Below, piece by piece: positions 1 to 64,000 of a DNA stretch of 64,000 nucleotides. How positions within the stretch are numbered: the first letter of the stretch is position 1; each line of letters begins with the position of its first letter. A program made the translations under genes and the position numbers. The notes below the pieces were generated by a model that worked only from the letters and a program-made list of their open reading frames with translations, was not told where the DNA came from and searched no databases. The stretch lies in the NCBI GenBank assembly GCA_004322215.1, contig SCSM01000023.1:62001-126000 (forward strand). The letters are read 5' to 3'. The DNA is from Bacteroidota bacterium. Lineage in GTDB: Bacteria; Bacteroidota; Ignavibacteria; Kapaibacteriales; UBA2268.

Positions 1-1
1 A

Positions 2-2749
2 ATCAATGATACCTTTTGTAATATTCTCGGTTATTCGAGGGAATCATTGCTCGGGAAAAAATATGAAGATTTCAACTTTTTCATTGACGATAAGAATAAA
101 TCAATATATCTCGACAATGTCAGATTTAAAAATGAAACAAGAAATTTAAATTTAAAATTATATGATAAAGAAAAAGAATTACTGAATGTAAATTTAACCG
201 AAAATATTATTAATGCAGACGGAGAGCCGTATTTCATTACAATTATCAATTATGAAAATATTCGAAGTAAGATAAATAAAAGAATTGGTAAAAAAGTAAC
301 TGACAAAACGATGCGAAATGAAAGCAGGAAATCTGAATCGGATGACCTGATGATTCAGATTGAAAGATTTATTTCTGACAGAAACAGGGCTGAAAGGTTC
401 TTGCTCGATTCTGAAAAAAGACACAGGTCTTTTTTCGATGATTTGCCGATTGGGGCATACAGAACGACCGAAGACGGTAGATTCCTGAGTGTTAATAATG
501 CATTTGCTATTCTTCTCGGATTCGATAATCCTGAAGATTTAAAAAAGCATAATGCTATGGAATTTTATATGAGGTCTCAGGACAGGACTTCACTGATTGA
601 AAAGCAAAAAAAGGTTTATGGTATTGTTAAGGCAGAATATAAAGTAAAGCGTATGGATGGAAATGTTATTTGGGTTAGGGATAACGGTAAAGTTATTTAT
701 AAGGATGATGGTTCGGTTGATTATCTTGAAGGTGTATTAGAAGATATTACAAGACAAAAATTAGCTCAGGCATCACTAATTGAAAGTGAAGTAAAATATA
801 AAAAGTTATTTGAAAACTTATATGATATATATTTTAGCATTACACTTGAAGGTGAATTCACAGAAATTTCTCCTTCAGCCGAAACCATTCTCGGATACTA
901 TCCCGATGATATTATCGGCAGAACTATTTTTGATTACGTTGATAATCGTCAATTTTTAAATGAAGCATTATCCGATTTAAAAAAATCACTTAAAATCCTT
1001 AATCGTGCCTTGCTAATCAGGAATAAGCAGGGTGATGATGTCCATCTACTAATAAACGCATACTTTTATTTTGATAATATAAGGAATAAACGGAGCATTG
1101 CCGGGATTGCAAGAGACATATCAATACAAAAACAGTATGAAATTGATTTACTCGAAGCTCGTGAATATGCAGAACTGATAAATAGGGTTACTCCGAGTTG
1201 TACCTTTACAGTAGATAAAAATGGAATTATCACAAGCTGGAATGAAAGGACAGCTGCTTTAACCGGCTATTCGGCATCCGACGTAATCGGTAAAAAATGT
1301 TCTTTGTGTTTGTGGAACGGTTACCATAAAGAATGTGCCTTCTTTGACGACAGAATCAAAAAACCTGTTTACGGGAGGGAAATTGAAATTAAAATCAAGA
1401 GCGGAGACACCAGGATTATCGCAGTTAACATTGATTATCTCAGGAATTCCGTTGGTGAGATTATTGGCGGAATCGAAAGCTTTGATGATATCACAGACAG
1501 AATCAGAACTGAAGAAGCTTTGTTTTGGCAGGCAGGGGTGAACCATGCATTTGCCGATTTATCAAAGGCAATTATTTCCATGCTTTCTGTTAAAGATACT
1601 TCCAAACTTATTCTTGAACATGCAAGGAGATTAACAAACTCAACTTTTGGTTTCATTTCTGTGTTTAATCAGGAAACACTCAAATTTGAAATTTCCGCTA
1701 TTATGAGTTCTCAAACCAAAGATTATATTCATTGGGAATTTTATCCCGAAGATGTTGAATTCAATGATTTCTGGTACTGGACTTATATTAATAAACATTA
1801 TATTTTAACTTCTTCCGCAAAATCCGATGACAGGTTAAATTCTATTTACCAGTATTATAAAGATATCGAGCATTTTGTGTCCGTACCCCTTGTTTCAAAC
1901 AATGATGTAATCGGAATTATTGCAATAGCTTCGATGGATAATCCTTATGGTGAAGATGACCTTGAAATATTAAACAGAATGTCCTCTTTATTTATAGTAG
2001 TTTTGCAAAGGATTAAAGCCGAAGATGATATTAAATCCGCTTTGGTCAAAGAACAGGAATTGAGCGAATTAAAATCCAGGTTTATCTCCATGATTTCACA
2101 TGAGTACAGGACTCCTTTAACCGCTATAGCCCTTACAAAAGATTTGCTGAAAGAACACTGGGAAAAAATCGATGTTCAGACAAGAATCGAACAGTTGGAT
2201 AAAATCCAGCACTCGATTGATGTCATGAATTCTCTTCTTGACGACATAATAATGTACAGTAAAGTAGAAGTTGGAAAGCAAATCTACAGGCAGAGAAAAA
2301 TCAACATCAGCCAGTTCTGTCTCGATATCGTCAATGAAATACAATACACAGCCAATTATAAAGTGAAAATAAATTTTGAATTTACCGGTGATAATAAGGT
2401 TATTTATACCGATGAAAATCTTCTCAGGCAAATTGTAAGGAACCTTCTCTCTAATGCAATTAAATTTTCTTCTCATGGAAGTGAAGTTGATTTTCAAATC
2501 GCATCATCTGAAAATGAAATAACATATACGGTAACCGATTATGGTGTCGGTATTCCGGATGATGATAAAGAGAATGTTTTTGAACCCTTCTTCAGAGGAA
2601 AAAATATAATTACAACTTCGGGAACCGGATTGGGCTTATCAATAGTCAAGAATGCCGTTAATATTTTAGGTGGTAATGTCTCTTTCCATAGTGAAATTGG
2701 AAAGGGAACAGCTTTCAAAGTTGTTATACCCGGAAAAACAAATAATTAA
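2..2749 (+). CDS. Multi-PAS/GAF sensor histidine kinase (5' end outside window)
   Basis: The frame is open from base 2, and the residues before the first possible start (TTG at 47) already read as PAS sequence, so the gene begins upstream. In the visible 915 residues I see the end of one PAS domain (1-75), PAS domains near 140-260, 265-385 and 388-505, a GAF domain near 517-665, then HisKA with the phospho-accepting His at about residue 700 (SHEYRTPL). A HATPase domain follows with N-box NLLSNAIKF, G1 DYGVGIP and G2 GTGLGLS. No membrane segment is visible, so the visible part is a cytosolic sensor kinase. The fourth PAS carries three clustered cysteines (C-x2-C-x8-C). No receiver domain or response regulator lies nearby. 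The signal is unknown. Confidence 0.93.
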   Translation: MNDTFCNILGYSRESLLGKKYEDFNFFIDDKNKSIYLDNVRFKNETRNLNLKLYDKEKELLNVNLTENIINADGEPYFITIINYENIRSKINKRIGKKVTDKTMRNESRKSESDDLMIQIERFISDRNRAERFLLDSEKRHRSFFDDLPIGAYRTTEDGRFLSVNNAFAILLGFDNPEDLKKHNAMEFYMRSQDRTSLIEKQKKVYGIVKAEYKVKRMDGNVIWVRDNGKVIYKDDGSVDYLEGVLEDITRQKLAQASLIESEVKYKKLFENLYDIYFSITLEGEFTEISPSAETILGYYPDDIIGRTIFDYVDNRQFLNEALSDLKKSLKILNRALLIRNKQGDDVHLLINAYFYFDNIRNKRSIAGIARDISIQKQYEIDLLEAREYAELINRVTPSCTFTVDKNGIITSWNERTAALTGYSASDVIGKKCSLCLWNGYHKECAFFDDRIKKPVYGREIEIKIKSGDTRIIAVNIDYLRNSVGEIIGGIESFDDITDRIRTEEALFWQAGVNHAFADLSKAIISMLSVKDTSKLILEHARRLTNSTFGFISVFNQETLKFEISAIMSSQTKDYIHWEFYPEDVEFNDFWYWTYINKHYILTSSAKSDDRLNSIYQYYKDIEHFVSVPLVSNNDVIGIIAIASMDNPYGEDDLEILNRMSSLFIVVLQRIKAEDDIKSALVKEQELSELKSRFISMISHEYRTPLTAIALTKDLLKEHWEKIDVQTRIEQLDKIQHSIDVMNSLLDDIIMYSKVEVGKQIYRQRKINISQFCLDIVNEIQYTANYKVKINFEFTGDNKVIYTDENLLRQIVRNLLSNAIKFSSHGSEVDFQIASSENEITYTVTDYGVGIPDDDKENVFEPFFRGKNIITTSGTGLGLSIVKNAVNILGGNVSFHSEIGKGTAFKVVIPGKTNN

Positions 2750-2768
2750 AATTGTTTGTATTGCTCGA

Positions 2769-3998
2769 TTAACCCCTTATTTTTTTTATTCTTTCATAAA
2801 CCGTCGGATGAGAGTAGTTCAGAAAAACATAGAAAGGATGAGGTGTCAGATTCGACAAATTATCCTTTGATAGTTTCTTAAGTGCTGTTATCAAATCCTC
2901 ACCTTTTCCGGTCGTTTCGGCAGCAAACCTGTCTGCCTCATATTCATTTTTTCTTGACAGGATATTCATAAATATTGAAAGTATTTCTTCAATTGGAGAG
3001 TATAACATTCCGAAGAAAATTAATCCGCCATAAATCGGCAAATCATTCATATAAAATGCTTCGAATAATCCTTTTTGACTCAGGAAAATCGAAAGCAAGT
3101 AAAATATTACTCCGTTATGGATGAATCCGATTAGAATACCTGTTAGTATATGTTTCTTTTTGTAATGACCGATTTCATGAGCTAAGATAGCAACAATCTC
3201 ATTCACAGTATGATTCTTTATCAATGTGTCGAAAAGTGCAATTCTTTTGTATTTGCCGAATCCTGTGAAAAAAGCATTTGACTTCGAGCTTCGCCTCGAA
3301 CCGTCAATTACGAAAATATTCTTTAATGAATATTTGATATTCCCGATAAATTCTGTTATAGCATTTCTCAGTTCACCCTCCTCGAGAGGTGTGAATTTAT
3401 TGAATATTGGCATTAGCCATCTCGGTGCAATAAACTGAATGAGCAATGTGACAATTGTCAAGCCCAGCCAACCATATAACCAGGCATTTGCTCCGGTATA
3501 TTCAAGTATATATAATATTCCGGCAAGTATTGGTATTCCGAGAATTAATCCCAAAGCAAGTGATTTTAAAATGTCAAGAATGAAAGTCTTTACAGTTGTT
3601 TTATTGAATCCGAACTTTTCCTCTATAACAAACGTAGAATAAATCGAAAAGGGAAGTGATATTATCGAATTTGCGACTATAAGTACTCCGATAAAAGCAA
3701 TACCTCTGATTGTACTGTTTTCTGATATTGGACTAATCAAATTATTTATGAAAGGGAATCCTCCGCTAAACCAAAAAACCAACATTACTACAAGACTGAA
3801 TATTGAAGAAACATATCCGAATTTTGTTCTTACTTTAAGGTATTTCTGTGATTTGGTGTATGTTTCACCGTCATAAGTATCACGGAATTCTTCCGGCAAC
3901 TCCGTTTTGATATTTTTTATATTCAGATAATCGGCAACTGCATCGAGTAAAAAACTCAATACAATTGTTGTTAAAATAATAATTGCATATATGTTCAT
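2769..3998 (-). CDS. M48 family (Ste24-like) membrane metalloprotease
   Basis: This is a 409-residue integral-membrane zinc protease of the Ste24/CAAX-protease type. Several hydrophobic helices precede the HExxH motif (AHEIGHYKKKH), and a downstream ENEYEADRFA-type segment supplies the third ligand (NEYEADRFA). The reading frame extends to a TTG at 4049, but the ATG at 3998 is preceded by AAAGGAA at good spacing and starts with a membrane helix, so I take it as the start. Family members cleave membrane or prenylated proteins in eukaryotes; bacterial members are mostly linked to membrane-protein quality control, and the substrate here is unknown. It converges with the kinase gene, with only about 20 bases between. 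Confidence 0.92.
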   Translation of the reverse strand: MNIYAIIILTTIVLSFLLDAVADYLNIKNIKTELPEEFRDTYDGETYTKSQKYLKVRTKFGYVSSIFSLVVMLVFWFSGGFPFINNLISPISENSTIRGIAFIGVLIVANSIISLPFSIYSTFVIEEKFGFNKTTVKTFILDILKSLALGLILGIPILAGILYILEYTGANAWLYGWLGLTIVTLLIQFIAPRWLMPIFNKFTPLEEGELRNAITEFIGNIKYSLKNIFVIDGSRRSSKSNAFFTGFGKYKRIALFDTLIKNHTVNEIVAILAHEIGHYKKKHILTGILIGFIHNGVIFYLLSIFLSQKGLFEAFYMNDLPIYGGLIFFGMLYSPIEEILSIFMNILSRKNEYEADRFAAETTGKGEDLITALKKLSKDNLSNLTPHPFYVFLNYSHPTVYERIKKIRG

Positions 3999-4122
3999 AA
4001 TATTCCTTTTTTGTGCTGATTTATTTCTAATTATCGTTTTTCCCTTCAACTTATTTTTTCTGTGTTAATAGATAAACTAATATTATTTTGCATTAAAACG
4101 AACAAACATTATTGGAGTAAAA

Positions 4123-5244
4123 ATGAAAAAAGTTGTCGTCTTTGGTGCAGGCATGGTCGGTTCGGCTATGGCTCTCGATTTGTCTAAGGATTATATTATT
4201 ACATCTGTTGATTTTAATGAGCAAAATCTTCAGAAACTCAATGAAAATAACATTAATACCATTGTCTCTGATTTTACAGATTGTGAAAAAATTAAAGATA
4301 TTGCCTCTCAGAATGACCTTATAATCGGAGCTGTTCCCGGTTTTCTCGGATTTAATTTTTTGAAGGAAATAATTTCAACAGGTAAAAACATTGTAGATAT
4401 TTCCTTTTTCCCTGAAGAACCATTTTTACTTGATGAATTAGCAAAGCACAACAATGTTACTGCTGTTGTTGATTGCGGTGTAGCACCCGGCATGAGTAAC
4501 CTCATTCTCGGCTATCATAATAAAAGAATGACAGTAGAAGATTTTATATGCTATGTCGGCGGCTTGCCTGTCGAAAGAGTTCAGCCGTTTGAATACAAAG
4601 CTCCATTTTCACCTATAGATGTAATAGAAGAGTACACCCGTCCCGCGAGGATTGTTATTGACGGAAAAATAGTAATAAAAGAGCCCCTTTCCGATTCCGA
4701 ATTCCTGGAATTTGCTCATATCGGTACACTCGAAGCATTCAACACAGACGGCTTACGTAGTCTTATCGAAACGATGAAAATTCCGAACATGAAAGAGAAA
4801 ACATTGAGGTATCCAGGGCATATAGATAAAATAAAGTTCCTAAAGCAATCAGGTTTCTTCAGCGAAAAGGAAATTATTATCAATAATCAAAAAATCAGAC
4901 CTATTGACCTCACAGCAAAAATTCTTATCGACAAATGGAAACTCGGTAAGGAAGAGGAAGAATTTACTGTTATGCGAATCTATGTCGAAGGATTTGTTAA
5001 TAAGAAACTCGAAATGTATCAATATGACTTGTTCGATAAATATGATGCTGTAACCAAGATATCCTCAATGGCAAGAACCACCGGTTATACAGCCACAGCA
5101 GTTGCCAATCTACTCCTTCAGGGAAAATTTGACAGGAAAGGAATAATTCCACCAGAATTTATTGGCGAGGATGAAAATTGTTTTAATTCAATTCTATCGT
5201 ATTTGACTGAAAGAAATGTCATCTACCGTTTGAAAAAGTATTGA
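4123..5244 (+). CDS. Saccharopine dehydrogenase-like NAD(P)-binding protein
   Basis: The 373-residue protein opens with a Rossmann dinucleotide motif (GAGMVG, residues 8-13) and continues with the saccharopine-dehydrogenase/LYS9-type C-terminal fold, including the DCGVAPGMSN signature typical of bacterial members. Such enzymes reduce or oxidise an imine bond linking an amino acid to an oxoacid; in bacteria many act on lysine or carboxynorspermidine-type substrates, and the exact substrate cannot be read here. GGAG lies just upstream of the ATG. It stands alone between divergently and convergently transcribed neighbours, so context gives no pathway. Confidence 0.88.
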   Translation: MKKVVVFGAGMVGSAMALDLSKDYIITSVDFNEQNLQKLNENNINTIVSDFTDCEKIKDIASQNDLIIGAVPGFLGFNFLKEIISTGKNIVDISFFPEEPFLLDELAKHNNVTAVVDCGVAPGMSNLILGYHNKRMTVEDFICYVGGLPVERVQPFEYKAPFSPIDVIEEYTRPARIVIDGKIVIKEPLSDSEFLEFAHIGTLEAFNTDGLRSLIETMKIPNMKEKTLRYPGHIDKIKFLKQSGFFSEKEIIINNQKIRPIDLTAKILIDKWKLGKEEEEFTVMRIYVEGFVNKKLEMYQYDLFDKYDAVTKISSMARTTGYTATAVANLLLQGKFDRKGIIPPEFIGEDENCFNSILSYLTERNVIYRLKKY

Positions 5245-5280
5245 CTGTTATTGGTTTCTGTTGTGTTTGATAAATTGGAA

Positions 5281-6795
5281 TCAGTGCCACGCAATTTCTC
5301 CATTAACAATGGTAGCTACAGCTTGAGTATTATTAATATAAGCTTCATTACATTCGAGTATATTCTGATTGAGAATAGTCAAATCTGCAGTCATTCCTAT
5401 CAAATTATCAGAATATTGAAATCCTTCTTCGAATATTTTATGAGGTGTTATACTATATGAATCTAATGCTTCCTCCCTGCTGATTTTCTCTTCAGAATAC
5501 CAACTCTCATTACTGTCAAATGGCACTCTTCGTATAAAAGCATCTATTCCTGTAATCGGATTATGGCTTTCAATAGGGAAATCAGAACCGGCTACAAGCG
5601 TTCCTCCATTGCCCAAAACAGATTTCCATGGATATGCATACCGGCATCTTTCTCCAAGCCGTTTCTCAGCCATCGGTGCATCGCTTAAGCAATGTGTCGG
5701 CTGAACCGATGTTATTAAATTTTTATATTTCAAATATTTCAATTTTTCAGGGCTTATTGTCTGGGCATGTTCAAGCCGCAGTATCGAATCTTTATATGCA
5801 ATTCCTTGTTCAATCAGTCTTTTATACGTTTTCAGTACAATTGAATTTGCCTTGTCGCCAATTGCATGTACAGCAATATAAAATCCTTTTTCCAAACCTT
5901 GCTTTGCTTTTTCAAGCAGTTCATTTTCATCAATCAGCATCAGCCCGTTGGTATTGGCATCATTATAATTGTCGAACAATGCTGCACCTCTCGAACCGAG
6001 TGCCCCATCAGCATAAAATTTAAGTCCGTTTATTGAAAAATTGGTAAATGTCTCAGGCAAATACTCATAATTCTTCCACTCATCTTTTTGCGCAGATAGA
6101 TATGATTTTATTTTTATCGGTAATTTCTTTTCTCTGTCAAGTTCGATATACACACTCACGTTCTCCGGATGCAAATCCATTTCATGCACCTGTGTCAATC
6201 CCTTAGAAGCAAGTTCATTACACGCTGCTATTATCAATTCTCTTAATTGGTTTTTCTCATACTTGGGAATAAATTTCTTTACCAAATCCATTGCATTATC
6301 AACAAGAACTCCTGTTGGATTACCACTTCTGTCTTTGTTGATTTTTCCACCAATGCTGTCAGGAGTATATTTATCAACACCGGCAATTTGTAATGCTTTA
6401 GAATTCACCCATGCCGCATGTCCATCCACTCTTGCAAAATAGACTGGAATACCCGGATAATAATAATCGAGTAATTTCAAATCGACAACTGCCGGATTTG
6501 TCCATAGCTCTTCATTCCAGCCGCGTCCAGTTAACCATTCGCCTCTGAATCGCGGATTCAGTAAGGACCATTCCACACACTCTTCGGCGCTTCTGCATTT
6601 ACTCAAATCCAGTTCAGTCAGCTTTGAACCCAGGGCAGCAATATGTCCATGGCAGTCAACGAATCCGGGATATGCCCAAGCGTCTTTAAATTCCAAAACT
6701 TTTCCTTTATTAATTATTATCACACTTCCCGGAGTAAAATCAGTGGATTCTATCCTTCCGTTATTTATTATTATTTTTCCCTGGAATAGTTTCAT
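5281..6795 (-). CDS. Amidohydrolase family protein (YtcJ-like)
   Basis: This 504-residue metal-dependent hydrolase belongs to the amidohydrolase-3 (YtcJ/N-substituted formamide deformylase-like) group. Metal-binding HGH lies at residues 49-51 after the typical PGFVDCHGH strand, a His-rich segment (AVHAIGDKA) is central, and the GSDFP aspartate motif is near the C terminus. There is no signal peptide, so it is probably cytosolic. The start codon lies about 23 bases after a terminator that closes the ferredoxin gene, with little visible ribosome-binding sequence, so expression may depend on read-through or on a promoter hidden in that short gap. The substrate is not predictable. Confidence 0.9.
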   Translation of the reverse strand: MKLFQGKIIINNGRIESTDFTPGSVIIINKGKVLEFKDAWAYPGFVDCHGHIAALGSKLTELDLSKCRSAEECVEWSLLNPRFRGEWLTGRGWNEELWTNPAVVDLKLLDYYYPGIPVYFARVDGHAAWVNSKALQIAGVDKYTPDSIGGKINKDRSGNPTGVLVDNAMDLVKKFIPKYEKNQLRELIIAACNELASKGLTQVHEMDLHPENVSVYIELDREKKLPIKIKSYLSAQKDEWKNYEYLPETFTNFSINGLKFYADGALGSRGAALFDNYNDANTNGLMLIDENELLEKAKQGLEKGFYIAVHAIGDKANSIVLKTYKRLIEQGIAYKDSILRLEHAQTISPEKLKYLKYKNLITSVQPTHCLSDAPMAEKRLGERCRYAYPWKSVLGNGGTLVAGSDFPIESHNPITGIDAFIRRVPFDSNESWYSEEKISREEALDSYSITPHKIFEEGFQYSDNLIGMTADLTILNQNILECNEAYINNTQAVATIVNGEIAWH

Positions 6796-6817
6796 ATTAC
6801 ATTTTTATAAATAATAA

Positions 6818-6842
6818 AAAAGCCGGAAAAAAACCGGCTTTT
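6818..6842 (-). terminator. Rho-independent terminator of the ferredoxin gene
   Basis: Arms AAAAGCCGG (6818-6826) and CCGGCTTTT (6834-6842) pair perfectly around a 7-base A loop. On the minus strand the stem is followed by a T-rich run. It lies 30 bases past the ferredoxin stop and immediately before the amidohydrolase start. Confidence 0.85.
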
Positions 6843-6871
6843 AACAATTAAATAATTAATTGACTATGCAA

Positions 6872-7081
<210 letters not shown>

Positions 7082-7162
7082 TTATTAAAATCATTAAACA
7101 TTCTCGTTTTTTCAAAACTTAAAAATCAAACTTAATTATTTTTTACTACAAAAAAAACTTTT

Positions 7163-7993
7163 TCATCTTTTATTAAATAATGTAAACCAATCTATTGATG
7201 GTGCTAAATGCCTGCTATCCATGTGTGTTGCAATAGACGGAACTGCTACCCACAACTTCCATTTTTTGCCAAAAAGCAATTGTTTCCAGTTGTGAATCCA
7301 TCCTTTTATGAATACTTTCATCATCCTCTTATCAATAAATAAATATTTTATTAAGTTTAATGGATTATATAATTTATACTTTGTCAAACTCAGCCACAAA
7401 CTTGTATCATAGTTGTTCTTAGTATAAGTTCTGAATGTATTTTTTATTTCAGATAGAATTGATTTTGTTGTTAAAAATGTCATGCAAGTTGTTGCACCTG
7501 TTCTCCAATTTTTCCCTGAATCTGTTTTTACATCATATTTATAATTGTGTATATGATACTCATAATAATCCGGATGGTTATATGGTGTAACAAAATGAAC
7601 GTCTTCGTTCTTTTTTATAAAATCAATCATTAAACTAAACTGATTTGGGAGATAAAAATAATCATCCTCAGCGAAATATACGAATTCGGAATCGTTCTGT
7701 TCAGACAATAGTTCAATTTGTTTTCCAAATGTACCTGGATTTCCTAAACCCGGTAGATTTATAAATTCGGTATTTTCTGATTTGATATATTTCTTAAACA
7801 ATTCTTCATATTCAGACGGGCAATTGTCGAGTATAATCCAAAATTTAACCTTTAATATCCCGAGTGAATCAATAAAAGATTTCAGGCATAATTCAGACAA
7901 TTTGTATTTGTCATCTGCGAAAATTGGAGGTTTCTTGGAAACTTTGGGATATATCCTGTATGCAACTGCAAGGTCGTATTTTGATTCATTCAT
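7163..7993 (-). CDS. Glycosyltransferase-like protein (GT-A fold, AEDD motif)
   Basis: The 276-residue protein reads as a nucleotide-sugar glycosyltransferase of the GT2-like GT-A type. An early FWIILDNCPS strand is followed by YFAEDDYFYLP (AEDD at 108-111), the expected acidic metal/nucleotide-binding motif. No signal peptide or membrane helix is visible. It lies 6 bases downstream of the sigma-54 activator gene and probably shares its transcript. The sugar and acceptor are unknown. The family assignment rests on this motif and overall pattern, not on an alignment. Confidence 0.72.
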   Translation of the reverse strand: MNESKYDLAVAYRIYPKVSKKPPIFADDKYKLSELCLKSFIDSLGILKVKFWIILDNCPSEYEELFKKYIKSENTEFINLPGLGNPGTFGKQIELLSEQNDSEFVYFAEDDYFYLPNQFSLMIDFIKKNEDVHFVTPYNHPDYYEYHIHNYKYDVKTDSGKNWRTGATTCMTFLTTKSILSEIKNTFRTYTKNNYDTSLWLSLTKYKLYNPLNLIKYLFIDKRMMKVFIKGWIHNWKQLLFGKKWKLWVAVPSIATHMDSRHLAPSIDWFTLFNKR

Positions 7994-7999
7994 TTTATT

Positions 8000-9205
8000 C
8001 TAATTTTCAATTCCGTAATCATCGAGTTTCCTGTAAAGCGTCCTCTCGCTAATGCCGAGTGAATTTGCCGCGTGCCTTCTGTTACCGTTGTATTTTTCCA
8101 AAGCTAATGTAATCAGTTTCTTCTCCATATCCTCCAACCGCATTAATTCTTCTCCAATCTTTCCTTCTTCATTATCATCGTTAATTGAAATCATTGGTTC
8201 GGACATCATTATTTTATCCTTCAAATCCTCGAGCCGTGTATTCAATGTAATGAAATATCTCTTTAAATCAGTTATATCATTTTTTATTTCGAGTAAAGTC
8301 CTGAAAATCAGCTCCAACTCTATGTTTCTTGGCTCTGCATATTCTCTAAGTGGTATCATCGAAACTTCTGATGCCAAAGGGTCTCTGCTCGCAGGTGGCA
8401 ATGCCGGCGCTATGTGCCGTCTCAAAATGTCCGGTGTAATGTATGTTGCCTGCTCGAGTGTTATCATCGTTTCTATCAGATTCCTTAACTCTCTTACATT
8501 TCCCGCCCAGTTCATCCCCTGCAATATTTTGACAGCATCTTCTGTAATACCGTCATATTTCAATGATAACTTCTCAGATACTTTTTGTGCAAAAAATTCA
8601 ACTAATAAAGGAATGTCTTCTATATGCCTTCGAAGTGGAGGTAATTCTATCTGAACTGATTTCAACCGGAAATACAAATCCTGCCTGAAATTCCCTTCCC
8701 TCACTTCATATACAAGGTCCCTGTTTGTAGCTGCAATTACTCTCACGTCAACTTTTCTTATTGCAGATGAGCCAAGCCGTGCATATTCTCCCGATTCGAG
8801 TATTCTGAGTAACTTTACCTGGGTTCCTACCGGCATTTCACCTATTTCATCGAGAAATATCGTTCCTTTATCAGCCGATTCAAAAAAACCTCTTCTTTGG
8901 TCTATTGCTCCTGTGAAAGCTCCCTTCTCATGCCCGAACAGTTCTGATTCAAGAAGTGTTTCAGGTATTGCACCGCAATTCACACTGATGAATGGAGCTT
9001 TTTTCCTGTTGCTTAATCCGTGAATTGCATTAGCAAATATTTCTTTTCCTGTTCCGGTCTCACCTGTGATTAATATGGTTAAATCCGTTGGTGCCGCCTG
9101 AACAAGCTTTTGAGTCGCTTCATTCATGATTGGAGATTTCCCGATGATTCCGTATCTCATCTGAAGCATATTTAAAATATTCCTATCATTTGCTAAAATA
9201 TTCAT
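8000..9205 (-). CDS. Sigma-54-dependent transcriptional activator
   Basis: This 401-residue bacterial enhancer-binding protein has Walker A GETGTGKE (48-55), the sigma-54-contacting GAFTGA loop (95-100), Walker B TIFLDE (115-120), and a C-terminal Fis-type helix-turn-helix (SLGISERTLYRKLDDYGI). The N terminus before the AAA+ domain is only about 20 residues, so there is no receiver or GAF sensing domain; activity must be set by expression, by the 100-residue insert between the AAA+ and DNA-binding parts, or by a partner. A glycosyltransferase gene follows 6 bases downstream. Confidence 0.95.
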   Translation of the reverse strand: MNILANDRNILNMLQMRYGIIGKSPIMNEATQKLVQAAPTDLTILITGETGTGKEIFANAIHGLSNRKKAPFISVNCGAIPETLLESELFGHEKGAFTGAIDQRRGFFESADKGTIFLDEIGEMPVGTQVKLLRILESGEYARLGSSAIRKVDVRVIAATNRDLVYEVREGNFRQDLYFRLKSVQIELPPLRRHIEDIPLLVEFFAQKVSEKLSLKYDGITEDAVKILQGMNWAGNVRELRNLIETMITLEQATYITPDILRRHIAPALPPASRDPLASEVSMIPLREYAEPRNIELELIFRTLLEIKNDITDLKRYFITLNTRLEDLKDKIMMSEPMISINDDNEEGKIGEELMRLEDMEKKLITLALEKYNGNRRHAANSLGISERTLYRKLDDYGIEN

Positions 9206-9405
9206 TCAGATTAATTTCATTTTCTCCATTGTTAATTCATATAATTACAAAAATACTTCACAACATTGAATCTGTATATATTTATTGGTTATTTTATTTA
9301 TAGGTATGTATAATATGGAAATCTCATTATAGATTATTATTATATCCCGGGATAAATTAAAATTCAAAATTAATACCGCAATACATTTATTTTATCGAAA
9401 ATAAT

Positions 9406-10005
9406 TTAAAGCTGGTGGTATTTAATCCACTCTTCCCATCCGCCTGCATATAAATACACACGCTTGAATCCAAAGCTTTGCATAATTTTGATGACCTCGT
9501 GACTCAAGTCGCAAGTACCCCCATCACAATAAACCACATAAAGTTTTTCCCTTTCTAATGACGCAATTTTCCCGATATGAGCATCTCCTACTTCATAAGG
9601 GAAAATATTGATTGCTTTGCCTATGTGTGCCTTATTATAATTATCCGGATTTCGTGCATCAATGAAAATTACATCAGGTCTGCCGAGAAGTTTAATAACT
9701 TGTTTGTATGATATTTGAAGTATCCCATCATCAGATTTAATTGATTTGATGCTGTCTTTTTTTGCTATGATTGAATTATTTATTAACTTTTTTGAAGTAT
9801 CTTTTCTTACTAAAAGTGAGTCTTTTGATTTCGTCGTGTCAGAAATCTTTTCTAATCCTCCAAATAAGATAGAATCGCTTACAAAAACACTCTTCTTACT
9901 TTCCTGTATCAATGGAAGTGGCTTATCTGAGAAAATATTATACACTAATCCAAGAACTGCCGCCATCAATAATATAATTAATACCTCTTTAAAAGTTTTA
10001 TTCAT
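9406..10005 (-). CDS. Membrane-anchored rhodanese-like protein
   Basis: The 199-residue protein has an N-terminal membrane helix (about 8-24), a Ser/Lys-rich linker (30-95) and a rhodanese domain (95-199). The active-site loop is C160-DGGT-C165 (VVYCDGGTCDLSHE), so the catalytic Cys is present and a second Cys closes the loop. Rhodaneses move sulfane sulfur or act as redox/phosphatase-like modules; this one would face the periplasm. The unusual CDGGTC loop suggests a thiol-disulfide role as an alternative. Confidence 0.82.
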   Translation of the reverse strand: MNKTFKEVLIILLMAAVLGLVYNIFSDKPLPLIQESKKSVFVSDSILFGGLEKISDTTKSKDSLLVRKDTSKKLINNSIIAKKDSIKSIKSDDGILQISYKQVIKLLGRPDVIFIDARNPDNYNKAHIGKAINIFPYEVGDAHIGKIASLEREKLYVVYCDGGTCDLSHEVIKIMQSFGFKRVYLYAGGWEEWIKYHQL

Positions 10006-10056
10006 AATTTAATCTCAAATTTCCTATAATCAACCTTTTTATAATTCATTTTAAAT

Positions 10057-10467
10057 TTAATTAAACGCTCTGTGCTTTTTAATAATCTCATAAGCCATAT
10101 TTATCTCCTGCGTCTTCTGCTCAGCCAACTGCTTTAATTCACTCCCGAGATTAGCTACTCTGTCCGGATGATATTCCTTAATCTTCTGTTTATAAGCCGA
10201 TTTGATTTCATCTGTTGTTGCATTTTGTTTTAAACCAAAAATAGAATACGCTTTGTCCAATGTTAAATCTTTTTTATTTTCTTCTTTTTTATTTGTTCCA
10301 GTCTTATACTTATAGGAACTTTTCTCCTTAGATTTATCATTATTCAATTCATCAATTATCCTCTTCAATTCTTCATCTGGATATTCATCTAACTTATAAG
10401 ATGAAGTTTTACTATCATCAAATTCTGATTTTATAAATCTCGATAACCGGTTAATTAATTGACCCAT
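10057..10467 (-). CDS. J-domain (DnaJ-like) protein
   Basis: The 136-residue protein carries its J domain at the C terminus (about 70-136) with the HPD motif at 100-102 (KEYHPDRV), needed to stimulate Hsp70 ATPase. The N-terminal 70 residues are charged and low-complexity, with no zinc-finger or substrate-binding domain. It is therefore a small co-chaperone, not DnaJ itself, likely recruiting DnaK to a particular partner. It sits between the rhodanese and patatin genes on the same strand. Confidence 0.85.
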   Translation of the reverse strand: MGQLINRLSRFIKSEFDDSKTSSYKLDEYPDEELKRIIDELNNDKSKEKSSYKYKTGTNKKEENKKDLTLDKAYSIFGLKQNATTDEIKSAYKQKIKEYHPDRVANLGSELKQLAEQKTQEINMAYEIIKKHRAFN

Positions 10468-10565
10468 ATTATTATTTTTGACTTTATTCCGAATTAACTA
10501 AGTTTTTGAAATCAAAAGACGAAATTGTTTGGAATTATTTATATTTGTTATTAATTGAAGTAAAT

Positions 10566-13286
10566 TTACATCTTTAATCCGATGCTGAAATACCCGAGAT
10601 AAGGTCCCCATTTCACCCTGTTTGGTTCCTGGAGAAAATAAAAGCTTTTCCCCAATGAAAATTTTGCAGGTCCTGCAGGTGTGTCGAAAGATACAGTCCC
10701 TCCGATTCCATGTTTGAAATCTCCAACCTTTATTTCCTCGGTCTCTTTCCAAATAGCACCAACATCATAGCGAAATGAAAGAAAAGTGTCAAAAAATAAT
10801 TTAATCGGTAATTTTGCCCTGTAACCGAGTGATGCTTTGACTATTTGCCTTCCTCTTTCTTCCTCGTCTCTCATTCCAAAGAAATTATCTTCGCCTCCTA
10901 ATCCGAAAAATTCAGGTAATGGAAGCGTTACGTCTGCAAATCCAAAAAACAATTCCGGTTTTATAGTGTGTGGGCCAATTGAATAATTTTCCGAAATGTA
11001 TAATAATGCCTTGGAAAAACTTATTGAATCCTTTGTCGGGAACATAGACGTTTCCAACGATAAATCAATCAACCCACCTTTTGTTGGAAACTCAGCGTTG
11101 TTCTCTGAATCGAAAATCGTCCCGATTTTTACCGTATTGAATTTTTTAAATGCTGAAGCAATAGTATCCTTATTGAAATATCTTTGATTCTCTAATCGAA
11201 GTTCTAATGTCAATGTGCCGTTTTTTTCTATTTGTGTTCCGAAACCGCTTTTAAATCCATAATTCTCTTCGGTCAATTCTCCGTCTCGTTCCCTTTCAAA
11301 TCTTCCCGGTTCGGTTATTTTTTTCTCTATATATTTATATACATCTCTTTTACCATAATACCCCTGTAAGCTGAACGTAAGCATTGTCTCGAAAATTCTT
11401 GGCACCTGGAAACTTACTGTCGAATTATAATTTCTGCTTCCTCCCGAAACCCGGGCATCTATCCTGTCACCAAGATTTAGCATATTGTCTTGTATCAATT
11501 CCAAGCCCAATTGACCATATCTTTCATTATCAACTCTTCCTGCCAATCTGATTGTTTGTGTTCCTATTTCTTTAACTAATACATTCAGGTCAACCCCGGG
11601 TTCGTCGGGTTGTTTATTTAACTCTATTCCCACATCACTGAACAATCCGCATGAAATCAGGTTTTCCCATCCGTCTATTACCTTAATTATATTTAACGGT
11701 TCTCCAATTTTAACATTTATATCTCTTAATACAAGAAAATCATTTGTACTTCTGTTCCCACTGATATTTATGGTATTTAATTTTCCCTTATCAAAAAACA
11801 ATATGAGTTTCCCCGTTTTATCATCAAAAATTCCGTTCATAAGAGATGATACGGAATAGTTCTCTTTTCTTAATTCTCTTAATATATATTCGGCAATCTC
11901 AAATTTTGATTTCCTATTGTATATATCGTGACCTAATCCCAAATCCTTGTTGAAATTTTTCATTCTGATTATTTGATTGTCAGCCCACCTTGCCTCGGTT
12001 GTTAAGAGTAATGGGTATTGCGCTGCTTCCAAACGAAAAATAATGTTTTGATTTGATTTGACAATTTCATAATCAATCTGCTTGTATTGGTCTTTATTTG
12101 GCAGTTTCCATAAATAATCTAATATTTTTTGAAAAGTCAGGTTGTTTTTCTGGATGTAATCCATTAATACAATTGAATCCTGTTGAGTGAATTTCTTTAA
12201 TTCTACTTTATTTATTGAAATATCTGATAATAAATTTTGAATCGGTTTAATATAATTCTCAAAAAAGCTCGAATCTCTTTTTCTCGTAATTAACTTTCTT
12301 ATTTCATTTATTTTATTCTGAGCTGATAATTCCCCGATTTTAATTAATGAATCGAGATGAGTAAAATCAGAATTGGAATGTTCCCTGATGTCGGGTGTTA
12401 TCAGTATATCGGCATTCTGCTGTGATTGTTTGCTGAAATACAGCATTAAAATTGAAACGACCTGGTCTGCAAGATTCCAGGGTTTGCTCAATTCTTCGGC
12501 AGGTAATAATGGTGATATTGTATTTATTGCTAATATCAAATCCGGTTTGAATTCCTTCGCCGCCTCTACGGGAATATTTGCCATTAAGCCGCCGTCAACA
12601 AGTATCATTGAATCTATCCTTACAGGTGTGTATCTAAGCGGTACGGCGGCGCTCGCACGCATTGCCGTCACCAGGTTTCCCGATTTTAACGATACTGTTC
12701 TTCCTTTCACTAAATCCGAAGTTACCGAACGGAACGGGTATTTTAAATTATCAAAATTTCCGTTCCCCTGGTAAGGAGCGTTCCATACTAATTTCTGCAA
12801 AAAAGCATTGAATTTTGTACCAAGCGATATTGCCTCCGGAACTACAAATTGAAAATTGTTAAATCTGAGTGTAATTAAACTCCGGTCCTGTATCATTTTC
12901 TGGTCTAAAAATAGCTCGCTCCTGTCTTGCTCCCTTCCTAGAGAAAAAATTTCATCCCAACCTGTGTTAACCATTATCGAATCAAGTTCTTCCGGAGTAT
13001 AGCCGACTGCATATAAACCTCCTATTATTGCTCCGATGCTTGTCCCTATTATATAATCCGTAGGAATATTTTCTTTGACTAATTCCTTGAGCACACCTAT
13101 TTGTGCTATGCCCCTCGCTCCGCCTCCGCTAAGTACGATTGCTATTTTGGGATGTAAATATTCAAATGCCGGTATCGTTTTACTAAATAAAATACTATCA
13201 CCAATCTCTGTCCCTACCGAATATACTTCAGCAGGTATTAATAATGGAATTATTAACAATAAGTATATAAAAAGTTTCTTATTCAC
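10566..13286 (-). CDS. Patatin-like phospholipase with POTRA and outer-membrane barrel (PlpD-like)
   Basis: The 906-residue protein has a signal peptide (1-23) and a patatin domain with oxyanion motif GGGARG (54-59), nucleophile GTSIG (Ser83) and catalytic Asp of DGG (231-233). A linker of roughly 270 residues follows, then a POTRA-like segment (about 490-570) and a BamA/TamA-type beta barrel ending in FSIGLKM. This is the layout of type Vd patatin autotransporters such as PlpD, placing a lipase at the cell surface. It is longer than PlpD because of the linker. The start is GTG, with no Shine-Dalgarno sequence and no better ATG nearby. Confidence 0.9.
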   Translation of the reverse strand: MNKKLFIYLLLIIPLLIPAEVYSVGTEIGDSILFSKTIPAFEYLHPKIAIVLSGGGARGIAQIGVLKELVKENIPTDYIIGTSIGAIIGGLYAVGYTPEELDSIMVNTGWDEIFSLGREQDRSELFLDQKMIQDRSLITLRFNNFQFVVPEAISLGTKFNAFLQKLVWNAPYQGNGNFDNLKYPFRSVTSDLVKGRTVSLKSGNLVTAMRASAAVPLRYTPVRIDSMILVDGGLMANIPVEAAKEFKPDLILAINTISPLLPAEELSKPWNLADQVVSILMLYFSKQSQQNADILITPDIREHSNSDFTHLDSLIKIGELSAQNKINEIRKLITRKRDSSFFENYIKPIQNLLSDISINKVELKKFTQQDSIVLMDYIQKNNLTFQKILDYLWKLPNKDQYKQIDYEIVKSNQNIIFRLEAAQYPLLLTTEARWADNQIIRMKNFNKDLGLGHDIYNRKSKFEIAEYILRELRKENYSVSSLMNGIFDDKTGKLILFFDKGKLNTINISGNRSTNDFLVLRDINVKIGEPLNIIKVIDGWENLISCGLFSDVGIELNKQPDEPGVDLNVLVKEIGTQTIRLAGRVDNERYGQLGLELIQDNMLNLGDRIDARVSGGSRNYNSTVSFQVPRIFETMLTFSLQGYYGKRDVYKYIEKKITEPGRFERERDGELTEENYGFKSGFGTQIEKNGTLTLELRLENQRYFNKDTIASAFKKFNTVKIGTIFDSENNAEFPTKGGLIDLSLETSMFPTKDSISFSKALLYISENYSIGPHTIKPELFFGFADVTLPLPEFFGLGGEDNFFGMRDEEERGRQIVKASLGYRAKLPIKLFFDTFLSFRYDVGAIWKETEEIKVGDFKHGIGGTVSFDTPAGPAKFSLGKSFYFLQEPNRVKWGPYLGYFSIGLKM

Positions 13287-13318
13287 AATAATCGATATAG
13301 AATTTTAATTTATTGAGT

Positions 13319-13597
13319 TTAACGTATCTCAAATTCCGTATAATCGTTGGTAATATTGCTGTAATTAGCAATTACCTTTTCTACGTGTGACATCATAGGT
13401 CCCTTTTGTAAATAATTTTTCATCAGTTCGATTGATGATTTTTCTCCTTCGGCTATTACATATACCGTCCCATCCCATCTGTTTTTTACATAACCTTTCA
13501 AACCAAGTGTCACGGCATGCTGGTAAACATAATACCTGAATCCGACTCCCTGTACAAGCCCTTCAACTATAAGTTCCGCCCTTATGTTTTCTTCCAT
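13319..13597 (-). CDS. acyP: Acylphosphatase
   Basis: This 92-residue acylphosphatase is full length for the family. The phosphate-binding GLVQGVGFR loop supplies catalytic Arg21, and YVKNR supplies catalytic Asn39. It hydrolyses carboxyl-phosphate bonds of acyl phosphates in the cytosol. It lies 23 bases downstream of the DJ-1/PfpI gene on the same strand and 32 bases upstream of the patatin gene, so the three may form one operon. Confidence 0.95.
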   Translation of the reverse strand: MEENIRAELIVEGLVQGVGFRYYVYQHAVTLGLKGYVKNRWDGTVYVIAEGEKSSIELMKNYLQKGPMMSHVEKVIANYSNITNDYTEFEIR

Positions 13598-13620
13598 CAG
13601 TAATTTATGTATTTACTCGG

Positions 13621-14172
13621 TTAATCTAAAACAATATCCTGCGCAATTTTTATAGCACTCTCCGGGTCAACCAATAATTCAACTAAATATAAGGCGAACT
13701 CGATTGCAGTTCCTGCACCCCTGCTTGTTATTATTCCTTCATCATAAATCACTCGTTGTTCCATATATGAGTATGTTATCAGCGATTCCTTTACTGATGG
13801 GTGGCTAGTCACCTTTTGACCGGGTTTTAATATATTATGTTCCGAAAGTATCATTGGAGCTGCACAAATTGCTCCTATCAAACCCTTTCCTGCTCTTTGT
13901 TTTCTCAACATCTCAATTAATTTTTCATTTTTTGTTAAATTTAAAGTACCTTTTGTTCCCCCGGGAATAATTATGGCATCGTATTCATCATTAATGTCAA
14001 TATTACTTATTAATAAATCCGGAATCAATTTTGTACCCCTCGAGCAGGTAACAATTTCATGCTCACCTGCAACTTTTAAATTTAATCCTGCTCTCCTCAG
14101 TATATCAATAATTATAACAGCTTCCATCTCCTCGCTGCCATGTGTAATCACGAGTAAAACATTTTTTGACAT
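13621..14172 (-). CDS. DJ-1/PfpI family protein
   Basis: This 183-residue protein has the nucleophile-elbow cysteine C103 (GAICAAPMIL) and the conserved Glu near residue 15-16 (HGSEEME) that lowers the thiol pKa in DJ-1. The pattern is closest to the YajL/ThiJ/DJ-1 side of the family (glyoxalase III, deglycase or redox-chaperone activities are reported there). The assignment to the family is firm, the activity is not. First gene of a possible operon with acyP. Confidence 0.92.
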   Translation of the reverse strand: MSKNVLLVITHGSEEMEAVIIIDILRRAGLNLKVAGEHEIVTCSRGTKLIPDLLISNIDINDEYDAIIIPGGTKGTLNLTKNEKLIEMLRKQRAGKGLIGAICAAPMILSEHNILKPGQKVTSHPSVKESLITYSYMEQRVIYDEGIITSRGAGTAIEFALYLVELLVDPESAIKIAQDIVLD

Positions 14173-14356
14173 AATTTTCCCTAATCACTAATAATTAAAG
14201 AACAAAAAAAGGAAAAAATTTCTTCATATTAAAAAAATTTGTTCTATATAGTAAATAAACTAATTAAAAAGACGATAATATTTATTTAAATAAGATGTTT
14301 TGTAATTATTTTTGTTTAATATATAAAATATTTAATTCGAAATAAAAAACATTTTT

Positions 14357-15649
14357 ATGACTGCTGAAGAATATATTGAAAAAGGTGATTTAGCCGCTAA
14401 AAATTTTGATGTCGAAAAGGCACTGGATTTTTTTTCGAAAGCTATCCAGGAAAATCCCCGATCTCCATTTGCCTTTTTCAAACGTGCTTCATTATTATCT
14501 AAAGTCAAAATGCTTAATGAAGCTCTTGCAGACATTAATAGTTGCTTATTATTGAATCCCGAATTTTCCTTTGCTTATTTCAAACGGGGTATTATTTACC
14601 AATTAATGAAACAATTCAAAAAATCACTTGATGATTTTAATATTGCTATTGAAATTAATCCCGAATTTTCCCTTGCATTTTTTAAACGTGGTTATTCTTA
14701 TCTGATGTTAAAAGTTTATGATAAAGCTACCGAAGACTTCGATAAAGCTATTGAATTGAACCCGGCATATCCGCAAGCGTATTTTCAGAGAGGAAATACT
14801 TTTTTTATTCAAAAGGATTTCGATGAAGCTATTGCTAATTATTCGAGAGTTATCAGATTAGACCCTAAAAATGAAAAGGCATATACTTCGAGAGGGATTG
14901 CTTATTCTAACCAAAAAAACTTTAAAGAAGCACTTAACGATTTTACACGTTCTATTATCATTAATCCGGAGTATATCCCAGGGTTTCTTCAAAGAGGTTT
15001 GATTTACAACAAAATCAGGCATTTCGATTCTGCAATGAAAGACTTCAATAAAGTAATCGAAATTAACCCTAACCTTGCCGATGGATATAATAACAGAGCT
15101 TTAACTTTCTTTTGTCTTAAAGAATATGATAAAGCAATAAATGATTACGACAGGGCTTTGAATCTAAGACCTAATTCTGCAAATGTTTATTGCAACAGGG
15201 GCAATGCATTCTATGGTCTGAAAAAATATAGAGAATCAATGCTCGATTATGATAAGGCATTATCACTGAATCCAAGACTCGAAACGGCTTACCTCGGCAA
15301 AGGTAATATTTTTGCTGCTATTGGAAGACATTCTGAAGCTATCAAAAATTATTCGAAGACTATTACTGTCAATCCCAAATTTATACAGGCATATATTGGC
15401 AGAGGTAATGTGTTTATGAAGATGAAATATTTTCTTAAAGCTCTCGAAGATTTTACTCTGGCTATCGAAATAAATCCCGAACATGCTTTTGCTTATCTTT
15501 ACCGCGGTATTGCTTTTCGTTCCGAAGACAGGTATGATCTGGCTGGAAAAGACTTTAACGAATTTCTGCGACTCCACAAAATGAAAGACCAGGCAAATCT
15601 CCAGGTCCGTAAATGGCTGCGAAAAATGGATATGGAACCTATGTATTAG
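14357..15649 (+). CDS. Tetratricopeptide repeat protein
   Basis: The 430-residue protein is almost entirely made of about twelve consecutive 34-residue TPR units, recognisable by the recurring A-x-x-D-F-x-x-A-I-x-x-N-P-x-x-x-x-A-Y/F-x-x-R-G pattern. No signal peptide or membrane helix is seen, so it is a cytosolic scaffold. A TATTTTTG site at 14307-14314 fits the Bacteroidota -7 element about 45 bases before the ATG. The partner is unknown. Confidence 0.93.
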   Translation: MTAEEYIEKGDLAAKNFDVEKALDFFSKAIQENPRSPFAFFKRASLLSKVKMLNEALADINSCLLLNPEFSFAYFKRGIIYQLMKQFKKSLDDFNIAIEINPEFSLAFFKRGYSYLMLKVYDKATEDFDKAIELNPAYPQAYFQRGNTFFIQKDFDEAIANYSRVIRLDPKNEKAYTSRGIAYSNQKNFKEALNDFTRSIIINPEYIPGFLQRGLIYNKIRHFDSAMKDFNKVIEINPNLADGYNNRALTFFCLKEYDKAINDYDRALNLRPNSANVYCNRGNAFYGLKKYRESMLDYDKALSLNPRLETAYLGKGNIFAAIGRHSEAIKNYSKTITVNPKFIQAYIGRGNVFMKMKYFLKALEDFTLAIEINPEHAFAYLYRGIAFRSEDRYDLAGKDFNEFLRLHKMKDQANLQVRKWLRKMDMEPMY

Positions 15650-15783
15650 TATTTATATTTTGTTGTTTATACTTTATTACAATGTCCATCATTCTGTCCA
15701 CTTTATTAATTCAATTTGTTCAAATTATTTTTTTTTCTTACTTTGTTCTTTTGTTTTAGTGTCTAAATCAACTTTGAAAATAT

Positions 15784-18669
15784 ATGAAAAATTTGAAAAT
15801 CAATTCCCTGCTGCTTTGGATTAATTTAATTTTTGTTTTTGGATTTTTTGTTTTATATGCACAACCACCGTCAACTCCATGTGTCCCGATGGCAACAACC
15901 GATGCACCGGTTCATTGTGCTGTCAAATCGGGTGATACTTTGTTCATTGGCGGTTCTTTTATGATGTTGAGGAATCCCGATAATTCTATTGCATTGAGAA
16001 ACAGAATTGCTGCAATTGATTTAAATACAGGATTTGCTTTACCATGGAATCCTAATTCCGACGGTCCGGTTTTAACTATGGCTATATCAGGAAATTTATT
16101 GTATGTTGGTGGTGGATTTTCAAATATTGGCGGACAGTTGAGAAATAATATTGCTGCATTGAAAACCGACACAGATTATTTTATTGCTAATACATGGAAT
16201 CCCGATGCCAATAGTCTTGTTTCGAAAATAATTTTATCAGGTACTAATGTTTATTGCGCTGGTGGCTTTTCTTTAATCGGTAATGCCAGCAGAAATGGTT
16301 TGGCTTGTGTAACCACTATGATGGATGAGGATAATGCTACTTCCTGGAATCCGATCCCTAACGGTTCTGTTTTGGATATTGTTTTGGTCGGTAATACTAT
16401 GTATGTTGCAGGTTCCTTTATTTCCATCGGAGGATTAAGCAGAAGTAATATCGCTGCTTTGAATACAACAAATAATAATGCCACTTCATGGAATCCTTTA
16501 GCAAATAACACAGTAATGGCAATATCTTGTCTCGGTAATACTTTGTATGCGGCAGGAAGTTTTACTTCAATTGGTGGACAAGCAAGGACAAGAATTGCAG
16601 CTCTCGATATGCTGGTTAATTCTAATAATGCGACTTCGTGGAATCCCGATGTTAACGGAACAATAAATACCTTAAAAGCTTTTAACGGTAGAATCTATAT
16701 AGGCGGAACTTTTTCCTTGGTTAATAATATTTCAAGAAATTTCCTGGCTTCTCTCGATGCCTCACTAAACAGTAATAATACAACTTCGTGGAATCCCGTT
16801 TTAGATTCTTACGTAGAAAAAATCATCATTCAGGATTCAATCGTAATCATCGGCGGTAATTTTGCAAAAGTTAATAATAATGACAGGGCTCATTTTGCGA
16901 TGTTTCGTCCCGTTCTTCCTACTCTAACGACTAATAATATTACCAATATTACAGTCAACAGTGCGGTCAGCGGTGGGAATATCACTGCAGATGGAGGACC
17001 TTCTGTCATCAGGCGTGGTGTTTGCTGGAGCATCAATCCCAATCCTACAATCGCAGATGATACGACTATCAATGGAACCGGTATCGGCAGTTTTGCAAGC
17101 ACTATGACCGGCTTGAGCATTTACACTAATTACAAAGTCAGGGCTTATGCCACAAGTGCCATAGGCACTTCTTACGGCAATGAAATTTCGTTTTACACTC
17201 TCCCTGCTATTTATACCGGCACAATTTCGGGTAACCAATTTTGCGTCGGGGACACCATTGTAATTCCTTATGATGCAACTCCCGGTTTCGAGGATGCTAA
17301 CTATTTCATTGCCCAGCTTTCAGATTATCTCGGCAGTTTTGCTAATCCGATTGTCCTCGATTCCATTCACAGCAAAGAATCAGGTGAGATTAAAACAAGA
17401 ATCCCGCTTAATTCGGACTACGGTGTAAATTACCGCTTTAGGGTGGTTGCTTCCCAAATTTCTTCTTCAATTAGGGATAATGGAATGGATATACAAATAA
17501 ACAAACTTCCAAACGTTTATCTGAATCCTCTTCCGGATGTTTGCATCAGTCAACCTGCAATGGATTTAACATCCGGTACACCAGTCGGTGGTAATTACTC
17601 AGGACCCGGTGTCGTTAACAATCAATTCGATGCTGCAGTTGCGGGTGTTGGCTCTCACACCATAACATATTCTTACAGCGACGGATTCGGCTGCTTTAAT
17701 TATGCTAAAACTGAGATTAAAGTTAATCCTTTACCGGTAGTGAATTTCCAAATTCAGCCAGATATCTGTATCGATGCTCCACCATTAAACCTGGCAAGCG
17801 GTTCTCCCGAAGGAGGTACTTATTCCGGTAATGGCATTAATGGTTCGACTTTCGATCCCAAAACCGCCGGGGTAGGGAAACACACTATCACTTATTCCTA
17901 TTCAGACCAAAACGGATGTTCAAATTCTGTTTCGTCAGATATTAATGTTAATCCCTTGCCTATTGTAACTATTTCATCAATGAATGATGTCTGTCTGAAC
18001 TCAGAATCGTTCCGGCTTACCGCTGGCTCCCCGTCAGGTGGAAATTATACCGGTACTGGTGTTGCAGATAACAGCTTCAATCCTTCCGACGCAGGTGTCG
18101 GCATTCATACGATTCAGTACACCTACACAGACAACAAGGGCTGCACTGACAGTGCTACGAGTACAATTAAGGTGAAACCGATTCCTCCGAAACCCGTAAT
18201 CACCCAGACCGATTATCGCACTCTTAGTTCCAGTGCAGATTTCGGGAATCAATGGTTCATCAACGGTGTTATAATGAATGGAGATACAAATAAAATCCTA
18301 CATCCGACAGCATCAGCAAAATACACCGTGCTGGTCTCGGGTGACAACGGTTGCCAGTCAGATTTATCGGATGAATACGTATTCCATAATCTCGGTGTTA
18401 ATGATAATAATTTAAGCTCTTTTATTTCCGTTTTTCCCGTTCCTGCTGATAATGAATTAATAATAAAAATAAATTCGGTACTTACTGCTCGATTGAAAAT
18501 ATCAATATGTAATATTCTCGGCGAAAAAATAATTTCAAAAGAAATTTCCGGATTCGATGTGCAGAATTCTTTCAGGATTAATACAGTTAGTCTCACCGAA
18601 GGTATATACATATTGAATATATCATCGGGAAAAGAAACTATTAACAGTAAAATTATTATTCAGCGATAA
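15784..18669 (+). CDS. Large secreted T9SS cargo protein with propeller-like and Ig-like repeats
   Basis: The 961-residue protein starts with a signal peptide (1-27). Residues about 35-370 hold seven or so repeats around a TSWNP ... LYVGG-F-x-x-I-G-G motif resembling delta-60/kelch-like propeller blades. A fibronectin-like domain follows (RRGVCWS, VRAYATS, about 380-475). Three Ig/PKD-like repeats (each with LTSGTPxGGNYSGxGV and HTITYSYSD) precede the C-terminal T9SS type A sorting domain (FPVPADNELIIKI ... GIYILNI). It should be exported by Sec and displayed or released by the type IX system. The function is unknown, probably adhesive. Confidence 0.93.
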   Translation: MKNLKINSLLLWINLIFVFGFFVLYAQPPSTPCVPMATTDAPVHCAVKSGDTLFIGGSFMMLRNPDNSIALRNRIAAIDLNTGFALPWNPNSDGPVLTMAISGNLLYVGGGFSNIGGQLRNNIAALKTDTDYFIANTWNPDANSLVSKIILSGTNVYCAGGFSLIGNASRNGLACVTTMMDEDNATSWNPIPNGSVLDIVLVGNTMYVAGSFISIGGLSRSNIAALNTTNNNATSWNPLANNTVMAISCLGNTLYAAGSFTSIGGQARTRIAALDMLVNSNNATSWNPDVNGTINTLKAFNGRIYIGGTFSLVNNISRNFLASLDASLNSNNTTSWNPVLDSYVEKIIIQDSIVIIGGNFAKVNNNDRAHFAMFRPVLPTLTTNNITNITVNSAVSGGNITADGGPSVIRRGVCWSINPNPTIADDTTINGTGIGSFASTMTGLSIYTNYKVRAYATSAIGTSYGNEISFYTLPAIYTGTISGNQFCVGDTIVIPYDATPGFEDANYFIAQLSDYLGSFANPIVLDSIHSKESGEIKTRIPLNSDYGVNYRFRVVASQISSSIRDNGMDIQINKLPNVYLNPLPDVCISQPAMDLTSGTPVGGNYSGPGVVNNQFDAAVAGVGSHTITYSYSDGFGCFNYAKTEIKVNPLPVVNFQIQPDICIDAPPLNLASGSPEGGTYSGNGINGSTFDPKTAGVGKHTITYSYSDQNGCSNSVSSDINVNPLPIVTISSMNDVCLNSESFRLTAGSPSGGNYTGTGVADNSFNPSDAGVGIHTIQYTYTDNKGCTDSATSTIKVKPIPPKPVITQTDYRTLSSSADFGNQWFINGVIMNGDTNKILHPTASAKYTVLVSGDNGCQSDLSDEYVFHNLGVNDNNLSSFISVFPVPADNELIIKINSVLTARLKISICNILGEKIISKEISGFDVQNSFRINTVSLTEGIYILNISSGKETINSKIIIQR

Positions 18670-18742
18670 TTAATTTTTACTTTTTTTTATTGTGGATGAA
18701 CTGTAATTGTTTATCTGATTCAAAGCGTGTAGTAAAAAAACC

Positions 18743-18765
18743 TTGGCAGGAGTTACTCCTGCCAA
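18743..18765 (-). terminator. Terminator downstream of the BadF-type kinase gene
   Basis: TTGGCAGGAGT (18743-18753) and ACTCCTGCCAA (18755-18765) are perfect inverted arms around one base. Read on the minus strand the stem is followed within two bases by seven T residues. It lies 60 bases past the BadF-type gene; on the plus strand no T run follows. Confidence 0.75.
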
Positions 18766-18825
18766 TACAAATAAAAACCATAAATAACCGCGACCATGCC
18801 AGTAGTTACACCTGAACATAATAAA

Positions 18826-19773
18826 TCAATCCATTTCTTTAATCAGCTTCAATCCCAGCGACATCGCTCCTTCCAATGCTGTCCCTTTGGGCTGAACCCT
18901 CTTGAAAATTTTATTCTTCTTTATTTCCTTATCGAGCATTTTCTCGAGCATTGTGTTATTCTCTATTATACCGCCCATCAAAGCTACATTGATAACTTTC
19001 GATTTATAGCTTTTCTTCAATGCGTGAAGCAATTCCATCAGGTGAAGCGATGCCCTCTGCAATATACCTATGCAAACGTCATCCCCCTTCTCGGCGCATT
19101 GCATCACTACGGGTGTAAGCATCTGGTATTCGAATGAACGGTCAGCGTATGCCTTGACAATCGTTCTCGGCTGCTTAATGTCAATCATAGGGAACAATCC
19201 TGTCAACTGGTTCGTCAGCTTCGTAGATTTGCCTCTGCCGTCAATTGCACGCACCACGGCAGTTAAGCCCTCCCTGCCAATCCAGGCGCCGCTGCCTTCA
19301 TCGTCTATTTCAATGCCCCAGCCGCCGCATCTTACGAGATTATCCTTGCCTGCTTTGCCGATTGATATTGAACCCGTGCCGACTATCATAACGATTCCTT
19401 CCGAACCTCCGAAAGCACCTTCCAGTGCAAGCTCCGCATCGCTCGTTACCAGTAAATCGTTAAGTGTTAATTTCTGGCTGCGTGCAAGCGTTTTCAGCAA
19501 CTGTGCCGACCTTCTCTTTTCCTCTTCCAGCCACACACCTGCCAACCCGATGACTATCGCATCCAGCTCATTCGATTCAATCTCTGCCTGTTCACACAGG
19601 TCTGCTATTATATTCAGTAGTCTTTCGGATGATTCCCCGACTCCGACCGTGCCGACTCTCGTTGTACCTGCAAATGTCTTTGCAACTATTTTTCCTTCTC
19701 TTTGTAATACGCCGCGTGTCCTCGTTCCGCCGCCGTCAATTCCTATTATCGTAAACTCATTTTTAACTGCCAT
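18826..19773 (-). CDS. BadF/BadG/BcrA/BcrD ATPase family protein (N-acetylglucosamine kinase-like)
   Basis: The 315-residue ASKHA-fold protein starts with the phosphate-1 motif GIDGGGTRTRG, has the adenosine/phosphate loop IVGTGSI in the middle, and a second glycine-rich segment (MGGIIENN) near the end. Length and motifs fit the single-domain BadF/BadG group that includes N-acetylglucosamine kinases, not the 2-hydroxyacyl-CoA dehydratase activators, because the cysteines that hold the Fe-S cluster there are not evident. The annotated frame begins at TTG 19776, but ATG 19773 with AAGGAAG upstream is the better start. Confidence 0.87.
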   Translation of the reverse strand: MAVKNEFTIIGIDGGGTRTRGVLQREGKIVAKTFAGTTRVGTVGVGESSERLLNIIADLCEQAEIESNELDAIVIGLAGVWLEEEKRRSAQLLKTLARSQKLTLNDLLVTSDAELALEGAFGGSEGIVMIVGTGSISIGKAGKDNLVRCGGWGIEIDDEGSGAWIGREGLTAVVRAIDGRGKSTKLTNQLTGLFPMIDIKQPRTIVKAYADRSFEYQMLTPVVMQCAEKGDDVCIGILQRASLHLMELLHALKKSYKSKVINVALMGGIIENNTMLEKMLDKEIKKNKIFKRVQPKGTALEGAMSLGLKLIKEMD

Positions 19774-20176
19774 CAATACTTCCTTTGTTTCAAAAATTTA
19801 TCTTTCAAAATATTGGCAAATATTATGCCACAAGCTAATCAATAATTAATTACTAATTATGAATTATGAATTAACTGAAATTCAGAGAATAGTCAATTAA
19901 TTACTTTTGAAATTCCGGAAAAAAATTCTAAAAATATTACTAACCTCATTAACAACCATACAATGTTAAACGTTGTAAAAAACATGATGTATAACCTTAT
20001 CTATTATATCATTAGATTTGTTATTTCTGTATTCTAAACCTATAAGGACTAAACCTCAATTGACTAAAACTAAATCACATTTCAATATTCAGTATAATAT
20101 TGATAAATTTTTGTGTTTTTTTAATAAAATCTGACTTCCCGATTTTTTTATTTTTCAATTATTTTGTAAGTTTGAG

Positions 20177-20194
20177 TTGTGAAAATTATCACAA
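20177..20194. promoter_or_regulatory. Rex operator-like palindrome 1
   Basis: TTGTGAAAATTATCACAA closely matches the classical Rex-box (TTGTGA-N6-TCACAA), with perfect 6-base arms. It lies 23 bases before the rex start, as expected for autorepression by the NADH-sensing repressor. Confidence 0.8.
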
Positions 20195-20210
20195 TGTGAG
20201 GAATATCACA
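20195..20210. promoter_or_regulatory. Rex operator-like palindrome 2, overlapping the rex ribosome-binding site
   Basis: TGTGAGGAATATCACA directly abuts the first operator and repeats the TGTGA-N6-TCACA arms. It contains the only Shine-Dalgarno-like sequence (GAGGAAT) before rex, so the same bases could serve both roles. Confidence 0.6.
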
Positions 20211-20216
20211 AATTAT

Positions 20217-20834
20217 ATGAAAATTGCTGAAAATACTATAAACCGGCTGATTGTTTATAAAAAGGAACTTAACCGTCTCGCAACTGATGGGTTATCGAAT
20301 GTTTATTCGCACAAGCTGGCTCATCTTTCCGGTTTCCCTTCCCATCTCGTCAGGCGTGACCTTATGAATGTCGGTTACAACGGTTCTCCGGCGCATGGTT
20401 ACAATGTAACCGAACTCGAAAAGTGCATTGCCGATTTTCTTTGCACTCCGGAATCGGTTCGTGTGATTTTGGTTGGCGTAGGCAATCTCGGCAGGGCAAT
20501 ACTCGATTACTGCCAGCAGCAGAATCCTAAGATTTCGATCGTTGCTGCATTCGACAAGGATAAAAACAAAGTCAATAAGGTCTATCACAGCATCTATACT
20601 TTTCATATTGACAGCGTAAAAAATTACATTAAGGAAAACAACATAGATGTAGCGATAATAACGGTTCCTGCCGCCGAAGCACAGGAAATAGCATCGGCTC
20701 TTGTAGAATCGGGTATTAAGGGAATTGTGAATTTCACCCCTGTCCGTCTTCAGGTGCCGGCTGAAGTATATATTGAAAATCTGGATATGATGTTAGGATT
20801 GGAAAAGGTAGTGTATTTTGTTAATGGTGATTAA
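20217..20834 (+). CDS. rex: Redox-sensing transcriptional repressor Rex
   Basis: The 205-residue protein has the N-terminal winged helix (VYSHKLAHLSGFPSHLVRRDL) and the C-terminal Rossmann NAD-binding domain with GVGNLG, plus the conserved dimer segment near GIVNFTPV. Rex senses the NADH/NAD+ ratio and represses respiratory and fermentative genes when NADH is low. I chose ATG 20217 since upstream residues are not Rex-like and would run through the operators. It is a single-gene unit ending in a strong terminator. Confidence 0.95.
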   Translation: MKIAENTINRLIVYKKELNRLATDGLSNVYSHKLAHLSGFPSHLVRRDLMNVGYNGSPAHGYNVTELEKCIADFLCTPESVRVILVGVGNLGRAILDYCQQQNPKISIVAAFDKDKNKVNKVYHSIYTFHIDSVKNYIKENNIDVAIITVPAAEAQEIASALVESGIKGIVNFTPVRLQVPAEVYIENLDMMLGLEKVVYFVNGD

Positions 20835-20879
20835 TTGCTTGAAGAATAAAGTGAATTAAAGAGTACATCGTATTCGATT

Positions 20880-20929
20880 CTCCTGAATCATTGATGTGTC
20901 ATAACTCAATGGTTCAGGAGTTTTTTTTT
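20880..20929 (+). terminator. Rho-independent terminator of rex
   Basis: A 15-base stem (CTCCTGAATCATTGA at 20880-20894 with TCAATGGTTCAGGAG at 20906-20920, one G-T pair) with an 11-base loop is followed by nine T residues. Confidence 0.92.
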
Positions 20930-21036
20930 ATTAAATTTTGAAAGTCGGTGAAATTTAACTCGAATATTCGTATGATTTAATTTTGGAATCCTCTGTGAAG
21001 CTTTGCATATAATTCTGAGAAACTCAATGAAATGAC

Positions 21037-21960
21037 TTATTCAATAAATGATTTTGCAAATTCTGGTCTGATGTAATTATCATAGCTGAGGCATACATCA
21101 GCGGCAAAGTCAATACCTGATTTTACGATTTCATTCCAATCGGATTCAGTAAGTTGAAGAAGGTTGCTTTTAATGATTCGTTTTTTGAAAATTGAATAGA
21201 TGATTCCTGCATTGAAGTTATCTCCCGCTGCTATTGTGCTTATGGGATTGTTCCCGGGAACTGTATATTTTTTATTTTTATTATTTTGGAATAGGTGAAT
21301 ATCATTTTTTCCCTGGGTATAAATCAGAATTTTATTTTGTTCTTTAATAATTGAAAAAGCATCATCGGGAGAATCTACCTCGAAAATTAATTTCATGTCT
21401 TCATTAGATGCACGGATTATGTCCGCATATTCGATGTTCTCGATGATATTAGGTTTCAGTTTATTTAGTTCATCGAGATGAGCTTTCCTGTAGTTCGGGT
21501 CATAGACGAGCAGACAGCCGGCTGACTTTGCTTTATCGAGTAATTGCTTTACAGTTGTTCTGATTTCCGAATCCACACTAAAGTATGAGCCGAATAGTAA
21601 TATATCTGATGAATTAAAATCAGGCAATTTAATTTGCAATCTTTTTACGGGATATTGCTTGTAAAATTCATAGACGGCATTGTTGTGGTCATTCAAAAAA
21701 GCGAGTGCCAGCTTGGTTTTACCGCCATCGAATCTGAAAACGAAATCAGTGTTGACATAATTTGATTTTAACAAATCATCTGCCCTTTTTCCGGCGATGT
21801 CGTTTCCATATTCGCTAATGAAATGAACTTGTAAACCGCACCTGCCAAGAGAGACGGATGAGTTTAGAACAGAGCCGCCCGGGCAAGCCGAGACCGGCTT
21901 TCCGTTTTTGAATATAATATCATAAACAGTTTCGCCGAGTGCGTATATATTATTTATCAT
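21037..21960 (-). CDS. PfkB family carbohydrate kinase (fructokinase-like)
   Basis: The 307-residue ribokinase-fold enzyme shows the first PfkB signature (CPGGSVLNSSVSLGRCG) and the second (TIAAGDNFNAGIIY), in which Asp of AAGDNF is the catalytic base. The usual GAGD anion hole is altered to AAGD. It would phosphorylate a sugar in the cytosol; the overall pattern resembles fructokinases. It lies in the same direction as the lipoprotein gene upstream (22 bases). Confidence 0.88.
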   Translation of the reverse strand: MINNIYALGETVYDIIFKNGKPVSACPGGSVLNSSVSLGRCGLQVHFISEYGNDIAGKRADDLLKSNYVNTDFVFRFDGGKTKLALAFLNDHNNAVYEFYKQYPVKRLQIKLPDFNSSDILLFGSYFSVDSEIRTTVKQLLDKAKSAGCLLVYDPNYRKAHLDELNKLKPNIIENIEYADIIRASNEDMKLIFEVDSPDDAFSIIKEQNKILIYTQGKNDIHLFQNNKNKKYTVPGNNPISTIAAGDNFNAGIIYSIFKKRIIKSNLLQLTESDWNEIVKSGIDFAADVCLSYDNYIRPEFAKSFIE

Positions 21961-21982
21961 TTATATTTAATTTCATTTAAAT

Positions 21983-22660
21983 TCAAAATTTTATTCCGAT
22001 TCCAATGCTTGGTGCAAAGACGAAATAAGTTGAATTTTCATAGCGATTGAAGATTAATGAACTTGATAATTCAAGATTCCATTCAATGTATTTACCCGAT
22101 TCGACTGTCAGACCGGGATTGAGGAATATACCTAATCCAAAGTCTTCAATAGGACCTTCCAAATCTTCCCATCCGAAAGCGGTTCCGATAGCACAATATG
22201 GCTTAAAGTTAGTTTCTGTCGGGAACCATGCGGCGAACCAAATACCGACACCTTTTCCATCCCCAAAATTATTGTCGTCGAAGGTCATTCCGAAACAGGG
22301 AATCAGTGCAGCCCTGATACTTTTAGCCGAGTCATTTAAATAAATCAGTCCGGACAATGAGAGACCGAAACGTGTAGAGTTTGATTCAACTTCCTGCAAT
22401 CCCATCCAGCCCTTTGCCTGCAGGGATAATGAATTAGTGAATCCGTAAGCAATCGAAGCGGAAAATCCCGGAGTTAAAAACCTATCGGCTTTTTGTGGTA
22501 CTGTTTCCTGAAGCATTTCAAATCCTCCGGTAACCCTTGTCTGATGTTTTTCTAAAGGCTTTGAGGGCAGATTTAATGATGGGCTAAATACCAGACTCGG
22601 CGCACAGGAAAAAAAGAAGGATGAAAGACATAATACAAGAACATAAATTATTAATTTCAA
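21983..22660 (-). CDS. Putative outer-membrane lipoprotein with barrel-like sequence
   Basis: This 225-residue protein begins with a lipoprotein signal (LCLSSFFFSCAP, lipidated Cys after FFS). The mature part has alternating Gly/aromatic strands (SASIAYGFTNSLSLQAKGWMG, ends IGIGIKF) typical of small beta barrels, although a lipid anchor and barrel together are unusual. I chose the TTG at 22660 because AGAGG sits just before it; the frame has another TTG at 22690 without such a site. No family was recognised. Confidence 0.7.
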   Translation of the reverse strand: MKLIIYVLVLCLSSFFFSCAPSLVFSPSLNLPSKPLEKHQTRVTGGFEMLQETVPQKADRFLTPGFSASIAYGFTNSLSLQAKGWMGLQEVESNSTRFGLSLSGLIYLNDSAKSIRAALIPCFGMTFDDNNFGDGKGVGIWFAAWFPTETNFKPYCAIGTAFGWEDLEGPIEDFGLGIFLNPGLTVESGKYIEWNLELSSSLIFNRYENSTYFVFAPSIGIGIKF

Positions 22661-22704
22661 ATCTACCTCTGTTAGAAATACATTTAACAAAAATAAGAAT
22701 TTTA

Positions 22705-23784
22705 TTACCAGCCGAAAAATGCAGTTGCTACCTGTTCTTCCTGAATTAATGTTGAAACTTTTCCTGTTGAATATTCTATTATTGTTAAATTCCCTTCATT
22801 TCTCCCGCTGTCCTTTGAGTATTCAAAAATGATATATTTTCCATCAGGTGACCATTGAGGTACAAGAAATCTTATTTCATTTTCAGGACCAGGGAGATCA
22901 GTAAATTGAATTTCAACTTTTGTATCTACATCAATCACCCAAAGATTACAGGGTTCTTTATAGTATGCAATTTTTTTATCATCAGGTGACCAAACAGGTT
23001 TTGAAATATATTCGGAAGTTTTAAGAATTTCTTTAATTGAACCATTGCTAACATTTATTATTGAAATTGAATATTGACTTGAAGCACTGTCAAATGAGAT
23101 AAATACAATTTCTTTTCCATCTGAAGATAAATTAAATCTATGAGTTGAAAGAAATTCTTCAGGTAAGGATAAGGATGAGGAATTAATTTTTCGTTTACTA
23201 TTTCCATTTATATCGTATATATAAAAACTCGGATTATTAAAATCCGGGTCAATTACATAAACTATACTATTGCCATCCTGAGAAAATTCTGCTTCTAAGA
23301 AAACATTTCCAAACCACCATGAACACGAATCTATTAAAATGTCGTTTGAGCCATCTATATTACACAGATGTAAATATTCAAATCTTCCACCAGAGAATAA
23401 TGACTTTTCCCTTATATACAACAATTTATTATTGTTAATTGATAAGGATGCATTTAAAATTCCCCATACATCTGTCAATATTGTATTTTCATTTGTTCCA
23501 TCTATATTGGAAACTTTTAATGTGTATTCTCCTGTACTGTCATTTACAATAGTAAATGCAATCTTTCCTCCTTGAGGTGGAGAATACAATTCTGCGTTTG
23601 TTTTGAAAATTATATTATTAGTACCATCTATATTCATTTGGTAAATATAAACCGGAATACCATAACCAGTAATAAAATTATAAAAAATCTTGTAATTACC
23701 TGATTGAGGATTGTCAGTAGCATTGTCTTTGCAGGAATTCATAAATATAATAGCAAAGAATAAAAACAAAAATAACGTTTTCAT
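22705..23784 (-). CDS. TolB-like (PD40) beta-propeller lipoprotein A
   Basis: The 359-residue lipoprotein (signal ending IFMNSC) carries repeated PD40/TolB-propeller blades recognisable by KPVWSPDDKKIAYY, PQWSPDGKYIIFEY and AEFSQDGNSIVYV. It is a paralogue of the next gene upstream (23813-24907): the first 30 residues after the signal and the last 20 (EEQVATAFFGW) are nearly the same. Such propellers bind periplasmic or outer-membrane partners; the role is not known. Confidence 0.88.
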   Translation of the reverse strand: MKTLFLFLFFAIIFMNSCKDNATDNPQSGNYKIFYNFITGYGIPVYIYQMNIDGTNNIIFKTNAELYSPPQGGKIAFTIVNDSTGEYTLKVSNIDGTNENTILTDVWGILNASLSINNNKLLYIREKSLFSGGRFEYLHLCNIDGSNDILIDSCSWWFGNVFLEAEFSQDGNSIVYVIDPDFNNPSFYIYDINGNSKRKINSSSLSLPEEFLSTHRFNLSSDGKEIVFISFDSASSQYSISIINVSNGSIKEILKTSEYISKPVWSPDDKKIAYYKEPCNLWVIDVDTKVEIQFTDLPGPENEIRFLVPQWSPDGKYIIFEYSKDSGRNEGNLTIIEYSTGKVSTLIQEEQVATAFFGW

Positions 23785-23812
23785 AAATTAACCATATTAA
23801 GAATTAAATAAA

Positions 23813-24907
23813 TCACCACCCAAAGAATGCAGTTCCTACCTGTTCCTCCTGAATGAGTATAGTAACTTTTCCTGTTTGAAATTCAACCAATGTTAAATTA
23901 CCCTGATTCATATCTCCACCTTTTTCATTCTTTGTATATTCAAATAAAATGTATTTACCATCGGGTGACCATTGGGGTGATAATGTTCCAATGTCGTTTC
24001 TTTTGCCGGGTAAATCAGTCAACTGTGTTGCTGTTTTGGTTTCCTTGTTTACCACCCAAAGATTACAGGGTTCAGCTAAAAACGCAATATTTTTTCCATC
24101 GGGCGACCAAGCCGGTTTTCCTAAATATTTATTAACCGAATAAATATTTGATATTGTTCCTGTGGCTACATTCAATATAGTTACAAGCATTTCTCCTGTT
24201 TGTTTATCCCTTGTTATCACTGAAATATCTTTCCCGTCAGGAGACCAACGGAAAGAATAGAAAGCAAAGGATGAAGCAATTGTTATTGGTGATTGATTGA
24301 TTCTTCTTTTATTATTCCCGTTTAAATCGCATACATTAATGTATTCTTTATTAGCTTGTGACCAATCAATATAAGCGATTGAATTTCCGTCAGGTGAAAT
24401 TTCTGCTTCAATACTAAAATCATCGGATTGAGAAATCATTGTGGAATCTAATATTTTATCATCTGAACCATCGGGATTACAAACATGAAGATAGCTTGTA
24501 AAATCATACGATGGTGTATGGTCCATATCTACGTACAGAATTTTATCTCCTTTTGGTGACAACTCGGCATCCCGAAGAATATCTCCGAATGAATTAACTA
24601 AAACCTCGTTTGTACCATCTGTTGAGGATACTTTTAAATTTAATTTTCTAGCAATTGTATCAACTTCAATGAACACCATTTTTCCATTTTGAGTTTTTGA
24701 AAATATTGCTGAATTGCTTTTAAGAAAAGTAACATTACTCAAATCAGGATTAATGGAATATATACTACCTAATTCTTCATCTTCAGTAATATAAGTATAA
24801 AAAATCTTGTAATTGCCCGGCTGTGGATTGTCAGTAGCATTATCTTTGCAGGAATTCATAAATATAACTACAAATAATAAAAATAAAAAGAAACCTGTCT
24901 TTTTCAT
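23813..24907 (-). CDS. TolB-like (PD40) beta-propeller lipoprotein B
   Basis: This 364-residue lipoprotein (VVIFMNSCKDNATDNPQ) has the same PD40 blades as its downstream neighbour (FRWSPDGKDISVI, PAWSPDGKNIAFL, PQWSPDGKYILFEY) and the shared tail EEQVGTAFFGW, so the pair arose by tandem duplication. The start is set at ATG 24907, preceded by GGAG; a TTG four codons earlier overlaps that ribosome-binding site and is not the start. Confidence 0.88.
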   Translation of the reverse strand: MKKTGFFLFLLFVVIFMNSCKDNATDNPQPGNYKIFYTYITEDEELGSIYSINPDLSNVTFLKSNSAIFSKTQNGKMVFIEVDTIARKLNLKVSSTDGTNEVLVNSFGDILRDAELSPKGDKILYVDMDHTPSYDFTSYLHVCNPDGSDDKILDSTMISQSDDFSIEAEISPDGNSIAYIDWSQANKEYINVCDLNGNNKRRINQSPITIASSFAFYSFRWSPDGKDISVITRDKQTGEMLVTILNVATGTISNIYSVNKYLGKPAWSPDGKNIAFLAEPCNLWVVNKETKTATQLTDLPGKRNDIGTLSPQWSPDGKYILFEYTKNEKGGDMNQGNLTLVEFQTGKVTILIQEEQVGTAFFGW

Positions 24908-25075
24908 TTTATACTCCAAATTGTTATTTAAGCAAAATTTATATTATTCGTTTTATTGCTTTCGGTTATATTTATATGTTAAAAGTGAATGTTAATTTGT
25001 TATTAGCAAATTTTAATTATCAATAAGCAATTTAAAGATTAATCAAATTAAAACAAAGGAGAATTTCTATATAAA

Positions 25076-25819
25076 TTATTCATACAACTCATATCTGATG
25101 AGTTCATATAATAAATTTAAATTTGATGAATCAACTTTAGAACTTAATACATAATATTCAAATTTTATAGGACCCAAATCAGGCACATAGTAAGGGATAT
25201 AACTCAGACTGAATTTCACTTTAGTGCTTTTATCTTCCAAACCATTAATGAATTTCAATCCGTTGAAACTGCCAGCAGGAACGACAACACCCGAGAAATT
25301 ATCAATATTTGTCCACCTGTAAAATTCATAATTCATTTCTTCATATTGTTCAGTTGTATCATTATAAACAATCGTATGCATATCATCATATTTACAAGCT
25401 AAATATGGAGACGATAGAGAAGGGTATTGTGCTTCAAGTGTTGATCGGTTATCGCAAATGTTGCATTTCATCCACAATCCGGCATCAGTATTTGTAAGGT
25501 ATAATATACTATTAATATCATTTATCCACATCACCTCAAACCATTTTTCATTATTTTGGAGTAATTCATTAACAACTTTAATCGTATCAAAATATTCCCT
25601 CACAAAAGAACCCGATTTGAATTCTTTAACATTAAATATCCAGTTATTTCCGACATGAAGTGGCATAATTACATTATGAGTCTGGTCGGTCAGGACATAA
25701 TTGTAATGAATGTCATACTTATTGATATTCTCATCAGAATTGATAATATCTTTACATGATGATAAAAGTAATATTAATAATAAGCTGAGTTGCAGTACAA
25801 TTAAAAAATAATTTTTCAT
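25076..25819 (-). CDS. Lipoprotein of unknown function (envelope cluster)
   Basis: The 247-residue lipoprotein has a clean signal (LLLILLLSSC). The mature part begins with IMPLHVGNNWIFNV, a motif shared with the next gene (LLPLKKGNFWVYKF), and both contain a central T-N-T/N-D/N-A/N-G-V/L-W segment and a G-x-F-N-C/G-x-K-F-I motif. They are therefore divergent paralogues. It is the last gene in the same-strand series after the ECF sigma factor, so it may belong to its regulon. No known domain. Confidence 0.8.
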   Translation of the reverse strand: MKNYFLIVLQLSLLLILLLSSCKDIINSDENINKYDIHYNYVLTDQTHNVIMPLHVGNNWIFNVKEFKSGSFVREYFDTIKVVNELLQNNEKWFEVMWINDINSILYLTNTDAGLWMKCNICDNRSTLEAQYPSLSSPYLACKYDDMHTIVYNDTTEQYEEMNYEFYRWTNIDNFSGVVVPAGSFNGLKFINGLEDKSTKVKFSLSYIPYYVPDLGPIKFEYYVLSSKVDSSNLNLLYELIRYELYE

Positions 25820-25828
25820 GTGAACACC

Positions 25829-26578
25829 TTAATATAGTTTATATTCTTTTAATGTATATGTCAATAATTTTTCTTTTTTTGTTTCCCTACCTTTGAAGTA
25901 GGTAATATGATAAATTTCTTCTTTGACTTTACCTACATTCAATGCATAATAATAAATTGACTGATAGTATGTTAATGTATCATTACCCAGGTCGTAAAGT
26001 TTGAAATTATTATAAGACTCTATAAATTTATAACAATTAAAATTGCCTGCTTCAACAGTTAAATATTGATTGGTTTCGATTTTCAGTTGTCTTTCAGCTT
26101 TTAAGTAGTTATATGATGTATCATGAGAATGAAATAACCATTTATAAGCTTCTGAATAATATATTTCATTATTATTAGCAGGATATTTTACTTCCAGATA
26201 ATTCAAATTATAAGTAAACAAGTCGTGAAACCATACTCCATTGTTGGTATTTGTGAGGAAAATCTTGTAATCCATGCATACCGGTGAGACACAATTTGCA
26301 TTGGATAGGATGAAAAAATTTTCTCCGCTAAATAAAGTATCTCCGGTTACAGTCAAAGTATCATATCCGTACATAATGGTATTTATATCGGTAGTATCAT
26401 AAACAAACTTATACACCCAAAAGTTACCCTTTTTGAGAGGCAAAAGAACATCATTTGACTGGTCTTCTTTTATTTTAATATAGTTTCCTGTTGTTTTAAT
26501 AATGTTATCATTAGGATTTGTCGTATCATTACAACTGATAATTATTAAGCACAAAATAAAAATGCAAAGTTGCTTCAT
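25829..26578 (-). CDS. Lipoprotein of unknown function, paralogue of the next gene
   Basis: The 249-residue lipoprotein (signal ending LIIISC) shares the PLKKGNFWVYKF start and VEAGNFNCYKFIE motif with the 25076-25819 protein. It starts 9 bases downstream of the anti-sigma gene, so it is likely co-transcribed with the sigma/anti-sigma pair and could be part of the envelope function that system watches over. No family name is recognised. Confidence 0.8.
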   Translation of the reverse strand: MKQLCIFILCLIIISCNDTTNPNDNIIKTTGNYIKIKEDQSNDVLLPLKKGNFWVYKFVYDTTDINTIMYGYDTLTVTGDTLFSGENFFILSNANCVSPVCMDYKIFLTNTNNGVWFHDLFTYNLNYLEVKYPANNNEIYYSEAYKWLFHSHDTSYNYLKAERQLKIETNQYLTVEAGNFNCYKFIESYNNFKLYDLGNDTLTYYQSIYYYALNVGKVKEEIYHITYFKGRETKKEKLLTYTLKEYKLY

Positions 26579-26587
26579 TTCACACTC

Positions 26588-27745
26588 CTAAAATTTATAA
26601 TTAATACCGAAATTTAATCCGATTTTTGATGCAGAAAACCATTCCTGATTATGCGTAAAAAACATATTACTATATTCAAAGGTTTCTACTAATGAAAAAT
26701 CATTATAAAAATTATAAGTGATTCCTATTGAGGGTCTTAATATAATCCCATATTTATTTATTGCTAAATTCATTTGACCGAATGGCTGCAAATCGTCGTT
26801 AATTGGATATCTCTTCCTGATACTTATCCCATAGCTTGTCAGGTTGGGATTTTGTTCGAGTTTATATTTCAAATTATTGCTTATTTTTTCTTCATATTTG
26901 ACAAAAAATGTTTCCTGCCTGATATTAATCCCAAAATCAAAGTTATCAACTATACTAAAAAACATATCAAATCCGAGATTATTAAAATCTGAGATTTTTG
27001 AGGGCTTAACTGTCTCTCTGGCTAAACTCCAATTCGTTGACCATCTTGCTTCAACTGAAATTCCAATCTTTTCATTACTTGCATTATCTTCTTTCTGAAT
27101 TTCAGTCAAATCATTTAAATTTTTTGTCAAATCGGAAATATCAATGATTTTTGACTTGTCATTTACATCATATATAATATTTCCGTTTTCAGGAATGATA
27201 AGTTCTGAAATTGCTATTATAGAATTATTATTATTAATAGGTAAAGATTCATTAACAGAATTATTGATTTTAGGTTGGAACTTAGTTTTAATTATTTGTT
27301 TATTATATGACAAAGAATTGTTTTTCATATTGGAATTACTTTGTGTTTCGCTATTTTGTAATGGAGGTATGGGTATTTGAGTAGCTAAATCTGATTTTGC
27401 CCCCTGTGATAAAAAATTGGTTGATACGAAAAACACTGTTGAAGCAAGAACAGCACCAATACCGCAGGAGAGTAAATTCAATTTAGTACCCTGGATGAAT
27501 TTAGCGAAAGCAGGTACATGTTTTACTGGAATGCTAATATTCAAGTCACGGTAAACGGCTGCCTTTAATTCGGAAGAGGGTGAATAATAGGCAGCACTTG
27601 ACTTAATTGCATTGTTTATTCCGAGCAGACTTTTATATTCGGCTCTGAGAGAGTCATCCGCAGAAATCATCGAGAAAAGTTCCCTCTCTCTGTCTTCGGG
27701 TAATTCCCCGTCAATAAACTGAACTAAATTATCTTCGTAATCCAT
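26588..27745 (-). CDS. Anti-sigma factor fused to an outer-membrane barrel-like domain
   Basis: The 385-residue protein starts with an anti-sigma-type cytosolic segment (1-60, LVQFIDGELPEDRERELFSMI) lacking the usual zinc ligands. One membrane helix (about 89-111) follows, then a Gln/Asn/Ser-rich linker (112-225). The C-terminal third (about 230-385) has amphipathic strands and ends in GINYKF, as outer-membrane barrels do. This matches the layout of the dual membrane-spanning anti-sigma (Dma) factors described in Bacteroides thetaiotaomicron. It lies 12 bases after the ECF sigma gene, its probable partner. Confidence 0.8.
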   Translation of the reverse strand: MDYEDNLVQFIDGELPEDRERELFSMISADDSLRAEYKSLLGINNAIKSSAAYYSPSSELKAAVYRDLNISIPVKHVPAFAKFIQGTKLNLLSCGIGAVLASTVFFVSTNFLSQGAKSDLATQIPIPPLQNSETQSNSNMKNNSLSYNKQIIKTKFQPKINNSVNESLPINNNNSIIAISELIIPENGNIIYDVNDKSKIIDISDLTKNLNDLTEIQKEDNASNEKIGISVEARWSTNWSLARETVKPSKISDFNNLGFDMFFSIVDNFDFGINIRQETFFVKYEEKISNNLKYKLEQNPNLTSYGISIRKRYPINDDLQPFGQMNLAINKYGIILRPSIGITYNFYNDFSLVETFEYSNMFFTHNQEWFSASKIGLNFGINYKF

Positions 27746-27757
27746 TTTTTTCTCCGT

Positions 27758-28345
27758 TTATTTTTCATTAAACTCATTAATATATGGTTCCAGGATTTTC
27801 TTAACCATATTAGTTGACCTTGTTACTCTTTTTCTAATACAATCCACGCTTTCATTACAAATTTTTGCTATTTCATCATTTGATAATTCCTGGTATCTCT
27901 TAAGTATAAATGCTTCTTTATAGACATCGTCGAGTGAATCAACTGCAATGTGAATTAACTCGAGCATTTCGTTTTTATCGTGTTGTTTATTTGTTGTTTC
28001 CAAACCGGTATCAAAATCCGATAAGTTCAATAACTCCTGTTTAAATTTATTTTCACGGTTTATTTTTCTTGCTTTGTCAACAATGATATGTTTTACTGTC
28101 ATAATTAGGAAAGGAAGAACTTTTTCGACAGATTTACCTAATTTAATATAATCAAAGAATTTGAGCCACGCATCGTGAAATACTAAGTCAGATTCGTTTC
28201 TGTTTCTTGTCAGGAAAAGGCAATATGAAAATAATTTACTTGAATACCTGTTGAAAAGGACATCGAAGGCATAATCGCATATTGGTTTATCCTCTCTCAA
28301 AAGGGGGATTAGTTCTTCATCGCAGTATGCATTATAATTATTCAT
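27758..28345 (-). CDS. ECF-type RNA polymerase sigma factor
   Basis: The 195-residue protein has region 2 (FDVLFNRYSSKLFSYCLFLTRN ... VFHDAWLKFFDYI) and region 4 (LDDVYKEAFILKRYQELSNDEIAKIC...VTRS) with no region 1 or 3, as in ECF sigma factors. It is the first gene of a cluster with the barrel-fused anti-sigma factor and two lipoproteins, so it is probably released by an envelope signal. The minus-strand upstream sequence contains TAACC and TATAAT 13 bases apart, which may be its promoter, but I am not sure. Confidence 0.92.
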   Translation of the reverse strand: MNNYNAYCDEELIPLLREDKPICDYAFDVLFNRYSSKLFSYCLFLTRNRNESDLVFHDAWLKFFDYIKLGKSVEKVLPFLIMTVKHIIVDKARKINRENKFKQELLNLSDFDTGLETTNKQHDKNEMLELIHIAVDSLDDVYKEAFILKRYQELSNDEIAKICNESVDCIRKRVTRSTNMVKKILEPYINEFNEK

Positions 28346-28417
28346 CGCAATTTGTCCTCATTATAATGTAATGACGCCGGTTACGCTAATATTGGGACAA
28401 ATCTTCTAAATTCCAAA

Positions 28418-28425
28418 TAGATTTG
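28418..28425 (+). promoter_or_regulatory. Bacteroidota-type promoter candidate for the DUF3108-lolA pair
   Basis: TAGATTTG matches the TAnnTTTG -7 element; a TTG at 28392-28394 lies 23 bases upstream. It is about 100 bases before the DUF3108 start, in the divergent gap to the ECF sigma gene. Confidence 0.4.
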
Positions 28426-28528
28426 TATAATAAATTAGCATTAATTTTGCTTATAAAAATAGTAATAAAGTAATATTTGGAATATTACGTCTAAATAATA
28501 GAATTGGAATTAAATAATAAATGTATTT

Positions 28529-29362
28529 ATGAAGAGTTCGACAATTAAGAAAATAAACATTGCATCGCCGTTAATTTTTAGTTCTTTTCTTTTACTTGTT
28601 TTTATATTACCTGATTTTGGTGCTGAACCTCAACCAGAGTCAACGTTACGTTCAATCCCAAATGAAGCATTCGGATTCGGTGAAAAACTGGAGTATAAGG
28701 TCGGCTATAAATTTATCACAGCAGGAACAGGTTATTTTTGGATTAATCCAAAGCCGGTTATCAGAGGTGATACCCGTCAATGTTATGATATACGGTTCAG
28801 AGTACAATCGCTGGAAAGCTTACGCTGGATTTATAAGGTTGATGACAATTATAAAACCTTACTGGATGTTTCGGGGATATTTCCGTGGGAGTTTGAACAA
28901 CATGTCAGAGAAGGGAATTACAGGAAAGATGCTAAAGCGGTTTTCGACCAGGTCAATAATGCTGCATATACAAATGATAAAAAATACAAGGTTCAGCCAT
29001 ACGTTCACGACATTGTATCTGCATTCTTTTATGTCCGAACGCTCGATTTGGGCTCGATGAAAAAGGGAAATATATTTTATTTGCAGAACTTTTTCGAAGA
29101 TACAACGTACAATTTAGGTGTGAAGATAATCGGAAGAGAAACAATAGATGTGGAAGCCGGGAAGTTCAGATGTATTGTTATTCAGCCGCTTGTCGTTCAG
29201 GGAGGATTATTTAAAAGCGAAGGGAATATATATATTTGGCTTACCGATGACGACAGGAAAATTCCGGTTAAAGTTGCAACGAAAATATTAATTGGGTATG
29301 TCGGTGCAGAGCTTATAAAATATAGTGGAATTCGTGGTCCGATTGATGCGAAAATAGATTAA
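28529..29362 (+). CDS. DUF3108 domain-containing periplasmic protein
   Basis: The 277-residue protein has an N-terminal signal segment (about 1-33) and then the DUF3108 opening GEKLEYKVGYKFITAGTG, with later conserved strands (GNIYIWLTDDDRKIPVKV). DUF3108 proteins have a lipoprotein-carrier-like beta fold and are common near LolA-type genes in this group. A LolA homologue follows 29 bases downstream, so the two probably act together in moving lipids or lipoproteins across the periplasm. Confidence 0.88.
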   Translation: MKSSTIKKINIASPLIFSSFLLLVFILPDFGAEPQPESTLRSIPNEAFGFGEKLEYKVGYKFITAGTGYFWINPKPVIRGDTRQCYDIRFRVQSLESLRWIYKVDDNYKTLLDVSGIFPWEFEQHVREGNYRKDAKAVFDQVNNAAYTNDKKYKVQPYVHDIVSAFFYVRTLDLGSMKKGNIFYLQNFFEDTTYNLGVKIIGRETIDVEAGKFRCIVIQPLVVQGGLFKSEGNIYIWLTDDDRKIPVKVATKILIGYVGAELIKYSGIRGPIDAKID

Positions 29363-29391
29363 GAATTTTTTATTAAAATAGGAGATTTGAA

Positions 29392-30018
29392 ATGAAGAGA
29401 ATTTATTTTTCCATACTGGTGCTGTTTGTAATAAGCTTTGGATTAATTTATTCGCAAACATTGAATAAAGAAGAGGTATTTAAAAAACTTTTGGATAAAT
29501 ACGGCAAAATGAAATCAGTTTCATTCAAATTTACTTCACCTGACGGAAAAAATTTGGGAGGTTCCCTGATTGCCGAAAGAGGGAACAAATATGTGATTGA
29601 TACCAGGGACAGGGATGTTTATTGCAATGGCGAAACAATATGGAACCATTCTATCAGTGATAATGATGTTCTGATAAGTGTTTTTGACAAGTCGAATATA
29701 AGCCCTATGTCGCTCGAAAGTTTTTTCTTTAATTTTCTGGAACTATATGTTCCGACTGAGTTGAGTGAATCAACATCTTCTCTTGGTACAAAATCTTTTA
29801 TCATTCAATTATCTCCCAAAGGAGAAAAATCTTATGATATTGATGATGTTAAAATATGGATTGAACCAAAGAATTATGTAATCAAATCTGTCAAATTGAA
29901 AATTGCCGGGAAAATCCAGACTTTAAATATCGAAGATTTGGTACTTGATAAGAATTACCCGGATAAAACATTTGAATATGTTTCAACCGGTAAAGAACAT
30001 ATTATCGATTTCAGGTAA
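29392..30018 (+). CDS. LolA-like periplasmic lipoprotein carrier
   Basis: The 208-residue protein has a signal peptide (1-21, cleaved after LIYSQ) and a LolA-like domain: KLLDKYGKMKSVSFKFTS followed by short strands (NKYVIDTRDRDVYCNGETIWNHS) and KIWIEPKNYVIKSVKLK. LolA ferries lipoproteins from the inner to the outer membrane. AGGAG precedes the ATG and the gene follows DUF3108 in a likely operon. Given the many lipoproteins in this window the role is sensible. Confidence 0.85.
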   Translation: MKRIYFSILVLFVISFGLIYSQTLNKEEVFKKLLDKYGKMKSVSFKFTSPDGKNLGGSLIAERGNKYVIDTRDRDVYCNGETIWNHSISDNDVLISVFDKSNISPMSLESFFFNFLELYVPTELSESTSSLGTKSFIIQLSPKGEKSYDIDDVKIWIEPKNYVIKSVKLKIAGKIQTLNIEDLVLDKNYPDKTFEYVSTGKEHIIDFR

Positions 30019-30131
30019 GATAGAAAACCATTATTAAATTTCATTATGTAAATAATAAACTTATAGTGTTATTTACTCATTTCATAATCCTGCAAATCTT
30101 GAATATTTGTCAAACAATATTGGTGGATTAA

Positions 30132-30159
30132 ACGATATTATTTTTACGATATTATTTTT
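30132..30159. repeat. Tandem 14-base repeat (x2)
   Basis: ACGATATTATTTTT occurs twice back to back (30132-30145 and 30146-30159) in the leader region before the TonB-dependent receptor. The rest of this 223-base gap is plain AT-rich sequence. Confidence 0.6.
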
Positions 30160-30241
30160 TTATGATAAGTTAAAAAAATAATTTTGTGAGCTAAAATATT
30201 AATATAAATAAATTTTTTTTTTATACGCATTGAGGATTTTC

Positions 30242-32188
30242 ATGATAAGAATAAATTTTTTAACTATTTTCATTTTTATTTGTTCTATTCAATTATCTTT
30301 ATCAAAGACAGACAAGACTGATTCGAATAAGGTATTTATTATGGATGGAGTTGTTGTAACTGCAAGTAGAATACCGTCTTTATATTCATCAACATCGAGG
30401 ATAATGAACATAGTATCTAAGAAAGACATATTTAATTCACCTGCAAATAGCATTAATCGTTTAATGAAAAATATTCCCGATATAGATTTAAGACAAAGAG
30501 GACCTTTCGATGTTCAGTCGGATGTTGGTATTAGAGGTGGGACTTATGACCAGACATTGATACTCGTTAATGGTATAAAGGTTAATGATTCACAAACAGG
30601 ACATCATAATTTAGACCTGCCGGTAAGTTTAAATGACATAGAACGAATAGAAGTTGTTAAAGGTGCGTGTTCTCGGGTACTCGGGCAAGATGCTTTTGAC
30701 GGTGCTATAAATATAATTACAAAAGAAGGTGAAGCAAGAGAACTGATGCTGGACATCGGGGGAGGGCAGTATGGTTCATATAATTTAGCTGGCACACTTT
30801 CTTATAATTTTGATAAATTCAGTAATTATTTATCAATTTCCAAATCCGGCTCTGGAGGATATATTACAGATACAGATTTTCAGAACTGGAATATTTTTTA
30901 CAAAGGCGGAATAAGTACTGACATTGGAGAATTCAGTGCAGATGCCGGTTATACGGGTAAAGATTTCGGTGCAAACAGTTTCTACACACCAGCATTTCCA
31001 AATCAATTTGAATCAACAAGAACACTTTTTGGGTCGGCAAAATATACTACGGGAGATAAAGTCAAATTCACTGTTAGTGTTTATGACAGGCAACACAAAG
31101 ATAAGTTTGAACTATTTCGCGATAATCCGGCGGATTGGTATTCAGGTCATAATTATCATTTAACAAATATTATTGGTGGAAGTACAGATATTTCTTTTGA
31201 GTGGTCGGGGGGTAAAACTTCGATAGGAACAGAATTGAGAAATGAAAACATACACAGTAATATTTTGGGAAATTCTACGGGAGATTCAATACCCGTACCG
31301 GGCGAACATGGTGCATATTATACTAAATATGGTTCAAGAGATAATATCAGTCTCTTTCTTGAGCATAATCTGAGTTTCAAAGATTTATTTTTTTCCGGTG
31401 GCTTTATGATGGATTGGATTACTGATTACAAAATGAAAATCTATGGTGGCTTGGATATTGGGATTAAATTAAATGATAAAATTCATTTAATTGGTTCGAT
31501 CAATCAGTCATTCAGGGTTCCCACATTTACAGATTTATACTATAATGGTCCATCAAATACAGGGAATCCGAATCTGAAACCGGAAGAAGCATTAACATTA
31601 GAAACCGGACTAAAATATGTTGGTGATAACATCAGTACATATATATCGGTATTCAATAGGAATGGGAAGGATATTATAGATTGGGTAAGAACAGCAGACA
31701 CTCTGCTTTGGCTAAGTATGAATCTTACAAGTGTTTCGAGCATAGGAACAGAATTTTCGTTTAATTATTATCCGACAGAAGAAATTTTTAAAATCTTTCA
31801 GATTAATTCGGTAAATATAAGCTATACTTATATATGGATGAACAAACAAAGCGGCAATTATTTTTCGAATTATGTTCTCGATTACTTAAAGCACAAAATG
31901 ACATTAAATATTCAACATTCGATTATTGACAAACTTGGTATGAACTGGAACATCACTGTTGAAGACAGGGAGGGAACTTATTATGATGTAAATGCTAACA
32001 GGGAGAAAGAATATAATCCTTTTCTACTTCTCGATGCAAGATTATTTTATAATTTTAATTCGTTCAATTTCTATATCGAAGGAACAAATCTGCTGAATAC
32101 ATTTTATCGTGACCACAGCTATGTCCCGACACCCGGGAGATGGTTGTTGTGCGGTTTTAAATATAATTTGAATTTGGAAAATAGATGA
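30242..32188 (+). CDS. TonB-dependent outer-membrane receptor
   Basis: The 648-residue receptor has a signal peptide (1-20), a TonB-box-like stretch and plug domain (DGVVVTASRIP, LMKNIPDIDLRQRG, DVGIRGGTYDQTLILVNGIKVND, IERIEVVKGACSRVLGQDAFDGAINIIT) and a barrel with repeated aromatic strands. The overall plug signature resembles BtuB/CirA-type receptors. The ligand is unknown; no riboswitch or Fur-like box was seen upstream. Start set at ATG 30242 with GAGG upstream; a TTG four codons earlier overlaps that site. Confidence 0.95.
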   Translation: MIRINFLTIFIFICSIQLSLSKTDKTDSNKVFIMDGVVVTASRIPSLYSSTSRIMNIVSKKDIFNSPANSINRLMKNIPDIDLRQRGPFDVQSDVGIRGGTYDQTLILVNGIKVNDSQTGHHNLDLPVSLNDIERIEVVKGACSRVLGQDAFDGAINIITKEGEARELMLDIGGGQYGSYNLAGTLSYNFDKFSNYLSISKSGSGGYITDTDFQNWNIFYKGGISTDIGEFSADAGYTGKDFGANSFYTPAFPNQFESTRTLFGSAKYTTGDKVKFTVSVYDRQHKDKFELFRDNPADWYSGHNYHLTNIIGGSTDISFEWSGGKTSIGTELRNENIHSNILGNSTGDSIPVPGEHGAYYTKYGSRDNISLFLEHNLSFKDLFFSGGFMMDWITDYKMKIYGGLDIGIKLNDKIHLIGSINQSFRVPTFTDLYYNGPSNTGNPNLKPEEALTLETGLKYVGDNISTYISVFNRNGKDIIDWVRTADTLLWLSMNLTSVSSIGTEFSFNYYPTEEIFKIFQINSVNISYTYIWMNKQSGNYFSNYVLDYLKHKMTLNIQHSIIDKLGMNWNITVEDREGTYYDVNANREKEYNPFLLLDARLFYNFNSFNFYIEGTNLLNTFYRDHSYVPTPGRWLLCGFKYNLNLENR

Positions 32189-32358
32189 TTATAATTCAAT
32201 TTTCAGATAGGATATTTTTATAATCAATATAGTTTATTAATAATTTCATTTAATTATTATTAATTATGCCGATAATAGTAATTAAATAAGTTTATAAATT
32301 TTAAAACTATTTTATTTATTTTAATTATAATAATATATTTGTTAAAGTTTTAATTATT

Positions 32359-32994
32359 ATGATGAACAAATTATTTTTTTATATTATTATATCTGTTTTC
32401 ATAGGATTAATTTCCTGTTCATCAGTAAGAACAAATACTTCTACAAGAAAACAGCCACTTCCAAAATCAATTGCAAATAAAATGCAGAATACAAAACAGC
32501 AGGAACCATCCAAACAAGCCGTCAAACCAAAATCAAGATTTACAGATACTACCAAAGTAGTCATCAAACCGAATATCAGGACTACTCATGTATCTATTAA
32601 TACCCAACTCGATTCGGCAATTTTCAATTTTGAAAAAGGAAGCGAGGAGGGAGATATTGAAAAAAGAGATAAGTCATGTCTTGAAATCAGGTCATTTGCC
32701 GAAACTTTTGCTGAAGGTGATTCTTTGAAGTTCGAGGCATTATTTTATAAATGCGAATGCCTGATTTATAAAGAAAATTATGCAGAAGCTGAAAAAGAAT
32801 TATCCGATTTGATTAATGATAAGCAAATACCAAATTCAGTTCTGGAAAGGTCTCTTATCCGGCTCGGACAGGTATATTGTGCCATGGAAAGGAGTAAAGA
32901 GGCAAATGCAATATTTGCAAAATTCAATAAGATATTTCCTAATTCAATTTATAAAGAATTTGCAAATTGCGAATCAATCAGGAATTCTGAATAA
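32359..32994 (+). CDS. TPR-like lipoprotein
   Basis: The 211-residue lipoprotein has a signal ending GLISCSS, a Lys/Thr/Gln-rich linker (20-75), and a helical region (80-211) with TPR-like pairs (FEALFYKCECLIYKENYAEAEKELSDLI, LIRLGQVYCAMERSKEANAIFAKF) similar to outer-membrane assembly or tol-pal accessory proteins. A TATATTTG site at 32334-32341 may be its promoter, 18 bases before the start. It converges on pdxB with stop codons directly abutting. Confidence 0.8.
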   Translation: MMNKLFFYIIISVFIGLISCSSVRTNTSTRKQPLPKSIANKMQNTKQQEPSKQAVKPKSRFTDTTKVVIKPNIRTTHVSINTQLDSAIFNFEKGSEEGDIEKRDKSCLEIRSFAETFAEGDSLKFEALFYKCECLIYKENYAEAEKELSDLINDKQIPNSVLERSLIRLGQVYCAMERSKEANAIFAKFNKIFPNSIYKEFANCESIRNSE

Positions 32995-34077
32995 TCAAAG
33001 AATTTCCCTTCTGACGGGATAATTTTTTCTCATTCTATCGAATATATCAACATCATTATTATTTTCAGTTGACAGCATTTCTTTTAATTTAGCAGTGTCT
33101 TTATTTAGTTCCCTCGATTTTTGTAAAAGAGAAAATAACATATCACAATCATTGAAATTTCCGTGAGACATCGGTTTGTATTTAGATAATTCAAGGTTAA
33201 TTTCAGAATAATCCGGCTCGATTCCTGAATGAGTTTTAAAAGCGTCAGCCATCATTTTAGCTCCCCTGATTTTACCGTCTCTCGAATAGCCGGCAATATG
33301 CGGTGTTGCTATTAATGATTTATTGACAAGGTTTTTATTAATATACGGTTCATTTTCCCATACATCAATTGCTGTGATAATCCCATCTGATTGAATTTTG
33401 GACAATAATTCCGATTCTTCTACTACACCGCCACGTGAAGTATGAATAAATAATGAACAGGACTTTATTAGTTTAATATTTTTACTAAAAAGTTTGTAAG
33501 TTGGATATAAACTTTCTTTTGTTAGGGGTACATGATTAGTAATAATATCGGCATTTTTACAAATGTCATCCAATTCTGAATATTTGACATAATCAGGAAA
33601 TGAATAATTCTCGTCCTTTAAAGGTGGGTCATTCACAAGGATGTTCAAACCCAAGTGTTCTGAATATTTCGCAATTAATTTCCCTATGTTGCCGAACCCG
33701 ACAATTCCAATAGTTTTATTATTGATTTCTTGCTGTAACACCTTACTCCATAATAAAATCGAATAGACTACATATTCAGCGACTGAATTTGCATTTGAAC
33801 CGGGAGCAAAAGCGAATGTTATTTTCTTATTTTTTAGATATTGTGTATCAACATGGTCGGTTCCTGAGGTTGCTGTTCCAATGAAATTTACCTGAGTGCC
33901 CTCTATTAATTCCGAATTAATATTAGTAGTTGACCTTATGAAAAGATAAGTGCATCCATTTTCTATCAGGTAATTTCTATTTAAATTACGTCCTGAAAAT
34001 CGAATTACTGCACCACAGGATTCAAGAGCATTTCCAAGTAATGGTATATTTTCATCAATGAAAATAATTTGTTTCAT
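32995..34077 (-). CDS. pdxB: Erythronate-4-phosphate dehydrogenase
   Basis: The 360-residue D-2-hydroxyacid dehydrogenase matches PdxB, which oxidises 4-phospho-erythronate in the DXP-dependent pyridoxal-phosphate pathway. It opens with IFIDENIPLL, has ATSGTDHVD, FAPGSNANSVAEYV, the NAD motif GIVGFGNIG, and catalytic His in IATPHIAGYSRDGK, followed by the PdxB-specific C-terminal dimerisation tail (about 285-360). It is slightly shorter than the E. coli enzyme. Its stop codon directly abuts that of the convergent gene, with no terminator between. Confidence 0.93.
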   Translation of the reverse strand: MKQIIFIDENIPLLGNALESCGAVIRFSGRNLNRNYLIENGCTYLFIRSTTNINSELIEGTQVNFIGTATSGTDHVDTQYLKNKKITFAFAPGSNANSVAEYVVYSILLWSKVLQQEINNKTIGIVGFGNIGKLIAKYSEHLGLNILVNDPPLKDENYSFPDYVKYSELDDICKNADIITNHVPLTKESLYPTYKLFSKNIKLIKSCSLFIHTSRGGVVEESELLSKIQSDGIITAIDVWENEPYINKNLVNKSLIATPHIAGYSRDGKIRGAKMMADAFKTHSGIEPDYSEINLELSKYKPMSHGNFNDCDMLFSLLQKSRELNKDTAKLKEMLSTENNNDVDIFDRMRKNYPVRREIL

Positions 34078-34138
34078 TATCAGTGTTTACCGGTTTATAA
34101 AAAACATAAATTTAATAATTAGCAATTATTTTGTAAAT

Positions 34139-34146
34139 TAGCTTTG
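34139..34146 (+). promoter_or_regulatory. Bacteroidota-type promoter candidate for panB
   Basis: TAGCTTTG matches the TAnnTTTG -7 element 36 bases before the panB start. A clear TTG -33 element is not seen. Confidence 0.4.
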
Positions 34147-34182
34147 ATATATTAATTTTCAAAAATTATTTGATAAAATAGA

Positions 34183-35010
34183 ATGGATTACGCTGCTGGT
34201 TCTGACCAGATATTTCGAAAGGTAACGACTTTACGGCTTCTTGAAATGAAAAAAGCCGGAATAAAAATCTCCTGTCTAACTGCTTATGATGCCCTTATGG
34301 CAAAAATACTTGATGAATCAGGGATTGACCTGATACTTGTAGGTGATTCTTTGGGTAATGTGGTACAGGGAAAGGAGACTACTTTACCTGTTACACTTGA
34401 AGAAACTATTTACCACACGAAAGCAGTCGTTCAGGGTGCTAAGCGTGCTCTGGTCGTAGCCGACATGCCATTCATGAGCTTCCAGGTATCGCCTGAAGAA
34501 GCATTCAGGAATGCAGGCAAGATTATGAAGGAAACTGGTTGTTCGGCATTAAAGCTTGAAGGTGGAAAACTTGTCGTAGAAGCTATTGCGAGAATGACTG
34601 AAGCAGGTATTCCGGCTATGGGCCATCTTGGACTTACCCCGCAGAGCATTAATAAATTCGGTACTTATAAAGCCCGGGGTACAACAAAAGACGAAGCAGA
34701 CCAAATTTTAAAAGATGCAAAATTGCTTGAAGAAGCAGGTGTGTTTGCAATTGTACTTGAAAAAATCCCGACTGAATTAGGAAAAAGGATTACAGAAGCA
34801 TTGGAAATTCCAACTATAGGAATCGGAGCAGGTCCCTATTGTGACGGTCAAATACTCGTTTATACGGATATGCTTGGATTAACGATAGATTTCAGCCCCA
34901 GATTTGTGAGGCGTTATGCATTATTGTATGATGAAATTAAAAATGCGACAAAAAAATTTACTGAAGATGTAAAAAATAAAAATTTTCCAAATGAACAGGA
35001 AAGTTACTGA
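34183..35010 (+). CDS. panB: 3-methyl-2-oxobutanoate hydroxymethyltransferase
   Basis: The 275-residue enzyme transfers a hydroxymethyl group from methylene-tetrahydrofolate to alpha-ketoisovalerate, the first step of pantothenate synthesis. It shows KISCLTAYDALMAKILDESG, LVGDSLGNVVQG (metal-binding Asp), KLEGG, GHLGLTPQSIN and PTIGIGAGPYCDGQ. The length is normal. The last base of the stop (TGATG) overlaps the start of the next gene, a small lipoprotein, implying translational coupling. No other pantothenate gene is in the window. Confidence 0.96.
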   Translation: MDYAAGSDQIFRKVTTLRLLEMKKAGIKISCLTAYDALMAKILDESGIDLILVGDSLGNVVQGKETTLPVTLEETIYHTKAVVQGAKRALVVADMPFMSFQVSPEEAFRNAGKIMKETGCSALKLEGGKLVVEAIARMTEAGIPAMGHLGLTPQSINKFGTYKARGTTKDEADQILKDAKLLEEAGVFAIVLEKIPTELGKRITEALEIPTIGIGAGPYCDGQILVYTDMLGLTIDFSPRFVRRYALLYDEIKNATKKFTEDVKNKNFPNEQESY

Positions 35011-35420
35011 TGAAATTGAAGATTTTCATGATTTTAATTTTATTTTCATCTGTATTCACATTAAATCTATTGACAGGATGCGGAGAAATGGTTAGTTCGA
35101 GTAATAATTTGGTATTTCCTGATTCATCGGTAAGCTACATAATCAATGTAGAACCATTCATGAGGGTAAAATGTGCTTATAGCGGATGTCATTGCGAACC
35201 GCCAAATAATACTTCTACCCCAATGACAACATGGTTTGAATTGATGGGTTCCGAAAATCTTGGTTTGGTGGTTGCTTATAAACCTGACAGTAGCATTTTA
35301 ATTCAAATACTTGAAGAAAAATTACCCCATAATTACAATGCCTTCCCACATGGTTATATTACTCAGAATCAAATTAAAGGAATGCGGAAATGGATCGAAG
35401 AAGGAGCAAAAAACAATTAA
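35010..35420 (+). CDS. Small lipoprotein with a CxxxxCH haem-like motif
   Basis: This 136-residue lipoprotein (signal ending NLLTGC) contains VKCAYSGCHCEPP, a C-x4-C-H pattern seen in some c-type cytochrome-like domains of Bacteroidota and Planctomycetes, and a C-terminal helix (QIKGMRKWIEEGAKNN) as found at the end of these domains. The start overlaps the panB stop by one base. A haem-binding or redox role is possible, but the four-residue spacing and extra Cys (CHC) leave metal binding or a disulfide as alternatives. Confidence 0.68.
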   Translation: MKLKIFMILILFSSVFTLNLLTGCGEMVSSSNNLVFPDSSVSYIINVEPFMRVKCAYSGCHCEPPNNTSTPMTTWFELMGSENLGLVVAYKPDSSILIQILEEKLPHNYNAFPHGYITQNQIKGMRKWIEEGAKNN

Positions 35421-35482
35421 TTTTGTTTGATAATTAAAGAAAATTACAATGATTTATAGAATTTAAATTTATGGAGTTCAAT

Positions 35483-36505
35483 ATGAAAAAATTATTTACC
35501 ATTATTTCATTTTTAATTATTCCTTTGATTCTTTGGGATTGCAGTCCCAAAGCAGAGCCGGAAGAAATTACAGGAATGACTTTTTACGAAGATGCAGCAG
35601 TGAAATTTTCGATAAAGCATCCGCAGAACTGGATTGTCCAGGCAGTTCCCGGGAGCAGAGTGATATTTTATTCCTCAAAGGGAGCTAAGGATAGGTTTAT
35701 TAATAAATATGAAGCGGAAGGTAAAGCAGGGGCAAAAATTGATGTATATGCAAAAAAACTCGATTCCGGTAAAACATTAGAAGATTTTATGGCATCTACA
35801 AAACTTTTCGATGCAAAAACATATTCGAAACCTGTTAAAGTGAAAATTGACGGAGTTGATGGATTTAAACAAACATATTCTTTTGAATTAAATGACGGCA
35901 CTATGGATGGAGAAGTCTATTATGCCACAAAAGACGGCAAATACGCTACTGCAGTTATCTTCGAAGCATTCGCCGGGACATTGCATGGGTATCATAAATA
36001 TCTCGAGGAAATGCTTGCTTCAGTGAAACTGGCTTATGAACCGGAAGAGAAAAAACCTGAATTAGTATTAGTTGAAGCTGACCCGCCGTCACAAACTCTG
36101 ACAACAATGGGTGGCGAGGGTTATACAATTATGATTCCTGATAATTTTACTTCTTCCACCGGTAAGGCAAAAGATGCTATCGGTTCGAGGAATTATATTG
36201 GGGACCGCAGAGCTGATTGTAATATCCAGATTGATGTGATTGATGCAACTAAACAACAGAATTTGAAAAAAATAGTTGATGACAACAAAGCCAAATATGG
36301 TAATTCAACTCCTTCAGCTACTTCCTTAGGTGGACAATCAGCTTATGTATTCAGCTATACACCGGGAAGGAACGTACAAAGCAGAGTGTATTTTGTAATC
36401 AAAGGTAATAAGTTATTCCGCATAACAATGAATTGGTTCAAAGGCGAGGAGGCATCATATTTACCGGTATTTGAAAAATCAATTAAGAGCATAAAGTTTC
36501 AGTAA
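35483..36505 (+). CDS. Lipoprotein with two PsbP-like domains
   Basis: The 340-residue lipoprotein (signal ending LILWDC) has two similar alpha-beta halves. The first (about 25-175) begins FYEDAAVKFSIKHPQNWIVQ; the second (about 200-340) begins GGEGYTIMIPDNF. This pattern resembles PsbP/DUF1795-type domains, which bind partner proteins or metal in the periplasm. The start at 35483 is preceded by GGAG; the ATG at 35471 lies in that site. A terminator follows. Confidence 0.75.
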   Translation: MKKLFTIISFLIIPLILWDCSPKAEPEEITGMTFYEDAAVKFSIKHPQNWIVQAVPGSRVIFYSSKGAKDRFINKYEAEGKAGAKIDVYAKKLDSGKTLEDFMASTKLFDAKTYSKPVKVKIDGVDGFKQTYSFELNDGTMDGEVYYATKDGKYATAVIFEAFAGTLHGYHKYLEEMLASVKLAYEPEEKKPELVLVEADPPSQTLTTMGGEGYTIMIPDNFTSSTGKAKDAIGSRNYIGDRRADCNIQIDVIDATKQQNLKKIVDDNKAKYGNSTPSATSLGGQSAYVFSYTPGRNVQSRVYFVIKGNKLFRITMNWFKGEEASYLPVFEKSIKSIKFQ

Positions 36506-36527
36506 AGAAGAAAATTAATTAATTTTG

Positions 36528-36560
36528 AGGCAGGGTTTATATAAGACTCTGCCTTTTTTT
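36528..36560 (+). terminator. Terminator after the PsbP-like lipoprotein gene
   Basis: AGGCAGGGT (36528-36536) pairs with ACTCTGCCT (36546-36554) with one mismatch and is followed by seven T residues. It overlaps the upstream part of the next open frame, which supports the later start at 36585. Confidence 0.8.
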
Positions 36561-36584
36561 GTAAATCAGTTTCAATTTCATCAA

Positions 36585-37115
36585 ATGAAAAACAAAATTT
36601 ATACAAATAAAATAAATACACCAATCGGGGAAATGATTGCAGCTGCTTCGGGTGAAGGGCTATGCCTGCTTGAATTTAACGACAGGCCTGCTTTACCTAA
36701 AGAACTTGAGGATTTAAAAATATTACTCAATGCCGAAATTGTTGAAGGAGAGCATGATCTAATTGCTCAGACCAAAATCCAGATTGACGAGTATTTCCAA
36801 GGGAAGAGAAAAGAATTTTCAATAAAACTAAATACTCCAGGTACAGAATTTCAAAAGCAAGTATGGTCGGTATTGATAGATATACCCTATGGAAATACCA
36901 GAACATATAAAAACCAGGCAGCAAAACTCGGTAATCCGTCTTCAATACGTGCAGTGGGGAAAGCAAACGGCGAAAACAGGATTGCAATAATAATTCCATG
37001 CCACAGGGTAATCGGAGCAAACGGAGATTTAATCGGTTATGGCGGTGGTCTGTGGAGGAAGCATTATTTACTTGAATTTGAAGCTAAGATAAAAAATAAT
37101 TATTCATTATTTTAA
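36585..37115 (+). CDS. ogt: Methylated-DNA-protein cysteine S-methyltransferase
   Basis: The 176-residue enzyme carries the PCHRV active site (IIPCHRVIGANGDLIGYGGGLWRK) and the helix-turn-helix VWSVLIDIPYGNTRTYK, both diagnostic of O6-alkylguanine-DNA alkyltransferases. It repairs O6-methylguanine by suicide transfer to the cysteine. It lacks an AdaA/DNA glycosylase extension, so it is the Ogt-type repair enzyme. An upstream-extended frame from 36525 would include the terminator and is rejected. Confidence 0.92.
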   Translation: MKNKIYTNKINTPIGEMIAAASGEGLCLLEFNDRPALPKELEDLKILLNAEIVEGEHDLIAQTKIQIDEYFQGKRKEFSIKLNTPGTEFQKQVWSVLIDIPYGNTRTYKNQAAKLGNPSSIRAVGKANGENRIAIIIPCHRVIGANGDLIGYGGGLWRKHYLLEFEAKIKNNYSLF

Positions 37116-37147
37116 TAGATTGATAGAAATAATAATATAAATTAATT

Positions 37148-38689
37148 ATGCAAACAAACGAGAAAATAATCATACTCGATTTCGGAGCTCAATATACACA
37201 GCTCATAGCCCGAAAAGTGCGTGAGAATGGTGTATATGCCGAAATATATCCATTTAATATTTCTTTTGAAAAACTGAAAGAGCTTAATCCGAAAGGCATA
37301 ATTCTTTCGGGCGGTCCTTCAAGCGTTTATGATAAAGAAGCTCCAATCCCATCATTTGATGTAGCAGATTTCGGTGTTCCTGTGCTTGGTATTTGCTATG
37401 GGCTTCAGCTTATTGCATATAAAAAAGGTGGTGTGGTTGACAGTGCTGCAAGGCGTGAGTATGGAAGAGCAGAATTATTAATAGATTCGCATGAAGATTT
37501 ATTTCTTGATTTGCCTTCTTCAACGACAGTGTGGATGAGCCACGGAGACGCTCTAAAGGAGCCACCAAAGGGATATGAGATAATTGCTCATTCGGATAAT
37601 TCACCGATTTGTGCTGTGCGTTCTAAGGACAGGAAAGTATTTGGAGTGCAATTCCATCCTGAAGTTCACCATACTCAACTTGGAAATAAGATTCTAAGCA
37701 ATTTTGTAAGAAGTATCTGCGGATGTCGAGAGGTTTGGAATGCGGAATCATTTATCGAATCGTCAATAAAAGATATTAGTGAAAAAGTAGGAAATGATGG
37801 TGTACTTCTTGCACTCAGCGGCGGAGTGGATTCAACTGTTGCCGCAGTCCTGCTTCATAAAGCTATTGGTGAAAAGCTTCATTGCGTACATATTGATTCG
37901 GGTGTGATGCGTACAGACGAAAGCAAAACAGTCGTTGATTTGTTCAATCAATCATTTAAAATTCCTGTCGAACTTGTAGATGGTTCGGATTTGTTTCTTA
38001 AAAGATTGAAAGATGTCGAAGACCCAGAGCAAAAGAGGAAAATAATAGGTAAAACATTCATTGATTTGTTTGAAGAAACTGCAAAGAAATATAAAGATAC
38101 AAAATGGCTCGGACAAGGCACTTTATATCCTGATGTAATCGAATCTCTATCAGTGAAAGGTCCTTCTGCAACAATCAAGAGCCATCATAATGTTGGTGGA
38201 TTACCTGAAATGATGAATCTGAAGATAATCGAGCCGTTCAGGGAATTATTTAAGGATGAGGTGCGCGAAGTGGGACGTCAACTTGGCGTGCCTGAATGGT
38301 TTGTCGAGAGACATCCTTTCCCCGGTCCCGGTCTTGCCATACGAATACTCGGAGCAGTTTCGAAAGACCGGCTCGATATATTGAGAAAAGCCGATGACAT
38401 TTACCTTGAAGAAATCAGAAACGCAAAACTCTATGATGAAATCTGGCAGGCATTCGTTGTTCTCCTTCCTGTCTCAAGTGTTGGAGTTATGGGAGACGGA
38501 CGTACTTATGAAAACGTTTGTGCTTTGCGTGCTGTAACCTCTACAGATGGAATGACAGCCGACTGGTATGAATTCCCACAGAATGTATTAGCAAAAATAT
38601 CAAACCGCATAATCAATGAAGTGAGAGGTATAAACAGGGTAGTGTATGATATAACAAGCAAGCCACCCGGGACTATTGAGTGGGAATAG
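37148..38689 (+). CDS. guaA: GMP synthase (glutamine-hydrolysing)
   Basis: The 513-residue GMP synthase converts XMP to GMP. The class-I glutaminase half has the catalytic Cys in LGICYGLQL and His/Glu in FHPEVHHT; the ATP-pyrophosphatase half has LSGGVDST; the dimerisation domain ends [16 protein letters not shown]. It is full length. Its last 99 bases have a diverged second copy at 42210-42307, so the gene end seems to be the site of an insertion or of a lost second copy. Confidence 0.97.
38591..38689 (+). repeat. Direct repeat copy A: 3' end of guaA
   Basis: The 99-base guaA end is repeated in the same orientation at 42210-42307 with about 21 differences. The longest shared run is AGGGTAGTGTATGATATAAC, followed after one base by AGCAAGCCACCCGGGAC. 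Confidence 0.85.
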
Positions 38690-38791
38690 GGATTAAATTT
38701 GATTCAATTATTTTCTGGAAGATTAACAGAAAATTTGATGTAAAGTAGCAGATAGCATGGTATATTCCTATTAAACCATTAAATAGTTTAA

Positions 38792-38855
38792 GCATACGAA
38801 AACATTGATATTATGTATTTCCCTGACATTACTTTACAAATTGTTAGACGTATGC
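38792..38855 (-). repeat. attC-like imperfect hairpin after the 656-residue gene
   Basis: GCATACG (38792-38798) pairs perfectly with CGTATGC (38849-38855); inside these, after unequal bulges, AACA pairs with TGTT. On the minus strand the sequence after the gene's stop includes GTCTAAC, which fits the RYYYAAC core of integron attC sites, but the matching GTTRRRY core is not intact. The 64-base size is within the attC range. This is a suggestive likeness only. Confidence 0.4.
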
Positions 38856-38858
38856 CCT

Positions 38859-40829
38859 TTATTCTTTTTTATTTATAACATTATAAATCAGTAAGTCGTC
38901 TTCTATTTTTAATAAAACCAAAACTAATAATTTTAAGTATGTGAAATATGCATTTTCATGTTTGACTAATTCTTCTTGATCTGCTTGAGTACCATGCAAG
39001 TAACTGTTTCTCAAATCCATTCCATTTGTAAATTCACTTTTATTTAGATAATAATTGAAATAACTTTGCTCTGGTTTAGACAATAACGAACTTTCAAAAA
39101 ATACCATATTTTGATTTTTCATTTGATTTGCATCATCTTGAAAAGCTCTTTGATAATGATAAAAAGAAGCGACTTCATTTTCATACAAATCTTTAAGAAT
39201 TAATACTCTTGGAATATTTGTAATCCGAACAAAATCATTATTATCAAGATATAGAAATCCCTTTTCTATTAGATAGTTTATTTGAGGCTTTTGGTGTTCT
39301 TCATAATCCATGAAATTTACCTTCTCATTAGCAAGTAATTCAAAAAAATTGTTATAATGTTTTTCTTTAAATGGCTCGACATAAGCAAGTAAAGTTTGGT
39401 CAGAAAAAAACAAATTTGAACAACCGACTAATTCTTTATTATCCTCATTGAAGTAAATATATTTGTTTTGATTTAAACTTGGAATATCTTTTATTGTGCA
39501 TGGAGTAGAAGACATTTGCAATAATTCAAAATCTATTGCTCCATCATCAACAAATAGTTTGAATTGTTTTAGTACAGATTCAAATTCAGGTGCTAATAAT
39601 CGAACTTTTTCAAAATTTGAAACATTTGCAGAAGGCATTGAAAGTCGAGCATTATTTGCAAAATTGTATCTTTCTTGGAAGATTGATGTATAAACAACTT
39701 GTAAAATATTTTCCAATGATACTCCTATGCCATTAATTATTTTGTAATAAGCAACGAGTTGAGCATGTGAGGTCATTTCATTCATATTAAACGTAATACC
39801 ACATCTATACTCACTTTCTGAGTGAATACCCATTACTTTCTCAATAACTCCCATTTGATTTATTTTGTTAACTAATTCAATTCTATTCTGATTGTCAAGA
39901 TATTCAAACAAAATTATGAAATTCAGGAACAAAGTATGAACGTCATTATTTTGTTTGATATAGTTCAGACTATAGGAATAGTTTGCTACTAAATCTTCAA
40001 TGTATCCCTTCTTAATTTTGTCTTGACTTTCTGTAAAACTTATTGATACACCATATTTTTTGAGATAGACATTATTTTTTTCTTCAAATATTTTATCGGT
40101 TTCTTGTTTTTCCTTTCTTTTTGCTTTTAGTCGAGTTTTATCTGACAATTTGAAATTGTCTTTATTTCTTGCATTCTTTATTAAACGTAAATAATTTAAG
40201 TTGCTATCTACGCTATCAATATAATTTGATACAATATCCTCCTTGTCCTGTATCGTCAGACTCTGTGGCAAATACCTTTCTTTTTTTCTATTTAAATCAT
40301 CTTTTTCCTCAAAGATTGAAAGTAATATTTCTGCACTTTGAGGATAAGTAAGAAAAAGGTCCCTTAACACGACATTATAATGATTAACCAAATTTTTATA
40401 AGTTAAAATACTTCTTATTTCGTGTTGGTTGTTTGTTAAGATGTTCTCAAAATTTTCTGCAGATATTTGTCTGTAGATTTTATGATTATTTACCAGTTCC
40501 CAAAATGAATTGATATATTCGTGTAAAAGCTGTTCATAATAAGAAATTATATTACTGTCATTAATCTTTGCCATAAATTGACCTACTATCTTGCCGTATT
40601 CAACTGCTTTTCGTTTGAAATCTTCAATGTCATTCTCTGTCCAACTTTTTAAATACAATTCATTGTCAAGATATTGTTTGATATTGTATAGTTCCAATAT
40701 GTCATTAATATCTTCATAAACTGATTTTGTTTCATTTCTCAAAATATGTTCACCAATTGACAAGCGATATCCTCCTGCCATATCCTCTTTAGAGTAAAAT
40801 TCGACTCTATTTAAATCGTGTTGATGCAT
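38859..40829 (-). CDS. Orphan 656-residue protein with a HEPN-like C-terminal motif
   Basis: I do not recognise a family for this protein. It is mostly helical and rich in Asn, Tyr, Leu and Lys, with no signal peptide or membrane helix, so it is cytosolic. A charged, coiled-coil-like segment lies near residues 225-255. The C terminus has MDLRNSYLHG (R607, N608, H612) followed by a long hydrophobic helix, as in the Rx4H active site of HEPN RNases such as the Apea-like group. It lies in a segment bounded by two guaA ends and an attC-like hairpin, which points to acquired DNA. A phage-defence role is plausible but not shown. Confidence 0.8.
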   Translation of the reverse strand: MHQHDLNRVEFYSKEDMAGGYRLSIGEHILRNETKSVYEDINDILELYNIKQYLDNELYLKSWTENDIEDFKRKAVEYGKIVGQFMAKINDSNIISYYEQLLHEYINSFWELVNNHKIYRQISAENFENILTNNQHEIRSILTYKNLVNHYNVVLRDLFLTYPQSAEILLSIFEEKDDLNRKKERYLPQSLTIQDKEDIVSNYIDSVDSNLNYLRLIKNARNKDNFKLSDKTRLKAKRKEKQETDKIFEEKNNVYLKKYGVSISFTESQDKIKKGYIEDLVANYSYSLNYIKQNNDVHTLFLNFIILFEYLDNQNRIELVNKINQMGVIEKVMGIHSESEYRCGITFNMNEMTSHAQLVAYYKIINGIGVSLENILQVVYTSIFQERYNFANNARLSMPSANVSNFEKVRLLAPEFESVLKQFKLFVDDGAIDFELLQMSSTPCTIKDIPSLNQNKYIYFNEDNKELVGCSNLFFSDQTLLAYVEPFKEKHYNNFFELLANEKVNFMDYEEHQKPQINYLIEKGFLYLDNNDFVRITNIPRVLILKDLYENEVASFYHYQRAFQDDANQMKNQNMVFFESSLLSKPEQSYFNYYLNKSEFTNGMDLRNSYLHGTQADQEELVKHENAYFTYLKLLVLVLLKIEDDLLIYNVINKKE

Positions 40830-41143
40830 ATAAATACCATTCTTATTAAAGTAATGCTAAATAGTAAATTGTATCAATGGTGGCATATTATGGGGTACAT
40901 TTCTGCCAAACTGAAGTTAAGTTAAAGCGGATTACATACATTGATATTTATCTCTTTCCCCGCTATGCAGTATGCCAAGTATTTGGTAGTGTAATTCTTA
41001 TTCACTTTATATTTCCATCCATTGTTAATATTTCTTTTGCCTTTTTATTTGTTTTTTTTCAAAATAGTTCGATAATGAAAATTAATTACGAATTACTTGC
41101 AAATCCTCTGAAATCCTAATTGCTTATTACAGCTTGTCAGTGG
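40830..41143. other. Intergenic stretch without a convincing gene
   Basis: This 314-base gap lies upstream of the 656-residue gene and downstream of the PEP-mutase-like gene, both on the minus strand. The only open frame (80 residues, plus strand) is poor in composition and has no start signal. A small inverted repeat (AGCGG at 40926-40930, CCGCT at 40960-40964) is present. Confidence 0.5.
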
Positions 41144-42022
41144 CTATACTTCATTTATTATTCCTACCGCCATTTTGTAAGCCAATGCGGCATCGGGTAG
41201 CGGTGTCAAAGTATCCGATAAAATATTGTATGTTCCTTTTTCTGATAGTTCGTCAGCAACTTTTTTTATTAAAGCTAAAGTAGCTTTCATCAAACCTGAA
41301 CCTAAACTTAAACGGGCAACACCTAAATCCTGCAGTTCTCTTACTGATGGAGGTAAAACTCCTGCCCCAATCCCGGGATTAGCAAGAATATTAATCGGGG
41401 CATTAATTTCCTTAACCAGTGTTGAAATCGTTTCTTTTTCCCAAACAGGTTGTACAAATATGCAGTCTGCACCAGCTTTGCGGTATTTATTGCCACGCTT
41501 TATTGATTCGGATAATTTTTCTTGCGGCGAACCTGAAGAAGTATAAAATGAATCAGTTCTTGCATTAATTACTAAATGAAAACCCAGTGAATCTGATAAT
41601 TCACGAATTGCTGATATTCTTTCGCAAAATTCCATCTCGTCAATTAATACAGGATTTAAATCAATACTGTCTTCAATGTTTATTCCAACAATTCCAGTTG
41701 CAATTATCTTTTTAACTGAATCAATTATTTCATTTAAATTATTTCCATATCCGGCTTCGATATCCACAGTTACCGGAACTTGTACTGCATTTACTATCCC
41801 CGTTATAGCTTGAATCATTTCTGACAATTGTAATACCTGGCAGTCTGGATAACCTAAAGAGGCAGCTATACCCATACTTGTTGTAGCGATTGCTTTGTAG
41901 CCACATGCTTCTATTAATTTAGAGCTTCCGATGTCCCATGAGTTTAACAGAACTAAAATTTCTCTGTCCTGATGAAATTTCAAGAACATTTCAGCTTTTT
42001 CTTTTTGAATACTTGGAACCAT
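41144..42022 (-). CDS. Isocitrate lyase/PEP mutase family protein
   Basis: The 292-residue TIM-barrel enzyme belongs to the phosphoenolpyruvate mutase/isocitrate lyase superfamily. It opens with LLNSWDIGSSKLIEACGYKAIATTSMG, has TVDIEAGYG with the metal-binding acidic residues and INIEDS. It lacks the KKCGH cysteine loop of isocitrate lyase, so it is one of the many uncharacterised carbon-carbon or carbon-phosphorus lyases of this group. A 29-base repeat element begins 55 bases before its start. It lies inside the segment bounded by the guaA ends. Confidence 0.87.
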   Translation of the reverse strand: MVPSIQKEKAEMFLKFHQDREILVLLNSWDIGSSKLIEACGYKAIATTSMGIAASLGYPDCQVLQLSEMIQAITGIVNAVQVPVTVDIEAGYGNNLNEIIDSVKKIIATGIVGINIEDSIDLNPVLIDEMEFCERISAIRELSDSLGFHLVINARTDSFYTSSGSPQEKLSESIKRGNKYRKAGADCIFVQPVWEKETISTLVKEINAPINILANPGIGAGVLPPSVRELQDLGVARLSLGSGLMKATLALIKKVADELSEKGTYNILSDTLTPLPDAALAYKMAVGIINEV

Positions 42023-42076
42023 AATCTTGTTATTTTTATAAATTATAATTTAGATACATCTTATTAAATTGCCATC

Positions 42077-42105
42077 AACTCATTTATTAACGAACTCTAA
42101 ATTAA
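42077..42105 (-). repeat. 29-base repeat element, copy 1
   Basis: A 29-base stretch differs from that at 47533-47561 by three bases. Shared core: AACTCTAAATTAA. Both lie 55-56 bases upstream of a minus-strand gene start. Confidence 0.6.
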
Positions 42106-42209
42106 CTAAAACAAATATTGCTTTTTTTCTTTTAGAACACTTTTTTATTTTGTAAAAAATTGAGACAATTTATTATTATTTTTATTTTACTTTACATTCG
42201 TATTTCATT

Positions 42210-42307
42210 GCAAAAATATCTAATCTAATAATTAATGAGATAAGGGGGTCAATAGGGTAGTGTATGATATAACGAGCAAGCCACCCGGGACGATTGAATG
42301 TGAGTGA
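42210..42307 (+). pseudogene. guaA: guaA 3'-end remnant
   Basis: This 98-base fragment reads A-K-I-S-N-L-I-I-N-E-I-R-G, then after one missing base [18 protein letters not shown]-stop, matching the last 32 residues of GMP synthase. About 21 bases differ from the intact guaA end; most are third-position changes, so it came from a working guaA of a relative, not from recent copying. The single-base deletion shows it is no longer functional. Confidence 0.85.
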
Positions 42308-42464
42308 AATATTGATTTTCAATTGCAACTGATTTGATTAATCCTACATAGAACTGGAAAATACCTCATATAATTACATTTAAATCATATTTTTCTTACA
42401 AATATTCAAGACATCTAAAAGATTAAGTTTAACAAATTAGGGTAAAACTTATATTAATTATAAA

Positions 42465-42510
42465 AAAAATACTATATCTGTAAAATTACCTTGACAGACA
42501 TAGTATTTTT
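42465..42510. promoter_or_regulatory. Inverted-repeat operator at the padR promoter
   Basis: Two 17-base arms, AAAAATACTATATCTGT (42465-42481) and ACAGACATAGTATTTTT (42494-42510), pair with one mismatch across 12 bases. The right arm overlaps the promoter's TTGACA and spacer. ATACT/AGTAT ends are typical of PadR operators, so autorepression by the adjacent PadR protein is likely. Confidence 0.75.
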
Positions 42511-42521
42511 TCTTATATTTG
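42491..42521 (+). promoter_or_regulatory. Promoter of the padR-pentapeptide operon
   Basis: TTGACA (42491-42496), 17 bases, then TATATT (42514-42519); the latter is also part of TATATTTG, the Bacteroidota TAnnTTTG element with TTG 20 bases before. It thus fits both the general sigma-70 and the Bacteroidota consensus. AAAGGAAA before the ATG is the ribosome-binding site. Confidence 0.75.
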
Positions 42522-42552
42522 TAACGCGGTATTAATAAAAGAAAGGAAAATT

Positions 42553-42882
42553 ATGGTTGAGAGTAATATCTCATCGGATTTAATCAGGGGCCATATTGAT
42601 ACAATTATACTAAAGTTGCTGGGTGATGGCGATAAATATGGCTATGAGATAACGAGGATTATTCACTCTAAAACAAATGGTGAATTTGAATTGAAAGAAG
42701 CTACTATGTACTCTGGTTTAAAAAGACTTGAGCATGAAGGAAGTATCCTGTCTTATTGGGGTGATGAAACGCAGGGAGGCAGAAGAAGATATTACAGTAT
42801 AACAAAAAAGGGCAGGCAATTATTTGACAAAAACAAAAAAAATTGGGAATTAACAAAAAAAATTATCGAAAAATTAATTTAA
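42553..42882 (+). CDS. PadR family transcriptional regulator
   Basis: The 109-residue protein is a minimal PadR repressor: HIDTIILKLLGDGDKYGYEI opens the winged helix, LKEATMYSGLKRLEHEGSILSYW is the recognition region and GGRRRYYSITKKGRQ the wing. It is followed 12 bases downstream by the pentapeptide-repeat gene with a DUF1700-like N terminus, a common PadR partner arrangement in Firmicutes. A near-perfect inverted repeat overlaps its promoter, consistent with autorepression. Confidence 0.93.
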   Translation: MVESNISSDLIRGHIDTIILKLLGDGDKYGYEITRIIHSKTNGEFELKEATMYSGLKRLEHEGSILSYWGDETQGGRRRYYSITKKGRQLFDKNKKNWELTKKIIEKLI

Positions 42883-42894
42883 AGGAAAAACAAA

Positions 42895-43770
42895 ATGAAC
42901 GACAGAATAAAACAATACCTTGACGGTATCTTTGCACTATATGATGGAGTAAAAAGCGTCAACGAACTAAAAGCTGACCTTCTCTCTGATTTACAGGAGA
43001 GGTTCTGTGAACTTAAAGCTGATGGCAATGACGATGAAACGGCTTTTAAGATAACCATTGATAGTATTGGTGACATTGAGCAAACGGTACAGGATGTTGC
43101 AAACCTCTCCCGCTCTCTGGAACGTCAGGTATTAACAAACTTTAGTGTGAGCAATCTGCCAAAGAGTGACTTCGCGGGCGTTACCGCACATAAAGGAAAA
43201 TTTGAAGTCAGCACGCTGTGCGGCTCCGACTTTTCGGGCGCAGACCTGACCGGCAGCTCTTTTAAGATTAGCGGTGTGCGCGACTCCAATTTCGATGGAA
43301 CGAATCTGACAGACTGCACCCTGTATATGAATAATCTTACGGGTGCGAGTTTCAACCAAAGCATTCTTGTGCGCACTGAATTCAACATGTCAGAGATAAC
43401 CCATGCGAAATTCACCGATGTAAAACTGATCGACGTAAAGCTGATCATGACCGACCTTAGAAAGACTATCTTTGAGAACTGTACCTTCAACGGCGTTGAC
43501 TTCAATTACTGTGACCTGCGGGGTATGTCCCTTGACGGACTGACTTTTATTGGAGTCAAGTTTGACAAGACAGCACTGAACGAAGTTACATTTAAGGGTG
43601 CGACGCTGAAAAATGTGTCCTTCATAGCAGCATCTACCTGGACCTCCTGGTCTAAGAAATACTATCGTGCCATCAAAACCATTTGTTTCGACGGAGCTAT
43701 GATGGATAAGCTTACCTTTGCATCACTCAAAGGCTTAGGAGCCGATTTATCAAAAGTTACTGTTATATGA
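42895..43770 (+). CDS. Pentapeptide-repeat protein with an N-terminal PadR-partner (permease-prefix-like) domain
   Basis: The 291-residue protein begins with a helical domain (1-75, IKQYLDGIFALYDG ... LQERFCELKADGNDDETAFKITIDSIGD) of the type found in front of many membrane proteins regulated by PadR. A pentapeptide-repeat region follows (about 85-230, e.g. SDFSGADLTGSSF, SNFDGTNLTDCTL) and would form a right-handed quadrilateral helix. No membrane helix is seen. The coding sequence is visibly richer in G and C than its neighbours, which suggests acquisition, possibly from a Firmicute. The target of the helix is unknown. Confidence 0.85.
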   Translation: MNDRIKQYLDGIFALYDGVKSVNELKADLLSDLQERFCELKADGNDDETAFKITIDSIGDIEQTVQDVANLSRSLERQVLTNFSVSNLPKSDFAGVTAHKGKFEVSTLCGSDFSGADLTGSSFKISGVRDSNFDGTNLTDCTLYMNNLTGASFNQSILVRTEFNMSEITHAKFTDVKLIDVKLIMTDLRKTIFENCTFNGVDFNYCDLRGMSLDGLTFIGVKFDKTALNEVTFKGATLKNVSFIAASTWTSWSKKYYRAIKTICFDGAMMDKLTFASLKGLGADLSKVTVI

Positions 43771-43899
43771 GGAAGTGAAGATTTTGTCAAATAAAGTGTA
43801 CATTAGGGCAGGCATGAATGGTTGAATTTAAAAATTCTCATAAAAAAATTGAAAATAGACAAAATGAAGAAAGAGGAGAATCAGTTTCATTTTTTTTGC

Positions 43900-44346
43900 T
43901 CAATCTTCTATTGCCTCAATACCAAGTTGCTTAAGTCGCTCAAGGTTGTCATTCATTGTCTTAAGTTGGTCCGGGGAATGTCCCCGCCAATCTGATACCT
44001 CACCGGTAACCCGAAGAGGATACCGGGAACGGTATGACTTAGTTGGATTTCCGGGGTACTTCTTGTCCGTCAAATTGGGGTCATCTTCAATTGTTCCTGT
44101 CGGCTCTACTAAATAAATTCTGCCTGGTTCTTCGCCCAGGGCAAGTTCAGCTCCCCAAATAGCGGCATCCATAGTTGTGGTTAGATAGACAAAGTATGCC
44201 TTTTTTTGAGAACCATAGTTTGAATTAAATCCGGGCTCAATCAGGTCTCCCGGCTTCAGATTGACTTTTGTGCCGTGATAGAACTTATGTGGACTATTAT
44301 CGTTGGCTGATTCTATTGGTTTATCATCACTTCTGTTAGTATTCAT
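43900..44346 (-). CDS. arr: Rifampin ADP-ribosyltransferase
   Basis: The 148-residue protein matches Arr, which ADP-ribosylates the C23 hydroxyl of rifampin using NAD. Recognisable blocks are FYHGTKVNLKPGDLIEPGFNSNYG, AYFVYLTTTMDAAIWGAELALG, IYLVEPTGTIEDDPNLTDKKYPGNPTKSYRS and PLRVTGEV. Arr genes are well known both on chromosomes and as integron cassettes. It is the first of a run of small minus-strand genes of detoxification or resistance type. A natural resistance role or another substrate is possible. Confidence 0.94.
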   Translation of the reverse strand: MNTNRSDDKPIESANDNSPHKFYHGTKVNLKPGDLIEPGFNSNYGSQKKAYFVYLTTTMDAAIWGAELALGEEPGRIYLVEPTGTIEDDPNLTDKKYPGNPTKSYRSRYPLRVTGEVSDWRGHSPDQLKTMNDNLERLKQLGIEAIED

Positions 44347-44407
44347 TATGGTTATATACTTAATATTTATCTTTTTTTAATTTCTTCTAAAGATACAACA
44401 GTATCTT

Positions 44408-44473
44408 TCATGACTTTTCGGCTCGCTTGTAATTGGCAATAATAACTACTCCAAAGCATTCTTTTATTATGTA
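44408..44473 (-). pseudogene. Remnant of a DHFR-fold gene C terminus
   Basis: The minus strand reads G-V-V-I-I-A-N-Y-K-R-A-E-K-S-stop, closely matching the tail G-V-I-F-V-N-Y-K-R-A-G-K of the DHFR-fold gene at 46312-46905. The frame is broken just upstream, so only a fragment remains between arr and the intact 44519-45082 gene. Confidence 0.55.
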
Positions 44474-44518
44474 TATTTGCTATTCTTCGCCAGAATCCGT
44501 GTCGTTTTATGATATCAG

Positions 44519-45082
44519 TCATTTTTTTACTGGCTCATAATAAAGCGTTATTGAACCAGAGCCAAAGACTTTTGTTTTTAATAATTTAAGATTAATTCTA
44601 TCATTTATGTTTTTAAATAATCGTAAACCGTTTCCTAAAATAATTGGCTGAACACAGAGTTGATATTCATCAATTAAATCAAGTTGCATTAACGATACTA
44701 TTAAACTTGGGCTGCCAACTAAAATGTTTTTACTCCCGCTATTGCGGGATTGCTTGAGTTCTAAAACTTCTTCTTTTATGCCTCCCTTTGCCAACTTTAC
44801 ATTTTTCCAATCAACATTTTTTAGAGTACGGGAAAAAACAATTTTGGAAATGTTGTCTATTAAAACAGCAAAATCATCTTCCGACTTGTTACCTGTAGGA
44901 TTTTTTACTACGGTCGGCCAATAACTTTCCATAAGTTGATATGTTATCCTACCGAATAAAAGGGTGTTTGCGTTACTTAACAGCTCATTGTAATGCTGAT
45001 GTAATTCATCATCTGCAATCCCAGCCGTGTGGTCGCAAAACCCGTCAAGTGTCATATTTATTGCTGCAATTAGTTTTCTCAT
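44519..45082 (-). CDS. Dihydrofolate reductase family protein (RibD C-terminal domain)
   Basis: The 187-residue protein belongs to the RibD-C/DHFR-like family. It opens LIAAINMTLDGFCDH, has LLFGRITYQLMESYWP and ends with VGSPSLIVSLMQLDLIDEYQLCVQPIILGNGLRLF. These are NADPH-dependent reductases of unknown substrate; they are not true folate reductases by sequence alone. Located in the accessory gene set with a second, distinct member at 46312-46905. Confidence 0.88.
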   Translation of the reverse strand: MRKLIAAINMTLDGFCDHTAGIADDELHQHYNELLSNANTLLFGRITYQLMESYWPTVVKNPTGNKSEDDFAVLIDNISKIVFSRTLKNVDWKNVKLAKGGIKEEVLELKQSRNSGSKNILVGSPSLIVSLMQLDLIDEYQLCVQPIILGNGLRLFKNINDRINLKLLKTKVFGSGSITLYYEPVKK

Positions 45083-45167
45083 TTTATTTATTAATTCTCT
45101 CTTGTTTTTAATTGTATTATTGATTGCTACGCAGTTCTTCTAATCTATTGTTATGCGCAACCACTAC

Positions 45168-45620
45168 TCATTTATCATTGAGTTGTTCTGCCAGCCCGAT
45201 GAGAAGCCCTTCGGTTCCGCGAATGTAGCAGAGGCGATATGAGTCCTCGTACTGAACCATTTCGCCAACGAGCTGAGCGCCATGCTTGCTGAGCCTGGAT
45301 ACCATCTCATCAATGTCTTCAACGGTGAACATGACGCGCAGGTAGCCAAGAGCGTTCACAGGGGCTCTACGGTGATCTGAGATAACAGGCGGGGTGAGAA
45401 ACCGTGAAATCTCGAGCCGACTGTAGCCATCGGGGGTAACCATCATAGCAATTTCTACACACTGCGAGCCAAGTCCTGTAACACGACCAGCCCATTCTCC
45501 TTCGATTGTGGCTCGCCCTTCGAGCTTCAGGCCTATCTCTGTGAAAAAAGAGATGGCGTCATCGAGGGATTCTACAACGATGCCGACATTGTCCATTCTT
45601 AGTAATTTGTTTTTTGCCAT
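45168..45620 (-). CDS. VOC (glyoxalase-like) family protein
   Basis: The 150-residue protein has the VOC beta-alpha-beta-beta-beta start (LRMDNVGIVVESLDDAISFFTEIGLKLEG) and later metal-type positions (VMFTVEDIDEMVSRL ... YIRGTEGLLIGLAEQL). It could be a glyoxalase, dioxygenase or antibiotic-binding protein of the bleomycin/fosfomycin type; the sequence does not decide. Its base composition is clearly richer in G and C than flanking genes, suggesting a different donor. Confidence 0.85.
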   Translation of the reverse strand: MAKNKLLRMDNVGIVVESLDDAISFFTEIGLKLEGRATIEGEWAGRVTGLGSQCVEIAMMVTPDGYSRLEISRFLTPPVISDHRRAPVNALGYLRVMFTVEDIDEMVSRLSKHGAQLVGEMVQYEDSYRLCYIRGTEGLLIGLAEQLNDK

Positions 45621-45662
45621 AGTTTTATCTACTTAAATATCATAAATGTTTGAAGTTCGTAG

Positions 45663-46088
45663 TTAGTTCGATGCCTCAACCCCAAATCGTATTGCCGCTT
45701 CAAGTATATCAACGTTTATATCTCTTAGAGTTTTGAATTTAATACAATACCCACTCACGCTTGCCTTGCCAAGTTTTTTACCATAGGTTTGGGCTAAATA
45801 TAACTTATTTTTGATACCAAAGATATAGACAGATATTCCGGTTTTGTTTGCGCTCATACCAATTTGATAAAACTCTCTGGTTTTTCCATCAGCATATTTT
45901 ATGGTGTGAATTCCATATCCTATATTAGGATTAGAAACAGTTTTATTTTCACTGTTCTTACCATCCAAGAACCATAATTTACATGCTGGCATTACTTGCA
46001 GAATAATGCGGTGCAACTCTTGCATGTCACTACGTTTTGGTTCAGGTTGGCTAGTAATATACTTCTTGATTTGTTCTTGTACGTTCAT
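45663..46088 (-). CDS. DUF1801 domain protein
   Basis: The 141-residue protein matches DUF1801 (QEQIKKYITSQPEPKRSDMQELHRIILQVMP ... IGYGIHTI ... EFYQIGMSANKTGISVYIFG). DUF1801 proteins adopt an iron-chaperone/frataxin-like fold; the function is not settled. It follows the VOC gene with a 42-base gap on the same strand. A second, unrelated DUF1801 gene is at 58171-58548. Confidence 0.82.
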   Translation of the reverse strand: MNVQEQIKKYITSQPEPKRSDMQELHRIILQVMPACKLWFLDGKNSENKTVSNPNIGYGIHTIKYADGKTREFYQIGMSANKTGISVYIFGIKNKLYLAQTYGKKLGKASVSGYCIKFKTLRDINVDILEAAIRFGVEASN

Positions 46089-46212
46089 ATAAAATATAAA
46101 ATTATTTATTTCTTACTTTGCCTTTTCAAATTTCGCTTTATTTTATCTGTCAATTTCAAGATAGCACAATATTCAACGACTCGGTTAGCAGTTCCAGATG
46201 ACATACTAACAT

Positions 46213-46240
46213 GCGCTACCTGTTACCATTATTATAGCGC
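46213..46240. repeat. Short hairpin in the spacer after a DHFR-fold gene
   Basis: GCGCTA (46213-46218) and TAGCGC (46235-46240) flank 16 bases within a 223-base gene-free spacer. On the minus strand GTTAG and CTAAC also lie nearby in inverted orientation. It could be a decayed cassette attachment site, but cores are not clear. Confidence 0.3.
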
Positions 46241-46311
46241 AAAACCTACACAAATAAGTCGGCTTTACGAAAGTTTTGTTGTTCTTCAGCCTACATTCCT
46301 TTGCAGCAAAC

Positions 46312-46905
46312 TCATGCTCCAATAGTACCTGTCTTGACTTTTCCGGCTCGCTTGTAATTGACAAAAATCACTCCGGTTGGTGTAACCAAACTCTTTGTTA
46401 ATGTAAATGCTGCCGGAATCGTACCGTCTTCAAATAACTTTTTCCCTTCTCCAAGAGTCAATGGGAAAATTTTGAGCCAGAGTTCGTCCACTAAATCATT
46501 CTTTATTAGAAGCTGAACGAGCTTACTGCTGCCCCAAACTTGAATGTCAGAACCTTCTGATTTTTTGAGCTTTTCGATATCTGCCAAGCTTCTGAGGAAA
46601 ACTGTGTTTTTCCAATCCGACTTTTCCATGGTATTGGATAAGACGTATTTTGTGACATCGTTGATAGTTGGCCAAAATTCTGCATGCTCAGGCCAAAAGG
46701 ATGCCCAAATCTCAAATGTTTTTCTTCCCAAAAGAAGGTCTGCAGGTTTCATCTGTTCTTGAGTAGCTTTACCGCCAACATCGTCAGCATAAGGTGCAGA
46801 CCAACCGCCATATTTGAAACCGGCTGATTTATCTTCCTCAGGTCCACCAGGAGCTTGCATTACTCCATCTAATGTAATCATTGATAAAACGATTATTTTT
46901 CTCAT
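46312..46905 (-). CDS. Dihydrofolate reductase family protein (RibD C-terminal domain), second copy
   Basis: The 197-residue protein starts KIIVLSMITLDGVMQAPGG, has DLLLGRKTFEIWASFWPEH, VWGSSKLVQLLIKNDLVDEL and ends GVIFVNYKRAGKVKTG. It is the YyaP/YwjB-like branch of the RibD-C family, different in detail from the 44519-45082 gene. A strong AGAGGAGGT ribosome-binding site precedes the ATG. Same strand and spacing as the other small accessory genes. Confidence 0.9.
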   Translation of the reverse strand: MRKIIVLSMITLDGVMQAPGGPEEDKSAGFKYGGWSAPYADDVGGKATQEQMKPADLLLGRKTFEIWASFWPEHAEFWPTINDVTKYVLSNTMEKSDWKNTVFLRSLADIEKLKKSEGSDIQVWGSSKLVQLLIKNDLVDELWLKIFPLTLGEGKKLFEDGTIPAAFTLTKSLVTPTGVIFVNYKRAGKVKTGTIGA

Positions 46906-46971
46906 ATTATTTTACCTCCTCTTAATCTGCCAGATTGAGCTTGATTGCAGTTAATGACTACCTTTGTGGTG

Positions 46972-47400
46972 TCAACGGGGCTCCCATAGTTCAATCTTAT
47001 TGCCTTCAGTGTCCATTATATGTACAAATTTTCCGAAATCATAAGTTGCAATGCTGTCAAGTATGGTCACACCGTTTTCTTGGAGTTTATTTACAAGTCC
47101 TTCAATATTCTGGACAATGTAATTAATCATAAACTCTTTTTTGGAAGGGGAAAAATATTCATCTCCCTTTTTGAAAGGTTTCCACTGTAGCGAGTTTATC
47201 TCGTCAGGCCTGTTAATGTTTCTGGATTCAAAACTAGAGGAACCCCAATCATTTATTTCAATCCCCAAATTTTTAGTGTACCATTCTTTAGTTTCTTTCG
47301 GATTGTCTGAAAAAAAGAAAATGCCGCCAATTCCTGTCACCTTTGGTGTTGTGTCAACAGGTGAAGTTGATTTGTCTGTTTGATTTTTTTTGTCTTCCAT
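46972..47400 (-). CDS. VOC family protein, probably a lipoprotein cut off from its signal peptide by a frameshift
   Basis: The 142-residue frame has a linker (EDKKNQTDKSTSPVDTTPK) followed by a full VOC domain: VTGIGGIFFFSDNPKETKEWYTKNLG ... KFVHIMDTEGNKIELWEPR. The sequence just upstream, one frame away, encodes a complete lipoprotein signal peptide, and the linker is of the type found right after a lipidated cysteine. A run of eight A residues lies at the frame change, so the intact product is probably a secreted lipoprotein and the frameshift may be a sequencing error, slippage or mutation. Confidence 0.8.
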   Translation of the reverse strand: MEDKKNQTDKSTSPVDTTPKVTGIGGIFFFSDNPKETKEWYTKNLGIEINDWGSSSFESRNINRPDEINSLQWKPFKKGDEYFSPSKKEFMINYIVQNIEGLVNKLQENGVTILDSIATYDFGKFVHIMDTEGNKIELWEPR

Positions 47401-47477
47401 ATTGTTCTTTTTTTTGTTGTCGAAACACAGCTTGCAAGAAGTGCTACAAGCACAATAATTGTCAATAATCTTTTCAT
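47401..47477 (-). other. Out-of-frame lipoprotein signal peptide of the VOC gene
   Basis: From ATG 47477 the minus strand reads MKRLLTIIVLVALLASC followed by VSTTKK, an ideal signal with lipobox LASC. The frame is shifted by one base relative to the VOC domain; an A8 run at 47408-47415 is the likely place of the shift. The upstream 29-base repeat sits 56 bases before this ATG, the same distance as at the PEP-mutase-like gene. Confidence 0.65.
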
Positions 47478-47532
47478 ACAGTAATATTTCCTATTCGTAT
47501 ATTGTTGAATAGTCTAATGTTAAGGTTACACT

Positions 47533-47561
47533 AATTCATTTATTTACTAACTCTAAATTAA
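47533..47561 (-). repeat. 29-base repeat element, copy 2
   Basis: It matches 42077-42105 in 26 of 29 bases and lies between a TAAATTTG promoter-like site (minus strand, 47569-47576) and the lipoprotein/VOC gene, i.e. in the probable untranslated leader. Confidence 0.6.
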
Positions 47562-47568
47562 TGATATA

Positions 47569-47576
47569 CAAATTTA
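47569..47576 (-). promoter_or_regulatory. Bacteroidota-type promoter candidate for the lipoprotein/VOC gene
   Basis: The minus strand reads TAAATTTG (TAnnTTTG) about 92 bases before ATG 47477. No clear TTG -33 element is visible. Confidence 0.35.
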
Positions 47577-47732
47577 ACTTTTCTAATGATATTTTTAAAA
47601 TATTTATTATATGTAACAGCAACTAATATGAAACAAATGAAAAAATGTTCTTCCTTTTATAATTAATTAGTTGAAAATAATTTTAGGCAATTATTCGTTT
47701 AACCCACTTTTAAGCAGAGTCAAAATAAATGT

Positions 47733-48308
47733 ATGAAAAACATTAATAGCAATAAAAAGGAGTTGTCAGCAGGACAACTTGAAGAACTATTCAGAGCATT
47801 GAAAGCACGTTTTGAGAAAAACATGATCCGCCATAAAGGTCTTGAATGGGCTAAAGTACAAGCAAAGCTTGAAGCTAATGCTGAAAAACTGTGGTCACTT
47901 AATGAAATGGAAAGAACAGGCGGTGAACCGGATGTTGTTGCTTATGTTCAAAAGACCGGCGAGTTTATTTTTTATGATTGTTCAGCAGAAAGTCCTAAGG
48001 AGCGCAGAAGTCTTTGTTACGACCGTGAAGCTTTGGATTCAAGGAAAGAACATAAACCGAAAGATAATGTTATTGATATGGCAGTCGCCATGGGCATTGA
48101 GCTTTTAACAGAAGAACAATACCGGGAGTTGCAAAAGCTTGGCAATTTCGATTTGAAAACATCAAGCTGGGTGAAAACACCATCAGATATTAGAAAACTC
48201 GGCGGTGCAATCTATTGTGACCGTCGCTACAACACTGTCTTTGTGTATCACAACGGAGCAGAATCTTACTATGCAGCAAGAGGGTTCCGCGGCTTGCTAA
48301 AGGTATGA
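47733..48308 (+). CDS. DUF4256 domain protein
   Basis: The 191-residue cytosolic protein matches DUF4256 along its whole length (LFRALKARFEKN, LEWAKVQAKLEANAEKLWSLNEMERTGGEPDVV, YDCSAESPKERRSLCYD, GAIYCDRRYNTVFVYHNGAESYYAARGFRG). The family has no known function. It is one of several small single genes in this accessory region and the only one there in the plus orientation apart from the PadR pair. Confidence 0.88.
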   Translation: MKNINSNKKELSAGQLEELFRALKARFEKNMIRHKGLEWAKVQAKLEANAEKLWSLNEMERTGGEPDVVAYVQKTGEFIFYDCSAESPKERRSLCYDREALDSRKEHKPKDNVIDMAVAMGIELLTEEQYRELQKLGNFDLKTSSWVKTPSDIRKLGGAIYCDRRYNTVFVYHNGAESYYAARGFRGLLKV

Positions 48309-48353
48309 ATTTTGCACAGACAGGAAGAGGGAAGTCATTATTTTTTTAGAATT

Positions 48354-48671
48354 CTAATACTCAATTTCATTGATGATTTCATAATGCTGTGAAGTTTCGT
48401 CGTGCCTTAAAAGCACTTCCCTTGCTTTTTGCGGTACGTAAGATTTTTCATAATCCTCACCAGCAAACTCCTTAATGGCTTCTATACTATCAAATAGCAT
48501 AATGGTAATGAATTCTACTTCATTCTTGTGCTCATGCTTGAGAAGCGAAATTTTCCTGTATCCCTTGACATGTTTATTTTCGATAGAAGGGAACACTTCG
48601 GTTCTTAGTAATTCTTCATATACATGAGCATTTGCCAAAGTCGTCCAACCATGCCATAATCTCGCTATCAT
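48354..48671 (-). CDS. Antibiotic biosynthesis monooxygenase (ABM) family protein
   Basis: This 105-residue protein has the dimeric alpha-beta ABM ferredoxin-like fold: IARLWHGWTTLANAHVYEELLRTEVFPSI ... YRKISLLKHEHKNEVEFITIMLFDSIEAIKEFAG ... VPQKAREVLL. Such proteins are cofactor-free monooxygenases or haem-degrading-like proteins; specific activity cannot be read from sequence. It is convergent with the DUF4256 gene. Confidence 0.8.
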   Translation of the reverse strand: MIARLWHGWTTLANAHVYEELLRTEVFPSIENKHVKGYRKISLLKHEHKNEVEFITIMLFDSIEAIKEFAGEDYEKSYVPQKAREVLLRHDETSQHYEIINEIEY

Positions 48672-48796
48672 AGTTTTGTTCCTTAGATATAAAAATGAAA
48701 TTTTGAATAAAATTATTTAATTTCTAATTTACAAAATATTTGTTGAAAATAATTTATTAATGTTTTTAAATTATATAAATTTTAGATTAATGAAGT

Positions 48797-49675
48797 ATGG
48801 AAAAAGAAACAAATCAAGAAACGAATTATCCAATATGGCTTGATAGAAATGAATATCCTTTTACGAGCCATTTCTTTGATTTGCCGGTTGGCAAAATGCA
48901 TTATATTGATGAGGGTCAAGGGGACCCTATAGTGATGATTCATGGAAATCCGGGTTGGAGCTTCGAATTCAGGAATATAATTAAGGAATTATCAAAGACT
49001 AATCGCTGTATAGCTATTGACCATATTGGATTCGGTTTATCTGACAAACCGTTTGATTTTGATTATTTGCCATCAAGCCAGGCAAAGAATTTTGAAATAT
49101 TCATGGATAGCCTGAATTTAAATAATATTGCAATGACTTTCAACGACTGGGGTGGTCCTATCGGCTTATCTTATGCAATAAAACACCCCGAAATAATCAA
49201 GAAACTAGTAATTATGAATACTTTTTTATGGTCTGTAGAAGATGACCCCCACTATCAAAAATTCAGCGGATTGATGGGAGGCGGATTTGGCAGATTTATG
49301 ATAAAGAATTTCAATTTATTTGCTCATTTCTTTTTACCGAAAGTTTTTGGTGAGAAAAAGAATTTACCAAAGCATATCCATAAACATTATTATAAACATT
49401 TGGCAACAAGAAAAGATAGGAAGGGATGTTATACATTCCCGAAACATATTATTGCATCGAGTAAATGGTTAGACAGTCTTTGGCAGCAAAGAGAAAGGAT
49501 TAATTCAATACCAACAACTTTTGTGTGGGGAATGAAAGATATAGCATTTCGTGAAAAAGAATTGAACTACTGGATTGAAAATTGGAAAAATCCAAAAGTA
49601 GTTAGATTGGAAGGAGTAGGGCATTATCCTCAGGAGGAATCACCGAATGATGTTATAAATTCATTGAGAGGATAA
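48797..49675 (+). CDS. Haloalkane dehalogenase-like alpha/beta hydrolase
   Basis: The 292-residue alpha/beta hydrolase has the oxyanion region HGNPGWSFEFRNI, the nucleophile elbow NDWGGPIG where Asp (not Ser) is the nucleophile, as in haloalkane dehalogenases, and the acid/His pair in GMKDIAFRE and GVGHYPQEE. The Trp next to the nucleophile that helps hold halide is present. It is likely to cleave carbon-halogen or epoxide bonds, though many homologues act on other substrates. The carAB leader follows. Confidence 0.85.
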   Translation: MEKETNQETNYPIWLDRNEYPFTSHFFDLPVGKMHYIDEGQGDPIVMIHGNPGWSFEFRNIIKELSKTNRCIAIDHIGFGLSDKPFDFDYLPSSQAKNFEIFMDSLNLNNIAMTFNDWGGPIGLSYAIKHPEIIKKLVIMNTFLWSVEDDPHYQKFSGLMGGGFGRFMIKNFNLFAHFFLPKVFGEKKNLPKHIHKHYYKHLATRKDRKGCYTFPKHIIASSKWLDSLWQQRERINSIPTTFVWGMKDIAFREKELNYWIENWKNPKVVRLEGVGHYPQEESPNDVINSLRG

Positions 49676-49725
49676 AATCGATATCTAATCTTAATTACAA
49701 AATTTAGTTTTACCAAAATTTTCTT

Positions 49726-49733
49726 TATATTTG
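49726..49733 (+). promoter_or_regulatory. Bacteroidota-type promoter candidate for carAB
   Basis: TATATTTG fits TAnnTTTG; the -33 part is weak (TTTAG near 49703). Transcripts would start near 49740 and carry a leader of over 140 bases with a leader peptide and a terminator hairpin. Confidence 0.5.
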
Positions 49734-49770
49734 TATGATTATATGAATTAAAATTTAAAGAAATAGATTT

Positions 49771-49824
49771 ATGCCCTGTAGAAAAAAAGGAATTGAAATA
49801 GTTATAAGGAAAAATCCTCAATGA
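49771..49824 (+). CDS. Putative 17-residue leader peptide of carAB
   Basis: ATG-initiated frame MPCRKKGIEIVIRKNPQ ends with TGA at 49822-49824, just beyond the 5' arm of a terminator hairpin (49810-49822). A ribosome that finishes the peptide would cover that arm and stop the hairpin forming. The peptide is rich in Arg and Lys. Whether it is translated is unproven; no strong ribosome-binding site precedes it. Confidence 0.45.
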   Translation: MPCRKKGIEIVIRKNPQ

Positions 49825-49848
49825 GTTAATTATTGGGGATTTTTTTTT
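49810..49848 (+). terminator. Terminator hairpin in the carAB leader (attenuator candidate)
   Basis: AAAAATCCTCAAT (49810-49822) pairs with ATTGGGGATTTTT (49832-49844), one G-T pair, loop of 9, then a run of eight T (49841-49848). It lies 35 bases before carA. It could also end the dehalogenase transcript. Confidence 0.85.
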
Positions 49849-49882
49849 GTTTTTTTATCATAAAAAGACAAAAATTTGAATT

Positions 49883-50968
49883 ATGGGAACTGTAAATAAA
49901 TGCAAATTGCTACTGGAGGATGGAAGCGTATTTGAAGGTCAATCCTTCGGCTATGAGGGCTCATCTGCAGGCGAGGTTGTATTCAATACAGCAATGACGG
50001 GCTATCCCGAGAGCCTGACTGACCCTTCATATAAAGGTCAACTTTTGGTACTCACTTATCCTCTTATAGGGAATTACGGTGTACCGGCTCAATCCGCAGA
50101 AAACGGCTTGGAAAAGTTTTTCGAATCGAACTCGGTGCATATTTCAGGTCTGATTATATCTGATTATTCTTTTAAATATAATCATTGGAATGCGACAAAG
50201 AGTCTGGGTGACTGGCTTAAAGAAAACAAAGTGCCTGGAATTTTTGGAATAGACACTCGCGAACTTACTAAAAGACTAAGGGAAAAGGGTGTGGCACTTG
50301 GTAAAATTATATTTAATGATAATGACATAGATTTTTATGACCCGAATATTGATAACCTTGTCGCTAAAGTCAGTTGTTCAGAAAAAACAATTTATGGAAA
50401 CGGGAAATATAAAATTATTCTTGTTGACTGCGGAGTGAAAAATAATATAATAAGATACCTGCTGACCTTTGATACAACAGTTATCCGGGTACCATGGGAT
50501 TATGATTTCACAAAGGATGAATATGACGGACTCTTTTTGTCGAACGGTCCCGGTGACCCGCAAATGTGTTCAGTAACGATTAAAAATTTACGAAAAGCAT
50601 TGGAAATAGATAAACCGATTTTCGGTATATGCCTTGGTAACCAGCTTCTTGGAATTGCATCAGGCGCAAATACATACAAGTTGAAATACGGTCACAGAAG
50701 CCATAACCAGCCGGTACTGATGAGCGGAACAGAGCGAGCGTTTATCACATCGCAGAATCACGGGTATGCAATTCAGGACGGCACTTTAACAGACGGCTGG
50801 GAGCCATATTTCATAAATCTGAATGACGGCTCCAACGAAGGAATAAGGCATAAGAGCAAACCAATATTTTCAGCGCAGTTCCACCCCGAAGCATCAGGAG
50901 GACCAACTGACACCGAGTTTTTATTCGAACAATTTATTGATTTGGTGAAAAAATGGAAAGAAAAATAA
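49883..50968 (+). CDS. carA: Carbamoyl-phosphate synthase small (glutaminase) subunit
   Basis: The 361-residue subunit hydrolyses glutamine and feeds ammonia to CarB for carbamoyl phosphate, used in pyrimidine and arginine synthesis. The N-terminal CarA domain (LEDGSVFEGQSFGYEGSSAGEVVFNTAMTGYPE) is followed by the class-I glutaminase with Cys in FGICLGNQLLGIASG and His/Glu in FHPEASGGP. Its end overlaps carB by 16 bases, coupling their translation. The leader has an attenuator-like structure. Confidence 0.97.
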   Translation: MGTVNKCKLLLEDGSVFEGQSFGYEGSSAGEVVFNTAMTGYPESLTDPSYKGQLLVLTYPLIGNYGVPAQSAENGLEKFFESNSVHISGLIISDYSFKYNHWNATKSLGDWLKENKVPGIFGIDTRELTKRLREKGVALGKIIFNDNDIDFYDPNIDNLVAKVSCSEKTIYGNGKYKIILVDCGVKNNIIRYLLTFDTTVIRVPWDYDFTKDEYDGLFLSNGPGDPQMCSVTIKNLRKALEIDKPIFGICLGNQLLGIASGANTYKLKYGHRSHNQPVLMSGTERAFITSQNHGYAIQDGTLTDGWEPYFINLNDGSNEGIRHKSKPIFSAQFHPEASGGPTDTEFLFEQFIDLVKKWKEK

Positions 50969-53900
50969 ATAAGGTTTTGCTGCTTGGCTCAGGTGCCTTG
51001 AAAATTGGTGAAGCAGGAGAGTTCGATTATTCCGGTTCACAGGCATTGAAGGCATTAAAAGAAGAGGGTATAACAACTGTACTTGTGAATCCTAATATAG
51101 CCACAGTACAGACCTCGGAACATATTGCAGACAGCATTTATTTTTTACCTGTTACTCCATATTTTGTAGAGCAGGTGATTAAGAAGGAAAAGCCGGAAGG
51201 AATATTGCTTTCTTTCGGAGGGCAGACTGCTCTTAACTGCGGAATTGCTCTATTTGAACAAGGAGTTTTTGAAAAGTATAATGTCGAGGTTCTCGGCACA
51301 CCTATTCGTGCAATAATGGATACCGAAGACAGGGAACTTTTTGTGAAGAAGTTAGCTGAAATCGGAGTTCTGGCACCAAGAAGCATTGCATGTACAAATA
51401 TGGAAGAAGCAATAAAAGCGGCAGAAAAGCTCGGCTTTCCGATTATTATCAGAGCCGCTTATGCACTCGGTGGATTGGGTAGCGGATTTTGTACTGATGC
51501 GGATGAACTCGATAAGCTTGCTAACAAAGCTTTTGCTTATTCTAAACAGATTTTAATTGAAGAATCCCTCAAGGGATGGAAGGAAATTGAATACGAAGTT
51601 GTCCGCGACAGATTCGACAATTGTATTACTGTGTGCAATATGGAAAACTTCGACCCGCTTGGAATTCACACAGGTGAAAGCATAGTTGTTGCACCATCAC
51701 AAACCCTGACTAACCAGGAGTACCATAAGCTGAGAAAAATATCTATCGGCATAATCAAACATATCGGTATTGTCGGCGAATGCAATGTGCAATTCGCTCT
51801 TGACCCTGATTCGGAGGATTATCGTGTTATTGAAGTCAATGCACGGCTATCACGTTCTTCTGCATTGGCATCCAAGGCAACCGGTTATCCGCTTGCATTT
51901 GTTGCGGCAAAGCTTGGATTGGGATATGGTTTGCACCAATTAAAAAATTCTATGACAAAAACCACTTCAACTTTTTTCGAACCGGCTTTGGATTATATTG
52001 TATGTAAAATCCCGCGCTGGGACTTGAATAAATTCAAAGGAGTATCGAAGCAAATCGGCTCGAGCATGAAAAGTGTCGGTGAAGTCATGGCAATCGGCAG
52101 GACTTTCGAAGAGGCACTGCAGAAGGGATTGCGAATGATTGGACAAGGTATGCACGGTTTAGTCGGTAATAAAGATTTAATTATCGAAAATTTTGAACGT
52201 GAGCTTTCTGAGCCGACAGATATGAGAATATTCGTTATTGCCGAAGCCATGAATCATAATTATAATGCTGAAAAAATACATGAACTGACAGGTATTGACC
52301 TTTGGTTTATTCAAAAGCTCGAAAATATTTTTGAGACAAGGCGAGAACTTTTGAAATTCCAAAATTTGGAAATTTTACCTGATGAATTATTACTGAAAGC
52401 GAAGAAACAGGGATTTTCCGATTTCCAGATTGCACGTTTCATATATAATGAAACAAAGGACCTTACAGAATCATTATTAAAAGTTAGGAAATTCAGGGAA
52501 GCAAAAGGAATCAAACCTGTTGTCAAGCAGATTGATACATTAGCTGCCGAATATCCCGCACAAACAAACTATCTGTACCTGACTTACGGTGGGCTTGAAA
52601 ATGATGTAGAACCTGCCGGGAAAGATGATTCAATTGTTGTATTAGGTTCCGGAGCATACAGGATAGGAAGTAGTGTAGAATTCGACTGGTGCAGTGTGAA
52701 TGCCCTTAATACAATATCTAAATCAGGACTGAAGTCAATAATGATAAATTACAATCCCGAAACAGTCAGCACAGATTATGATATATGCGACAGATTGTAT
52801 TTCGATGAACTGACTTTGGAGAGAGTGCTTGACATTATTGAATTTGAACAGCCGAGAGGTGTGATTGTGTCTGTGGGTGGTCAAATTCCGAACAATCTTG
52901 CAATGCGGCTTATGAAGGTTGGTGTGAATATCCTGGGTACTAGCCCCGAATCAATTGACAGGGCTGAAGACAGGCATAAATTTTCGAATATGTTAGACAA
53001 AATGAAAGTTGACCAGCCCGAATGGATTGAATCTACAAGCGTAGCAGAGGTTCTTGATTTTGCTAATAAAGTTGGATTTCCATTGCTGGTGAGACCCTCT
53101 TATGTGTTATCCGGTTCTGCGATGAATGTTGTATCAAATGAAAGCGAGCTTGAAAAATTTCTTACACTTGCTGCTAACGTGTCAAAACAATATCCTGTTG
53201 TAGTTACAAAATTCTTTGAAGATACAAAAGAAATTGAGATTGATGCAGTTTCTAAAAACGGAGAGATTATCGCTTATGCTATTTCAGAACATGTAGAGTT
53301 TGCAGGTGTTCATTCAGGTGATGCAACAATTCTTTTTCCTCCACAGAAAATTTATGTTGAGACAGCAAGAAAAATAAAAAAGACTACAAGTCAAATAGCT
53401 AAAGAATTAAATATTACAGGTCCTTTTAATATTCAATACCTTGCAAAAAATAATGATATAAAAGTGATTGAATGTAATCTTCGGGCATCCAGGAGTTTCC
53501 CGTTTGTTTCCAAAGTTTTGAAAATCAATTTAATTGAAATGGCGACAAAAGCCATGCTCGGATTTGATGTTAAGAAACCGGACAAATCAATTTTCGACCT
53601 CGACTATATCGGAGTAAAAGCACCCCAATTTTCATTTTCAAGATTGCATAAAGCGGACCCTGTGCTTGGAGTGGAAATGGCTTCGACAGGTGAAGTAGGA
53701 TGCCTTGGGCGTAACTATAATGAAGTGATTCTTACTGCAATGCTCTCGGTGGGATATAAAATACCAAAGAAAAGCATACTGCTGTCTTCGGGTACAATCC
53801 GTTCAAAAGTGGAATTGGTAAATTCAGCAAGAATGTTGACTCAAAACGGTTTTGAGATTTATTCGACTTTGGGAACTTATGAGTTCCTCAATAACGAAGG

Positions 53901-54168
53901 GATAAAGACACGACTTGTCCCGCGACCTGATGAAAATTACAGACCTCACGTAATTGATTTAATCAAAGAAAAGAAATTCGATCTTATAGTAAACATATCA
54001 AAAGACCTCAGCGAAGAGGAACTGAACAAGGACTACCTGATTCGCCGCACTGCCGTTGATTTCAATGTCCCACTCATCACTAATTCCCGTCTTGCGAGTG
54101 CATTCATTCATGCTTTCTGTGAAATGAAAATAGAGGACATAGCAATTAAGAGCTGGAATGAAATGTGA
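50953..54168 (+). CDS. carB: Carbamoyl-phosphate synthase large subunit
   Basis: The 1071-residue subunit has two homologous ATP-grasp synthetase halves (VLLLGSGALKIGEAGEFDYSGSQALKALKEEG near residue 8, and VLGSGAYRIGSSVEFDWCSVNAL near 560) and the C-terminal MGS-like regulatory domain (about 935-1071) that in enteric enzymes binds UMP and IMP. It is full length. The internal arrangement and the overlap with carA are standard. Confidence 0.97.
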   Translation: MERKINKVLLLGSGALKIGEAGEFDYSGSQALKALKEEGITTVLVNPNIATVQTSEHIADSIYFLPVTPYFVEQVIKKEKPEGILLSFGGQTALNCGIALFEQGVFEKYNVEVLGTPIRAIMDTEDRELFVKKLAEIGVLAPRSIACTNMEEAIKAAEKLGFPIIIRAAYALGGLGSGFCTDADELDKLANKAFAYSKQILIEESLKGWKEIEYEVVRDRFDNCITVCNMENFDPLGIHTGESIVVAPSQTLTNQEYHKLRKISIGIIKHIGIVGECNVQFALDPDSEDYRVIEVNARLSRSSALASKATGYPLAFVAAKLGLGYGLHQLKNSMTKTTSTFFEPALDYIVCKIPRWDLNKFKGVSKQIGSSMKSVGEVMAIGRTFEEALQKGLRMIGQGMHGLVGNKDLIIENFERELSEPTDMRIFVIAEAMNHNYNAEKIHELTGIDLWFIQKLENIFETRRELLKFQNLEILPDELLLKAKKQGFSDFQIARFIYNETKDLTESLLKVRKFREAKGIKPVVKQIDTLAAEYPAQTNYLYLTYGGLENDVEPAGKDDSIVVLGSGAYRIGSSVEFDWCSVNALNTISKSGLKSIMINYNPETVSTDYDICDRLYFDELTLERVLDIIEFEQPRGVIVSVGGQIPNNLAMRLMKVGVNILGTSPESIDRAEDRHKFSNMLDKMKVDQPEWIESTSVAEVLDFANKVGFPLLVRPSYVLSGSAMNVVSNESELEKFLTLAANVSKQYPVVVTKFFEDTKEIEIDAVSKNGEIIAYAISEHVEFAGVHSGDATILFPPQKIYVETARKIKKTTSQIAKELNITGPFNIQYLAKNNDIKVIECNLRASRSFPFVSKVLKINLIEMATKAMLGFDVKKPDKSIFDLDYIGVKAPQFSFSRLHKADPVLGVEMASTGEVGCLGRNYNEVILTAMLSVGYKIPKKSILLSSGTIRSKVELVNSARMLTQNGFEIYSTLGTYEFLNNEGIKTRLVPRPDENYRPHVIDLIKEKKFDLIVNISKDLSEEELNKDYLIRRTAVDFNVPLITNSRLASAFIHAFCEMKIEDIAIKSWNEM

Positions 54169-54310
54169 GAAATTTATAAATAATCCATACCATATAAAAA
54201 GACATTAGTATATAATTAATTATAAATTTACTTAAATTTTCGGTAAATTAAATTAATTAAAAATTCGAGAGATAACTTTTTTATATAAAAATTTATTTTT
54301 TAGGGTTAAT

Positions 54311-54853
54311 ATGAAAACACCAATTTTTTTGCTATTACTCTTCATTTTCATCAGTTGTACAACTACAAGGTTTCAAAAATCAAAAGAAGGTAAAATTTAT
54401 GTCCTTTATGATAAGTCAAATGTTTTGAACTGGGATGATTTTAAAGCCATACCATATAAGAAATCAGAAATAAACGGGTATTTGAGTGTAACTTTATATT
54501 TATCACAAGGAGTAGATGTCTGGTGGGGATATAAATATTTTGAATCACATTCTGCGATTTTCCCTTATGAATCCTGGGTTAAAGATAGCAAACACACAGA
54601 TTATTATTTGAGTCATTTTAAAACATGGTTTTCTATTGCTGAAATTTATGCAAAGAAGTTGTTGCAATATTTAAAAGAAAATAAAGTTGATTATGATGAT
54701 AAACCAAAAATAACTGAAGTATTCAATCAATTTAATAAAGAGTATCTGAAAAGAGAGAAAGAGTATTTGGATGAAACAAAAGATGCCTTGGATACTTTAA
54801 AGCAATTGGATTGGAATGATAAAATAGAAAAAGAACTTAGAGAAATGAAATGA
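54311..54853 (+). CDS. Lipoprotein related to DUF922 proteins, catalytic motif degenerate
   Basis: The 180-residue lipoprotein (signal ending FIFISC) begins its mature part with VLNWDDFKAIPYKKSEINGY, the opening of DUF922-type putative secreted Zn-dependent proteases. Where family members have HExxH followed by FDI-AEIYARKL, this protein has LSHFKTWFSIAEIYAKKL, so the Glu and second His are missing. If it is a family member, it is inactive or has another role. No other similarity was noticed. Confidence 0.65.
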   Translation: MKTPIFLLLLFIFISCTTTRFQKSKEGKIYVLYDKSNVLNWDDFKAIPYKKSEINGYLSVTLYLSQGVDVWWGYKYFESHSAIFPYESWVKDSKHTDYYLSHFKTWFSIAEIYAKKLLQYLKENKVDYDDKPKITEVFNQFNKEYLKREKEYLDETKDALDTLKQLDWNDKIEKELREMK

Positions 54854-54907
54854 TGATACATTATTTTATTGAAATGATAATATCTTATAATAATTGACAA
54901 GTGTTTT

Positions 54908-55948
54908 ATGAAAAGTATAAAAAATTCTGTTATATTTATAATACTTATTTTCTGTTCATTAATTTTATTCAGTGGATGCAGTTATTATATCAGCAGGGAC
55001 GGATATTCAAAAACTGATATTAAAGATAGTTGTGAAGTTTATATTTTCAAAAACTTTTATTTCGCAGAAAAATTAAAAAAAGTGGGTTCTGTAAAACTTG
55101 AAGAATCAGGATTAACAATGAATTGTGAGATGGAAAATGCATTTAGTATATTAAAAAGAGAAGCGTGTTATGCTAATGCTAATATGATAAATATAACGAA
55201 AGAGTATTTTCCTGATCGTTCAAGCTCTTGTTACAGGTGCGATGCAGATTTATATCAAGATACTAATTATTCAGTAATATATAAATACAGGACTTATGAT
55301 CATTTTAAAATTGTAGAAGAATCACCGTTCGATTATTTACCGTTTAACTATGTTTGTTTTAATTTTGGAATTGATTATACTTCTGTAAATAAAAATTTTT
55401 GGAGTGATTTGTTAAAGCAATATAATTTACCAACTGAAAAAGCAGCATTTGTATTATATAGACAAAGTATTTCTTTTATTTATCAGGAATATTATTTTGA
55501 TTTAAATTTTGGTTTTTTCCAAGCCGCATTTAATAACAATGACTCGTTGGAGTCTGATGTTCTTGGATTGAAATTTGGCATTGATTTTGGATATAATGTG
55601 TTGAATGATGTCGTAACAATTTCTCCTTATTTGGGATTAAGATATTTTTATCAAAATCATACTGTATCATATAATAAAGATGATTTGACTCTAGAACAAT
55701 GGATGAGACATCCGGATATTAGTCTTAGAGCAAACCAATTTAGTGGTGTAATTGGAATAAATTTAATTTATCCTATTTATTATACTTTGTTAATATCGGG
55801 AAATGCAGGTTATAATTTTAATTTTCACAAATATCCTTTTTTGAACTCCGATGAATATATTGGTATTAATCATAATCAATCACTTATTAAAAATTTCTAT
55901 TGTAGCATTAATTTCGGTTATGGATTTAACATTGATAAAAAATATTAA
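54908..55948 (+). CDS. Lipoprotein with barrel-like C-terminal region
   Basis: The 346-residue lipoprotein (signal ending LILFSGC) has an N-terminal domain of about 100 residues with a Cys pair motif (SSSCYRCDADLY) and a C-terminal half of alternating aromatic/Gly strands (GLRYFYQNHTVSY, FSGVIGINLIYPIYYTLLISGNAGYNFNFH, YCSINFGYGFNI) like an outer-membrane barrel. No family is recognised. It follows the DUF922-like lipoprotein on the same strand. Confidence 0.65.
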   Translation: MKSIKNSVIFIILIFCSLILFSGCSYYISRDGYSKTDIKDSCEVYIFKNFYFAEKLKKVGSVKLEESGLTMNCEMENAFSILKREACYANANMINITKEYFPDRSSSCYRCDADLYQDTNYSVIYKYRTYDHFKIVEESPFDYLPFNYVCFNFGIDYTSVNKNFWSDLLKQYNLPTEKAAFVLYRQSISFIYQEYYFDLNFGFFQAAFNNNDSLESDVLGLKFGIDFGYNVLNDVVTISPYLGLRYFYQNHTVSYNKDDLTLEQWMRHPDISLRANQFSGVIGINLIYPIYYTLLISGNAGYNFNFHKYPFLNSDEYIGINHNQSLIKNFYCSINFGYGFNIDKKY

Positions 55949-56070
55949 ATTATTACTTATTTAAATATTTAAACTAAGAATAATAATAACAAGTTAACAT
56001 ATTTTAAATTATTGTATAAGTCCGATACAGAACTTGGATTCATAATAAATTTTTACCTTGGAGTTCAACA

Positions 56071-56550
56071 ATGGAAAATATAAATATAAAACACTTGGTT
56101 TCGAAAAGGGATATTGGAATAGAAGCATTTGAACTGGAGAATGGGAATCTAATGTTGGAAGCCACTTTCCTTGACCCTTACCATTTAATACGGTTAAATA
56201 TGCACATTGAACCAAAGTCGAAAACAATTGTTTCGGCAAGCAGTGAATATGCAAGTCATCCTCATAGAGATTGCCCTGTTGTGGCTATAAAAGCATCTTT
56301 ATTAGTCGGTTTGAAAATTGAAAGAGGTATTGTAAAACATGTTACTCAATTAATCGGCGGACATGAGGGATGTGTTCACCTTAGGGAACTCGCACTCGAA
56401 ACAATTAATTTTGCGGCTACTGTATTAATAGGTTATGATGAAGGTTTTGGTCTGATGAGCAGGAGTTTCAACGTGCTGGATGAGAATCAGAGATATGAAA
56501 TATCAAAAAATTTATTGAAAAACACTTGTTATATATATAGGGAAAAATGA
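56071..56550 (+). CDS. DUF2889 domain protein
   Basis: The 159-residue protein matches DUF2889: SASSEYASHPHRDCPVVAIKASLLVGLKIERGIVKHVTQLIGGHEGCVHLRELALETINFAAT. The HPHRDCP and GGHEGCVHL motifs, with conserved Cys/His, are typical of the family, whose function is unknown. The stop overlaps the start of the next gene by four bases (ATGA). Confidence 0.87.
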   Translation: MENINIKHLVSKRDIGIEAFELENGNLMLEATFLDPYHLIRLNMHIEPKSKTIVSASSEYASHPHRDCPVVAIKASLLVGLKIERGIVKHVTQLIGGHEGCVHLRELALETINFAATVLIGYDEGFGLMSRSFNVLDENQRYEISKNLLKNTCYIYREK

Positions 56551-57707
56551 TGAGAATATTTAAGATTTACCTATTTTGTTTAATATTTAATTTATTTTTT
56601 GTTTCCTTTTGTTATTCCCAATCTATTGTTCCGGTGCCTACTTTAATAGAACCACCTGATGCGGTCTCATCGGGTATGGGTTATGTGGGAACTGCAGGAA
56701 CAAGTGATATAAATTCAAGCTATTGGAATCCTGCAGGTCTCGGATTTTTAAAAAAAACAATAATTCCTGATGGATTATGGTTAAATGATTCAGAAAGTGA
56801 TACAATGTCATATTTTGAAATAACATCAACTGATAAGTTTCTGCTAAAGTATGATAACGGTACTTTTTCATACGAAAATTTGACTGCAGGATTATACATT
56901 GAATCGTTCGGCACACTTGCATTAGATTTGGCTTATTCTGATTATGGTGAAATGACAAGAACCCATGAAAGTGGTTTTGTACTTGGTAAATACAGTCCAA
57001 ATGAATTGTATATTAGTTTGGCTTATGGAGGACAAATTGAGGACGATTGGGGAATTGGCTTAGCTTTGAAATACCTGTTATCTAATGTAGTCCCAGAAGC
57101 ATCTCCGGGTTTTACTCAACATGGTGTAAGTTCAGGTTATGCTTATGACGTTGGAGTATTATGGAAACCAAAAAAATTAAATCTTCTGAATTTGGATTTA
57201 GGAAATGCATTAGCTTTGGGTATTACATTTAAAAATTTGGGTCCAAAAATAGAATATGGAAGTGAATCCGAACCAATACCTGCTCAATTTAGATTTGGTG
57301 CATCTATTGATCTGACTAAATATAAAATGAAAAACCTTAAGATTGGATTTGATATTTCAAAGTTATTAGTTTACTATTCTAATTCTGTCACATACATTGA
57401 TTCTGATACTATATTAAAGTCGGATTCAGACCCTTACCCTAAGTCATTAATTTCGGGATGGAAGAATCCTGGATTTGAATTTGGAATAGGTGCAGAGTAC
57501 TGGTATGAAAATTATTTCGCATTGAGAGCAGGATATAATACTGAACCGAGTTATTCAGGAAACAGGAAATCACTGACATTTGGCGGCTCATTTAAATTAT
57601 ATTTTTTTCAGGTGGATGTCAGTTATAACTATTCTTCGGGCGATATGAAATACCTGGCCAATGCATTGAGATTCTCATTAAGAATTGGCGGGAATTCAGT
57701 TAAATAA
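56547..57707 (+). CDS. PorV/PorQ-like outer-membrane protein (UPF0164 type)
   Basis: The 386-residue protein has a signal peptide (about 1-26, CYSQS) and an outer-membrane barrel with the family marks PPDAVSSGMGYVGTAGTSDINSSYWNPAGLGFL at the start of the mature part, GIGLALKYLLSNVV, GITFKNLGPKIEYG and a last strand LRFSLRIGG. PorV (LptO) and relatives shuttle T9SS cargo to the attachment machinery, so this probably serves the T9SS proteins in this window or is a FadL-like porin. It overlaps the DUF2889 gene by four bases. Confidence 0.85.
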   Translation: MMRIFKIYLFCLIFNLFFVSFCYSQSIVPVPTLIEPPDAVSSGMGYVGTAGTSDINSSYWNPAGLGFLKKTIIPDGLWLNDSESDTMSYFEITSTDKFLLKYDNGTFSYENLTAGLYIESFGTLALDLAYSDYGEMTRTHESGFVLGKYSPNELYISLAYGGQIEDDWGIGLALKYLLSNVVPEASPGFTQHGVSSGYAYDVGVLWKPKKLNLLNLDLGNALALGITFKNLGPKIEYGSESEPIPAQFRFGASIDLTKYKMKNLKIGFDISKLLVYYSNSVTYIDSDTILKSDSDPYPKSLISGWKNPGFEFGIGAEYWYENYFALRAGYNTEPSYSGNRKSLTFGGSFKLYFFQVDVSYNYSSGDMKYLANALRFSLRIGGNSVK

Positions 57708-57740
57708 TTAAATATGTATATTAATTTTATGAGTATAACT

Positions 57741-58097
57741 ATGAACGCAAAATATTTAAAATATATTTTTATAATTTCTCTTTCATCAATAATATTTTTA
57801 TCCGGATGCAGTGAAAGTACAAACAACAAACAAAATATAACACGAGCATCAATATATCCAAATCCATTTTCAGTAAAAGGAATGTTAATATTATATTTAG
57901 AAAATGAAAATCCGGTTACAATAACTATTGCTGATTTTTATGGCAGAGAAGTCAAAAAATTAATTGATAATGAAGTTTTTCCATCCGGAAATAAAATAAT
58001 TAATATTGATATGACTTTTCAATCCTCCGGTGTTTATAGCTGCATTATTAATTGCTCCGGTGAAATCACAATAGTTAATTTTTCGGTTTATAAATAG
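57741..58097 (+). CDS. Tiny lipoprotein consisting of a T9SS-like C-terminal domain
   Basis: The 118-residue lipoprotein (signal ending IIFLSGC) has almost nothing between the lipid-anchored Cys and a domain that matches T9SS type A sorting domains (ASIYPNPFSVKG ... ITIADFYGREVKKLIDNEVFPSGNKIINIDM ... SSGVYSCIINCSGEITIVNFSVYK). It therefore carries both a lipid anchor and a sorting-domain fold with no cargo. It follows the PorV-like gene by 33 bases. I set ATG 57741 as start. Confidence 0.8.
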   Translation: MNAKYLKYIFIISLSSIIFLSGCSESTNNKQNITRASIYPNPFSVKGMLILYLENENPVTITIADFYGREVKKLIDNEVFPSGNKIINIDMTFQSSGVYSCIINCSGEITIVNFSVYK

Positions 58098-58170
58098 AAT
58101 AATATAATTTAAGTTAATTGAAACAGATTTGTGATTTTATGAATTTCAATATTATTTAAAAGGGATTAGT

Positions 58171-58548
58171 ATGGAAAAATCAAATAAAATCAGACTTAAA
58201 AATATTGATGAATATCTTGCCGCAGTTCCTGAACCGGCAAGAACTAATCTCGAAAAACTCCGTAAAATAATTAAGGATATTGCACCACAAGCAGAGGAAG
58301 TGATTAGCTATGGCATGCCGGCATTCGATTATTATGGAATACTTGTTTATTTTGCAGCATTCAAAGACCACTGCAGTTTTTTCCCCGGTGGCATAGTGGA
58401 TTCTTTTAAGGATGAGCTAAAAGCTTATAAGACATCTAAAGGGACTATTCAATTTCCACTTGACAAACCTCTTCCGGCTTCATTAGTAAAGAAGATAGTA
58501 AAAGTAAGGATGAAACAAAATGAGGAAAGAAAAAAAAGGAAATCATAA
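58171..58548 (+). CDS. DUF1801 / YdhG-like iron-chaperone family protein
   Basis: The 125-residue protein has the DUF1801 features IDEYLAAVPEPARTNLEKLRKIIKDIAPQAEEVISYGMPAF, YFAAFKDHCSFFPG and GTIQFPLDKPLPASLVKKIVKVRMKQNE. It belongs to the YdhG/frataxin-like branch with a long C-terminal helix. The function is uncertain; iron binding is suggested for some relatives. Confidence 0.85.
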   Translation: MEKSNKIRLKNIDEYLAAVPEPARTNLEKLRKIIKDIAPQAEEVISYGMPAFDYYGILVYFAAFKDHCSFFPGGIVDSFKDELKAYKTSKGTIQFPLDKPLPASLVKKIVKVRMKQNEERKKRKS

Positions 58549-58727
58549 AATTCTTATTATTACTTGGAAATGTTAATATTAATAATTAATTTCTAATTAT
58601 AAATATTATATTTTTTATAATTAAAATTAATTTTAGGTAAAACTTTACATTTTTTTAACTGATACCCAAAAAACAGGATAAAATTCATATATATAGATAT
58701 ATTTTCTAATTATTTTTTGGGATTTTT

Positions 58728-60314
58728 ATGAGATTTCTTTTCGTTCTTTTAGTTTTCTGTTTCTCTTTTATTAATTTGTTTTCCCAATGGAAATCCAAAT
58801 CGAAAGGTGATGAGACCATCCAGGTAAACTATGTTGACCTAATATCGAGTGTAATGGCATATTCAAGTAGTGGTACTGAAAGTAAATACACTTATACTTA
58901 TGACTCTAACGGAAAGTTACTCACACTTTTAAAAGAAGATTTAATTGACGGGCAATGGTCTGTTTCTCGTCAGGTAACTTATACTAACGATGTTAATGGT
59001 AATAGACTGACCTTTCTTTCTCAACAATGGCTGAATGGTCAATGGGAGAATTTGTATCAGGGAAATTATACTTATGATTTAAATAATAACCTGTTGACCG
59101 CTTTGGTTGAGCAATGGCTCATAAGCGAATGGGTGAAGTATTCTTACAATGAAAATACTTACAATGCTGATGGAAAAACACTTACTACGGTTAATGAAAA
59201 TTACCAAAACGGAGTGTTGTCGAGGACATCAAAATATACTTATACTTATAACAATGAAAGTGATATTCTGACAAATCTCTATGAATTATGGCAAAATGGA
59301 CAATTAACAAATTCAAACTTTAGAATCTGGACTTACAATTCTGATGGAAATCCTTTAACTTATGTTTACCAGGTTTTGCAGGACGGACAATTAGTCAATT
59401 CTTTAAGGTATAATTATACTTATGACTCTAACAAAAGGATAGTTGAACAGGCGTGGGATAAATGGGATAACAATAATTGGGTGGCTTCTGAAAAATATTC
59501 ATATAACAGAACATTTATTAATGATACAATTTTAACTACATACATCCTCCTGTACGAAGTTTACGAAAATGGAGAGTGGATATATTCGGATAGAAATACA
59601 TATAATTATAATAGTAACGGTAAGCAAATATCGGAATTGGCTGAAAAATGGCTAGACAGTTCATGGACAAATTACTATCGAAATGCTTATACGTACACTA
59701 ATGATGGGAAATATCTTACAACAATAGGGGACGAATGGATAAATGGAGAATGGGTGATGACCGGGAAAACCACTTATGATTATGATGAAAAAGGAAACAA
59801 TATATTATATCAGAATGAATATTATGATAATGGTCAGTTGCAGGATAATAGTTATAAATTAAATTATTTATATAATAATTCTGGTAATATTAAGTCCGAA
59901 TCTTTCGAGACTGTATCTGGCGGTGAGTGGATTAATTATAATAATAATTTCCAGGTGTCAGATTCAAATGGAAATCAATTCGGTTTCAGCGGTGTTTATA
60001 AAATTGATATAACTTATCAATCTGAAGTCGGAGTTGCTGAAGAAATCAATAAGTTGTTGTCACTTGATTGTTTTCCTAATCCTGCTTCTGTTCAAACAAA
60101 AATAAATTATTCAGTATCAATGGCTGTAATATTAACGATTGATATTACAAATGAAAATGGAGTAATGATTTCAAGATTAGAAAATAATAAATACCACGAA
60201 CCGGGGAATTATACTCTTAACTATAATACTGAAAATCTTCCATCGGGTGCTTACTATATTACAATTAATAATAAAAATAATATTGAGTCGAGAGCATTTG
60301 TAATCGTGAAATAG
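58728..60314 (+). CDS. T9SS cargo protein with YD-like repeats, copy 1
   Basis: The 528-residue protein has a signal peptide (1-20) and about eleven repeats of 35-40 residues built around YTYDSNGK ... LTxLxExWxNGQWxN, reminiscent of YD/RHS repeats, then a T9SS type A sorting domain (DCFPNPASVQTKINYSVS ... PGNYTLNYNTENLPSGAYYITI). It is a tandem paralogue of 60523-62094: the starts (TIQVNYVDLISS / TIQADTIDLISS) and the YKIDITYQSEVGV junction are alike. It is likely a surface adhesin or sugar/protein-binding protein. A terminator follows. Confidence 0.9.
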   Translation: MRFLFVLLVFCFSFINLFSQWKSKSKGDETIQVNYVDLISSVMAYSSSGTESKYTYTYDSNGKLLTLLKEDLIDGQWSVSRQVTYTNDVNGNRLTFLSQQWLNGQWENLYQGNYTYDLNNNLLTALVEQWLISEWVKYSYNENTYNADGKTLTTVNENYQNGVLSRTSKYTYTYNNESDILTNLYELWQNGQLTNSNFRIWTYNSDGNPLTYVYQVLQDGQLVNSLRYNYTYDSNKRIVEQAWDKWDNNNWVASEKYSYNRTFINDTILTTYILLYEVYENGEWIYSDRNTYNYNSNGKQISELAEKWLDSSWTNYYRNAYTYTNDGKYLTTIGDEWINGEWVMTGKTTYDYDEKGNNILYQNEYYDNGQLQDNSYKLNYLYNNSGNIKSESFETVSGGEWINYNNNFQVSDSNGNQFGFSGVYKIDITYQSEVGVAEEINKLLSLDCFPNPASVQTKINYSVSMAVILTIDITNENGVMISRLENNKYHEPGNYTLNYNTENLPSGAYYITINNKNNIESRAFVIVK

Positions 60315-60332
60315 AAATAAAATTGGCTATTT

Positions 60333-60370
60333 AAAAGCTCTTTTACATTGTGTAAGAAGGCTTTTTTTTT
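60333..60370 (+). terminator. Terminator after the first YD-repeat gene
   Basis: AAAAGC(TCTT)TTACA and TGTAA(GAAG)GCTTTT pair around a TTG loop with an internal mismatch, followed by a T run. The core TTTACATTGTGTAA recurs in the 60436-60456 hairpin. Confidence 0.75.
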
Positions 60371-60435
60371 AAAACTAAACTTGGTTAAATAAATTATTAT
60401 GACTAATTTCCATTATTGAAATATCAGATATTATT

Positions 60436-60456
60436 CTCTTTACATTGTGTAAAGAG
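60436..60456. repeat. Perfect hairpin, 9-base stem and TTG loop
   Basis: CTCTTTACA (60436-60444), TTG, TGTAAAGAG (60448-60456) pair without mismatch. The inner TTTACATTGTGTAA also forms the core of the terminator at 60333-60370. No T run follows on the plus strand, so it may be an operator or a repeated element upstream of the second paralogue. Confidence 0.6.
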
Positions 60457-60522
60457 ACAACCGAAAAAAATTAGAAAATTCTGAATATAATTAGATATTT
60501 GATAAATTATTTTGGAGTTAAT

Positions 60523-62094
60523 ATGAAAACTTTTTACTATTTATTGTTATTCTGTTTTTCTTCTGTGACTGCAATTTCCCAATTGAACAATAATAAAGGG
60601 ATGGAAACAATTCAAGCCGACACCATTGACCTTATTTCGAGCATTAAGTATTATTCAACCTCAGGTACTGATTCGAAAATTTCCATGACTTATAATGCTA
60701 TTGGAAAATACGTTACTCTTTTCCGGGAAGATTCATTAAATGGTCAATGGACTAATGCAAGGTATGGTACCAATACTTATGACGCAAATGGAAATATGCT
60801 GACTTATGATAATAAACAATGGCTGAATGGACAATGGGAGAATTATTACAGGGGTACTTTTACTTACGATTTGAACAATAACCAATTAACAAGGTTAGTT
60901 GAAAAGTGGTCGAATGGTCAATGGATGATTGATTCAAAAGACAGCAATACCTATAATTCAAAAGGTGAAAAGCTCCAGGGACGTTATGAAATTTACAAAG
61001 ATGGTCAATTGAATACAACTGCAATTAATACTTATGATTATGATACTGCCGGCAACGTGCTTAATTATGAATATCAAAATTTGCAGGGGGATTCTTTAAT
61101 TACCGATAATAAACAGATTTATTCTTATGATATTAATAATAATGTTCTGAGTTATACTTACCAGCGATTAGTTAATGGTCAATTACAAAATTATTATCGC
61201 TGGTCTTATACTTACGATTCAAGCGGAAACGAGCTTACATACCTCGATGAATTGTGGCAAAACTCTCAATGGACACCTCAGGAACGCTCAATTTCAACTT
61301 ACGATACAGAAGGAAATAAAACACAGTACTTGTTTGAGCATTATGTTAATTCGCTTTGGGTAAAATATTCAAAGAGTACTTATACTTATGACACTTTGGG
61401 AAATGTATTGACTTCATTGGGTGAGTTATGGGAAGATTCTGTTTTTACTAATCATTCCAGGTCAACTTATACTTATGATTCAGAATCGCGGCTTCTTTCA
61501 AAAATATATGAAGTATGGGACAACAATCAGTGGATTAAAAACAATGAATTGACAAATAACTTCGATGCTAACGGTAATAAGACTTTGGAAAAATATGAAT
61601 ACTGGGAAAATGGTCTATTGCGTGACGTTTCGTCAAGGTATATATACACATTTAATTCCAAAGGAAATCTAAGTACAGAGTTGCATGAATCCATATTGTC
61701 ACAGCAATGGGTTAATTCAAATACAAATATGTTTATTACAGATTCTAATAATAACCAATTCAGTTTTCCAAATACATATAAAATTGAAATTACATATCAA
61801 TCTGAGGTAGGTGTCGAAGAAGGAATCTATAAATTCTTATCGCTGGATTGCTATCCAAATCCTGCATCAGTTATTGCCAAAATAAATTATACAGTATTAA
61901 AACCAGAGGTACTGTCAATTTCAATTTCTGATTCGAGAGGTGTAGAATCAGAGAACTTAGTAAAAGATAAATTTCACGAGCCGGGCAATTACAGCATTGA
62001 TTATAATTCCTCAAATATTCAACCTGGTGTTTATTTCCTGACAATTAAAAACGGAAATCACAACGAAACAAAGAAATTTGTAATCATCAGATAA
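60523..62094 (+). CDS. T9SS cargo protein with YD-like repeats, copy 2
   Basis: This 523-residue paralogue of the preceding gene has a signal peptide (1-20, ISQ), about twelve YTYDxNGN-type repeats (NTYDANGNMLTYDNKQWLNGQWENYYRG is characteristic), and a T9SS type A sorting domain (DCYPNPASVIAKINYTVL ... GVYFLTIKN). Start is ATG 60523 preceded by GGAG; an in-frame ATG at 60499 has no such site. A terminator follows. Confidence 0.9.
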   Translation: MKTFYYLLLFCFSSVTAISQLNNNKGMETIQADTIDLISSIKYYSTSGTDSKISMTYNAIGKYVTLFREDSLNGQWTNARYGTNTYDANGNMLTYDNKQWLNGQWENYYRGTFTYDLNNNQLTRLVEKWSNGQWMIDSKDSNTYNSKGEKLQGRYEIYKDGQLNTTAINTYDYDTAGNVLNYEYQNLQGDSLITDNKQIYSYDINNNVLSYTYQRLVNGQLQNYYRWSYTYDSSGNELTYLDELWQNSQWTPQERSISTYDTEGNKTQYLFEHYVNSLWVKYSKSTYTYDTLGNVLTSLGELWEDSVFTNHSRSTYTYDSESRLLSKIYEVWDNNQWIKNNELTNNFDANGNKTLEKYEYWENGLLRDVSSRYIYTFNSKGNLSTELHESILSQQWVNSNTNMFITDSNNNQFSFPNTYKIEITYQSEVGVEEGIYKFLSLDCYPNPASVIAKINYTVLKPEVLSISISDSRGVESENLVKDKFHEPGNYSIDYNSSNIQPGVYFLTIKNGNHNETKKFVIIR

Positions 62095-62111
62095 AGAATA
62101 TTACGATATTG

Positions 62112-62148
62112 AAAAAGCCCTTTTGTATTAAGCGTAAGGGCTTTTTTT
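62112..62148 (+). terminator. Terminator after the second YD-repeat gene
   Basis: AAAAAGCCCTT (62112-62122) pairs perfectly with AAGGGCTTTTT (62136-62146), followed by a T run. Confidence 0.85.
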
Positions 62149-62298
62149 AATTTATTATTACAATTACGAAAATTATATTATTACCATTTGTTAAAAACTT
62201 CATTAATTTTGAATTTTTAAAACTGATTCTGAAATATGGCAATAGGATTTAGTAGCTGTTTCGTTGATTTTTAATAGAATATTGATTATTTTACAATT

Positions 62299-62604
62299 AT
62301 GAAAACGATTGAAGCAAATAGTGTTGATGTAATTAATATTATTAAAAATAATATATCTCATATCAAAGAATACGATGTGAAGAAATTAGCTCTATTTGGT
62401 TCTTATTCAAGATATGATGCCCTTCCCGAAAGCGATTGCGATATTTTAGTAAAATTTGGCAAGAATACATTTCGTACTTACATCGGTTTAAAGGAATACC
62501 TCGAAAATTTATTAAAACTGAAAGTTGATTTAGTGTGCGAGGATTCCATAAAAGATATCATTAAGCCCTACATACTGAAAGATGCAATATGGCTCGTAAG
62601 TTGA
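62299..62604 (+). CDS. mntA: MntA-like nucleotidyltransferase antitoxin
   Basis: The 101-residue MNT-type minimal nucleotidyltransferase has GSYSRYDALPESDCDILVKF, i.e. G34-S35 followed by D46-x-D48, the GSx10DxD catalytic signature. In the studied MntA-HepT systems it adenylylates the HepT toxin on the Tyr of its RNx3HxY motif, neutralising it. The downstream gene is such a HepT and overlaps its end by 16 bases. Confidence 0.92.
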   Translation: MKTIEANSVDVINIIKNNISHIKEYDVKKLALFGSYSRYDALPESDCDILVKFGKNTFRTYIGLKEYLENLLKLKVDLVCEDSIKDIIKPYILKDAIWLVS

Positions 62605-62966
62605 GAAATGTTAGTCTGTACATCAATGATATTCTTGATTCCATTCGAAAAATTGAGAAATACACAAATGATAAAGATTACCATCAATTCAAAAATGATT
62701 CTCTAACTGTTGATGCGGTTATCAGGAATTTTGAAATTATCGGCGAAGCGGCTAATCAATTACCAAAATCTTTTAAAGAATCAACAAGTGATGTTGAATG
62801 GAAATACATGATTGATTTTAGAAATGTAATCATTCATGAATATTTTGGGATTAATTATGAAATTATTTGGGATATAATTCAGAATGAGCTTTTACAGTTT
62901 AAAAATAAAATATCAGAATTACAAGATAAATTAAATAACATACAAATTCCATTGGAATGGGATTAA
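62589..62966 (+). CDS. hepT: HepT-like HEPN toxin
   Basis: The 125-residue helical HEPN protein (DUF86 type) has DFRNVIIHEYFGINYEIIW, giving R78, H83 and Y85 of the Rx4HxY motif: an RNase active site and the Tyr that the partner MntA adenylylates. The pair forms a type VII toxin-antitoxin module, here sited between T9SS cargo genes. Confidence 0.92.
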   Translation: MARKLRNVSLYINDILDSIRKIEKYTNDKDYHQFKNDSLTVDAVIRNFEIIGEAANQLPKSFKESTSDVEWKYMIDFRNVIIHEYFGINYEIIWDIIQNELLQFKNKISELQDKLNNIQIPLEWD

Positions 62967-62985
62967 TTAATTATTTCGGAATTAT

Positions 62986-64000
62986 ATGAAAACACTTTAT
63001 TTTTTATTTGTTTTTGCAGTTAGCAACTTGTTAAGCCAGGGCTGGCAGGAAAATATTAAAGACCCCGCTAATTTCTACAGCATTCGCGAAGCATTTCTTG
63101 AAAGAATAAATTCTGATAAAATAGAAATGACATTGAAAAAAGCAGGTGAAGAAGGAGAGGAAGAACAGTTCCGACGATTTGAGTTTATGCTCGAGCCGAG
63201 AGTTTATCCTACCGGAAAATTTCCCAGACCGACTATTTTACTCGATGAATGGAATAAGTTCAAAGCATTGAATCAAACCGGTCTTGATACCATTACCGGG
63301 GGAAACTGGACTCCTTTGGAATCACCTTCCGGTTTTCCTTATGAAGGTTATTCAGGACGACTGAACTGCATTGCTTTTCATCCACTCGATACGAATATTA
63401 TGTATGTCGGTTCTCCTGCCGGTGGTTTGTGGGAAACTACCACAGGAGGTAAATCCTGGATTCCATTGGCCGATTACCTCCCTTCGCTCGGTGTATCCGA
63501 AATTGTAATTCAGCCGGATAATCCAAACATAATGTATATGGCTACTGGAGACAGGGATGCAGCGAATTTCATCAGCAATCCCTACTCTTACGGCTTGCTG
63601 AAAAGCACAAATGGCGGTGAAACATGGGATACAACAGGACTGAATTATTTATTTTCCGACCAGATGACGATTCAAAGATTAGTGATGCACCCTGATAATC
63701 CGAATATACTCATGGCGGCTGTCGAAGGAGTGGACGGAAATAAGAGGGGAATATGGAGAACGACAGATGCGGGAGTTTCATGGACAAAAACAAGCGGTGG
63801 TGCAAAATATGATGTCGAATTCAATCCTGGTGACCCGAACATTATGTATGCTGCCGGTTGGAAAAGCATACTGCGTTCAACTGATGCTGGTATGACCTGG
63901 ATACAAGTCAAATCAAACATTCTTCCGACAGACAGTATTTCCGAAGATAGAATTTCGGTAACGGCTGCCAATCCGCATTTGGTTTATTTGCAATATCTGA
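62986..64000 (+). CDS. Secreted sortilin/BNR-type beta-propeller protein (3' end outside window)
   Basis: An open frame from ATG 62986 runs through the window end (338 complete codons). It has a signal peptide (1-19, LLSQG) and, from residue about 100, repeated propeller blades with Asp-box motifs: STNGGETW, TTDAGVSW, STDAGMTW and TTTGGKSW, each followed by HPDNPNIL- or NPGDPNIMYA-type strands. It resembles sortilin/VPS10- or BNR-type propellers and is likely a T9SS cargo protein whose sorting domain lies beyond the window. Confidence 0.88.
   Translation, partial: MKTLYFLFVFAVSNLLSQGWQENIKDPANFYSIREAFLERINSDKIEMTLKKAGEEGEEEQFRRFEFMLEPRVYPTGKFPRPTILLDEWNKFKALNQTGLDTITGGNWTPLESPSGFPYEGYSGRLNCIAFHPLDTNIMYVGSPAGGLWETTTGGKSWIPLADYLPSLGVSEIVIQPDNPNIMYMATGDRDAANFISNPYSYGLLKSTNGGETWDTTGLNYLFSDQMTIQRLVMHPDNPNILMAAVEGVDGNKRGIWRTTDAGVSWTKTSGGAKYDVEFNPGDPNIMYAAGWKSILRSTDAGMTWIQVKSNILPTDSISEDRISVTAANPHLVYLQYL

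Follow-up and report, generated by a model that had tools for sequence, protein, structure and literature searches.

Introduction

In cell-surface signalling through TonB-dependent transducers and FecR, the barrel and the anti-sigma factor are separate proteins (cf. the available part of PMC11637429). A single chain linking transcription control to the outer membrane is presented as a novel class, occurring solely among the Bacteroidota, in the accessible portion of PMC13088901, where the Dma layout is published. In Dma3, a sigma factor is described as fused ahead of the membrane helix. For the analogous EcfO-Reo pair of P. vulgatus, induction by envelope-harming antibacterial proteins is reported in the available excerpts of PMC9308784 and PMC13114119, with outer-membrane stress proposed as the signal. 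Here, a gene pair within a 64,000-nucleotide stretch of DNA (the window) was analyzed in relation to these systems. It probably encodes an ECF sigma factor and its cognate anti-sigma factor, the latter a single chain that would run from the cytosol to the outer membrane and release the sigma factor onto its own operon, in a layout built apart from that of the Dma proteins. The parts of the protein, its pairing, the barrel fold, the gene row, the spread of the family and the lack of detectable anti-sigma-domain kinship with Dma proteins are read from sequence and prediction.

Gene row and source genome

Six genes follow one another on the minus strand of the window: the ECF sigma gene, the 385-codon gene, two lipoprotein genes and two genes for lipoproteins of the PD40 kind. 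The first (27758-28345, minus strand) encodes an ECF sigma factor of 195 aa (P0002), which belongs to the clade of ECFs paired with the family described below and matches Sigma70_r4_2 at E 9.9e-8, over the cut-off, and Sigma70_r2 at E 0.0012, under the cut-off. The barrel-bearing anti-sigma protein of 385 aa is encoded downstream (26588-27745, minus strand) following a gap of 12 bp; both reading frames that an earlier note had paired as sigma and anti-sigma factor lie exactly at the positions it gave, with the ECF gene upstream. Gaps of 9 bp each precede the two lipoprotein genes on the same strand, the first of which (25829-26578; mature N-terminus CNDTTNPNDNI) is kept in the genus, while the second (25076-25819) has the mature N-terminus CKDIINSDENI; both products match DUF3108_like weakly. 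After a further 156 bp lies the PD40-kind pair, also on the minus strand. The gene at 23813-24919 encodes a PD40 beta-propeller lipoprotein, likely of the same operon or regulon in view of its synteny in a same-genus relative (L038); PD40 was tested on this product, and the gene at 22705-23784 was assigned as its paralogue. All six genes stand in the same order in L038, and the first four do so in another member of the genus (L037), the locus of which ends soon after. The lipoproteins claimed earlier to lie downstream are found within this conserved row. Divergent DUF3108 and LolA_2-like genes (28529-30018, plus strand) adjoin the operon, an arrangement shared by L038; the DUF3108 gene of L037 is more distant, with another ORF between.

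The source genome is 4.2 Mb in size and 97% complete. At this locus, Ignavibacteria bacterium RIFOXYC2_FULL_35_21 and an Ignavibacteriae groundwater MAG have the same sequence as two genomes from the window's genus, and a Candidatus Kapabacteria MAG has the same sequence as a genome from its family. NCBI assigns RIFOXYC2_FULL_35_21 to Ignavibacteriota and Kapaibacterium to Bacteroidota; the genome set analyzed here treats the group of the window as belonging to one phylum with the Bacteroides-like genomes that carry NigD.

Predicted architecture of the 385-residue protein

The structure of the window protein was predicted by AlphaFold from an alignment of 34 homologues, with a pTM of 0.45, so that the relative placement of the domains is not predicted. 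Four parts can be distinguished, all on the minus strand. Residues 1-67 (27545-27745) form a class I-like anti-sigma domain with predicted helices at 3-11, 17-29, 31-54 and 58-67. Residues 79-114 (27404-27511) form the inner-membrane helix, within which the most hydrophobic 19-residue stretch starts at residue 89 with a hydropathy of 1.97. Residues 115-226 (27068-27403) constitute a disordered periplasmic tether, recognized by low pLDDT (below 50 over residues 117-201) and low orthologue identity, its disordered length being about 110-120 residues. Finally, residues 227-385 (26591-27067) are predicted to form an outer-membrane barrel with a C-terminal beta-signal, the eight strands of which fall between residues 228 and 384, with block pLDDT values of 76-94 for residues 231-300 and 92-98 for residues 301-385. 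In PDB comparison, residues 224-385 matched NspA, OprF, OmpA, PagL, OmpW and a Legionella porin at Z 14-17, and the barrel is predicted on this basis to have the 8-stranded OmpA/NspA/OmpW fold. A soluble barrel or soluble periplasmic sandwich was rejected, as designed soluble barrels (Z 12.3) and avidins (10-11) scored lower than the outer-membrane barrels. The earlier note had named the sandwich as the outcome contrary to its reading, and no such fold appeared in the model or among the fold matches; the sequence of anti-sigma segment, one membrane helix, low-complexity linker and barrel ending in Phe that it had proposed agrees with both AlphaFold and the fold comparison. No Pfam or NCBIfam model reached its cut-off on the window protein, the nearest being OMP_b-brl at E 0.17, and OMP_b-brl was matched at E 0.01 or better in 3 of 34 relatives.

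The C terminus, GLNFGINYKF, is hydrophobic at positions -1, -3, -5, -7 and -9. Each of these positions is hydrophobic in 58 or 59 of the 59 members in the wider set of distinct long proteins (which includes L092 and L094 from the class-level relatives), and the chain ends with Phe in 48 members, with Leu in 8 and with Tyr in 3. Such an alternating pattern is known as the outer-membrane beta-signal. Across the family, the distance from the end of the helix to the barrel ranges from about 106 to 255 residues (median 134), and at about 3.4 Å per residue the tether, if extended, would be long enough to cross the periplasm. A conserved juxtamembrane proline was considered and dropped: P127 is at least 90% conserved in the first set, A1 (the first 36 loci minus L019, a contig-end fragment, and L033, with split frames), and the looser pattern occurs after the helix in 33/59 members against 17/59 in the next linker stretch. 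The L033 member is split into two frames, of 287 and 126 aa.

Two same-genus orthologues are 72 and 81% identical to the window protein in the anti-sigma part, 71 and 65% in the barrel, and 28 and 24% in the linker, which indicates conservation at both ends and drift in the tether. These values bear on whether the barrel serves as an anchor between the membranes without sensing, the anti-sigma factor acting like an ordinary RseA or RsiW. The poor conservation of the tether is consistent with such a role, as is the existence of short class I relatives without a barrel that have an ECF gene in the locus in 12 of 14 cases. We nevertheless regard it as unlikely, since the barrel is nearly as well conserved between orthologues as the anti-sigma domain and, among the best family matches listed, nearly all cover the full length of the model.

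Kinship of the anti-sigma domain with class I

By profile comparison, the anti-sigma domain is predicted to belong to class I (RsiW-type), in a form without zinc. A profile built from 29 domains, comprising 20 of the window type and nine related ones, matched RsiW in the PDB at E 9.4e-5 over positions 2-69. Of the 29 domains scanned, nine matched zf-HC2 at E up to 0.1; the domain of the window protein alone had no zf-HC2 match. The predicted four-helix pattern agrees with class I descriptions, a three-helix bundle plus a separate fourth helix, as given in the available text of PMC7406223. The Hx3Cx2C zinc motif is absent from the window protein, the sole Cys of which is residue 94, within the membrane helix. 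About 44% of class I domains lack Hx3Cx2C according to the same partial source (PMC7406223), so that the zinc motif is not required for class I. In HHalign comparisons, the window family domain reached probabilities of 98.4 with short Ignavibacterial anti-sigmas, 97.8 with three anti-sigmas having an AMPK_CBM-like tail, and 99.2 with ten class-level relatives together with the most divergent copy from the window's own genome. The proteins of L074, L075 and L077 are class I anti-sigmas with a C-terminal AMPK_CBM/CBM48-like domain beyond the membrane helix, tested by Pfam on L074 and assigned by resemblance for the other two. The portion of PMC7406223 available states that class I anti-sigmas adjoin only 6% of Bacteroidetes ECFs, which makes the class I domain of the window family more notable. 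A FecR-type identity was dropped, because no FecR domain was detected in the window protein or in any of the 34 members (Pfam, E 0.01).

Pairing with ECF sigma factors

Every full-length member of the first set (34 of 34) has an ECF gene directly upstream, with gaps of -4 to 52 bp, as do 57 of the 59 members of the wider set; the exceptions are L066, where an ECF frame overlaps by 104 bp, and L063. Among nine pairs from one genome, distances between the ECFs correlate with those between the anti-sigma domains (r 0.53, permutation p 0.0045). The corresponding correlation with barrel distances was r 0.39 (p 0.028), falling to r 0.19 (p 0.17) without an outlier pair. Adjacency and co-divergence suggest that the window anti-sigma would bind and inhibit its ECF sigma.

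A tree of 155 ECF sequences, in which the best clade was taken for each label, placed all 65 family ECFs in one clade of 75 with support of 0.914. The remainder of this clade consists of six ECFs beside short anti-sigmas and four unlabelled ones. A separate clade (support 0.962) holds 23 of the 25 labelled Dma-type ECFs, and one of the two strays groups with the sigma-fused ones. At least one labelled ECF (L109) adjoins a protein that reads as FecR-like, and the Dma-type labels are thus not perfect.

Size and spread of the family

Searching with the single protein returned seven matches in the window's genome, including itself, and nine were obtained with the profile; of 40 relatives, 36 were matched by the single protein and the other four by the profile. 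The nine family members of this genome adjoin its nine best ECF matches among 20, which score at E 9e-39 or better compared with 1.9e-20 for the tenth, seven of the nine ECFs having been part of the query alignment. Throughout the order, the family profile matched 120 of 123 genomes with at least 572 matches and up to 17 per genome; as full scoring was limited to at most 15 candidates in each genome and a match may be a piece in some cases, these are counts of matches rather than of proven full-length genes. Its recurrence within its own genome speaks against a chance construct, and its spread through the order shows that it is no oddity.

Among 198 genomes sampled from the phylum, 53 were positive; 16 of these belong to the order, and the remaining 37 lie outside it. 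For the best of the latter, 14 loci were retrieved (L068-L081, L068 being cut by the locus end), which contain anti-sigma proteins of 153-239 aa and, in 12 of the 14, an ECF gene. Ten related proteins were examined in two other families of the class (G162 and G197), eight of 431-599 aa and two of 230 and 263 aa. The last 200 residues of the eight long proteins match the family barrel with a probability of 90.8 over 124 columns.

Downstream lipoproteins and upstream motif

The first gene downstream encodes a lipoprotein by rule in 47 of 57 operons compared with 17 of 127 control ORFs, under a looser rule adopted after seeing the data, an earlier strict lipobox rule having given 22/57 against 69/525 in the control. 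On visual inspection, four or more of the ten misses resemble lipoproteins. In two of the 59 members, the next 200 bp downstream contain no ORF on the same strand. The mature N-termini tend towards the signature C-x-[DSN]-[PS]-[LI]-[GD]-[ILV]-D, drawn from the window genes (25076-26578) and the 57 operons in loci L001-L215, while the bodies fall into 23 BLAST families (52 proteins). A leave-family-out profile separated these N-termini from 31 control lipoproteins with an AUC of 0.935. The common signature may be due to either deep homology or a functional tag. In the latter sense, the co-encoded lipoprotein could be a ligand that plugs or caps the barrel, by which lipoprotein supply or transit across the outer membrane would be sensed. 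Its frequent position as the next gene and an N-terminus shared by so many body families speak for such a ligand; the signature may also be a relic of shared ancestry or serve in sorting, and it is weaker in the lipoprotein family of the window, with a held-out score of 3.1 against 12 for the best families. On balance, we consider this role of the lipoprotein doubtful.

Upstream of the operons, the two-box motif GTAAC-N16-TGTTA (spacing of 15-17 allowed) was present at 9/10 matches or more in 21 of 64 operons compared with 1.1 expected from shuffles, the motif having been discovered and counted on one and the same set. The reverse strand also scores in 17/64, because the motif is nearly palindromic. 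Its count elsewhere was 9 among 175 control upstream regions, 2 among 63 other ECF genes and 0 among 24 Dma-type operons. Examples upstream of ECF genes are L005, L031, L034 and L036. We take it as a candidate promoter motif in keeping with self-control of the operons, although its near-palindromic form means that it may instead be an operator. The full two-box motif is absent from the window's own operon, where GTAAC alone, a possible -35-like box, is located 39 bases before the ECF start (28380-28384, minus strand).

Proposed mechanism

The window anti-sigma is most likely an outer-membrane sentinel that would hold its sigma factor off and govern its own operon with the surface lipoproteins. 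From the parts and their arrangement we infer sigma binding, placement in both membranes in the cell, the trigger, proteolysis and the regulon. In the resting state, the N-terminal class I domain would keep the sigma factor at the inner membrane, while the barrel would be put into the outer membrane by BAM and linked by the disordered tether to the inner-membrane part. A ligand, damage, or failure of the barrel itself to insert would act as the trigger and be relayed along the tether, most likely through regulated proteolysis with RseP performing the final step and freeing the sigma factor, which would then transcribe its own operon and with it the genes for the surface lipoproteins downstream. 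As to origin, a barrel was probably joined to an ordinary single-pass class I anti-sigma in the lineage of the window.

The window's genome contains one RseP and one HtrA over the cut-offs. A second HtrA-like match (L227, G000:C38:48857-50014) reads with internal stops. The presence of RseP and HtrA, together with the induction of EcfO-Reo by envelope-harming proteins, favors regulated proteolysis triggered at the barrel, an assignment that is tentative as regards the exact trigger and more probably wrong than right. In E. coli, DegS is activated by free C-termini of outer-membrane proteins, and an uninserted barrel could therefore be the trigger itself.

Comparison with Dma proteins and other known systems

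The Dma/Reo-type proteins of Bacteroides resemble the window protein in their N-terminal sigma-binding part, single membrane helix, long disordered tether, C-terminal barrel and adjoining ECF gene, as far as the partial sources describe them. For comparison, a Dma-type set of 22 proteins was assembled by layout and synteny rather than by BT locus tags, from genomes regarded as Bacteroides-like on account of NigD in the genome itself or in another genome of its family. It was derived from 30 matches by leaving out six sigma-fused proteins as well as L177, L186 and L190, and by including L126. The set comprises the 409-aa protein of L118/L165, which has an ECF gene upstream and a divergent NigD gene beside it, and 21 further proteins. 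An ECF gene lies upstream of 21 of the 22, L169 starting near the end of its locus. In the AlphaFold model of L165, two helices (block pLDDT 62-78) precede the membrane helix, which is followed by disorder and a barrel of the 8-strand type; in the window family, four helices (block pLDDT 74-94) precede the membrane helix.

Whole profiles of 34 window-type and 22 Dma-type proteins aligned with a probability of 11.4 (E 0.0026), over 27 barrel columns only. Comparison of barrel with barrel gave 27.8 (E 0.00064), again over 27 columns, so that a remote link is possible and the two barrels may be distantly related. Pfam OMP_b-brl matched two Dma-type proteins at about 1e-7 to 1e-6. The anti-sigma domains compared alone gave an HHalign probability of 0.6, a lack of profile similarity that is compatible with a very ancient shared origin of two such short helical domains; when each set was split in half as a control, the halves gave 98.8-99.9, and the method can thus see domains of such size. 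The Dma-type domain profile found nothing in the PDB up to E 10. Sigma-fused proteins, used as a positive control for the Dma-type domain, scored 0.2, because the stretch ahead of their membrane helix is sigma region 4. The proteins of L185, L188 and L191-L194 combine a sigma factor, a membrane helix and a Dma-type C terminus in a single chain, and no anti-sigma domain is visible between these parts.

The Dma-type profile matched 19 of 122 genomes of the order, and of the four matches examined (L216-L219) only L216 reads as true. The other three, L217-L219, were rejected as other proteins matched on low-complexity or barrel stretches. L216 (667-1920, minus strand) encodes a Bacteroides-like Dma-type protein in a 7.9-Mb genome, and both lineages therefore coexist in the order. 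These data bear on whether the window protein is a divergent true Dma member whose anti-sigma domain has changed beyond recognition. The shared four-part layout, the adjoining ECF, the same barrel fold class and, in the set used, the same broad phylum agree with true membership, as do the weak 27-column barrel match and the occurrence of L216 in one genome of the order. It is very improbable all the same, given that the domain reaches 98 with class I anti-sigmas of other layouts against 0.6 with the Dma-type, that four helices stand against two, that the ECFs lie in separate clades, and that L216 scores 61 against the Dma-type domain and 0.2 against the window family. Direct descent of the window family from Dma was likewise not supported by the profiles. 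The earlier note had linked the protein to Dma as a far relative; the layout indeed corresponds to the one in the accessible portion of PMC13088901, while the kinship is not supported for the anti-sigma domain. The strong class I matches, the negligible Dma-type match and the separate ECF clades point to independent assembly, and the two groups seem to share an architecture that was assembled separately, at least in the sigma-binding half. The vesicle control ascribed to Dma need not carry over to the window family.

These findings describe a second lineage with a Dma-like layout and an unrelated sigma-binding domain, matched in 120 of 123 genomes of one order. Among the papers listed in literature searches, none pointed to such a layout outside Bacteroides. 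What had been a curiosity of gut Bacteroides becomes a design reached more than once, offering a natural control for the roles of barrel and tether apart from the anti-sigma domain, and a lipoprotein with a common N-terminus as a testable partner. A broader reading, which we hold to be quite unlikely, is that such proteins are a major form of ECF control in the order, each sensing the seating of its own barrel and reading the conserved N-terminal peptide of its paired surface lipoprotein.

Compared with known systems, the window family shares with TonB-dependent transducer and FecR signalling the passage of an outer-membrane signal to an ECF sigma. With the class I anti-sigmas (RsiW, RseA, zf-HC2/ASDI) it shares the four-helix pattern and the RsiW profile match; these occur in soluble or membrane-bound forms, none with a barrel in the available text of PMC7406223, whereas the window family adds a barrel and has lost the zinc ligands. 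The short Ignavibacterial ASD-TM and ASD-AMPK_CBM-like anti-sigmas (L069, L071-L081) have a homologous anti-sigma domain but, at 153-239 aa, leave no room for a barrel. In Dma-type systems, putative NigD lipoproteins belong to the regulon according to the portions available of PMC13088901, PMC9308784 and PMC13114119, and the operons of the window family likewise bear lipoproteins; NigD_N found no match in the window's genome. Dma-type proteins differ in an anti-sigma domain that is unrelated by profile and has two predicted helices instead of four, and in ECFs of another clade. The main finding is this layout as a system that spans the order and seems to have been built independently.
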